The notes under the pieces: model-generated
What the model saw: only the letters and a program-made list of their open reading frames with translations
Told to the model about the DNA's origin: nothing
The model's database searches: none
DNA from: Anaerolineales bacterium
GTDB lineage: Bacteria > Chloroflexota > Anaerolineae > Anaerolineales > Villigracilaceae
Direction of reading: 5' to 3'
Assembly (NCBI GenBank): GCA_011389535.1
Contig: JAABUE010000012.1
Span: forward strand, 1-35,711
Length of the DNA: 35,711 bases
Position numbers and translations under genes: made by a program
In this document: piece by piece, positions 1-35,711 of the stretch
Layout: every line of letters starts with the position of its first letter
How positions within the stretch are numbered: the first letter of the stretch is position 1

Positions 1-1
1 C

Positions 2-784
2 GGCTTTGCATGCCTGCTGCCTTTCCTGCGTCGCCGTAATTTTTCGCTCACCCGCGCCCAGTGGTCGCGGATGGCCCTGCTGGGTTTCAGTGCGTATACG
101 CTGGCCAACGGAGCCATGTTCTGGGCACTGCGTTTTTTGCCTGCTGCCACCGGTTCTTTCTTGATGAGCCTGATCACGGTCACAGTTTTATTTGGCGGGA
201 TCGTCTGGCTGGGAGAGATTCCTAAACGCATACAAATCATTGGAATATGCATCGTGCTGGCGGGCATGGCGCTGTTCTTTTCCCCTGGCTTAAAGCCCGG
301 CGAACCGATTGGCCTGGCGATCTTTATGCTGGCTTTGCTCGGTTTTACGCTCTTCGGATTGCTCAGCAGGGTTGCAGTCCTTGACCGTCCGGTGGGCACA
401 TTGACACTGACGGCCTTACCCCTCGCTATAGGCGGCGGACTGCTCCTGGCAATCGCCATGCCGTTTGAAGGGGTTCCCAGCGCATCTCTCGGGACCTGGG
501 GTCTGGTTCTGTTCCTAGCAGCGGTCAACACTGCCCTGGGGTACGTGCTGTACAATCATTCCCTGCAATCGTTGCAAGCCTTCGAGATGAACGTTTTACT
601 TAACCTTTCCCCCGTTTGGACTGCGCTGTTGGGATGGATATTGCTTGGCGAGACGTTGACAGGCACCCAGTGGGCAGGGATACTTGTAGTACTCGTGGGG
701 GTCATGTTGGTACAAAAACGGGATTACAAAAATAGACCCTGGAGATTGTCACAACCTCCAGGGTCTACTTATACTGATAAGTGA
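2..784 (+). CDS. EamA/DMT-family transporter, 5' end cut by window edge
   Basis: The frame is open to the left edge, so the ATG at 71 is internal and the true start lies outside the window. The visible part is almost entirely hydrophobic: the last segments of a first EamA repeat, ending in a conserved LGE, and then a full second repeat of about five helices ending in LLGETLTGTQWAGILVVLVG. The family comprises inner-membrane drug/metabolite exporters with ten helices in two repeats. The substrate cannot be told from sequence. The gene converges on the minus-strand operon and its last codons lie inside a shared terminator hairpin at 734-766. Confidence 0.9.
   Translation, partial: GFACLLPFLRRRNFSLTRAQWSRMALLGFSAYTLANGAMFWALRFLPAATGSFLMSLITVTVLFGGIVWLGEIPKRIQIIGICIVLAGMALFFSPGLKPGEPIGLAIFMLALLGFTLFGLLSRVAVLDRPVGTLTLTALPLAIGGGLLLAIAMPFEGVPSASLGTWGLVLFLAAVNTALGYVLYNHSLQSLQAFEMNVLLNLSPVWTALLGWILLGETLTGTQWAGILVVLVGVMLVQKRDYKNRPWRLSQPPGSTYTDK
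734..766. terminator. Bidirectional rho-independent terminator inside the 3' end of the EamA gene
   Basis: An 11-bp perfect stem (734-744 pairs with 756-766) has an 11-nt loop. On the minus strand it is followed by a TATTTTTG tract, so it is a good terminator for the eight-gene minus operon. On the plus strand the U-tract is weak. The hairpin lies wholly within the last codons of the EamA reading frame. Confidence 0.75.
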
Positions 785-1336
785 TTATTTGGTTGGTGCG
801 GCTCGCAGCCTGCGCGCCAGGAAGATAACAGCTACAAACACCATCGCAGCAATCACCAACCCCGGTAGACCGAACTCATCGGCAAACCCGGACGTTGGCA
901 GCGCCGTGGTGGTTAATATGACAGTCGCCGTGGACGCCGCTACCTGCGTTAATCCGGCCGCGACAGTTTGCGTTGCCGGGTCAGGTGTGTTGGTGAACAG
1001 CGGCGTATTTGTCGCGGTCGGCTGGGCAACTACCAAGGTGTTTGTTGGGACGAGGGTTGCTGTAAACTGCGGCGTCTGGGAGAGATCGAAGGCAACCCCG
1101 GTGGCTGTCAGCGCATCGTTGATCTGCGCATTCTGGGTGGCCTGGGCGCTCTGCTCATCCGTCTGGTTGGCGGCAAGCTGTTGCGGCCGGATGACCAACC
1201 AGTAGCCCGCCAGGCAGGCCAGGGAAAGCAATACGATGCCCCCCAGGATACCGGCAGCGACCAGGAACGTGCGATTACTTGATTCCTCCGCTGGAATCTC
1301 TTCATCTTCATAATTAAGATCATCGCCTTCGTACAT
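785..1336 (-). CDS. Double-anchored membrane protein with Thr/Gln-rich outer segment
   Basis: 183 residues of unknown function. The first 22 residues are very acidic, followed by a helix at about 23-48, a Thr/Ala/Gln-rich low-complexity stretch of about 95 residues, then LPTSG, a second helix and an Arg-rich tail (RRLR). The predicted topology has both ends inside and the Thr-rich loop outside, resembling a glycosylatable spacer. LPTSG before a helix and a basic tail resembles a sortase signal, but the first helix is not a normal cleavable signal peptide. A GAGGAG ribosome site lies before the ATG. It is the last gene of the minus operon, 61 bp after its neighbour and ending at the terminator. 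Confidence 0.8.
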   Translation of the reverse strand: MYEGDDLNYEDEEIPAEESSNRTFLVAAGILGGIVLLSLACLAGYWLVIRPQQLAANQTDEQSAQATQNAQINDALTATGVAFDLSQTPQFTATLVPTNTLVVAQPTATNTPLFTNTPDPATQTVAAGLTQVAASTATVILTTTALPTSGFADEFGLPGLVIAAMVFVAVIFLARRLRAAPTK

Positions 1337-1397
1337 AATACACTCTCCTCACTTTGTTTGCAGCGTACCCGTTCCAGCCTAGGTTCCGTTGACAATA

Positions 1398-2453
1398 TTA
1401 TCCCACAATTTCCAAGTTTACCAAAGGAACGAGGATTTGTTCCCCGTTTTCCAACTTTACGTCACCGGCCGGGGCGCGCAGGCCGCTGGGCAGGGAAGAC
1501 AAGCCAGGATGTAGTTTGACCAGCGTTCCGATTTCACCGGTATGGGGCGCACGTCGCAGGCGCACGGTTTGACCGGTTTCCAGTGTGCTCACATCCGTGG
1601 GCAGGGGAGGTTCTTGTGAGACCGGCAAAGGAATGATGATTTCAGGGCGGGCGCCAGTGTAGCGGTTAAAGGCTTCTGCGTTGATGGTCACATCCCGTTT
1701 GGCATTGGTGGTCAGGAGCTTGTAGGCCGCTGAATTCATCGGAATTTGTCCAAAGCCGTCAATTGCCAGGATCGGGAATCGCATTTGCTGTGCAGTTGGA
1801 AGCAACCCGGGTGATATGCTGGACAGGATCAGTCCGCGGACGGGCAATTCTGCGGCTGTGCGCAATGTCTCCGCATCGCGGATGAGTCCGGCCAGGATAA
1901 TGGCGCCTCGCAGGCTGACGTCCAGGCGCGAAGCGGTCAGCACGTCAGCTGGGCCTTCGGCCAGGTTGAATAGAAGCCCTGTTTCTATCCGGCCATTGCC
2001 CCAGGTGCCCTGGATCAGGGATCCCACCGTACGGATGCGCGCTCCCCGGTTTGGGATGATGTGCACGATGGTTCCCGGAATGCCGGCCCTGAGCTGTATG
2101 GATGCATCGCCGGTCTCTATCAAGACCTGCCCGGCGCCAACGGCAACCACACGGCCCTCACGCGGCGCTCGGATTGTGCGTGAACCCATACCCTTTCCGA
2201 CCGCAATTTCTGTCCCTTCGGAGACTTTTTCCTTCACCTTGACACGGATCAATCGGTCAGCGGCGTTCGCGGAAATGCCCAGGGCTCGGGCAACGTCGAT
2301 CAACAGGTGCTCACGTGACCAGGTAGCCTCGGCAATCAAATCGGTAGAGGAGACATTCTGGTTGAGTTTCGCGATCACATTCCCGGAAACGGGCAAAACT
2401 CGTTCGCGCTCGATGGTTGTCAGAGGCAGGATATGGTTGACAGGTGCAAGCAT
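1398..2453 (-). CDS. Conserved beta-rich protein with KOW-like C-terminus, partner of the GlmL/MutL-like ATPase
   Basis: 351 residues, no signal peptide or membrane helix. I cannot assign a named family. Residues 90-115 (APREGRVVAVGAGQVLIETG) look like a barrel-sandwich or lipoyl-like hairpin. The middle is alpha/beta. Residues about 300-350 carry a KOW/SH3-like turn (HTGEIGTLVKLHPG) and end in a beta strand. The gene starts 4 bp after the stop of the ATPase gene, so the two are very likely translationally coupled and probably work together. A role in folding, assembly or metal/cofactor handling is only inference. Confidence 0.8.
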   Translation of the reverse strand: MLAPVNHILPLTTIERERVLPVSGNVIAKLNQNVSSTDLIAEATWSREHLLIDVARALGISANAADRLIRVKVKEKVSEGTEIAVGKGMGSRTIRAPREGRVVAVGAGQVLIETGDASIQLRAGIPGTIVHIIPNRGARIRTVGSLIQGTWGNGRIETGLLFNLAEGPADVLTASRLDVSLRGAIILAGLIRDAETLRTAAELPVRGLILSSISPGLLPTAQQMRFPILAIDGFGQIPMNSAAYKLLTTNAKRDVTINAEAFNRYTGARPEIIIPLPVSQEPPLPTDVSTLETGQTVRLRRAPHTGEIGTLVKLHPGLSSLPSGLRAPAGDVKLENGEQILVPLVNLEIVG

Positions 2454-2457
2454 AGGT

Positions 2458-4212
2458 TCAGCCTCCCACAGACCAGAGCCACTTCTTTAACAACTCACGG
2501 CGGCGTACCGCGTCATCCGGCAGCGTCAGCGGCCTGCCGCGCGCATCGATGACAACTCCCATGACTCCGCCAGCAACCTGTACTGCAGCATTGCGACCGG
2601 AGCCGTTGCCCACGTCGGAGCGCTGCAGGGGCTGCAGGCTAAGGCGGGCGGTTTGTCCCATTGCGAGCGGTAATATTTCAAGGCCGCCAAATTTGACTTC
2701 TGCGCGGGCTTCAGTGCCGTCTTCATACGTTAGACGCGCCCGCAACACCGGCTGGCCATAGCTGGCCGAGCTGATGACCGAAACGATCGTACCCAGGCTC
2801 AGGAAGGCGCCTGATTCCAACACTTGCACGGGCAGTAACTGATTGGATTCAGCTGCTGCTCCCAACAAGGGCAGCAGGTTATTTTGGTCGATAATGATCG
2901 AAGTGATCCCTACCGGCTGCAGTGCATCCAGTAAAAGCAACAGGCTTTGCCCGGGAGTGGGAGCATCGCTCAATGCGCCTCCACCGGCAAGGATCGGCTC
3001 GAACAGGGGCATCAGGTCCTTTTTTACCAGGCGGGCTTCGGATGGAAAACTGCGTCTGGCCTCCCGGAGCGCCAGATACAATACCTGGCGGGTAATGGCA
3101 TGGCCAATGGCATGATCTTCCTTTGTAGCGGGGATGGTCCCCGGGTAAAGAGAACGTTGGTAAAGATAATCACGTACCACGCTGGGAGCAATGTCCAACG
3201 GCAGCCAGCGCATGATATCTTCGAGTTCGGCATATCCCAGTAACCCGGGTAAATTCTCGCCTAACCCGAATTGCGGGTACACGCCCAGGGTAAGTTTGCC
3301 GTTGAACCCGGCGGCGACCACGGCAGCCGTCGTGCCGATGTCCACCCCAAGGATGCCGCGGTTTGCGCCGTTCATTTGACTCAGCAGGCGGATGATGCGC
3401 CCCTCGGCATACGCCGTGGGCAGGATGCGTCCCCCTGTCCAGGCTGCCAGTTGATCCACGCCGGGCATTTGTCGTTTACGCACATCCGAAAGGACTTGGG
3501 CCAGTTCTCGAGAAGCAGGCCCCAGGTCTTCCGTATCGAGAGAAGGGCGGACATTGGGGCTGAAATGTAATGACGGGGTTAGCTTGCCCAGCGATCCCTT
3601 AACAGAATCGGCCAGACTCCGGTTACCGGCAAAGAGGATCGCCGGGCGTTTTTCTTCCGGCATCAGGTAGCAGGCCAGGCCGATTGATTCGATTATTTTT
3701 TGTACCGAGCGCGATGCGCCACCGTCCGTTCCACCGGTCAAGATGATGACATCGGGACGGGCGCGCAACACAGCATCGATCTGCTCGTCCGGTTTGCGCG
3801 TGTCGTTCAAACCGAAAGTTTCTATCACCTGCAAGTAGGCTGTTTCCGCCAGCCGTTGGGCGCTTTGCAGCGAAACCTCGGAAAGCAGGCCGACCACGAC
3901 GGCGCGTAAGGTCGGCCCTGCCGAAAGCGTGGCCGCAAACGCATCCACGCCGGTCCCGTCGTTCTGCACCGGTGCAATCAGCTGGCTGTTCTGATCGAGC
4001 AGGGTTTTTCCAGTGATCCTTTGCAGGTTTTCAATGGCCTGGTATACACCCAGCGTAACATCCTTGTAGGGCGCTTCCGCTGTGGATGGCGCCTGTCCGG
4101 AAGCGATGAACCGATACTGTCCTTCGACCACGTCGAAGAGCACCGCTCGGGTGGATGACGCGCCGACGTTTACAGCCAGGAGAGAACTATCTTCAAGGAG
4201 GGATACGGGCAT
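2458..4212 (-). CDS. GlmL/MutL-family actin-like ATPase (glutamate-mutase reactivase type)
   Basis: 584 residues with the ASKHA (actin/Hsp70/sugar kinase) layout. The first phosphate loop is VNVGASSTRAVLFD at 14-27, the second ILGVDIGTTAAVV at 287-299, and the adenosine-type motif ILAGGGALSD at 407-416. A GGTDGG turn lies at 160-165. This is the GlmL/MutL family that accompanies B12-dependent glutamate mutase and is thought to reactivate it. It is unrelated to mismatch-repair MutL. No glmE/glmS genes are present here. Instead the gene sits in an operon of membrane proteins, divergent from a B12-binding mutase subunit at 9264. It may serve that mutase, or may have become the ATPase of a membrane assembly. 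Confidence 0.88.
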   Translation of the reverse strand: MPVSLLEDSSLLAVNVGASSTRAVLFDVVEGQYRFIASGQAPSTAEAPYKDVTLGVYQAIENLQRITGKTLLDQNSQLIAPVQNDGTGVDAFAATLSAGPTLRAVVVGLLSEVSLQSAQRLAETAYLQVIETFGLNDTRKPDEQIDAVLRARPDVIILTGGTDGGASRSVQKIIESIGLACYLMPEEKRPAILFAGNRSLADSVKGSLGKLTPSLHFSPNVRPSLDTEDLGPASRELAQVLSDVRKRQMPGVDQLAAWTGGRILPTAYAEGRIIRLLSQMNGANRGILGVDIGTTAAVVAAGFNGKLTLGVYPQFGLGENLPGLLGYAELEDIMRWLPLDIAPSVVRDYLYQRSLYPGTIPATKEDHAIGHAITRQVLYLALREARRSFPSEARLVKKDLMPLFEPILAGGGALSDAPTPGQSLLLLLDALQPVGITSIIIDQNNLLPLLGAAAESNQLLPVQVLESGAFLSLGTIVSVISSASYGQPVLRARLTYEDGTEARAEVKFGGLEILPLAMGQTARLSLQPLQRSDVGNGSGRNAAVQVAGGVMGVVIDARGRPLTLPDDAVRRRELLKKWLWSVGG

Positions 4213-4230
4213 AGGCTTCGAATGATTACA

Positions 4231-4929
4231 TCAACTGATCAATTGAATGAAGAAATTACGGATCGAATCCATGCGTTCGATCAAGGCGGTCAGGGCAGCC
4301 ATGTAAACGCCTGCGAAGAGAACGCCAAAGGTAATGGCGATATAAACGCGCCCAATCCAGGCCAGGATATTGACTATCGGGTTGCGGTGCACAGAACCGT
4401 CGTCTGATTGGGTAGCGCCGAAGTGGAAGTAGGCCAGCGTACCAATCACGCCCAACAAAACCACCACTCCGTTAAAGAACATGAAAGCTGTATCGGCGCC
4501 GCTGACGCCGGCTGAAACCAAATCAAAGCTATTAAAGGTTGCGCTGATCTGCGGTAAAAGCGTTCCCAGGACCGCGCCGCCAATTGCCACCGCAGCCCCC
4601 ACGCCCACCAGGTAAGCCATGGGCAACTGGCCGATAGACGATAAGCGGGGTGACACTTTGAATAATAGCAAGAGGCTCCCAAGCAGCGGGACGCCTACCG
4701 CGATCCCCTGCACCGGGCCTTCAAAAGCGCTCCCAGATAAAATTGGTCCGACCAGAGCCGGATATATGACTTCGTTCCATGCTACGGCAGCAACATATCC
4801 TGCAGCTGCGCCCACAAAGACATAGATAGCCGCCCTGAAAAGGGGATTATCGCCAATAAGATAGCTCAAAATAAGAATGGTAAAAATAAAACTGACAGCG
4901 GCAGAGATGAGTCCGGGTGAAAGCTGCAT
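4231..4929 (-). CDS. Polytopic membrane protein of the minus operon, unknown function
   Basis: 232 residues with about six or seven hydrophobic segments spread over the whole length, and short charged loops. A longer polar loop (QSDDGSVHRN) precedes the last helices and the C-terminus is amphipathic. No catalytic motif is visible. It begins 1 bp after the 856-residue gene ends and is followed 18 bp later by the ATPase gene, so it belongs to the same transcript. I recognise no named family. It plausibly forms the membrane core together with the 203-residue protein at 7498. Confidence 0.82.
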   Translation of the reverse strand: MQLSPGLISAAVSFIFTILILSYLIGDNPLFRAAIYVFVGAAAGYVAAVAWNEVIYPALVGPILSGSAFEGPVQGIAVGVPLLGSLLLLFKVSPRLSSIGQLPMAYLVGVGAAVAIGGAVLGTLLPQISATFNSFDLVSAGVSGADTAFMFFNGVVVLLGVIGTLAYFHFGATQSDDGSVHRNPIVNILAWIGRVYIAITFGVLFAGVYMAALTALIERMDSIRNFFIQLIS

Positions 4930-4930
4930 A

Positions 4931-7501
4931 TTACCCCTTGCCCTGTTCTTTGCGAAGTGCCTGAAAGCTGGATACCAGGCTCCACAGGGAGCCGAGTGTG
5001 ATGATCAAAACCGCTGCCAGCAGGCCGAAACCATAAGCATCCCAGTAACGGCGGGCCATACCGGGGCGCCCGCTGTTGGACTGCTCGATGGGGGCGCTTC
5101 CTTCCAGGCCGGTGACCATCCCATCGACCTGACCGGACCTGACATAAGGCCTGATCATCGGTCCCGATTGCGTGCTGGACACGACCAGGAGGCGGGCCTC
5201 GCCGCGGTCGCTCTCGGTCTGCTCGATCCAGATGCGGGCAGTTTCCACATCATCGGTCAGCAGGAGGATGGCTGCGAAATCCGATAGCTGGCTGACACCC
5301 TGTAAGGCAGGTGAAGTCCATGCGCCTTCTCCGGTGGTGGTGAATTGCTTGGTCGTGACAGGATTCTTGGAAAAAGCCTGCACGCCCGCCGCGCCGCCGG
5401 GTAAATAGCCCAGGTTAATGAAGTTTTCATTGCGAGCATATTCACGATCAGTTTGAAGGATCTGCATAAAACGTTCGGCCAACCCCGAGCCTGTCGGTGT
5501 GGACGAAAGCAGGCTCAGGCGCGGGGATTTGAGCGTGAGCATCTGGTCGACCAGGGGCGCAGCGGCCGCTTCCAATTCGCCTGCCCGGGCAGCTTCATAA
5601 TCGAAAACCAATAAGACAGGGGCATTCGCTGGCAGGGTGTTCTTGATATAGTCCAATGCAACGGATGTTTCAAGGGGAACACTGGTCGGTATCGGGTTAA
5701 TCTGTGGATTGTAGTAGACTGTTACGCCAACTACCAGGATGAGTAAAGCTGCAATCAGCCAGCGGAGAATGCGCTGCGTAAGCACCATTTTTTGGGTGGC
5801 GGCCGGTTCAGGAGTAACTTCTTCCGCCAGCATTTTTTCAAGCATGGCCGCATTGGAAAGCTGGTCTTCGCTGGCCAGGAGCTTGAGCGAGTGTGCTTTA
5901 GGTTTGCTGGATAACCCTGCTCCCGCTACAGCAGGCAACACGCCGCGTAGTCCGGCCAGTGGACCATGTTGTTCCATCGGCTGATCCTCAGGCGATGTCC
6001 CCTCTGTTTCCGAGATAACCGATTCAACCGGGCGCATGGCCCGGACCCAACTGGGCAGGTCAGCGGGAAGCAGCTCGTCCGCCTGGGCTTCTGCTTCAGC
6101 CTGTGTGGCATCTCTTTGGGCCATCCCCTCGGCGTCAGATAGCCAGTCTGGCATATCCATCGAGAAGATGGCATCCACATCTTCGCTCGAGATGGGCTGG
6201 CCCTCATCATCTACAAATGTGGGCCCGGCAGCGGCTTCTTCAGCCGGAAGATCGGAGGCGAATGTGAGGGCTTCTAACTCCACGTCGAGCGTTTCGGTCT
6301 CACCGGCTGCTTCGCCCAGCGTTGCAAGCCAATCAGGAGGTTCACTCTCTGGTGTCTCTTGCGTTAGTTCCACGGCTTCGGCGTCGGTGGATAATTCTTC
6401 CTCTGGCGCGCTCTGCTCAGCGAGGGATGACAACCAATCGGGCAAATCAGCGGACGCGGCAGATTCTTCGGTTTCCTGTGGAGCAATCTCCTCTGGGCTC
6501 TCCTGGCCAAGCGACGAGAGCCAATCGGGTACCTGGCCTTCCACGGCAGGTTGCTCTGGTTCCTGGGGTGAAGCTGTCCCGGTCGTTTCATCCTCCAGCG
6601 ATGCCAGCCAGTCAGTTGTACTTTTTATTGCGGATTCGGTGTCCTGTCCCGGGGCGGTTTCGCCAGTTTCTTCTTCGCCGAGCGATGCCAGCCAGTCAGG
6701 CAGGCCGCCTTCGCCGGAGGGTGTTGTAACTTCGCCTTCTGATAGTGAAGCCGGTTTTTCAGTGTCCAGCCATGCGGGCAGACCGCTCTCAGCCTCGTCA
6801 CTTGGCGGCTGACCTGCATCTTGCAGCCAGGCGGGTAATTCAGTATCAAAGGAAGATTCGTCTTCTGTGGATCCTGCCTGGGGTACAGACTCTGTTCCAA
6901 AATCGGCATCCCACCCAAGGTCGGGGCTGGAGGCAGGAGTCTGTGGTCCAGTTTGCCCCGGTGCTTCCTCCGCGAAATAGGAGGACAGTTCATCCCTGTC
7001 CGCCGGCTCTGTCTCATCGGGGTCCAGGTCAGCAGCCCAACCCGGTAACGGGCTGTCTTCACCTTCCTGCGCCAGCGGGGCCTCTTCGCCCAGCATGCTC
7101 TTCAACGGGCCCAGGTCATCATCATCGCCAGGCGTTTCTTCAAAATCAACCTGTCCACCCTCGCTGCGCAGGCCGGCCAGCCAATCTGGAATTTCTTCAT
7201 CGCTTTCAGACTGGGATTGCAGACCGGCCAACAGATCGCCTCTTTCCTCCGCCGCGGGTTGCTCGGCCTCCTCATCGGCGGATTCTCGCGACTGTTGGCG
7301 GATATCGCGCAACCATTGCGGCAGGATGGGTTCCAATTGCCCGGTATCCACGTCCGTGGGCTCTTCGCCGGGACGGATGGGAGGCTGCGAACGGCTCAGT
7401 TCATCGGTGAGGGGTTTCAGGCGCGCTTCACAGTACTGGCACACAGCCAGTTCGGCTGGGTTGGGCTTTCCGCACATGGGGCAAGTGATTTCAGCCATCA
7501 T
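4931..7501 (-). CDS. Zinc-ribbon protein with 12 PDWL-type repeats and two membrane helices
   Basis: 856 residues in four parts. (1) A zinc ribbon with CxxC pairs at C7/C10 and C21/C24. (2) A long, very acidic Glu/Ser/Pro-rich region, about 50-500, carrying a short motif [LVM]P[DAS]W[LV] at about 60, 105, 152, 223, 242, 268, 297, 325, 354, 389, 451 and 483, most followed by xxL and acidic residues. (3) A helix at about 579-597 and an alpha/beta domain of about 220 residues. (4) A C-terminal helix at about 822-844. The repeat region is predicted disordered and cytoplasmic, and the domain between the helices would lie outside. The start overlaps the previous gene (ATGA at 7498-7501). I know no function for it. 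Confidence 0.85.
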   Translation of the reverse strand: MMAEITCPMCGKPNPAELAVCQYCEARLKPLTDELSRSQPPIRPGEEPTDVDTGQLEPILPQWLRDIRQQSRESADEEAEQPAAEERGDLLAGLQSQSESDEEIPDWLAGLRSEGGQVDFEETPGDDDDLGPLKSMLGEEAPLAQEGEDSPLPGWAADLDPDETEPADRDELSSYFAEEAPGQTGPQTPASSPDLGWDADFGTESVPQAGSTEDESSFDTELPAWLQDAGQPPSDEAESGLPAWLDTEKPASLSEGEVTTPSGEGGLPDWLASLGEEETGETAPGQDTESAIKSTTDWLASLEDETTGTASPQEPEQPAVEGQVPDWLSSLGQESPEEIAPQETEESAASADLPDWLSSLAEQSAPEEELSTDAEAVELTQETPESEPPDWLATLGEAAGETETLDVELEALTFASDLPAEEAAAGPTFVDDEGQPISSEDVDAIFSMDMPDWLSDAEGMAQRDATQAEAEAQADELLPADLPSWVRAMRPVESVISETEGTSPEDQPMEQHGPLAGLRGVLPAVAGAGLSSKPKAHSLKLLASEDQLSNAAMLEKMLAEEVTPEPAATQKMVLTQRILRWLIAALLILVVGVTVYYNPQINPIPTSVPLETSVALDYIKNTLPANAPVLLVFDYEAARAGELEAAAAPLVDQMLTLKSPRLSLLSSTPTGSGLAERFMQILQTDREYARNENFINLGYLPGGAAGVQAFSKNPVTTKQFTTTGEGAWTSPALQGVSQLSDFAAILLLTDDVETARIWIEQTESDRGEARLLVVSSTQSGPMIRPYVRSGQVDGMVTGLEGSAPIEQSNSGRPGMARRYWDAYGFGLLAAVLIITLGSLWSLVSSFQALRKEQGKG

Positions 7502-8109
7502 TTGCCTCCATATGGGCGGTCAACCCCGAATAATACGCGCAGACCGGTTGTCAGCGCTCCCAACGCAACGCCAATCAGGATTCCGCGCGCTCCAGCGACT
7601 GCGAAGAATTCATTAATGAACCATTTCACCACGTCAGCTCCCGGGAACATGCCGATCGGTAAGGGGGCGGACATCAACAGGATAACGACTGCAATTCCGA
7701 GGAAGAGAATACTCATAGAATCGGCGCGGCGACGCAGCAGGCGGACGCTGGCGTATATCAACGTTACCGCCAACAGCGCCATCAAGGTAGCCTCAGCCGG
7801 GACAATGATTCCGTCTAAAACAAGGCTTATTAAAGGGTTGTTTGTCCCCAACAGCCCTAACAAAAATGTTGTAACTAACGAGATGATCAACAGGATGCTG
7901 TAAGCGCTGTTTTTCTGGCGCGTGCTGATTTTTTGCCAGTGTACCCCCAGAAGACTGACCACACCTACGAGTACAGCTGTCGCTGCCAGGATGGCGGCCC
8001 ACTGTACCAACTGCAGCCGGAGCTCGAGCAGACTACCAGCAGGGACAAAGTATCCCAGAAGGACGATCAATCCAGTGACGATGGCGACAAAAGCTGCAAC
8101 AATGCGCAT
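7498..8109 (-). CDS. Six-helix membrane protein of the minus operon, unknown function
   Basis: 203 residues, about six hydrophobic helices with a basic RLLRRRAD loop near the middle (cytoplasmic by the positive-inside rule). No enzyme motif is seen. Its ATG overlaps the last base of the preceding gene's stop and its own stop overlaps the next start by 4 bp, so translation is coupled on both sides. The family is not recognised. The tight placement between the DUF6754-like gene and the PDWL-repeat gene suggests a subunit of the same membrane complex. Confidence 0.82.
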   Translation of the reverse strand: MRIVAAFVAIVTGLIVLLGYFVPAGSLLELRLQLVQWAAILAATAVLVGVVSLLGVHWQKISTRQKNSAYSILLIISLVTTFLLGLLGTNNPLISLVLDGIIVPAEATLMALLAVTLIYASVRLLRRRADSMSILFLGIAVVILLMSAPLPIGMFPGADVVKWFINEFFAVAGARGILIGVALGALTTGLRVLFGVDRPYGGK

Positions 8110-8846
8110 TATATGATCCCAAGCAATTTCAGGGCAGAGCCGCCCAACAGGACCAGGATGATTGCCCAGCGCAGGATGTCTTGCACCTGCAAGCTGGCTT
8201 GGTGCGTGTTTCCAGCGTTGCTATAGGCTCCGGCGGCAAAAAGCTCCTCACCGACCAGCGGGTCATCCACGCTGGCGTAAATCACCGCCTGGGCGGTGGG
8301 GTCGACGGCAGCAGCCACAGCCGGGCTGTTGGTACGCTCGGCGGTGTCGGTCAGCAGAGCGATTTCAGGCCCAAAATGACCGATGAAGATATTGGCTGAG
8401 ACGTTTTCATCCTGCATGATGGGAATAGCCCCGGCTGCAAAGGAAAAAGGCGTCAGGCCGGTTAATCGTCCGGTGGCGGGATTGTAGAAATCTTCCGCAC
8501 CAGCGGCTTTGTATCCGGCCTGCAAAGTATCACGAGATAGGATGGACAGATCGGCCGCTCCGGAACTGACCACCGGCGGTTCGTCGCTGGCCGATGTCTG
8601 CTCTGCGAGATAGCGCAGCATGGCCAGCCCGGCCAGGCCAGGCGCTGCTTCGGGGGTTTGCAGTCCGCCGCGCCCCAGCGAAATATGCAGGCGCGTGCCT
8701 GCTTCTACGGAGATGCCAAGGGCGCGCTTTAAACGGGTAAAGGCTGGGATCGGGCGGAAAATGGGCACAGTCTTACGCCGGATAAAGGTCAACCCGAGCA
8801 ACAGACCAGCCGCAGCGAGGACCAAAGCCAGCCCAATGATGCTCAT
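8109..8846 (-). CDS. DUF6754-like membrane protein
   Basis: 245 residues: an N-terminal helix at 1-20, a basic stretch, a soluble alpha/beta middle domain of about 180 residues containing LHISLGRGGLQTPEA and a Gly/Ala-rich IFIGHFGPEIALL segment, and a C-terminal helix at about 225-243. From memory this pattern matches DUF6754, a domain of unknown function found in Chloroflexota and some other lineages, but I could not run a profile search. The gene is coupled to its neighbours: a 4-bp overlap with the 80-residue gene and a 1-bp overlap with the 203-residue gene. Confidence 0.78.
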   Translation of the reverse strand: MSIIGLALVLAAAGLLLGLTFIRRKTVPIFRPIPAFTRLKRALGISVEAGTRLHISLGRGGLQTPEAAPGLAGLAMLRYLAEQTSASDEPPVVSSGAADLSILSRDTLQAGYKAAGAEDFYNPATGRLTGLTPFSFAAGAIPIMQDENVSANIFIGHFGPEIALLTDTAERTNSPAVAAAVDPTAQAVIYASVDDPLVGEELFAAGAYSNAGNTHQASLQVQDILRWAIILVLLGGSALKLLGII

Positions 8847-9085
8847 GCGGAAGCCTCCTCGCGTAGGAAATGGGCGAACGCAAGCACTTCATCGTCCTCT
8901 TCGAGGACGCGCGCCAGCGCCTCCATCTGTTCCCCGCCAATGAACGGGCGGGCAAAATAAAGCACCTGGGAGCCGAGCAGGGTCAGGGGACTACCTGCTT
9001 CGAGCAACCAGGCGGCGAAGGGGGTCAGTTTCAAGTGTTGGAGTCGTGCAGCCCAGGCGGGCCAGAAGGCGCGCGGCGTTTGCAT
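8843..9085 (-). CDS. Small unknown protein, first gene of the eight-gene operon
   Basis: 80 residues with no membrane helix and no recognised family. It has a Trp/Arg-rich N-terminus, a moderately hydrophobic middle (AWLLEAGSPLTLLGSQVLYF) and an acidic C-terminal helix. The ATG is preceded by no Shine-Dalgarno. Instead a TATACT box lies exactly 6 nt upstream, which predicts a leaderless message. It overlaps the DUF6754-like gene by 4 bp. It probably acts with the membrane proteins encoded downstream. Confidence 0.72.
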   Translation of the reverse strand: MQTPRAFWPAWAARLQHLKLTPFAAWLLEAGSPLTLLGSQVLYFARPFIGGEQMEALARVLEEDDEVLAFAHFLREEASA

Positions 9086-9091
9086 AAGTTG

Positions 9092-9097
9092 AGTATA
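9092..9097 (-). promoter_or_regulatory. -10 box of the minus operon, leaderless spacing
   Basis: TATACT on the minus strand ends 6 nt before the ATG at 9085, so transcription would begin at or beside the start codon. The -35 region (around 9115-9121) is poor. It is one of four promoters in this window with this exact spacing. Confidence 0.6.
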
Positions 9098-9229
9098 GCA
9101 TAAATTTTAAGGTTGGTTACACGCTGACCTGCCCCATAAGGCCTAAGTCACAAGAATATCATATTAAAGAAGTATCCGGCCTCTTTCATCGCAAAGTCTG
9201 GAAAACCAAAATGAGAAAAGCTCCCATAG

Positions 9230-9235
9230 TATAAT
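9230..9235 (+). promoter_or_regulatory. -10 box before the mutase B12-subunit gene
   Basis: A perfect TATAAT lies 28 nt before the ATG at 9264. A GGAGGA ribosome site lies at 9255-9260, so this is a normal leadered promoter. It shares the 178-bp divergent intergenic region with the promoter at 9092. No good -35 was found. Confidence 0.55.
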
Positions 9236-9263
9236 CCGCGTAGAAACCCCTGGTGGAGGACCT

Positions 9264-9710
9264 ATGAGCGAACAAAAAACTAGTCCTGAGCAAGGTGATG
9301 CCACGAGCCCGACGGAGGGTCGAAGGATCCGGGTGCTGGTTGCCAAACCCGGTTTGGACGGGCACGATCGTGGCGCTAAAGTTGTGGCGCGTGCCCTGCG
9401 CGATGCGGGCATGGAAGTTATTTACACCGGCTTGCGCCAGACCCCGGAAATGGTCGCAGAAGCTGCCTTGCAGGAAGATGTTGACGTGGTGGGCTTGTCG
9501 ATCCTTTCCGGCGCACATATGGCGCTTGTACCCCGTGTGTTGGAACTGCTCAAAGCCAACGGGCAGGAGCAGGTCAAGGTTTTCATTGGAGGCATTATCC
9601 CCGATGAAGACCTGCCCCGCTTGAAGGAGATTGGCGTGACCGGCGTCTACGGGCCCGGCGCCTCGACAGAGGATATCATCCGGCAAGTCAAAGCAGCAAT
9701 GACGGAATAA
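9264..9710 (+). CDS. Methylmalonyl-CoA mutase, B12-binding (small) subunit
   Basis: 148 residues forming a single cobalamin-binding Rossmann domain. The B12 histidine motif DGHDRG follows the first strand ([15 protein letters not shown]), and SILSGAH and the GGIIPDED turn match the mutase family. In this split form the catalytic TIM-barrel is a separate gene, not present in this window. The holoenzyme interconverts succinyl-CoA and (R)-methylmalonyl-CoA in propionate metabolism. meaB follows after 11 bp, which strongly supports the assignment. The start has a GGAGGA site. Confidence 0.93.
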
Positions 9711-9721
9711 GTTCCCTGAAA

Positions 9722-10723
9722 ATGAGCTTAGCAGAGCAGCTTCTCTCTGGCAATCGTCTGGCGTTGACCCGCCTGCTGACCCAGGTGGAAAATGATACAC
9801 CTGAAGGCCGCGCGGCGCTGACCGAACTTTTTCCACATACCGGCAAAGCGCACCTGATCGGTGTGACCGGCGCGCCGGGTACGGGCAAATCTTCGCTGGT
9901 CAACCGGCTGGCGCTGCATTTTCGCAGACAGGAAGAGCGCCGCGTGGCGGTCGTTGCTGTGGACCCGTCCAGCCCGTTCACGGGAGGGGCGGTGCTGGGC
10001 GACCGGGTGCGGATGCGCGACCTGTCCGGTGATACCGGTGTGTTCATCCGCTCGATGGCTTCGCGCGGGTCACTGGGCGGGCTGGCGAGAACTACGGCCG
10101 GGTTGGTACAGATCTTTGACGCTGCCGGGTTTGACACGATTCTGATCGAGACCGTGGGCGCGGGGCAGGCAGAAGTAGAGGTTGCTCGCCTGGCGCATAC
10201 CACGCTGGTCATCGAAGCGCCCGGGCTCGGAGATGACGTCCAGGCCATTAAGGCCGGGATATTGGAAATCGCCGATATTCTGGTGGTCAACAAGGCCGAC
10301 CGCCCCGGCGTGGAGAACACGCTCAAGGCGCTTAAAAGCGTGCTCGAACTGGCCCATCCCGTGCGGCACGTATTCCAGCATCACGGTAAACTGGAAGTGG
10401 TTGCAGCAGCTGAGGAACCGGTCTATAGCTCGTGGATCCCTCCTATTCTGAAAACGGTTGCGACCGAAGGCGAGGGGATCAGCGAGCTGGCGGACGAAAT
10501 TGCCCGTCATGCGGGGTATCTGCGTGAAAGCGGGGATTGGGCCGCTCGCGAGCGAAGCAGGCTGGGGTCCGAGTTGGATGCGCTGCTGCGGGAAACGCTG
10601 GTGAGGCGTTTCCGCGAACAGGTCTCCAAGTCTCGATATGAGGATGTGCTGGATAAAGTTTTCCAGCGCGAACTGGCTCCCTGGGAAGCGGTCAAAATGT
10701 TGTTGAACGGACGGTTCGAATGA
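9722..10723 (+). CDS. meaB: Methylmalonyl-CoA mutase-associated GTPase MeaB
   Basis: 333 residues, the normal length for the MeaB/ArgK G3E-type GTPase. It shows the P-loop GVTGAPGTGKSSLVNRLA, the VAVDPSSPFTGGAVLGDRVRM switch region, the ETVGAGQAEVEV stretch and the base-recognition motif NKAD. MeaB protects and reactivates methylmalonyl-CoA mutase and gates cofactor delivery. It lies directly after the B12 subunit and overlaps the next gene by 4 bp (ATGA), so the four genes 9264-12266 look co-transcribed. Confidence 0.95.
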   Translation: MSLAEQLLSGNRLALTRLLTQVENDTPEGRAALTELFPHTGKAHLIGVTGAPGTGKSSLVNRLALHFRRQEERRVAVVAVDPSSPFTGGAVLGDRVRMRDLSGDTGVFIRSMASRGSLGGLARTTAGLVQIFDAAGFDTILIETVGAGQAEVEVARLAHTTLVIEAPGLGDDVQAIKAGILEIADILVVNKADRPGVENTLKALKSVLELAHPVRHVFQHHGKLEVVAAAEEPVYSSWIPPILKTVATEGEGISELADEIARHAGYLRESGDWAARERSRLGSELDALLRETLVRRFREQVSKSRYEDVLDKVFQRELAPWEAVKMLLNGRFE

Positions 10724-11274
10724 GCATAGTCTATGGCAAACGCGTCCGCTTGCGCGGGGCGGAACACAGCGACCTTGAAAAATTTGTGATCTGGGTCAAT
10801 GATCCGGAAGTAACGGCGGGCCTCACGTTGTTCCTGCCTATGTCGTCAGTGGACGAGGAAAAATGGTTCGAGAGGGCCATGCAGCGCCCGCAAGAGGAAA
10901 AACCGCTGGTGATCGATATGAAGGATGGGACCGACTGGCGTTTGATCGGGAATAGTAGTTTCTTTGATTTTGACTGGGTGGCCCGTTCGGCAGAAGTTGG
11001 TATCATGATCGGTGATAAAACGGTCTGGAACCAGGGATACGGCAGCGAAGTGATGACCTTATTGCTGCGCCACGGTTTCAGGACCCTCAACCTGAACCGG
11101 ATCTTTTTGCGAGTCTACGCTGAGAACAAACGCGCCATCCATGCGTACGAGAAAGTCGGTTTCGTACACGAGGGGCGTATGCGCCAGGCCGTTTACAAGA
11201 ATGGTTCGTACAGCGACATCCTATACATGAGCGTTCTGCGTGAGGAATGGGACGCCACAATGAAGGAGAGTTGA
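10720..11274 (+). CDS. GNAT-family N-acetyltransferase, RimJ/RimL-like
   Basis: 184 residues with a RimJ/RimL-type acetyltransferase fold: the N-terminal RLRGAEHSDLEKF strand-helix, the acetyl-CoA loop region around IGDKTVWNQGYGSEVMTLLL, and the C-terminal INRAIHAYEKVGF-like segment (here NKRAIHAYEKVGFVHEGRMR). The acceptor is unknown. It could be a ribosomal protein N-terminus, an antibiotic or a small amine. It is coupled to meaB (4-bp overlap) and to prs (1-bp overlap). Confidence 0.9.
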   Translation: MSIVYGKRVRLRGAEHSDLEKFVIWVNDPEVTAGLTLFLPMSSVDEEKWFERAMQRPQEEKPLVIDMKDGTDWRLIGNSSFFDFDWVARSAEVGIMIGDKTVWNQGYGSEVMTLLLRHGFRTLNLNRIFLRVYAENKRAIHAYEKVGFVHEGRMRQAVYKNGSYSDILYMSVLREEWDATMKES

Positions 11275-12266
11275 TGACCCGTCAATCCCGCAGCGAGATG
11301 AAAGTATATGGGGATATTAAATTATTTGCCGGGACGGGAACCCCCGAGCTGGCGCAGAAAATTTCCGACTATTTGGATAGTCCCTTATGCGGACGGGATG
11401 TGATCGAGTTTTCCAATGAGAACCTGTTTGTCAAGTTGCACGGCAGCGTGCGCGGACAGGACGTGTATGTTATTCAACAAACAGGGACCAACGTTCATCG
11501 CAACCTGATGGAACTGCTCATCATGATCCAGACCTTGCGGTTGGATTCCGCTGCGCGCATCACGGCAGTGGTTCCTTACATGGCTTATGCCCGCTCGGAT
11601 AAGAAGGACCAGCCGCGTGTGCCGATCACGGCGCGCCTGGTGGCTGATATGATCGAGGTTGCGGGCGCAGACCGGTACATGACCCTGGACCCGCACGCCG
11701 GGCAGATCCAGGGCTTCTTTACCATCCCAGGCGATGTGCTGACCGCTTCTCACTTGATCGTGGGGCACATCAATGATGCCCTGCGTTCTGAGCTGAAGGA
11801 TCCCGTAGTGGTAGCCGCGGACCTGGGTTTTGCCAAGAAAGGCCGCAATTATGCCGCTGACCTGGATACGCCGATCGCGTTTATTGAGAAACGCCGGGCT
11901 TCCAACGATGCCAGGGCTGAAGCATTGACCTTGATCGGCAATGTGGAAGACCGGGACGTCATCATTGTAGACGATGAGGTGGATACAGCCGGCTCGACCG
12001 CGCAGGCTGTCCACCTGGTCCGGGACAAAGGCGCACGGGATGTATATGTTGCATTCATTCACGGCATCTTGTCGCGCAACGCAGCCCAACGCCTGGCTAC
12101 CTTGCCTCTAAAACGCATCATTACCACCGATTCGGTCCCTATCCCGCCCGAAAAGCTGGTGTACCTGGAAGATAAGATCACCATCCTGTCGGTGGCGGAG
12201 TTGTTAGGAGAAGTGATCCGCCGCGCACATGAGGGGCGCAGTGTAGGAGAAATGTTCAATGAATAA
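11274..12266 (+). CDS. prs: Ribose-phosphate pyrophosphokinase
   Basis: 330 residues. It makes PRPP from ribose 5-phosphate and ATP for nucleotide, His and Trp synthesis. Diagnostic parts are the N-terminal LFAGTGTPELAQKI, the catalytic DPHAGQIQGFF and the PRPP-binding loop VIIVDDEVDTAGSTAQA. I chose the ATG at 11274, which overlaps the previous stop as TGATG and follows an AAGGAG site by 7 nt. An ATG nine codons earlier would overlap the GNAT gene by 28 bp and has no site. It ends in a run of one operon, with bacterioferritin 41 bp later. Confidence 0.95.
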   Translation: MTRQSRSEMKVYGDIKLFAGTGTPELAQKISDYLDSPLCGRDVIEFSNENLFVKLHGSVRGQDVYVIQQTGTNVHRNLMELLIMIQTLRLDSAARITAVVPYMAYARSDKKDQPRVPITARLVADMIEVAGADRYMTLDPHAGQIQGFFTIPGDVLTASHLIVGHINDALRSELKDPVVVAADLGFAKKGRNYAADLDTPIAFIEKRRASNDARAEALTLIGNVEDRDVIIVDDEVDTAGSTAQAVHLVRDKGARDVYVAFIHGILSRNAAQRLATLPLKRIITTDSVPIPPEKLVYLEDKITILSVAELLGEVIRRAHEGRSVGEMFNE

Positions 12267-12307
12267 ACGTTGTCAAATACAAATTTCAAATCCTGTGGAG
12301 GACAAAA

Positions 12308-12778
12308 ATGAAAGGCAATGAAAGAATCCTTGAGGCCCTGAACGCACTTCTGGCAGACGAGCTAACTGCCATCAACCAGTATATGGTGCACTCCGAGATG
12401 TGCGCCGACTGGGGCTACAAAAAACTGCACGAGGCAACCGAGAAGCGCGCCATTGTTGAAATGAAACATGCCGAGAAGCTGATCGGGCGGATCCTGTTCC
12501 TGGAGGGAATACCGGTTGTCGGCAATCTCAACAAGATCAACATCGGTGCAACTGTGGATATTCAGCATAAAAATGACCACGAAGCCGAGGAAACGGCGAT
12601 CAAAGCCTACAATGACGGGATCAGGCTGGCCGTGGAGGTGGGCGATAACGGAACTCGTTATTTGCTCGAAGAGATCCTGGAAGATGAAGAGGAACACATC
12701 GACTGGATCGAGGCTCAGTTCGACCAGATCGAGCAGATGGGATTGCAGGTCTATCTGGGTGAACAACTGGAAGAGTAA
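12308..12778 (+). CDS. bfr: Bacterioferritin
   Basis: 156 residues, close to the E. coli length (158). All ferroxidase ligands are in place with E. coli numbering: E18, E51, H54, E94, E127, H130. The haem-ligating M52 is present too, so this is a haem-binding bacterioferritin rather than a plain ferritin. It stores iron as a 24-subunit cage in the cytoplasm. A GGAGG site lies before the ATG. No separate bacterioferritin-associated ferredoxin gene is adjacent. Confidence 0.95.
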   Translation: MKGNERILEALNALLADELTAINQYMVHSEMCADWGYKKLHEATEKRAIVEMKHAEKLIGRILFLEGIPVVGNLNKINIGATVDIQHKNDHEAEETAIKAYNDGIRLAVEVGDNGTRYLLEEILEDEEEHIDWIEAQFDQIEQMGLQVYLGEQLEE

Positions 12779-12839
12779 CCTTTGCTCAGGGATCCGTGTT
12801 AATATTTCGAATACCTTATCAGTAATCTAGACAACAGAA

Positions 12840-13712
12840 ATGCCTGAACTTCCCGAAGTCGAAACCATAGCACGAAAACTGCGGCCAGAGCTGGTTGGCA
12901 AACGTATCCTGAAAGCCGACCTGCTCTGGCCTCGTACCCTGGCGACTCCGACTCCGGCGAAGTTTAGAAAACTGGTCAAAGGGCAGGAAATCCAGGCGGT
13001 CAGCCGCCGTGGCAAGTATTTTGTAATCCAATTGTCACATTATCACCTGTTTGTCCACTTGCGCATGAGCGGGGATTTGTATATAAAAGAAGAGAATGCA
13101 ACGCCGGAAAAGCATGATAGGATGATACTTTCCCTCACCCCCGGCCCCTCCCCCGCAAGGGGAGGGGAGAATCCTCCTCTCCGCCCGAGAGAGGGGTTAG
13201 GTGTGAGGGAAACAAAACTGGTGTTCAACGACACGCGCAAGTTTGGACGCGTCTGGCTGGTGCGCGACCCGGACGAGGTGGTCGGCAGATTGGGGCCTGA
13301 ACCTTTAAGCGAGGAGTTTACGGCACAAGCGCTGTACGAGAGCTTACAGGCACGGCACCGGCAATTGAAACCGTTGCTGCTCGACCAGTCTTTTTTGGCC
13401 GGGTTGGGCAATATCTACACCGACGAGGCTTTGCACCGGGCCCGTTTGCACCCGTTAATCAGGTCTGATGCCGTTAAGCGGGAGCAGGCCGAGGCATTGT
13501 GGGCTGCGATCCGCGAAGTCCTGCAGGAGGGGATCCGGCATAACGGAGCCAGCCTTGACTGGGTTTATCGCGGCGGAGATTTCCAGAATCATTTCCGCGT
13601 GTACGACCGAAAGGGCCAGCCCTGCCCGGTCTGTGGGACGGCGGTCGAGCGCCTGGTCATTGGCCAACGGAGCACGCATGTTTGCCCGGATTGTCAGAGA
13701 ATAGGGAGTTGA
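12840..13712 (+). CDS. mutM: Formamidopyrimidine-DNA glycosylase with an in-frame repeat insertion
   Basis: 290 residues, roughly 20 more than usual. The catalytic N-terminus MPELPEVET (P2, E3), the beta-hairpin Lys region RRGKYF, the HLRMSG loop and the C-terminal zinc finger C262/C265/C282/C285 are intact, so the enzyme should excise 8-oxoguanine and nick the DNA. Residues about 98-124 are low-complexity and rich in Pro, Gly and Arg. They are encoded by a palindromic repeat at 13129-13212, inserted in frame between two strands that are normally joined by a short turn. No clear Shine-Dalgarno is seen. Confidence 0.93.
   Translation: MPELPEVETIARKLRPELVGKRILKADLLWPRTLATPTPAKFRKLVKGQEIQAVSRRGKYFVIQLSHYHLFVHLRMSGDLYIKEENATPEKHDRMILSLTPGPSPARGGENPPLRPREGLGVRETKLVFNDTRKFGRVWLVRDPDEVVGRLGPEPLSEEFTAQALYESLQARHRQLKPLLLDQSFLAGLGNIYTDEALHRARLHPLIRSDAVKREQAEALWAAIREVLQEGIRHNGASLDWVYRGGDFQNHFRVYDRKGQPCPVCGTAVERLVIGQRSTHVCPDCQRIGS
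13129..13212. repeat. Palindromic GC-rich repeat element inside mutM
   Basis: Ends are a perfect 10-bp inverted repeat (TTTCCCTCAC at 13129-13138, GTGAGGGAAA at 13203-13212). Inside are further C- and G-runs such as CCCCTCCCCCGC and GCAAGGGGAGGGGAG. The form, reading LTPGPSP...GLGVRE in translation, is a type of dispersed repeat I recognise from many bacterial genomes. It is open in the mutM frame on the plus strand and also open on the minus strand. Confidence 0.85.
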
Positions 13713-13714
13713 CT

Positions 13715-14440
13715 ATGCTAGAGTGGTTACAAAATCCAGTTGTTGCCATCGGGTTGGCTGTTGCGGCCATGTTTTTTGGCTATTTCTTCGGGCTTTTCGA
13801 AGGCCGCGGGCAGGGATATAAGCGAAGACAGGCCGAGGAAGCGGAAGGAGTGGAACAGAATGAGCCTGAAGCACAGGCCGAGCCATTGCTGCCCGTCACC
13901 CCGGTTCTGCCTCCTGACGAAAGCTCCTTGTTGGATGTGAGCATGGACGATGCCGGAGGCCTGCGCCTGAGGCTGGAAGGCGAGCGCATCGAGGCTGCTG
14001 CCCTGAGCGCCGAGCAGCGTAAGCGCATTATTGCAGTTTTGACCCAGATCAGACCGTGGTTGGAGTCTCCAACATCTGCCCACCAACCCGCTCAGCCTAC
14101 CCCTGTTCAATCGACGCCGCTTCGACCTGCGCCCCCTCCTGAAGCCAGGCCGGTCCAATCGCCCAGGCCGGCGCCTCCGCCGAACATAGACAAGGATGAA
14201 GTTGTTGCTGCGCCGCAGAGCATCGTGGAGCAGATTGACGCGATCCTGCATGCTCAACTGGCTGGCACGCCGTTGATGGAGAAAGGCATCCGCTTGCAGG
14301 AATCGCCCGAAGGCGGCGTTATCGTCTGGGTAGGGATCAATAAATATCAAGGCCTCGAAGATGTGCCGGACGATCAGATCAAAGCAGTGATACGCACAGC
14401 GATCAGCGCCTGGGAGAATCGATACACGCCCGGGATTTGA
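13715..14440 (+). CDS. Membrane-anchored protein with Pro-rich linker, unknown function
   Basis: 241 residues. I chose the ATG at 13715, which follows an AGGGAG site and comes 2 bp after the mutM stop. An earlier in-frame ATG would overlap mutM. Residues 1-30 form one membrane helix (NPVVAIGLAVAAMFFGYFFG) followed by a basic patch. Then come an acidic and Pro-rich linker and a C-terminal domain of about 75 residues (IVEQIDAILHAQL to WENRYTPGI) with alternating strands and helices. The soluble part is probably cytoplasmic. I do not recognise a family. Confidence 0.8.
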   Translation: MLEWLQNPVVAIGLAVAAMFFGYFFGLFEGRGQGYKRRQAEEAEGVEQNEPEAQAEPLLPVTPVLPPDESSLLDVSMDDAGGLRLRLEGERIEAAALSAEQRKRIIAVLTQIRPWLESPTSAHQPAQPTPVQSTPLRPAPPPEARPVQSPRPAPPPNIDKDEVVAAPQSIVEQIDAILHAQLAGTPLMEKGIRLQESPEGGVIVWVGINKYQGLEDVPDDQIKAVIRTAISAWENRYTPGI

Positions 14441-14500
14441 TAATGGCAGAGCTAGCAATTGAACGGAATATCTTTTCGCGAACTGGATACGTCCTAAACA

Positions 14501-14528
14501 AAAGGCTTGGAATATTCTCCAAGCCTTT
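14501..14528. terminator. Bidirectional terminator between the 13715 gene and the Usp gene
   Basis: An 11-bp perfect stem (14501-14511 with 14518-14528) has a 6-nt loop, with an A-run before it and a T-run after it, so it can end transcription from both convergent units. Confidence 0.85.
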
Positions 14529-15383
14529 TTACTTATCTGGGGGTTTAAAGCGCACTGTCAACACCGGGCAACCAATCGCCTCGGCCACCTCAGCGGTTAC
14601 ATTGGGCGCATAGAATTGTCGCAGTCCATGCCTGCTATATGGCGAGCCCATGCAGACCAGGTCGTACTCTCCCTGTTTAAGTTCAGACAAAATTTCTTCA
14701 ATGACAATCCCCTGGCGAAGCTTTAAGTTTGCCTTAATACCCCTTTTTTGAGCTTCATCCAGAGCACTGCGCAGTGTGCGGCCCAACAGGGTGTCCGTGT
14801 CTCCCAGGTGATCCCAGTTATCGCGCACGGTGCGCGACTCCGGGTAGTCCAGGTCGATTGGCGGAACAACGTGTAAGAATGTCACCGGCGCCTTGATACG
14901 CGAGGCGATTTCCAGGCCCAGGTTTTCGGCAGCTATCCCGTACCCCAGGCCGCCCAGGCAGATAATGATATGCATGGGCGGGACACAGGCCGAGGGTACG
15001 TATAAAACAGGTCCCGTGATATCGGCCATCAACTGGTGAAAGGAACGTCTCAGCACCAACCGGCGCAGCGGTGGCCGGCCGAGCGGCGTAACCACGGTCA
15101 GGAAATCCTTCTCTTTGGCTTTTCTGGGGATCACATCTTCGGCAAGTCCCTCGTGGATTTCCAGATGATATTCCAGCTCTTTTTCCTGGAAGAGCGCCAC
15201 TGCCCGGCTGAAGACGTCCTCCAGCGGATGGATTTCCTCATCGATGTTCGGCCGTTGCTTTTGCTCGATGATACCGATCAACGTCACGGGCGCGCGCATG
15301 ACTCCTGCCAGCCAGGCTGCATATTCGATGCCTGGCCAGGTTCTGCTATACCCGTTGGTTGCAACCAATATTTCAGAATTCAT
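14529..15383 (-). CDS. Tandem universal stress protein
   Basis: 284 residues: two UspA domains, 1 to about 140 and about 155-284. Each begins with a hydrophobic strand (EILVATNG; MHIIICLGG). The second ends in a nucleotide-loop-like GSPYSRHGLRQF followed by VAEAIGCPVLTVR. Usp proteins are cytoplasmic, bind ATP or AMP and respond to stress. It is the last gene of a minus-strand set elp3, CHR, CHR, usp with gaps of 9, -1 and 19 bp, and has its own AGGGAG site. Pairing with CHR transporters suggests stress-linked ion or oxyanion handling, which is inference. Confidence 0.9.
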   Translation of the reverse strand: MNSEILVATNGYSRTWPGIEYAAWLAGVMRAPVTLIGIIEQKQRPNIDEEIHPLEDVFSRAVALFQEKELEYHLEIHEGLAEDVIPRKAKEKDFLTVVTPLGRPPLRRLVLRRSFHQLMADITGPVLYVPSACVPPMHIIICLGGLGYGIAAENLGLEIASRIKAPVTFLHVVPPIDLDYPESRTVRDNWDHLGDTDTLLGRTLRSALDEAQKRGIKANLKLRQGIVIEEILSELKQGEYDLVCMGSPYSRHGLRQFYAPNVTAEVAEAIGCPVLTVRFKPPDK

Positions 15384-15402
15384 ACTGTAGCCATCTCCCT
15401 GC

Positions 15403-15981
15403 TCAGCGGAACAGAATCACACCCAGGATCCCCGCCCCGAGCAGGACAAGCGGAGATGGGATGTTGAACCAAAATGCGATGGCGCTCAAGCCGGCGATGA
15501 CCAGCGCGCGCGTTTTGATGTTTTTTGTGCTTTCACTCCTGAAGATTTGCCAGGCCACCACCGCGATCAACATGGCTACCGCAGGCGCAAGCCCCTTGAT
15601 GAAGCCCTGCATCCAGGCTTCTCCCTGGACCCTTTGAATGGCCGCCGCTACCGCCAGCATAATGATCGTCGGCGGCAGGATCGAGCCGAGCAGCGCCGCA
15701 ACCGTTCCCGGTATCCCACCCGCAGCATACCCGACGAACATGGCCAGTTTCAGCGCCTCGCTGCCCGGCAAAACATTGGAAAATCCCACCGCTTCGATAA
15801 ACTCTGATTCGGTCATCAACTCCCCGACAGCTTCTTTATAGAGCAACCCTACTGAAGCCGGGCCTGAAGTGGTCAGGACGTTGATCTTGATGAACAACCA
15901 GAAAAGGCGTCCCCATACAACCAGTTTGGATGGCTTGGCGGGCACACTTGTTATTACTTCGATGGCTGGTTTGTTCTTCAT
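15403..15981 (-). CDS. Short-chain chromate/CHR transporter, second half
   Basis: 192 residues, a single CHR domain of about six helices. It has the family's signature near the first helix (TSGPASVGLLYKEAVG), the FSNVLPGSEALKLAMFVGYAAGGIPGTVAALLG region and the terminal SPLVLLGAGILG. Half-size CHR proteins occur as pairs that combine into one transporter, and here the upstream partner overlaps by one base (TGATG). Family members export chromate, but the real substrate of this pair is unproven. Confidence 0.88.
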   Translation of the reverse strand: MKNKPAIEVITSVPAKPSKLVVWGRLFWLFIKINVLTTSGPASVGLLYKEAVGELMTESEFIEAVGFSNVLPGSEALKLAMFVGYAAGGIPGTVAALLGSILPPTIIMLAVAAAIQRVQGEAWMQGFIKGLAPAVAMLIAVVAWQIFRSESTKNIKTRALVIAGLSAIAFWFNIPSPLVLLGAGILGVILFR

Positions 15982-16499
15982 CAGAATATGAATATCCCCA
16001 AAATACCGGCGACCACCAGGACGAGCGGCGCCGGCGCATTAAAGATGAGCGCGATCATGCTGGCGAGGCCGAGGGCGCCCATCTGCCAGCTGACAACCCC
16101 GTTGCTTCCCCCGGTGAACACCTTCCAGGCCACGAACAACATCAATACGGCCACAGCAGGCGTCAGTCCCTCCACGAAGCGGCTGACCCAGGCTTCGCGT
16201 CGCAGGCGATGCAAAATGGACACCACGCCAAACATGAGGATCGTGGGCGGCAGGACCGAACCGACCAGCGCTATCAGCGCCCCCGGGATGCCTTCCGCCG
16301 CATAGCCAACGAACATCGCCAGTTGCAGCGCATCCGAACCGGGCAGCACGGACGAGAGTCCGACTGCCTGGACGAACTGCGCTTCGGTCATAATGATCCC
16401 CACTGCTTCAGTGTGCAGCAACCCCACCGAAGCCGGGCCGGAAGTACTTAATAGATTAACTTTAAGGAATAACCAAAAAAGTTGCAGCAGGGTATCCAT
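15981..16499 (-). CDS. Short-chain chromate/CHR transporter, first half
   Basis: 172 residues, one CHR domain clearly homologous to its neighbour: TSGPASVGLLHTEAVG near the N-terminus, then LSSVLPGSDALQLAMFVGYAAEGIPGALIALVG, and a C-terminal PAPLVLVVAGILG. It lies 9 bp after elp3 and is translationally coupled to the second CHR gene. No Shine-Dalgarno is evident before its ATG. The two halves are expected to form an antiparallel heterodimer in the membrane. Confidence 0.88.
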   Translation of the reverse strand: MDTLLQLFWLFLKVNLLSTSGPASVGLLHTEAVGIIMTEAQFVQAVGLSSVLPGSDALQLAMFVGYAAEGIPGALIALVGSVLPPTILMFGVVSILHRLRREAWVSRFVEGLTPAVAVLMLFVAWKVFTGGSNGVVSWQMGALGLASMIALIFNAPAPLVLVVAGILGIFIF

Positions 16500-16508
16500 G
16501 GGAATTGG

Positions 16509-18164
16509 TTAGATATTTTTCACGAGGTAGAACTCCCCGCGTTCAAAACCCCGGTCGAGATAATACTTCCGTGTTCCCACCGCCGAAATTACCGCCAAAC
16601 GGTTAAATCCTCGTCCCCTGGCAATTCTCTCCGCTTCCTCCAGCAATTGAGTCCCCAACCCGGCGTGCTGAGCTGCCCCTTCTTTTTCCGCGCCCACCGG
16701 CAAGGACTGCCCGTACACGTGCACCTCTCGGATAAGGGCTGCTCCAGCCAGATCAGACATTTCTGTATCCGGCGCATCCAAGGAGGGCAGGGACAGGCGG
16801 ATAAAGCCGGCCAGTTTGTCATCCGGTGTGTCGAAGGAGATAAAGTGCTCTTCTGCCTGCGCGGCGGGATAGGCCAGATCGTGCAATTCAATTTTTTCCG
16901 CGTTTACGTGCTGTTTGCGCACTTCCCGGCAGCGCACACAGTTACAGGCTGTGCCGCGCTGTTCTAACACGAGCTGCACATCTTGCCGTAATGACGTGCG
17001 GCGGTTGCCCTCTACTACGTTCGTAGATGGGATGTCCCGGATGACGCGGTTGACCCGGCAATAGCGCGGGATGCTCGGCTTGATGTCCGCGATCAGGTCG
17101 ATCAGGTCCTGCGTGGTGTAGGGATGGAACTCGCCGCGCTGCCAGTATTCGTACAGCTCGGCGTTGGCCAGCAACTGGTTGGGGTAAATTTTGATCTCGT
17201 CCGGGCAGAAACCGTCCCACAGACGGGCGAAGTCTTCCCGGTCAGACTCAGGGGTCGCGCCGAGCAGGTTCGGCATCCAGTGCAGCACGATCTTGAAGCC
17301 CGCCGCTCGCAGCAGGGCCGTGGCGCGGCGGGTGGACTCGACGTCGTGCCCGCGCTTGTTGATCTCCAGGATGTGGTCATCCAGGCTTTGCGCGCCCATC
17401 TGCACCTTGGTCACGCCCAGATGCCGCAGCCAGCGGATCTCGTCCGGCGTGATCTCGTCCGGGCGGGTTTCGATCACCAGGCCCACGTTGCGGTGGGAAG
17501 CGCTTTCGTTCAGCGCTTGAGACTCGATTAATTCCCCGGATTTCACCACGGAGTTCACAGAGTCCACGGAGGTTTTTTTAAATTTCTCTCTGTGCTCTCT
17601 GTGTTCTCTGTGGTTAAGCGCATCGAAACAACGCTTTACAAACCACTCCTGGTAATCCCTCCGGTACGACGACCACGTGCCGCCTAAAATCAAAAGTTCC
17701 ACCTTGTCGGTGGGGTGGCCGACCGCTTTCAGCGCTTCCAGCCGCGAGCGGACCTGGTCATACGGGTCGAAGTTATGTTCCAGCCCGCGCATCGCCCCGG
17801 GTTCATCCGGCAGGTACGACTTGGGCATGCGCACGTCGGTGGGGCAGAAGATGCACTTGCCCGGGCAGGGATAGGGCTTGGTCAGCACCGTGACGGTGGT
17901 CACGCCGGAGAGCGTCCGTACCGGTTTCAAGCGGATCCGTTCCAACAAGCGCACGTCTGCGCGCATTACGCCCTCTTCCACCATCTGGTTATAAGCGGCT
18001 ACCAGCACGTGCTTGCCCAGGTATCCGCCGGTGGAGATCGGGTGTTTGCGCACACTATCCATCACCGGGCGGCCCCGGCGCACTTCCGTCAGTACCTGCC
18101 GGGCCAGTGCCAGTTTTTCAGGCGTCAGGCTGTGGTTTTCTGTCCAGTTCTGTTTCTTCGACAC
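16509..18164 (-). CDS. elp3: Elp3-type radical SAM/GNAT tRNA-modifying enzyme with in-frame repeat insertion
   Basis: 551 residues. The radical SAM cluster motif CxxxCxxC is at C100, C104, C107 (YPCPGKCIFCP), followed by the SAM-barrel blocks ILGGTWSSY and IETRPDEITPDEI. A CNCVRC cluster is at 407-412, and the C-terminal GNAT domain covers about 430-551 (AGLGTQLLEEAERIARGRGF). Elp3 makes cm5U-type changes at wobble uridine 34 of tRNAs. The start is GTG at 18164 after a GAGG site. Residues about 185-210 (HREHREHREKF and onward) come from a palindromic repeat inserted between CFDALN and the conserved NESASHRNVGLVIETRP block. Confidence 0.92.
   Translation of the reverse strand: MSKKQNWTENHSLTPEKLALARQVLTEVRRGRPVMDSVRKHPISTGGYLGKHVLVAAYNQMVEEGVMRADVRLLERIRLKPVRTLSGVTTVTVLTKPYPCPGKCIFCPTDVRMPKSYLPDEPGAMRGLEHNFDPYDQVRSRLEALKAVGHPTDKVELLILGGTWSSYRRDYQEWFVKRCFDALNHREHREHREKFKKTSVDSVNSVVKSGELIESQALNESASHRNVGLVIETRPDEITPDEIRWLRHLGVTKVQMGAQSLDDHILEINKRGHDVESTRRATALLRAAGFKIVLHWMPNLLGATPESDREDFARLWDGFCPDEIKIYPNQLLANAELYEYWQRGEFHPYTTQDLIDLIADIKPSIPRYCRVNRVIRDIPSTNVVEGNRRTSLRQDVQLVLEQRGTACNCVRCREVRKQHVNAEKIELHDLAYPAAQAEEHFISFDTPDDKLAGFIRLSLPSLDAPDTEMSDLAGAALIREVHVYGQSLPVGAEKEGAAQHAGLGTQLLEEAERIARGRGFNRLAVISAVGTRKYYLDRGFERGEFYLVKNI
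17545..17614. repeat. Imperfect palindromic repeat (CACAGAG family) inside elp3
   Basis: Left arm ACCACGGAGTTCACAGAG pairs with right arm CTCTGTGTTCTCTGTGGT at about 15 of 18 positions, around an A/T-rich centre. The right arm is a near-tandem of CTCTGTG units, giving HREHREHRE in the coding strand. A related copy is intergenic at 30521-30577. Confidence 0.85.
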
Positions 18165-18217
18165 TTTTTACCTCGTAAGGCTGAGGATTATAACCCGATA
18201 TACCCTTCCGGGTATCA

Positions 18218-18223
18218 TATAAT
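18218..18223 (+). promoter_or_regulatory. -10 box of the methyltransferase gene, leaderless spacing
   Basis: A perfect TATAAT ends exactly 6 nt before the GTG start at 18230, with no Shine-Dalgarno. A small inverted repeat (TACCC TTCC GGGTA, 18201-18214) sits just upstream and could be an operator. Confidence 0.65.
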
Positions 18224-18229
18224 ACGCCT

Positions 18230-18955
18230 GTGAAAGCGGACATCGCCCAGCGCCTGATCGAGCTCAACAAAAAATTCTATTCTGATTTCGGTAGACCCTT
18301 TTCCGCCACCCGCGGGCGCATCCAGCCGGGGGTGCGGCGGGTGATCGATTCATTGGATGGGGATGAGACGGTTCTCGACCTGGGCTGTGGGAACGGCGAG
18401 CTGGCGCGGACTCTGGCTCGCGGGGGTCATCGCGGCGCGTATCTCGGCCTGGACTTCAGCCTGCCGTTGTTAAAGGATGCCGAGTCTATGCCTGATGGTT
18501 TTTCTGCTGAATTCCGGGAATTAGACCTGACGCAGTTATCAGTGGACAGTGACCAGTTATCAGTGACTGATTACTGGTCACTGATCACTGCTTTCGCTGT
18601 TCTCCACCATATTCCCGGCCAGCGTCTGCGCTTGGATATATTAAAGACCATCCGTGAATTACTGGCTCCAGACGGCCGCTTCATCCACTCGAACTGGCAA
18701 TTCCTGAACAGCCCGCGACTCAGGCAGAGGGTCCGGGCGTGGAGCGAGGCCGGTTTAACGGAAGCAGATGTAGACAATGGGGATTACCTGCTCGACTGGC
18801 GCTCCGGCGGTACGGGTCTGCGCTACGTCCACCACTTCAGCGAGGCGGAGCTGATCGAGTTGGCTCGGGCCAGTCGATTTGAAATTATCGAAACGTTCTA
18901 TTCGGATGGCAAAGAGGGGAATCTGGCTATTTATCAGGTGTGGCGAAAACAATAA
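18230..18955 (+). CDS. Class I SAM-dependent methyltransferase with in-frame repeat insertion
   Basis: 241 residues with the SAM-binding motif VLDLGCGNGELAR at 48-60, an acidic LGLDFS at the end of the second strand, and the post-motif LITAFAVLHHIPG around 118-130. The start is GTG, directly behind a TATAAT box. The acceptor is unknown. The gene is divergent from elp3, with a 65-bp gap. Residues about 101-116 (QLSVDSDQLSV and neighbours) are encoded by a short palindromic repeat at 18532-18590, lying between strand 3 and the conserved ITAFAVLHH strand. The family normally has a short acidic loop there. Confidence 0.9.
   Translation: MKADIAQRLIELNKKFYSDFGRPFSATRGRIQPGVRRVIDSLDGDETVLDLGCGNGELARTLARGGHRGAYLGLDFSLPLLKDAESMPDGFSAEFRELDLTQLSVDSDQLSVTDYWSLITAFAVLHHIPGQRLRLDILKTIRELLAPDGRFIHSNWQFLNSPRLRQRVRAWSEAGLTEADVDNGDYLLDWRSGGTGLRYVHHFSEAELIELARASRFEIIETFYSDGKEGNLAIYQVWRKQ
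18532..18590. repeat. CAGTTATCAGTG-type palindromic repeat inside the methyltransferase gene
   Basis: Contains a perfect 11-bp inverted repeat (CAGTGACCAGT at 18547-18557, ACTGGTCACTG at 18573-18583) plus direct copies of CAGTTATCAGTG. This is a form of dispersed repeat I recognise from cyanobacterial and Chloroflexota-like genomes. It stays open in the coding frame. Confidence 0.8.
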
Positions 18956-19044
18956 TTTCTTCTCGCTGCCTGCAATCCAGGCATGTGTAGTGAAGACCAT
19001 CGTCGCGTCGTGCCCGGGAGAAACCGTGATGTATCCTGGAAGCG

Positions 19045-19074
19045 CCCTTCGACTGCGCTACGCTCCGCTCAGGG
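19045..19074. repeat. Short dispersed-type repeat in the 209-bp gap before 19165
   Basis: CCCTTCGACTGCGC followed by TACGCTCCGCTCAGGG is a weakly palindromic sequence whose type I have seen as an intergenic repeat in many genomes. The rest of 18956-19164 shows no gene. A TATGAT box (about 19131) and an AAAGGAG site precede the next gene. Confidence 0.55.
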
Positions 19075-19164
19075 AGAGGAATTTCTTATACAACCTTCAA
19101 ACTTTCTTCACAGAAATTTTACATGGATATGCTATGATGTTCTTACTGTAAAAGGAGCAAGATT

Positions 19165-19542
19165 ATGAGCAAAACTTTAAAATGGATCTTGGGAATCACG
19201 CTTGGTTTTGTGATCCTTGTGGGTGTGGGCTTTCTGGTCGCTAATTTCTTCGGTTTTGGTCACATGTCTTTGTGGAGCGGACCTGCTTACTACGGCCACC
19301 CGATGATGGACGGTTACGGTTTTGGTAATCGTGAATTCCGGCAGCCGATGATGGGCGGGCGCGGCTTCGGCGGCTTTGGGTTCCTCAGCCTGCCGTTCTT
19401 TTTCTTGGGTGGGTTCTTACGCCTGCTCCTCCCGCTGGCTGTGCTCGCGTTCGTCGCTTATTTTGCCTACCAGCAGGGCTTGAAGGCAGGGATGAAAGCC
19501 GCTCGGGTCGAACCTGCCCCGGAATCAGAAGAAGCAGAATAA
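19165..19542 (+). CDS. Small Gly/Phe/Met-rich membrane protein
   Basis: 125 residues: a membrane helix at about 7-30, a Gly/Phe/Tyr/Met-rich outer loop with HPMMDGYGFG and QPMMGGRGFG, a second hydrophobic stretch (FLSLPFFFLGGFLRLLLPLAVLAFVAYFAYQQG) and an acidic C-tail. A strong AAAGGAG site precedes the ATG. The paired Met residues could bind a soft metal such as copper, but that is only a suggestion. It converges with the next gene with 2 bp between the stops. Confidence 0.75.
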   Translation: MSKTLKWILGITLGFVILVGVGFLVANFFGFGHMSLWSGPAYYGHPMMDGYGFGNREFRQPMMGGRGFGGFGFLSLPFFFLGGFLRLLLPLAVLAFVAYFAYQQGLKAGMKAARVEPAPESEEAE

Positions 19543-19544
19543 TG

Positions 19545-20033
19545 CTAGAATGGCTTGAACGTCATCAGCCAGGCGACGAAAGCCGGGATGACAAAGCCAA
19601 TGATAACCAGGAGGGTAACGTTGATCGAGCGGATGTGAGCCTGGATTTCTTCCTGGCTGGCAGGCGGCTCTGCGGGGAGCTCTTTGTTCCCGGCCCTGTA
19701 GGGCAAGCCAACCAGCTTTCGAAGCTTTTTGTAGGCGCGTTCATTCATAAAAGCCATGTAGAAGAAGACGACCAGCATCAATACGATCGAAAGCCAAACC
19801 CAGCCTGTGTTCCAGAAATGGAAAAGGAAAGGCAGGATCAGGCCGCTAATGCCCAAAACCAGGAAAGAGATGAACATGAGTATCATGGTTGTGCCGGAGA
19901 GATCGAGCATGGCCTTGATGCGCTCGATATCCTTTTCTTTGCGGATTTGGAAAGCCATCGCCGCTGAAGTACCATGGGCGAGGAAAAAGGTCAGGGCGGA
20001 TAGGATATGGATGAAAACCAACCAGCGAATCAT
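19545..20033 (-). CDS. Four-helix membrane protein, DUF2269/CopD-like
   Basis: 162 residues with four helices. The first carries two His residues (FIHILSALTFFLAHG) one helical face apart, as in haem- or metal-binding four-helix membrane proteins such as DUF2269 or CopD-like families. A charged loop (RKEKDIERIKAM) follows. The C-terminal part resumes with a helix ending in AWLMTF. An AGGAGG site lies 7 nt before the ATG. The family assignment is from recall and tentative. Confidence 0.72.
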   Translation of the reverse strand: MIRWLVFIHILSALTFFLAHGTSAAMAFQIRKEKDIERIKAMLDLSGTTMILMFISFLVLGISGLILPFLFHFWNTGWVWLSIVLMLVVFFYMAFMNERAYKKLRKLVGLPYRAGNKELPAEPPASQEEIQAHIRSINVTLLVIIGFVIPAFVAWLMTFKPF

Positions 20034-20110
20034 TTTGACAACCTCCTGATGTTTATATTCATTTTATGACAGAATAGGTCCGAATTCAAGCAGGTAAAAA
20101 TTTCAGATTA

Positions 20111-20157
20111 AACAAAGAAGTGACTGTCACCAGGAGGGTGACAGTCACTTCTTTGTT
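20111..20157. repeat. Perfect 21-bp inverted repeat with GTGACTGTCAC core, likely also a terminator
   Basis: 20111-20131 pairs perfectly with 20137-20157 around a 5-nt loop. It lies 15 bp after the stop of the 20172 gene, with a TTTGTT end on the minus side, so it may terminate that gene. The core AGTGACTGTCAC recurs at 21437-21502 and 23747-23760. Confidence 0.85.
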
Positions 20158-20171
20158 CGAGTTGTACTTTA

Positions 20172-21248
20172 CTACTTCAGTATCCAGCTATTCCCGCTCT
20201 GCTGGTAACCAAACTTCTCCGCGTTTGCTATCAGCCACAACATCTGCCGGACGTGGAGGGGAGCTTGCTCTTCTGGCTTGCCGCTCCATTCCTGTACCAG
20301 TTCATCCGCGTTGGCATGGACAAAATCGATCCGGGGAATTTTCGACTCGACTTCCATGCGTAGAGCAGTTTCGTATACCACAAACGGATCAATGTTACTT
20401 TCTTTGAGTTTACTCAAGACCCCCGGGTTGACCAAAATGTATTTTCCACCGTTGCTTAAGGCCTCCTGCATAGGCATCATCCCTTCTCCCAATACAAGCC
20501 TGTTACCAGAGCCGCTTGTGGAATTTTCAGCGATACTTCTCGATAACTCAGCCACCTGACTATTTTGCGCATTTTGGCTTGAAGCTGAAGTCGGCATAGC
20601 ACCATTTGATTTTAACGGCGCCGGGCTGGTCTTCGCGCCTTCGATAACCCCCATTGCAACGATCCCGGTCGCTACATAAGGGTCGATGTCTTTGTTCGCA
20701 ATACAATGGTAGTGAAAAACGATCGAGCAGAGGACCATTCCGGCCCGGGCGCCCTCCAGATCATCGAGCCCGTGTTTTTTCATGATCTCGTTATACTGGT
20801 CCTGATATTCAGCCTGGATTTGATCAAGCTCCATGAGCGGTTTATTTTGATCAGGGATTACCTGAACCAGGGGTTTCGACATTACATCGATCCCGTTTTG
20901 TTTGCAATAGAATGCAAACAGGTTCAGCAACTCGGGATAGGCATTATTTACTTCTTCCGAAAGCACAACCATACCGGGGTCAAAATCTTTTCTATGGATC
21001 GACCTGAACAGGCTCGTCCCCGCCAGACGGGATGCAATGGAAATGACGGTCCCGGCGTGAGGCTTTCCACCTACGAGCGGCATCTTCTCCTGGAAAACCT
21101 TTAAAAACTCCATCGCCGCCTCGTAGCGTTTCTTCTGCATTTCGGGCGAGAGAAGCGGGTTGTCTGTAGGCGGCTTGGCCGCTCTGTCGTTTTGCTCTTT
21201 CCCGGGTTCCTTTTTGTTTGACTTCTTGAATAAATCAAAGAGGGGCAT
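20172..21248 (-). CDS. Unknown cytoplasmic protein of 358 residues
   Basis: It starts with a basic amphipathic MPLFDLFKKSNKK segment, then a charged linker to about 35. A helical globular domain follows (35-220; contains GKPHAGTVISIASRLAG and MVLCSIVFHYHCIANKDIDPYVATG), then a Ser/Asn-rich linker (about 220-245). The C-terminal domain has VNPGVLSKLKESNIDPF and a final AEKFGYQQSGNSWILK. No signal peptide, helix bundle or catalytic motif is recognised. AAAGGAGA precedes the ATG. It is monocistronic, followed by the hairpin at 20111-20157. Confidence 0.78.
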   Translation of the reverse strand: MPLFDLFKKSNKKEPGKEQNDRAAKPPTDNPLLSPEMQKKRYEAAMEFLKVFQEKMPLVGGKPHAGTVISIASRLAGTSLFRSIHRKDFDPGMVVLSEEVNNAYPELLNLFAFYCKQNGIDVMSKPLVQVIPDQNKPLMELDQIQAEYQDQYNEIMKKHGLDDLEGARAGMVLCSIVFHYHCIANKDIDPYVATGIVAMGVIEGAKTSPAPLKSNGAMPTSASSQNAQNSQVAELSRSIAENSTSGSGNRLVLGEGMMPMQEALSNGGKYILVNPGVLSKLKESNIDPFVVYETALRMEVESKIPRIDFVHANADELVQEWSGKPEEQAPLHVRQMLWLIANAEKFGYQQSGNSWILK

Positions 21249-21393
21249 AGTGTTCTCCTTTGTCGGACGAGATAAAACCTGAACGCTTCTCCCGCCACAA
21301 TCAACCTTGTTGCAGTTTATCTATCCATTTGAGAACATTTTACATTGGGTATGCGGGCTGTAAGTTTACAATTCCCAATCAATTTGCTAGATC

Positions 21394-21430
21394 GCGCATC
21401 GCACCAGATAAGTGGGAACTGTCCGTTTTC
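21394..21430 (+). repeat. Decayed half copy of the GTGCGTCGCACC palindrome
   Basis: The sequence beginning GCGCATCGCACCAGATAAG matches the left half of the element at 21524-21609, including the downstream TCCGTTTT. It sits in a 543-bp gene-free stretch (21249-21792) otherwise filled by repeats and a gene remnant. Confidence 0.6.
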
Positions 21431-21436
21431 AGATAA

Positions 21437-21502
21437 AAAGTGACAGTCATCTTTGCAAAGCATCCCGAAGCAAAGCGGAGTGGGCAAGATGACTGTCACT
21501 TT
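21437..21502. repeat. Palindromic repeat, 17-bp perfect arms, GTGACAGTCAT type
   Basis: AAAGTGACAGTCATCTT (21437-21453) pairs with AAGATGACTGTCACTTT (21486-21502). The loop contains a second, smaller repeat rich in GCAAAGC/GCTTTGC. It shares the GTGACTGTCAC core with 20111-20157. Confidence 0.85.
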
Positions 21503-21523
21503 GGTGTTAGCTATTCAAGGAGG

Positions 21524-21609
21524 GTGCGTCGCACCAGACAGGTTGGTTTCATCCGTTTAACGAAAGATGTTCACGTTTGAACCAATCTGATAAACAAGGT
21601 GCGACGCAC
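21524..21609. repeat. Palindromic repeat with GTGCGTCGCACC ends
   Basis: Outer 12-bp perfect arms (21524-21535 and 21598-21609) enclose a second inverted pair (GGTTGGTTTCA and TGAACCAATCT), giving a long broken hairpin of 86 bp. Confidence 0.8.
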
Positions 21610-21616
21610 TTCTCGA

Positions 21617-21704
21617 CTAGCACTTTAAAATTCTTTTCTTGATCCTTTGTGACACCTCGGCAGATTTGCCGTAGCATGCCTTGTAATCGGCTTCGTAATC
21701 GGGG
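21617..21704 (-). pseudogene. Remnant: 3' end of a second ettA-like ABC-F gene
   Basis: On the minus strand this reads [16 protein letters not shown], then SQRIKKRILKC and a stop. It aligns residue by residue with the last 28 residues of the intact ettA product ([27 protein letters not shown], stop). DNA identity to 23766-23850 is about 80%. The rest of the gene is cut off by an insertion, and a further piece lies at 22403-22487. Confidence 0.85.
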
Positions 21705-22416
21705 GGACATCGAACTAGATTTGTAACCTTGTACGATTTACCTTTCGTAACACAACAAAAGATAAGGGGTTGTAGCTTGAAAGGGATGAGCCATGGACTC
21801 TAATTTGAATGATCAGGTACAGGACTACCAACCCGCAAGACTTTCTTCCGTTTTGGGGTTATTCTCTCTTGTTTTTGGGGCAGTGCCCCTTGTTCTGAAT
21901 TTGCATGACGGATGGGCTTCTGTGGTTGGTGGTAATATAATCTGGGAATACAAAGATCCTCCAGTAATCCTTATCGTTGCACTGTTTGTAGCAGTCTTGC
22001 TTTCTGTCGTTTCCGGGGGAATCAGTCTGTACTTAATTAACCGAAAATTATCTATCGTTGCGGTTGTTAGTTTAATTGTTGTTCTTTTAACAGCTTATAC
22101 ACCACTTATTCCAATACCCATGTATCGGCACTACACGTATTTTGGCAGCGTGATTTCTTTCTTTGTGTATTCAATGTATATTGTTGTCTTTATTGCAGCA
22201 GTGCGGAAAAGATGGTGGGAAATGCCTGCTTTTCTTGGGACAACTTTCGCCTTGATGGGCACCAATATGTTATTAGACAATTTACTTTACCTGAGGCTGG
22301 CGCCCCTTCGATGGCCGTCATCACTTCTAGCGATGATCGCATAAGAGTTCTGTATTTCGCCCGATACGGGGTCAGATCCTTCCCAAATTTATCCATTACC
22401 ATGGCTTCATAATCGG
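21689..22416. repeat. Pair of 14-bp direct repeats flanking a 0.7-kb insertion
   Basis: GGCTTCGTAATCGG (21689-21702) and GGCTTCATAATCGG (22403-22416) match at 13 of 14 positions. Both are the same ettA codons (SDYEA region), so they look like a target-site duplication around the segment between them. Confidence 0.6.
21793..22344 (+). CDS. AT-rich membrane protein on the insertion, unknown function
   Basis: 183 residues, five or six helices over nearly the full length, with a short polar N-terminus (MDSNLNDQVQDYQP). AAAGGG lies 10 nt before the ATG. Codon and base use is clearly more AT-rich than in the neighbours, and it sits inside a decayed ettA copy, between short direct repeats. All this points to acquired DNA. 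No transposase or other mobility gene is next to it. I recognise no family. Confidence 0.65.
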   Translation: MDSNLNDQVQDYQPARLSSVLGLFSLVFGAVPLVLNLHDGWASVVGGNIIWEYKDPPVILIVALFVAVLLSVVSGGISLYLINRKLSIVAVVSLIVVLLTAYTPLIPIPMYRHYTYFGSVISFFVYSMYIVVFIAAVRKRWWEMPAFLGTTFALMGTNMLLDNLLYLRLAPLRWPSSLLAMIA

Positions 22417-22487
22417 ATCAACTGCTCAGCAGCAGGCACGCCTGGCTGTTGCCTTTGGGGGGCAGTTTTGGATCCAGCGATTATCAC
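22403..22487 (-). pseudogene. Remnant: upstream piece of the second ettA-like gene
   Basis: The minus strand reads GNSQACLLLSS-stop-SDYEA, matching [17 protein letters not shown] of intact ettA, with the Trp codon turned into TGA. Similarity fades past 22460 and ends where the flavoprotein gene stops at 22484. Confidence 0.75.
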
Positions 22488-23704
22488 GTCAAATGCGATA
22501 CGATGTGTTTTGCGTCTTCACCCACGCCAAGCAAAAGCGGGGATTTGCGCTTGTGCATCCAGGACGTGCCAATAAAATAAAGGCCGGGATGTTTGGTTAT
22601 TCCGCGCTGCTGTATGGGAAAACCGTCTTCATCCGTGAGCGGTAATTTCAAAATGCCGTAATCGAATGTGTATCCCATTGCCCAGATGATTGTATTGATA
22701 TGAGCGGCTTTCAAATCCAATTCGGTGGTTTCCTCGACTGCATAGCCATCCTGATAATTGGGCAATATTTCCTGTGGGGCGTAGATGTTGTTTGTCTGAA
22801 TATACCCATCGATCATCCCGATGATGTCCCCTTCCACTTTATCCACCCTAGCGAGGTTTTCCTTCAAATCGGACGATACCATCACCTTTCCATCCTGCGC
22901 GCCCGTCATGCGACCCAATAGTCTCACACCAGCGCGCGCGAACAAATGAAGGTTCAGCGAATGACCGCCGTCTTTGCCGCTGAGATGAGGGTTGCCCCCA
23001 AGCCTGGCTTTGGGCGAGGGGAGTTTATCCGGGGTTTGGTCCATGAAACCAGATTCCACCAGCCATGCGAACATATCTCTCCCGCGGTAGCGGCGTGGAA
23101 CGCGGGGCGCAGAGCATACACATAAATACACTGTGCGCCCGGATTGATAAAGCTCCTCCGCGATCTGTGTTCCTGATTGCGCCGAGCCAACGATCAGCAC
23201 TGCGCCCTCAGGCAGCTGGCTCGGATTGCGATATTTGCCTGAGTGGAGTTGCATGATGCTGGTTGGAATGTTGGCGCTGAACGCAGGAATTCTCGGCTTT
23301 TGGAATGATCCCGTTGCCATCACGACATTTTTTGCCTGGTAATCCCTGCTGTTTGTTCTCACCTGATAACCCTGTTCATTATCTAGAGGGGAGATTTCCA
23401 GCACCGGTGTTTTGAACTGAACCGGCAAATCGAATTTCTCAATATATCGTTCGAAGTAGGAGACGATCTCATTGCGTGACAGGAAACCGTCGGGGTCGTT
23501 GCCATCGTAATGCGCGCCAGGGAGTTGAATCGTCCAATTGGGAGTCACGAGGGTGAACGAATCCCAGCGATCATTGCGCCAGGCATGACCCGCCTTCTCT
23601 GCCTGCTCAAAAATGATATGTTCGCGTCCCAGTTGGTTCAGGTAATAACTTGTGGCCAGCCCCGCCTGCCCGCCGCCGACAATAATCGTTTCAATTTTCT
23701 CCAT
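22484..23704 (-). CDS. Flavin-containing monooxygenase-like oxidoreductase
   Basis: 406 residues. The FAD motif is IIVGGGQAGLATSYYLNQLG at the N-terminus, with the FMO/CzcO-type segment WRNDRWDSFTLVTPNW after it. The linker ATGSFQKPRIPAF and the NADPH-binding VGSAQSGTQIAEELYQSGR lie mid-protein. The C-terminal HPGLYFIGTSW closes the FAD fold. It is likely an NADPH-dependent flavoprotein acting on a small organic substrate, not identified. An AAAGGA site precedes the ATG. It lies between ettA and the ettA remnant, so it may have arrived with the duplication. Confidence 0.9.
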   Translation of the reverse strand: MEKIETIIVGGGQAGLATSYYLNQLGREHIIFEQAEKAGHAWRNDRWDSFTLVTPNWTIQLPGAHYDGNDPDGFLSRNEIVSYFERYIEKFDLPVQFKTPVLEISPLDNEQGYQVRTNSRDYQAKNVVMATGSFQKPRIPAFSANIPTSIMQLHSGKYRNPSQLPEGAVLIVGSAQSGTQIAEELYQSGRTVYLCVCSAPRVPRRYRGRDMFAWLVESGFMDQTPDKLPSPKARLGGNPHLSGKDGGHSLNLHLFARAGVRLLGRMTGAQDGKVMVSSDLKENLARVDKVEGDIIGMIDGYIQTNNIYAPQEILPNYQDGYAVEETTELDLKAAHINTIIWAMGYTFDYGILKLPLTDEDGFPIQQRGITKHPGLYFIGTSWMHKRKSPLLLGVGEDAKHIVSHLT

Positions 23705-23732
23705 TTAACTTCCTTTACCAATAAAAGCGTGG

Positions 23733-23760
23733 ACAGTTCACCCTCGAAGTGACTGTCACT
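23733..23760. repeat. Hairpin with GTGACTGTCAC core between ettA and the flavoprotein gene
   Basis: ACAGTTCAC and GTGACTGT pair with one bulged base. AAGTGACTGTCACT at 23747-23760 is the same core as in 20111-20157. It lies just past the ettA stop and may act as its terminator. Confidence 0.55.
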
Positions 23761-23765
23761 CCGGG

Positions 23766-25442
23766 TTATCGTTTCAACGTTCTATACTTGATCCTCTGCG
23801 GCACCTCGGCGGACTTGCCGTAGCGCGCCTTGTAGTCGGCTTCGTAGTCCGACCAGTTGCCCAGGGACATGCGCGCCTGGCTGTCGCCTTCGAAGGCCAG
23901 GATGTGGGTACAGATGCGGTCCAGGAACCAGCGGTCGTGGCTGACGACCAGCGCGCAGCCGGCGAAGTTCTCCAGCGCTTCTTCCAGCGCCCGCAGCGTG
24001 TTCACGTCCAGATCGTTGGTCGGTTCGTCGAGCAGGATCACGTTGGCGCCCTCGGTCAGGGTCTTGGCCAGGTGGACGCGGTTCCTTTCGCCGCCCGATA
24101 AAACACCGACCTTCTTCTGCTGGTCGGAGCCGTTGAAGTTAAAGGATGAGCAGTACGCGCGGGCGTTGATCTTGCGGCTGCCCAGCTCGAGCATCTCCGC
24201 GCCCTGCGAGATCTCCTCGTAGACGGTCTTCTCCGGGTCGAGCGTGCGGGACTGGTCGGCGTAGGCCCATTTGACGGTTTCGCCGACCCTGATCGAGCCG
24301 CTATCGGGCTGTTCCTGCCCGACGATCATTCTGAGCAGGGTGGTCTTGCCCGCGCCATTGGGACCCACCACGCCGACGATGCTGCCGGGGGGAACGGTAG
24401 CAGACAGATCGTCCAGGATGAGGCGGTCGCCATAGGATTTGGTCACTCCATTCATTTCGATGACCACATCCCCCAAGCGCGGGCCGGGCGGGATGTAGAT
24501 CTCCTGGTCGCCGCGGTAGCCCTCGTATTCCTGCGAGAGCAGTTTTTCGTAGGCGGTAACGCGCGCCTGTCCCTTGGACTGGCGGGCCTTGGGCGACATG
24601 TGGATCCATTCCAGCTCGCGCTGCAGGGTCTTCTGGCGCTTGGACTCGCTCTTCTCCTCCTGGCGCAGCTGCTCCCGCTTCTGCTCCAGCCAGGACGAGT
24701 AGTTGCCCTTCCAGGGGATGCCGTAGCCGCGGTCGAGCTCCAGGATCCAGCCGGCGACGTTGTCGAGGAAGTAGCGGTCGTGGGTGACGGCGATGACCGT
24801 GCCTTTGTAGTCGCGCAGGTGATGCTCCAGCCAGGCCACGGACTCGGCGTCCAGATGGTTGGTGGGCTCGTCGAGCAGCAGGATGTCGGGCTCGGTCAGC
24901 AGCAGCCGGGTCAGCGCGACGCGCCGCCGCTCGCCGCCGGACAGGATCTTGACCGGGGAATCGGCCGGGGGGCAGCGCAGGGCGCTCATGGCGACTTCCA
25001 GGTGAGAATCCAGGTTCCAGGCGTCGTGTTTATCGAGCTCGTCCTGCAGCCTGGCCTGCTCGTCGATCAGGGCGTCGAAGTCGGCATCCGGTTCGGCGAA
25101 TTTGGCGTTGACCTCGTCATACCGGGCCAGCATGTCGACGATGGGCTGAAGCGCCCCGCGGATCACTTCGATGACGGTCTTTGAGTCGTCGAGCTGCGGT
25201 TCCTGCTCGAGCAGGCCGACGGTGTAGCCCTTGGACATGGAGATCTCGCCGATGTAGTCTTTGTCCACGCCGGCGATGATGCGCAGCAGGGTGGACTTGC
25301 CCGCGCCGTTCAGCCCGAGCACGCCGATCTTGGCGCCGTAGTAGAAGCCGAGCGAGATATCGCGCAGCACTTGTTTGTTCGGCGGGACGATGCGTCCCAC
25401 TTTGTGCATGGAGTAGATGACTTGTTTGGTGTCGGTTGTCAT
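23766..25442 (-). CDS. ettA: Energy-dependent translational throttle protein EttA (ABC-F)
   Basis: 558 residues with two ABC ATPase cores and no membrane domain. The first core has [20 protein letters not shown] and [11 protein letters not shown]. The second has [22 protein letters not shown] and [11 protein letters not shown]. Between them lies the charged ABC-F linker ([18 protein letters not shown]). The N-terminal [29 protein letters not shown] block is typical of EttA, which binds the ribosomal E site and gates the first elongation step according to ATP/ADP. The GC content is higher than in the genes on either side. No Shine-Dalgarno is seen. Confidence 0.95.
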
Positions 25443-25580
25443 AAGATAATTGGTGAGCAGGAATTGAGTATTAGGGTTCGGTGGGGGATTGTACCAGTTT
25501 TGTCCACGAAGGGCATGAAGGATTATCGTTTAAATAAAGAGGTAAAATATTGTATGGACATAAAAGCAAAGGAGTCCGAA

Positions 25581-25832
25581 ATGGAAATTCGACATTACAA
25601 GTTTGACCGCATCACTCTTAATCCCGAAGTTTGCTTTGGGAAACCCACCATTCGCGGGATGCGTATGCCTGTTGCATCCGTGCTTGGGTACTTGAGTTCG
25701 GGGATGTCGATCAAGGATATTCTCAAATCCTGGCCCGAGTTGGAGGCGGAGGATATTTACCAGGCGTTGGCGTACGCTTCCTGGGCAATGGAAGAGAGGG
25801 TCTTGCCTGCCCCTGGGTCGGTGGCTGGATGA
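25581..25832 (+). CDS. DUF433 antitoxin-type protein
   Basis: 83 residues. I chose the ATG at 25581 because AAAGGAG lies 6 nt upstream, although the frame is open further back. It has the DUF433 pattern: [56 protein letters not shown], a small winged-helix-like domain. Such proteins are usual antitoxins of DUF5615 PIN-like toxins, and a broken DUF5615 gene overlaps its stop by 4 bp (ATGA). Confidence 0.9.
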
Positions 25833-26183
25833 ATTTCCTGCTTAACATGAATGTGAACCGTGACATGGCCGCGCAATTGAAAAAGCGCGGTCATGTTTGT
25901 CGCCATGGCGCGCGCTACAGACGCTGAAATCGTTGCAGAGGCCAAAAGGACAGGGGAAATTATCCTGACCCACGATTTGGATTACGGCCACTTGCTTGCT
26001 TTTTCAGGGGAGGAAGGATCGTCGGTGGTCATTTTGCGTTTGAGGGATTTGCGTACCGAAGAAGTCGTTTCCCGCCTAGATGCAGTTTGGATGGAGATTG
26101 AATCCTCTTTGCTAGAAGGCGCGATCGTATCGTTGTCTGACAAAAGTTTGCGAATACGGAATTTACCGATAGAATCTGAGTAA
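25829..26183 (+). pseudogene. Frameshifted DUF5615 (PIN-like) toxin gene
   Basis: From the ATG at 25829 the frame gives [26 protein letters not shown] and stops at 25928. The rest of the domain (ATDAEIVAEAKRTGEIILTHDLDYGHLLAF, then VVILRLRDLRTEEV) continues in the +1 frame to 26183. The usual short link after GH...H is missing, so a small deletion near 25905-25915 broke the frame. As I recall the family, it also begins LLDxN, but here it is LLNMN, so the first acidic metal ligand is Asn. The toxin is very likely inactive. Confidence 0.8.
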
Positions 26184-26220
26184 AAAAAGAACCCCGAGAT
26201 GCTTCGCAATCCCGGAGTTC
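26182..26220 (-). terminator. Terminator of the minus-strand nucleotidyltransferase gene
   Basis: A stem of about 12 bp with two mismatches (26189-26200 with 26209-26220) is followed on the minus strand by seven Ts. It sits 67 bp after the stop at 26287, and just after the DUF5615 remnant on the plus strand. Confidence 0.7.
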
Positions 26221-26286
26221 TGCTATTCAGCGCCCAGCGCATATCAACTATTTCCGGATATCCATAGATAGGGCATATCCCTCTCG

Positions 26287-26592
26287 CTAGGCGGCATAGA
26301 TGACCTGTGCAGTGTTAATGATTTCCCGCTTTCGGAATGGATTTTCAAGCGCATCCTTCTCGATCACATCCACAGGGCGGTGGAAGATTTCTTCCAATTC
26401 CAGTTTCATTTGCACCAGGTCGAACAGGCTGATTTGCGCACGCTCTGAAAATGTGACCAACACATCCACATCGCTATCCGGCCGGAAATCGTCGCGTAAG
26501 ACTGAGCCAAACAATGAAAATTCAACCACCTTCCTGCGTTTGCAGAAGGCAGCGATTTCTTTGTGGGGGATGGGCATTTGGATGGTTGCCAT
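26287..26592 (-). CDS. MNT-type minimal nucleotidyltransferase
   Basis: 101 residues with the polymerase-beta-like signature GSVLRDDFRPDSDVDVLV (GSxxR with the D-x-D metal pair) and a later acidic VDVIEKDAL. In MNT/HEPN toxin-antitoxin pairs such proteins AMPylate and silence the HEPN toxin. No HEPN gene lies on either side, so it is an orphan here. A TATAAT box ends exactly 6 nt before its ATG and there is no Shine-Dalgarno, so a leaderless mRNA is predicted. Confidence 0.88.
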   Translation of the reverse strand: MATIQMPIPHKEIAAFCKRRKVVEFSLFGSVLRDDFRPDSDVDVLVTFSERAQISLFDLVQMKLELEEIFHRPVDVIEKDALENPFRKREIINTAQVIYAA

Positions 26593-26598
26593 GTTTTT

Positions 26599-26604
26599 AT
26601 TATA
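26599..26604 (-). promoter_or_regulatory. -10 box of the MNT gene, leaderless spacing
   Basis: TATAAT on the minus strand, 6 nt before the ATG at 26592. No convincing -35 is seen. Confidence 0.65.
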
Positions 26605-26648
26605 CGTATTCTGCCCCCGGCCAGCCTACCACTCCGCTTCGTAGGCGG

Positions 26649-26693
26649 TATTACATTAAACTTCTTGACTTACTTTTATTATCGATGTAATAT
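26649..26693 (+). promoter_or_regulatory. Promoter and possible operator of the AbrB/PIN pair
   Basis: TTGACT (26665-26670), a 17-bp spacer and TAATAT (26688-26693) form a near-consensus promoter. An 8-bp inverted repeat, TATTACAT at 26649-26656 and ATGTAATA at 26685-26692, spans it and could be the site where the antitoxin represses its own operon. Confidence 0.6.
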
Positions 26694-26719
26694 ATTGCCA
26701 CAATAAGGAGTATTACGAG

Positions 26720-26950
26720 ATGGAGACTTACGCAACTGTTAAAGGTCAAATTGTCATACCCGCCGCGTTACGGCGGAAATATGGGATCAAAAAAGGGACC
26801 AAGATCATCGTTACAGACACGGGAGACGGCATCGTCCTGAAGCCTGTGACCGAACAGTATCTCAAAAACCTGCAAGGCTCTCTCAAAGGCAAAGGAGGGC
26901 TGAAAGCCCTGGTTGAAGAACGCCGTAAAGATAAGGAATTGGAAGAATAA
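26720..26950 (+). CDS. vapB: AbrB/MazE-type antitoxin (VapB)
   Basis: 76 residues. The N-terminal 45 form a SpoVT/AbrB swapped-hairpin DNA-binding domain (ATVKGQIVIPAALRRKYGIKKGTKIIV). The charged C-terminal tail (EERRKDKELEE) would cover the toxin. An AAGGAG site precedes the ATG. The toxin gene starts 2 bp after its stop. As in other such pairs, the antitoxin, alone or with the toxin, should repress the promoter at 26665-26693. Confidence 0.9.
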   Translation: METYATVKGQIVIPAALRRKYGIKKGTKIIVTDTGDGIVLKPVTEQYLKNLQGSLKGKGGLKALVEERRKDKELEE

Positions 26951-26952
26951 GC

Positions 26953-27351
26953 ATGACAACCAAGGTGCTTGACTCTTATGCACTGATGGCCTTCTTTGAA
27001 GATGAGCCGGGCGCAGACTTCGTTCGAGGCTTAATTCTCACAGCCGAAGAGGGCAGCATGAACCTCCTGATGAGTGTTGTCAACCTGGGGGAGGTATGGT
27101 ATTCGATTGCCCGCACCAACTCCGTTGAGGTTGCAGACCAGTATGTCCAGGAGATCATGGGAATGGCGATAGAAATTGTGAAGGCAGACTGGCAGCTTAC
27201 ACACCAGGCGGCTGCCTTCAAAGTGAATGGAAACATTTCCTATGCTGACTGTTTCGCCGCGGCGCTGGCAAAAACCCGCAAGGCAGAATTGATTACGGGA
27301 GATCCGGAATTTAAAGGTTTGCGGGATGAAATCAAGATTGCGTGGATCTAA
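26953..27351 (+). CDS. vapC: PIN-domain ribonuclease toxin (VapC)
   Basis: 132 residues with the PIN acidic set: VLDSYALMAFF (first Asp), NLGEVWYSI (Glu), ISYADCFAAALA (Asp) and ITGDPEF (last Asp). All look intact, so it should be an active Mg-dependent endoribonuclease of the VapC class, kept in check by the AbrB-type partner encoded 2 bp upstream. It is the only toxin gene of this stretch that appears whole. Confidence 0.92.
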   Translation: MTTKVLDSYALMAFFEDEPGADFVRGLILTAEEGSMNLLMSVVNLGEVWYSIARTNSVEVADQYVQEIMGMAIEIVKADWQLTHQAAAFKVNGNISYADCFAAALAKTRKAELITGDPEFKGLRDEIKIAWI

Positions 27352-27387
27352 AAATAGTCAAAATTGGCTGTGCGATACTCTGGTCCC

Positions 27388-27804
27388 ATGGCGACCATCG
27401 AACAGCTGAACGCCCGCAGCCAGGGATATCTGCCCGGCTTGATCGGGGTTGAATTTACCGGCATCGAGCCGGGACGGTTGACCAGCCGCCTGGCCCTGCG
27501 CCCCGAATTGCTCGCTCCCAACGGCTACCTGCACGCGGCGACGATCATCGCCCTGGCGGACACGACCTGCGGTTATGGAACGATCACCGACCTCCCCAGC
27601 GGGGCGCACAACTTCACGACCATAGAACTCAAGACCAATTTTTTGAATACCGCGCGCGAAGGCGCCATTGCCTGTATTGCAACGCGAGTGCATGGAGGCC
27701 GGACAACTCAGATCTGGGATGCGCAAGTTACGGATGAGACAAGTGGGAAGACGATCGCTTTGTTCAGATGTACGCAACTGATACTCTATCCGCGATCGAT
27801 CTGA
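27388..27804 (+). CDS. PaaI-type hotdog thioesterase
   Basis: 138 residues from the ATG at 27388. A TTG eight codons earlier is a poorer start. It has the hotdog-fold PaaI pattern: GVEFTGIEPGRLTSRLALRPELLAPNGYLHAATIIALADTTCGYG, then FTTIELKTNFLNTAREG, ending in TIALFRCTQLIL. The NGYLHAATIIALADT helix holds the usual catalytic region. It probably hydrolyses an aromatic or medium-chain acyl-CoA. GATACT lies 8 nt before the ATG. A broken paralog follows at 28001. Confidence 0.9.
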   Translation: MATIEQLNARSQGYLPGLIGVEFTGIEPGRLTSRLALRPELLAPNGYLHAATIIALADTTCGYGTITDLPSGAHNFTTIELKTNFLNTAREGAIACIATRVHGGRTTQIWDAQVTDETSGKTIALFRCTQLILYPRSI

Positions 27805-27889
27805 TGCGTAGAGCGCAAGGTGCGCTGAAGAAATAAAAAACTCCGAGATTTCAAAAACCGAAATTCTGCTTTTAATATGCCCCCACCTA

Positions 27890-27959
27890 CCTCCCCCAAA
27901 TACAACGAATTAGTCATTACATTCGAATTCTAAATTTTTATCGTTGTATTTGGGGGAGG
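27890..27959. repeat. 70-bp palindromic element (MITE-like)
   Basis: A perfect 19-bp inverted repeat (27890-27908 with 27941-27959, ends CCTCCCCCAAATACAACGA) surrounds a 32-nt AT-rich centre. It lies between the thioesterase gene and the remnant of its paralog. Confidence 0.8.
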
Positions 27960-28000
27960 AGTCTATATATTTGGCTCAATATATGCTCCGTGGAGGGGGT

Positions 28001-28096
28001 CAAGACTGGGATGCCCAGGTGACGGATGAGTCCAGCGGGAAGACTATCGCGTTGTTTCGGTGTACGCAACTTATTCTCTATCCGCGCCCAACGTGA
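28001..28096 (+). pseudogene. Remnant: C-terminus of a second PaaI-type thioesterase
   Basis: Reads QDWDAQVTDESSGKTIALF, then RCTQLILYPRPT and a stop. All but a few of 31 residues match the end of the 27388 gene (QIWDAQVTDETSGKTIALF, RCTQLILYPRSI). Many matching codons differ at third positions, so the copy is an old paralog, not a recent duplication. Similarity continues a few bases past the stop (TGATGCG). The rest of 27805-28202 holds only repeats and a terminator. Confidence 0.85.
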
Positions 28097-28161
28097 TGCG
28101 CGGGGTGTGAGGTGCAGGCCGCCAGGCAAGGGAACGACCTGACATGTAAGGCCTCACAAAA

Positions 28162-28188
28162 AAAGCGGCTCGCCCCGAGTCGCTTTTC
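28162..28188. terminator. Terminator after the TIR-protein gene
   Basis: A 12-bp stem with one G-U pair (28162-28173 with 28177-28188), a 3-nt loop, A-run on the left and T-run on the right. It is 15 bp downstream of the TIR gene stop and works in both directions. Confidence 0.85.
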
Positions 28189-28202
28189 GTTTTCAACAAC
28201 AA

Positions 28203-29789
28203 TCAGCCTTTCTTGGCCCTGGCCGGGAACCAGCGGTGAACATCCCGGTAGCGGAAGCCCAGGAAGATCAGCATGACCGTCATCCCGACCACGAAAGCGA
28301 ACAGCGGATACGCCTCGGCCAGGCTGAAGTCAGCATCCTCAGAGCGCATGATTGCGGGCAAAAAGGTCTGCACTGTTGACAGCACGCCAAATCCCAGCAG
28401 GGCGAAGCTGAAGCTGACGAAGCCGGCCAGCCTGCCCTTGCGCCGAATCAGGCCCCGGTTCATGAAGTAGAGCAGAACAGCGATCAAGCCGAGCACGATC
28501 GCGGTCGGGAAGAACGCCGCAAAGAAGTTATCGGGGAATTCCCAGGCATTCTTGAAGACACTGCCCAAAATGAAGATGCCCAGCAAGGTCAGGAAATAAT
28601 ACATGCCCATGATAATAGGCGGGAGGGTCAGCTGGTTTCCCATCGGGCGTACGCCCAGCGCTTTCAGCAGCCTGGCAGGCTCGGGCAGCAGCCGGGCCAT
28701 GGCATCCAGGTTGCGTACGCCGCGGCGAAAGTCGATCCACTGGACTTTGGATAGCCTTTCTGCCGGTTCGCAAGTCTGGATCATGACCGGGAAGACGGAC
28801 TGACTCTCGGGGTCCGCCTCGGTATCGTTTTTGAACTCGGAGAGCAGGACAAAGACCGCCTCGGCAGATTGGATGTCGGCTGCCCGGGGGTGGTCATATT
28901 TTTCGAACGTGCGCGCCATCTCAGCGGCGATGTGCCGGTCCTGGGGAGCGTTGTCGATGAAGAAGGAAACCGCTTTCGGAGGCTGGCCTTCCGGCCGGTA
29001 TAAGCTGGCAAACTTGATCAGGCTGGCCTGCGGTTTTCCCCAGCGTTGCATCCCTTTCGAGCGCAGCACAAAGATCAAAACGGGGACGACAAGCACGGAG
29101 AACAGGAAAACCCCTAATGCAGTTGCGCTCGCACCGGTCACCTCACCGCTTGCGTTGCCCTCACTCCCCTCTGAAGCAAAAGCAGTGAGAAGCAGGACGA
29201 CCGGTAACATCCACAAAGCGGCCTGCACCTGGGTAATGTTGAAATCACGCTTGAAGATGCGGTAAGGCAAGGGCAGTAAAAAGAAGGGCACAAACAGCGA
29301 CCAAAGGCTGAACAGGGACATGAATGCCGTGACCAGACTCAATAGAAACGCCCACCATACCACCCCGGGAATCTTGAAACCGGTTTGCGGTACCGGATGC
29401 TCTTCCTGGACCGGGGATTCGAGCTGCCCGACCAGTTCCTTGATCCCGGCTTTGAAATTCCCGCGGAAATCCACCCATTCATATTTTTCCAATACTTCGG
29501 GAAGGTCCACTGCCTCGAGGATCACCAGGATAATGCGTTTATCCTCCTGGATGACACGCCGCCACTCCAGTTCGACATACTTTGAGGCCATCGATTCTTT
29601 CGAGACCACCAGCAGGATGACTTCCGATTCGTCCAGTCCCTTTTCGATTTGCGTTTTCCAGGGTGAGCCGGGGATCAGGCTGCGGTAGTCCAGCCAGACC
29701 TGAAAGCCTTCCTCTTCTAACCGGCCCGTCAGTTGATCTACAAAACCCACTTCACGGCGAGAATAGCTCATAAAGATGTTTGGTTTCAT
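28203..29789 (-). CDS. Membrane protein with an N-terminal TIR domain and a second, degenerate TIR-like domain
   Basis: 528 residues. TIR domain at 3-122: IFMSYSRREVGFVDQLTGRL, WLDYRSLIPGSPW, SEVILLVVSKES, then SKYVELEW, whose E75 aligns with the usual catalytic Glu of NAD-cleaving TIRs. About three or four helices follow at 141-243. A cytoplasmic domain at about 272-370 repeats the later TIR pattern (AEAVFVLLSEFK; LSKVQWIDFRRGVRNLDAMARLL against LEKYEWVDFRGNFKAGIKELVGQL) but lacks the BB-loop part. Four more helices are at 390-512. Membrane-bound TIR proteins may sense stress or infection and destroy NAD. The function is unproven, and no known defence partner is adjacent. Confidence 0.88.
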   Translation of the reverse strand: MKPNIFMSYSRREVGFVDQLTGRLEEEGFQVWLDYRSLIPGSPWKTQIEKGLDESEVILLVVSKESMASKYVELEWRRVIQEDKRIILVILEAVDLPEVLEKYEWVDFRGNFKAGIKELVGQLESPVQEEHPVPQTGFKIPGVVWWAFLLSLVTAFMSLFSLWSLFVPFFLLPLPYRIFKRDFNITQVQAALWMLPVVLLLTAFASEGSEGNASGEVTGASATALGVFLFSVLVVPVLIFVLRSKGMQRWGKPQASLIKFASLYRPEGQPPKAVSFFIDNAPQDRHIAAEMARTFEKYDHPRAADIQSAEAVFVLLSEFKNDTEADPESQSVFPVMIQTCEPAERLSKVQWIDFRRGVRNLDAMARLLPEPARLLKALGVRPMGNQLTLPPIIMGMYYFLTLLGIFILGSVFKNAWEFPDNFFAAFFPTAIVLGLIAVLLYFMNRGLIRRKGRLAGFVSFSFALLGFGVLSTVQTFLPAIMRSEDADFSLAEAYPLFAFVVGMTVMLIFLGFRYRDVHRWFPARAKKG

Positions 29790-29859
29790 ACCCGTCTCCT
29801 GGATCTAAAAGGGATCCTCGGTGAGAAATATTGCCCGAATGCTTACCCGGCTTGTCCGA

Positions 29860-29865
29860 ATTATA
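29860..29865 (-). promoter_or_regulatory. -10 box of the TIR-protein gene
   Basis: TATAAT on the minus strand about 70 nt before the ATG at 29789. The gene has an AGGAGA ribosome site. No clear -35 is seen. The region is shared with the divergent promoter at 29908. Confidence 0.5.
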
Positions 29866-29907
29866 CATGTTTTGTTGAGCTACTTCCATAGCTTGGGTAA
29901 AAATCTC

Positions 29908-29935
29908 TTGACAAAACAGGGGAAGCGTCTATAAT
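29908..29935 (+). promoter_or_regulatory. Consensus promoter TTGACA-16-TATAAT
   Basis: TTGACA at 29908-29913 and TATAAT at 29930-29935, both perfect hexamers with a 16-bp spacer, about 54 nt before the ATG at 29989. This is the strongest promoter in the window, and an operator palindrome covers its -10 and start point. Confidence 0.85.
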
Positions 29936-29972
29936 GTGACTGCATAGTCATATGACTATGCAGTCACATTAT
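29931..29972. promoter_or_regulatory. 42-bp perfect palindrome: double operator, probably for the TetR regulator
   Basis: The whole 42 bp is its own reverse complement. It contains two 14-bp sites of the form TGACT-N4-AGTCA (TGACTGCATAGTCA at 29937-29950, TGACTATGCAGTCA at 29953-29966) separated by TA. It overlaps the -10 box and the expected start of transcription, so bound protein would block the promoter. The TetR-type gene two loci downstream (30642) is the likely binder. Confidence 0.8.
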
Positions 29973-29988
29973 TGTTTTGGAGGTACAA

Positions 29989-30501
29989 ATGGAATTTCTC
30001 AACGACTTTCTCGCCTGGGCCTGGGCGCGGCACCACAATGTTTTGAGCTGGTATATCCGCCCGTTGTTCATCCTGCCCTTTATCTACTTCGCTTATAAAC
30101 GCAGTTGGGCTGGCATGATAGCGACCATCTTTGCGCTTGCAACGAGCATGTTCTGGTTCCCTGCCCCGGCAAGCGTCGACCCGACGGTGGCGCAGTTCCT
30201 TGAAGCCGAGAGGGAATATCTGACCGGCGCATGGACGACCCAAAAAGTCCTCCTGACGCTCACCGTACCCCTGTTTTTCAGCCTGCTGGCGCTCTCCTTC
30301 TGGAAGCGCTCGTGGTGGTGGGGTGTGGCGGTCATCAACCTGGCCGCGCTAGGAAAAGTCGCCTGGAGCGTGGTCGAGGGCGGCCAGTCGGGCTGGGCGG
30401 TATTGGTCCCCGCTGTGATCGGGATGCTGGTCTGTGACGCGGCGGTGTACTTTGGCGTGAAATACGTGAACAGACGAAAAAACCAAGCTGCAACGGTGTA
30501 A
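29989..30501 (+). CDS. Membrane protein under TetR-type control, unknown function
   Basis: 170 residues from the ATG at 29989, which follows a GGAGG site by 5 nt. A TTG four codons earlier lies inside that site. It has about five hydrophobic segments (FILPFIYFAY, MIATIFALATSMFWFPAPA, VLLTLTVPLFFSLLALSFW, WWWGVAVINLAAL, WAVLVPAVIGMLVCDAAVYFGV) and a basic tail (RRKN). It has the strongest promoter of the window plus a double operator, so it should be kept off and switched on strongly by an inducer. I do not recognise the family. Export or detoxification is a guess from the regulator. Confidence 0.8.
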   Translation: MEFLNDFLAWAWARHHNVLSWYIRPLFILPFIYFAYKRSWAGMIATIFALATSMFWFPAPASVDPTVAQFLEAEREYLTGAWTTQKVLLTLTVPLFFSLLALSFWKRSWWWGVAVINLAALGKVAWSVVEGGQSGWAVLVPAVIGMLVCDAAVYFGVKYVNRRKNQAATV

Positions 30502-30520
30502 GGGAATTAATGAGGGGTTA

Positions 30521-30577
30521 GCCACAGAGTCACGGAGACACAAAGAAAAAAACTCTGTGTCTCTGAGTCTCTGTGGC
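30521..30577. repeat. CACAGAG-type palindromic repeat, intergenic copy
   Basis: Left arm 30521-30545 pairs with right arm 30553-30577 at about 21 of 25 positions around a short A-rich centre. It belongs to the same family as the element inside elp3. It may terminate the 29989 gene before the TetR gene. Confidence 0.8.
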
Positions 30578-30629
30578 GAAAATTCGCGGCCAACATTCTA
30601 AGACAAACCGGTCCACCTATTGAAATGCT

Positions 30630-30635
30630 TATAAT
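30630..30635 (+). promoter_or_regulatory. -10 box of the TetR gene, leaderless spacing
   Basis: A perfect TATAAT ends 6 nt before the ATG at 30642, without a Shine-Dalgarno or a clear -35. Confidence 0.65.
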
Positions 30636-30641
30636 CAACCC

Positions 30642-31274
30642 ATGCCCAAACAAACCTTCTTGAACCTGCCCGAAGAAAAGCGCCAGGCCTTCATCGCGAT
30701 CGCGCTGGATGAATTTGCGAACAGCGACTATAACAGCGCGTCCGTATCGAAGATCGTCGAAAAAGCGGGCATCGCCAAAGGCAGCCTGTACCAGTATTTC
30801 GAAGACAAACAAGATTTGTTCCTGTACCTGCTGGATGTCTCCAACCGGGAAATGATGAGCTACATCCAGGGGTCCGCTCTACCCGATCCCGGCGCTGGCT
30901 TCTTCGAAACCCTGCGCTGGCAGATGTCCGCGACGGTGGAGGCCTCTTTGAAGTACCCGCTCCATTCGAAGTTGGCGCGCAGGGCGTACTCCACCCCACT
31001 GCCGTTCCGTGACGAAGTCTTTGAAAAAGCAAAGTTGCTGCGCGAGGAGCACTTCCAGGGATTGGTCGCCCAGGCTCAATCGTCCGGGCAGCTTGATCCT
31101 GAGCTGGATCCGGCTGTGGTCAGTTTTATGGTCCAGGGTCTGATGAACGATCTCGGTCCGTTCCTGCAAGCGAAATTCGGGGACAGCGAAGTGGAGTGGA
31201 TCGAGCTTCCCGAGGTCAATCAAGTCTTCGACCAGGTAGTTGAAGTATTGAGGAGCGGGCTGGGGGTCAAGTGA
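30642..31274 (+). CDS. TetR/AcrR-family repressor
   Basis: 210 residues. The N-terminal helix-turn-helix is typical: IALDEFANSDYNSASVSKIVEKAGIAKGSLYQYFEDKQDLF, about 19-60. The rest is a helical ligand-binding domain with its own pocket, too variable to name the inducer. It probably controls the membrane-protein gene at 29989 through the 42-bp double palindrome, as TetR proteins usually bind palindromes near their own gene. Its own start has a leaderless-type promoter with no such palindrome nearby, so autoregulation is not evident. Confidence 0.92.
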   Translation: MPKQTFLNLPEEKRQAFIAIALDEFANSDYNSASVSKIVEKAGIAKGSLYQYFEDKQDLFLYLLDVSNREMMSYIQGSALPDPGAGFFETLRWQMSATVEASLKYPLHSKLARRAYSTPLPFRDEVFEKAKLLREEHFQGLVAQAQSSGQLDPELDPAVVSFMVQGLMNDLGPFLQAKFGDSEVEWIELPEVNQVFDQVVEVLRSGLGVK

Positions 31275-31333
31275 GATTTGAGTGAGGCGGCGGAAAATCA
31301 ATTCCCTGTCCAGTTTTCCTCTCAATCTAATTT

Positions 31334-31350
31334 AAGGGGTTTCACCCCTT
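31334..31350 (+). terminator. Possible weak terminator after the TetR gene
   Basis: A 7-bp stem (AAGGGGT with ACCCCTT) and 3-nt loop, followed by only a short pyrimidine run. It lies 59 bp past the TetR stop. Confidence 0.4.
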
Positions 31351-31395
31351 TCCCTGCATTTATAGATAAGCTATGATGTATAGACAAGGTTTCGA

Positions 31396-32589
31396 ATGCA
31401 GATCCTCTTCCAGTTTGATGTACGGACGATCGCTCTCTTTATAGGTATGACTTTTTTTGTCCAGGCTTCCGTTATTGGAGCCCAGGCATATCTGATCAGG
31501 GAGTTGAAACAATATCGAGGGGTTGGCGCCGCATTGCTGGCCAACCTGTGCGTGGCAGTTGGAATTATGCTGCGCCTGTTCGAGGACAGGCTGCCTGGTT
31601 TCCTAACCATCATCCTGTCAAACACCTTGCTCCTGGCAGGAACCGGTCTATTTTATATTGCGCTCAGCCAATTCACGGGAATCCCCTATAACAAGGCGTT
31701 CGTGATCGGGGTCATTGCAACCGTCCTGTTTTTCCTGGTGTACTTTACATATTGGCAGGATGACATCGGACGGCGGATCATCGCGCACTCTCTCGGGTCC
31801 GTCGCCATCGCTGCCATTGTGATTAACCAGCTCTGGCGCATACAGAAAACCACTCTCCGCTTCAGCGCAATCCTGATGCTGGTCTCCTTTCTTTTCCATG
31901 GGACATTTTTGATCCTCCGGACGGTCAGCATCGTCTTGAACCCGCCCGCGGATCCTTTCAGTCTTTCCCCGGTACAATCTGCAACCTACCTGCTCTCGTT
32001 TGCACTCAGCTTCTTCTGGTCGATGGGGTTTATCCTGATGGTGAGCCAGCGCCTGAGGAATGACCTGATGGAAGTGGCCACGATCGACGTCCTGACCCGG
32101 ATACCGAATCGACGCGCGACGCAAGCTTTCCTTGAGAAGGAACTTTCCCGGGCGCAGAGGAACCAGAGTGAATTTTCCGTATTATTGATCGATATCGATA
32201 ATTTCAAGCAAGTGAATGATCGCTGGGGGCATTCCGTGGGCGACGATGTTTTAGTCAAAACAGCCGGCATATTCCAATCTATGGTCCGTAAACAGGATTG
32301 GGTAGGTCGTTGGGGCGGTGAGGAATTTCTTATGATATTGCCAGGCTCACCGGATTGCGATGCAGAATCACTGGCCGAGAGAGTGCGATCCGAGATTGCC
32401 AGTTCTGAATACAGCTTTGGAGTGGAATCTTTTGGCATCACCGTGAGTATTGGGATCGCTTGTGCAAAGCCATCCGATCAGATCGATGAAATCCTGAAGA
32501 AAGCGGACCAGGCTCTTTACAGGGCAAAGAGAACAAAAAATGCTGTGCGCATGGAGAGCGATGAAATCGAAAGACAGAAGGGTGAGTGA
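31396..32589 (+). CDS. Membrane diguanylate cyclase (7 TM + GGDEF)
   Basis: 397 residues. About seven helices fill 1-220. A GGDEF domain covers 228-390: DVLTRIPNRRA, LLIDIDNFKQVNDRWGHSVGDDVL, then the active site GGEEF at 307-311. The inhibitory I-site RxxD (R298 to D301) sits exactly five residues before it. So it should make cyclic di-GMP from two GTP and be product-inhibited. The membrane half is a sensor of unknown signal and not one of the named sensor domains I recognise. No EAL or HD-GYP partner is nearby. A short hairpin (32585-32607) covers the stop. Confidence 0.92.
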   Translation: MQILFQFDVRTIALFIGMTFFVQASVIGAQAYLIRELKQYRGVGAALLANLCVAVGIMLRLFEDRLPGFLTIILSNTLLLAGTGLFYIALSQFTGIPYNKAFVIGVIATVLFFLVYFTYWQDDIGRRIIAHSLGSVAIAAIVINQLWRIQKTTLRFSAILMLVSFLFHGTFLILRTVSIVLNPPADPFSLSPVQSATYLLSFALSFFWSMGFILMVSQRLRNDLMEVATIDVLTRIPNRRATQAFLEKELSRAQRNQSEFSVLLIDIDNFKQVNDRWGHSVGDDVLVKTAGIFQSMVRKQDWVGRWGGEEFLMILPGSPDCDAESLAERVRSEIASSEYSFGVESFGITVSIGIACAKPSDQIDEILKKADQALYRAKRTKNAVRMESDEIERQKGE

Positions 32590-32607
32590 ACAAAGAAAAA
32601 GTTCACT
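32585..32607. repeat. Small hairpin at the end of the diguanylate cyclase gene
   Basis: AGTGAAC at 32585-32591 and GTTCACT at 32601-32607 pair around an A-rich loop. The following CTGTCA resembles the GTGACTGTCAC repeats. It could be a weak terminator or a degraded repeat. Confidence 0.45.
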
Positions 32608-32615
32608 GTCATACT

Positions 32616-33137
32616 TTAATCATCCACCTCCATCGCCACCACGTTCCCAGCCAGGTCTTTTGCCATCACCACCATCCTGCCGCCCGCGCCCGGCGCGGGG
32701 AGCTGCCACCAATCCGATCCCACCTCGGCGGCTTCAGCCTGCTCCACCACCTTTTCCCCATCCAGGACCGTCACCCACACCCGCTCCACGCGCACGTTGT
32801 CCCTGGCCTGCACCCGCAGCGTCTCGCCCTGTCGCTCTATCCGTTTGATCGCCGGCGGGTGGAACCAGTCCGAGAGGGCGATGTTATAGGCGGTCTTCAT
32901 CGTATCTGCCGCCAGTTCCGCGTACAGGGGCTGCTCTTTGGCCGCCTTGCGCGCGTACGCCGCCGCTTCCTGGAAGCGCTGCTGGTGGCTGATCTGCTTG
33001 CCGCTGAACTTCCGGCTGCTGAAATCGGGCATCGCGCACAGGATCGTGCGCCCGTCTCGCAGGTGGCGTAGCACCAACTGGCCGCCCACGCTGCCGCTCA
33101 CTCCCTGTAAAAATAAGTTCTTTCGTATCTTTGCCAT
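32616..33137 (-). CDS. Unknown soluble protein of 173 residues
   Basis: I chose the ATG at 33137 because AAAGGAG lies 7 nt before it. A start 12 codons earlier lacks a site. The N-terminal half (IRKNLFLQGVSGSVGGQLVLRHLRDG, then QRFQEAAAYARKAAKEQPLYAEL) loosely recalls small proteins of the DUF6266 type that start with a GxSGxxGxxV motif. The second half looks like a beta-sandwich (VRVERVWVTVLDGEKVVEQAEAAEV, then VVMAKDLAGNVVAMEVDD). No secretion signal is seen. The match is by eye only. Confidence 0.72.
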   Translation of the reverse strand: MAKIRKNLFLQGVSGSVGGQLVLRHLRDGRTILCAMPDFSSRKFSGKQISHQQRFQEAAAYARKAAKEQPLYAELAADTMKTAYNIALSDWFHPPAIKRIERQGETLRVQARDNVRVERVWVTVLDGEKVVEQAEAAEVGSDWWQLPAPGAGGRMVVMAKDLAGNVVAMEVDD

Positions 33138-33200
33138 GCGATCTCCTTTGCTCTCCGGGGGTGGTTCATTCACCAGTCAATGGAACATCTGCCAATCAAG

Positions 33201-33246
33201 CTATATGCTAGCTATATTGAAGCTATAAGCTAACTATATGCTAGCT
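33201..33246. repeat. AT-rich direct repeats before the 33137 gene
   Basis: CTATATGCTAGCT occurs at 33201-33213 and 33234-33246, three helical turns apart, with further AGCTATA copies between. They lie 64-110 bp before the ATG at 33137. The rest of 33138-33501 holds a small GC hairpin (33282-33289 with 33298-33305) and a terminator, but no gene I can support. Confidence 0.55.
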
Positions 33247-33439
33247 CTATCCTTTATAGTATTACAGTTTTATAACAAGCCGCTCCCGGTGGCTGGTCCG
33301 GGAGCCTGTCGGCGCCTCCTTCCCCGCTGCGGTTCCCGGCTCAGCCGGATGGGGCGCGGGGCGCTTCACACGATAGAATGCCGGGGGGATTGTGCGAGAT
33401 CCAAAGACAAATGGCTCAAGCTTGTTGACTTTCCCACTC

Positions 33440-33486
33440 TTAACCAAAAAACGTGCAAACCTTCTTGGTTTGCACGTTTGGTTTAA
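33440..33486. terminator. Strong terminator downstream of the STAS gene
   Basis: A 13-bp perfect stem (33449-33461 with 33467-33479, 5-nt loop), with outer TTAACC/GGTTTAA pairing and A/T-runs on both sides. It serves the minus-strand STAS gene ending at 33502. Confidence 0.8.
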
Positions 33487-33501
33487 ACCGCGGGTGGTTG
33501 A

Positions 33502-33915
33502 CTATTGAAAGGAGGCCAGGGCCGGTTGGATTTCGGTATAGATTTCAAAGAAGCTCTTGAAGCCGACTGTATCGAGCACCGATTGTATTTTTTCGCTGGG
33601 GTTGAGAAGTTTGATATGCTCCAGGAAGCCTTTGTCACGTTCCTTCCCCATGGCATGGATGGCTCCCCAACCTTCTTCGAAAGTGGAACGGTCTTCGCCG
33701 CGGAATACCCGGGCGGTCCGGTGTAAGGCTGAAAGCCCGGCGCTGCTTAAAAAAGTCAGTTCGCTCATGTCCAATATGAGGTTGCGGGTTCCGGCATCAT
33801 ATAACTTCTGTGCTTCGCTGATGAAATATTCGTAGGTGCTGCCGTCTAACGCGCCTCGCAATTGCATGACCGCAACGCGGGGTGTGCCTTCATTGTGTGA
33901 AATAATAATTTCCAT
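33502..33915 (-). CDS. STAS-domain anti-sigma-factor antagonist-like protein
   Basis: 137 residues. STAS fold: VAVMQLRGALDGSTYEYF, then NLILDMSELTFLSSAGLSALH, in which S58 sits at the usual phosphoserine position. A loop of about 20 residues (FRGEDRSTFEEGWGAIHAM) is longer than in SpoIIAA or RsbV, before the conserved LLNPSEKIQSVLDTVGF helix. It should act in a partner-switching pathway in which an unseen serine kinase/anti-sigma factor phosphorylates it. No such kinase or phosphatase is in the window. AAAGGA precedes the ATG. Confidence 0.9.
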   Translation of the reverse strand: MEIIISHNEGTPRVAVMQLRGALDGSTYEYFISEAQKLYDAGTRNLILDMSELTFLSSAGLSALHRTARVFRGEDRSTFEEGWGAIHAMGKERDKGFLEHIKLLNPSEKIQSVLDTVGFKSFFEIYTEIQPALASFQ

Positions 33916-34050
33916 AGTTTGTTCCTTTCAGGATAAGTATAAGACGAAAGAGATCTCATCGCGTCAATCATAGAAATATAGCCGCCGGGTAAGGTCCGCT
34001 TCCTGGCGTTTTCCTTTGGCAGGTCAGTGCGCAGATTTTTGGCTCGGGAA

Positions 34051-34353
34051 TCACTTTGCCTTCGGCCCGGTCGCTGAGACGATAAAGCCGTCATGCCACT
34101 CCGGGTCAGCGACCAGAAACGAACGGAATATGAGATAGCGTTCGTGCTGATCTAAAGAGTCCGCGTTGGCCTGGTAAGTTTCCCTGTCGCGAAAAATTGC
34201 CACCAGATAGAACTCATCCGGGTCAGACTCCATCTGGTAATAGTAATCGGCCACCCAGCCCGGGATAATAGCCTCACCCAGGCTGTCCATCGTTTCTACA
34301 AATTCATCCTTGACTCCGGGCTTGAGACGGAAACGAGCAATTGTTCCATACAT
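34051..34353 (-). CDS. ABM-fold (antibiotic biosynthesis monooxygenase-like) protein
   Basis: 100 residues with a ferredoxin-like alpha/beta pattern: YGTIARFRLKPGVKDEFVETM, then DEFYLVAIFRDRETYQANAD. Members are small dimeric enzymes or ligand-binding proteins, some being quinol or haem monooxygenases. No catalytic residue can be named here. It lies 10 bp after the phosphofructokinase stop with an AGGAGC site, so it is probably co-transcribed with it. Confidence 0.82.
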   Translation of the reverse strand: MYGTIARFRLKPGVKDEFVETMDSLGEAIIPGWVADYYYQMESDPDEFYLVAIFRDRETYQANADSLDQHERYLIFRSFLVADPEWHDGFIVSATGPKAK

Positions 34354-34363
34354 AGCGGGCTCC

Positions 34364-35711
34364 TTACTCTACCAGTTGCCCCGGCCCATATTGGGCCAAC
34401 AACCTGGCAATCGGTCGCAGTTCCCTCCACCACTGGTCGCGTGGACGCTGGAACTCGCTCACGACCATGCGCTCGAAGTCGCGCATATCGTGGAACTGGA
34501 TCTGGCCGTTCTGCAGGCCGATAAAGGCGCTGCGTTCGCCGCCTTTTTGACACTCATCGATCAGAAATTCCAGGCACAGACGCGCGAAGCGGTTGGCCTG
34601 GATCCGGTCAAACGGCGAAGGGTCGCCGCCCTGCTGGAGGTGGCCCAGGATGGCCGGTCGCACGTCGAACACATCCTTGCCTTCCTCTTCGAACAGCGAG
34701 CAGATGAAATGGGTGGTGTAGATATGGTTGGCGTATTCGTTACGGATGATCAACCCTAACCGTTTTCCGGATAAGAATCCTTCAGTCAGCTTTTGCACGT
34801 CAGCCTGAAGATCCCGCAGCGTGATACCTTCCTCGTGCATGTAGACCCGTTCTGCGCCAGTGGCCAGACCGCCCATCAAGGCCAGGTAGCCGCAGTAATG
34901 TCCCATCACTTCGACCACGAAGCAGCGCCGGGTTGCCACGGCAGACTGTTTGATCTTGTCTACCGCATCTACGATGCTGTTCAGGGCAGTATCCGCGCCG
35001 ATACTGAGCTCGGAGCCGGGCAGGTTGTTGTTGATCGAAGCGGGCAGGCAGATCGTCGGGATGTTGAATGCCGGGTAATTTTGACGGTTGTTCAGGAGCA
35101 GACGCGTGGCCTCGTAAGCGTTCCAACCGCCGATGACAAGCAGGCTATCGATTTTTTGATCTTCGATCACCCGCGCGAGGGAATACAAATCGCTTCCCTG
35201 CGGGATCCTGCGGTTGGTCCCGAGCAAAGAGCCGCCTTGCGTGGCCCAGCCGCTGGTGCTCATCCATTCCATCTCCACGACTTCGGCGTCTGCCAGGCCT
35301 TCGAAACCGTTGCGTATGCCCAGCATCATATGACCCTGGTCCAGCCCCAGCCGGACGGCGGCGCGGGCAGCGGTGTTCATCCCCGGAGCAGGCGCGCCCG
35401 CGTTGAGCACGCCGATACGGAAGCGTTTCTGTCCGGGCTCGATCGGGTGGGGCAGGGCGCGTACCATCGTCTTGAAGGTTCGGAAAGCATCTTTGAATGA
35501 CGAGCTGCGCAGGTCCATCGCGCGTTCGTAGTCCTTAGCGGCGATTGCCTCGGCCACGGCTTGCGTCTTCTCGATCCCATACATTAATGGGATGCGGGTC
35601 ATACGGTTATTTTTGATCCCGATCACCACCGGTTCGTCATCCGGCGTTGCAGCAAGGATCGTCCGGACGGCCTCATGCCCCATAAATGTGCCCAGCGTCC
35701 GGTCAAACGCG
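34364..35711 (-). CDS. 6-phosphofructokinase, eukaryote-type tandem form, C-terminal half, 5' end outside window
   Basis: The frame is open to the right edge, so the ATG at 35683 is internal. The first visible part (FDRTLGTFMGHEAVRTILAA, IGIKNNRMTRIPLM) is the linker seen between the halves of double-length eukaryotic PFK1. Then comes a second PFK domain: NAGAPAPGMNTAARAAVR, ASINNNLPGSELSIGADTAL, ATRRCFVVEVMGHYCGYLA, LGHLQQGGDPSPFDR. In eukaryotes this half holds the allosteric effector site. The protein should act in glycolysis on fructose 6-phosphate with ATP. The N-terminal catalytic half lies outside. The ABM-fold gene follows 10 bp later. Confidence 0.9.
   Translation of the reverse strand, partial: AFDRTLGTFMGHEAVRTILAATPDDEPVVIGIKNNRMTRIPLMYGIEKTQAVAEAIAAKDYERAMDLRSSSFKDAFRTFKTMVRALPHPIEPGQKRFRIGVLNAGAPAPGMNTAARAAVRLGLDQGHMMLGIRNGFEGLADAEVVEMEWMSTSGWATQGGSLLGTNRRIPQGSDLYSLARVIEDQKIDSLLVIGGWNAYEATRLLLNNRQNYPAFNIPTICLPASINNNLPGSELSIGADTALNSIVDAVDKIKQSAVATRRCFVVEVMGHYCGYLALMGGLATGAERVYMHEEGITLRDLQADVQKLTEGFLSGKRLGLIIRNEYANHIYTTHFICSLFEEEGKDVFDVRPAILGHLQQGGDPSPFDRIQANRFARLCLEFLIDECQKGGERSAFIGLQNGQIQFHDMRDFERMVVSEFQRPRDQWWRELRPIARLLAQYGPGQLVE

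Follow-up and report, generated by a model that had tools for sequence, protein, structure and literature searches.

What placed a palindromic repeat inside the reading frame of a DNA repair gene, and how does the host protein accommodate it? This question is raised by the mutM gene of an Anaerolineales bacterium (Villigracilaceae), located in the window analysed here, a stretch of 35,711 nucleotides that forms contig C24 in a draft genome of 2.61 Mb (G000; 65% complete, 210 contigs) and is placed in Anaerolineales, Chloroflexota, by the relatives of its MutM. A sequence-only reading of the window had described an 84-bp element with perfect 10-bp inverted ends lying in frame in mutM, and this was confirmed at exactly the same position (Table 1). 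Folding of the 84-nt element strand is 3.5 standard deviations below that of shuffled sequences, with none of 200 shuffles equalling it, and inner hairpin 1 is the sole GC-rich hairpin with a stem of at least 9 in the 35.7-kb window. An Rfam search of the window gave zero matches.

Table 1. Positions of mutM and of the parts of its palindromic insert within the window
Feature	Position	Strand	Evidence
mutM (formamidopyrimidine-DNA glycosylase), host gene, 290 aa	12840..13712	+	ORF listing, Pfam, Foldseek
Palindromic element, perfect 10-bp inverted ends	13129..13212		sequence, fold z -3.51, BLAST copies
Element core CCCTCAC...GTGAGGG, MutM residues 98-124	13132..13209	+	sequence, PDB alignment, AF2
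Left terminal inverted repeat TTTCCCTCAC	13129..13138	+	sequence
Right terminal inverted repeat GTGAGGGAAA	13203..13212	+	sequence
Inner hairpin 1, CCCCTCCCC / GGGGAGGGG	13145..13167	+	folding, window hairpin scan
Inner hairpin 2, imperfect, decayed compared with other copies	13170..13198	+	folding, copy comparison

The host ORF encodes a complete set of MutM domains, with Fapy_DNA_glyco, H2TH and zf-FPG all above the Pfam cut-off, and an AlphaFold2 model built from 11 sequences has MutM/Fpg structures as its best Foldseek matches (E 4e-26). The catalytic and zinc residues had been described as intact; indeed, P2, E3, K59 and the four cysteines Cys262, Cys265, Cys282 and Cys285 are invariant in the family alignment. 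The extent of the element-derived segment had also been read correctly, but the number of added residues had been set at about 25, and measured against the short turn seen in relatives, the net gain amounts to about 22. It was further proposed that the insert separates two strands which are usually linked by a short turn. Solved MutM chains support this, as they align with residues 1-102 and 125-287 and skip element residues 103-124. In the AlphaFold2 model, strands 93-99 and 125-131 flank the insert, and the pLDDT is below 50 for residues 104-122. Such low values are what a disordered surface loop would give, here predicted at the tip of a beta-hairpin; its translation in cells has not been shown. 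The sequence-only reading had also pointed out that the opposite strand of the element is free of stop codons. The minus strand is open from 13043 to 13411, but this carries little weight, since such elements leave two of the three frames open on each strand. Orthologs carrying the same residues at this place without a repeat, which would have refuted an insertion, were not found: about 45 of the roughly 90 mutM proteins compared have the short turn, and many of the relatives with extra residues at the tip carry recognisably palindrome-derived sequence as well. The in-frame insertion of a palindrome into mutM is solid. A different turn of the protein, near residue 66, carries another insertion of 8 residues in G005, G008 and G030 (L014, L015, L018).

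The element is one member of a dispersed family. Further copies in the genome had been anticipated, and a BLAST search with the 84-bp query yielded 17 other matches in the window genome, the best with 85% identity over 82 bp; four of the 17 are near full length and 78-85% identical. The consensus, derived by eye from the copies, reads CCCTCACCCC-N2-CCCCTCTCCC-loop-GGGAGAGGGGA...TCCCCTCTCCC-loop-GGGAGAGGGGTTAGGGGTGAGGG. Exact CCCTCACCCC occurs 27 times in the window genome compared with 11 for the reversed control, 126 times compared with 1 in the relative G005, and in excess in most relatives. These counts come from pattern searches that require exact ends and therefore overlook decayed copies. 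In-frame copies that are read through were found in many conserved genes of two Anaerolineales genomes. In the window genome, the hosts are MurE, MtnA, UxaC, an amino-acid-kinase-family protein, a luciferase-like monooxygenase, a FAAL-type protein, a PMT_2 protein, a trehalose-synthase-like amylase and MetH (two copies), in addition to MutM. In MtnA and MurE, the residues that are extra compared with PDB structures fall on the element peptides. For G005, 30 sites were sampled, and 14 of 26 unique sites were in frame by our own count, which is based on codon score and inspection; hosts with Pfam support include SecA, LeuRS, ValRS, aconitase, PolyA polymerase, an amidohydrolase and a GMC oxidoreductase, among others. 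A palindrome seems to break the frame near the 3' end of a protoporphyrinogen-oxidase-like gene (L004, G000:C104), which is a possible disruptive insertion. The trehalose-synthase-like protein has a palindrome at the same site in G000 and G005 (L002, L367), which makes it a third site of recurrence alongside mutM and metH. In 29 bounded copies, full flanking direct repeats of the kind that a target-site duplication would leave were not in excess; an excess of flanking matches at k=4 in these copies was taken as noise, as it came without any full match.

The tip of the MutM hairpin has been used repeatedly. Loops derived from the palindrome are present at this tip in G034, G033, G014, G005, G008, G110, G111 and G098, several of them decayed; the G034 insert is a tandem double copy, and decayed remnants persist in several genera (L012, L015, L144, L147). 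A second, unrelated repeat family, GCCGTCCTCGGC, occupies the tip in G093, G098 and G028 (L145, L149, L016), and in G098 it is placed after the repeat of the first family. This second family is itself dispersed, with 42 copies in G093 and 57 in G098 compared with 1-2 for the control. Many of its copies in G098 lie within 70 bp of contig ends; from this, the repeats break assemblies, and copy numbers in MAGs are undercounts. A third palindrome, CCCCCCAAATTCAAAGAATTTAGGGGG, is located at the tip in G109 (L148), and its dispersal is undetermined. In a mutM tree built without the loop residues, the long-loop state requires 11 changes, at least 5 of which are forced by supported branches. Congeners with the short turn surround the filled G034 on this tree, and the filled G005 is sister to the short-turn G065. 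The sequence comparison shows that at least two dispersed repeat families entered the same mutM tip independently in related genera. Based on the changes on the tree and the placement of G034 and G005, the tip is a tolerant turn that is repeatedly invaded or subject to turnover.

Several other explanations for the mutM insert have to be considered. The tip could have received a single palindrome in the family ancestor, followed by turnover through recombination or gene conversion with dispersed repeats and then by decay. The remnants in several genera and the tandem duplication inside the G034 insert are in line with such a history; however, it is difficult to reconcile with the positions of G034 and G005 on the tree and with an unrelated repeat family at the site in G093 and, behind the first repeat, in G098, so that we regard it as improbable. 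A loop retained because it is useful, e.g., for binding a partner or DNA, seems very unlikely: in solved Fpg structures, the tip lies on the N-terminal domain, near the strand leading toward the DNA-intercalating residues, which would suit such a role, but loop sequence and length vary wildly between species, the loop is disordered in the model and the same peptides appear in unrelated proteins. Even slightly less credit is given to a hairpin that works at the RNA or DNA level, as an attenuator or as a gyrase or nuclease site, with translation being incidental. While the element folds strongly and such functions are known for REPs in other systems (PMC3733652), many copies are situated in frame in the middle of genes rather than at gene ends, and the Rfam search of the window found no match. 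An assembly error can practically be dismissed; the window comes from a lone draft MAG of limited completeness, but related inserts occur at the same codon position in independent assemblies, and the same class of in-frame insert is found in many genes.

An indication of a possible mobility enzyme comes from MetH. In the window genome, two element copies in MetH flank an in-frame DUF559 domain (E 4e-34; L204/L005, G000:C200:26640-27190). About 80 DUF559 matches were found across 46 relatives, many within long ORFs, and Pfam placed DUF559 in frame inside ValRS, UvrA, two Type ISP enzymes, a UvrD-like protein, a PIG-L deacetylase and an APH-family protein; in one of the embedded loci, the host is a long ORF that matches a methyltransferase only weakly. 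These loci (L237, L243, L244, L245, L248, L249, L250, L242) mostly have palindromes on one or both sides, and Pfam scans of the DUF559-carrying host proteins revealed no intein (Hint) domain. The flanking repeats are of the same class as the mutM element and are usually direct, with the best cases spanning 72-161 bp and sharing 88-92% identity (e.g., 87 bp at 92% in MetH and 161 bp at 91% in L212). Eight MetH copies and four other embedded DUF559 copies form one clade (support 92), and the active-site residues E, D and H of the motif E-x-D-G-x-x-H are retained in every embedded copy. By sequence, the embedded domain matches the structure 3hrl (E 1e-19) and only weakly 3r3p; by fold, it matches the latter, I-Bth0305I, with a TM score of 0.81. 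Overall confidence in the MetH-DUF559 model is low.

In relatives, the MetH linker is empty, contains only a palindrome or contains the full palindrome-DUF559-palindrome arrangement. On the MetH tree, the filled state requires 6 changes, and no fewer than 4 of them are forced. The DUF559 domain found in MetH of G042 clusters not with other MetH copies but with the domain of a different host protein (support 98), and as far as can be judged from this grouping, the MetH site was probably entered more than once. In G000, G005 and G034, the similarity of DUF559 is about equal to that of MetH or exceeds it, although DUF559 diverges faster elsewhere; this comparison suggests lateral movement of DUF559. 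The patchy filling is consistent with homing, which would involve site-specific cleavage of the empty allele. Two further observations concern DUF559 genes in other settings. At L205/L207 (G000:C132:9301-10392), a free-standing DUF559 gene has undergone a partly truncated tandem duplication, and the flanks match. In an Oscillochloris-like genome (L314), DUF559 is located inside an apparent intein, and in view of this intein-like setting, members of the family seem to reside in proteins both with splicing and without it.

The association between DUF559 and palindromes extends beyond embedded copies. Hairpins with a pyrimidine arm and a stem of 8 or more were scored within 250 bp of DUF559, and 54 of 81 loci have one: all 11 embedded and 26 of 48 free-standing Anaerolineales loci, 8 of 13 loci from other phyla and 9 of 9 records from a plasmid collection. 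Among controls, such hairpins were seen at 1 of 400 random positions in diverse genomes, at 17 of 316 random positions in Anaerolineales and at 0 of 23 Y1 transposases. As the hairpin definition was picked after the repeats had been seen, P values are descriptive only. The plasmid-collection genes (L390-L398) stem from Sphingomonas, Sinorhizobium, Azospirillum, Deinococcus, Sphingobium, Synechocystis and Shinella, and the association thus reaches Alphaproteobacteria, Deinococcus and cyanobacteria. In Sinorhizobium meliloti Ak57, the DUF559 gene is located between two CCCCTCACCCTAACCCTCTCCCC... copies, which are close to the Chloroflexota terminus, and the repeats that flank DUF559 in Sphingomonas parapaucimobilis and Azospirillum lipoferum have further copies in the respective records. 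An apparent link between full-length elements and DUF559 records in Sinorhizobium was dropped as evidence because four "plasmid" records look like chromosomes; these are CP090106.1, NZ_CP104127.1, NZ_CP104131.1 and NZ_CP104135.1, which are labelled as plasmids and have sizes of 3.5-3.7 Mb. Under strict criteria, only about half of the free-standing DUF559 genes have a clear palindrome. The genome-wide number of repeats correlates only weakly to modestly with the number of DUF559 genes (rho 0.30); the contrast for the embedded clade is stronger, with p 0.0009, but without correction for kinship. No description of the DUF559-palindrome association was found in the open-access literature on DUF559 with repeats or mobility; subscription papers were outside the scope of the search.

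How does this system relate to known ones? The sequence-only reading had compared the mutM element with the palindromic elements of Rickettsia, and the likeness holds for behaviour, which is all that was compared. RPE are short palindromes that lie in frame in many unrelated functional genes and add protein segments (PMC10969869, PMC3733652), as is the case here; however, the present elements occur in another phylum, form a C/G-rich double hairpin with pyrimidine arms, have a version bearing a DUF559 nuclease and use the same site recurrently. In REP/RAYT systems, a single-gene nuclease unit is bordered by palindromes, which are also dispersed alone, and repair genes contain some of the REPs (PMC3733652, PMC2817692). 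This architecture is shared, but RAYTs have REP flanks in inverted orientation (PMC2817692), whereas the repeats described here are mostly direct, the enzyme is DUF559, and the ends are CCCTCAC/GTGAGGG with no GTAG/CGTC tag. A RAYT/Y1 transposase was rejected as partner, as pyrimidine-arm hairpins were absent from all of the 23-28 Y1 transposase (Y1_Tnp) loci scored in relatives. DUF559 has been assigned to the EDxHD homing family in an intein context (PMC9403480), and the homing-endonuclease fold is EDxHD/Vsr-like (PMC3943268). The cassettes share the nuclease fold and the E-D-H motif with EDxHD homing endonucleases such as I-Bth0305I, but most copies lie outside introns and inteins, are read within the host protein between palindromes and, unlike inteins, are not surrounded by a protein-splicing domain. 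Like MITEs, the elements are short, dispersed, non-coding on their own and bounded by terminal inverted repeats, but no target-site duplication was detected in the bounded copies; the enzyme observed with the same repeats is a DUF559 nuclease.

Insertion, dispersal, recurrence, cassette structure and association have all been observed, and it has been shown that the same class of palindrome flanks DUF559 both in free-standing genes of several phyla and in in-frame cassettes without an intein. We lean towards regarding the repeat in mutM as a copy, either non-autonomous or solo, of a palindromic double-hairpin mobile element associated with DUF559; mobilisation by DUF559 is inferred. The full element would consist of palindrome-DUF559-palindrome. 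Its nuclease is presumed to cut DNA, thereby driving the spread of the full unit and of lone palindromes, the latter of which may arise by direct mobilisation or, similar to solo LTRs, by recombination between the two direct repeats. Selection would retain only those insertions that preserve the frame in flexible linkers or turns, and the insert would be translated as a disordered loop rich in Pro, Gly, Ser and Arg, which the host protein tolerates. No close pair of filled and empty sites that fixes the insertion point was found, and no movement was observed. Not every DUF559 member need be a mobility enzyme, since the Caulobacter DUF559 protein VsrA has a Vsr-like function (PMC12907096).

The possibility that has to be taken most seriously against DUF559-driven mobility, even though we rate it as rather unlikely, is an ordinary REP- or MITE-like repeat that is moved by another enzyme, with DUF559 being a passenger or a preferred neighbour between two copies. 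Some repeat-rich genomes are nearly devoid of DUF559, e.g., G025 with 188 CCCTCACCCC sites and only one DUF559 match, which is distant and located in a long ORF, and elements without DUF559 are far more numerous than those with it. However, the association is specific and crosses phyla, the RAYT-type Y1 transposases of the same genomes lack such flanking, and the DUF559 cargo is found with an intact active site in at least seven host protein families.

It is still an open question what mobilises the numerous palindromic repeats of bacteria that lack a RAYT partner; DUF559, as inferred here, is a concrete candidate with a homing-endonuclease fold. Bench tests of this idea are feasible, since related loci are present in culturable Sinorhizobium, Azospirillum, Sphingomonas and Deinococcus. 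To our knowledge, in-frame palindromic elements were so far known mainly from Rickettsia; a free-living phylum now has them in MutM, MurE, SecA, ValRS, LeuRS and MetH. We hold the balance even on whether DUF559 with flanking pyrimidine-arm palindromes represents a widespread class of mobile elements in several phyla, which would enter genes in frame, persist without splicing and seed loops and linkers in essential proteins. The insertions also show that mobile DNA has repeatedly given rise to new protein loops, and a single MetH site was found empty, with the palindrome only and with the full unit.
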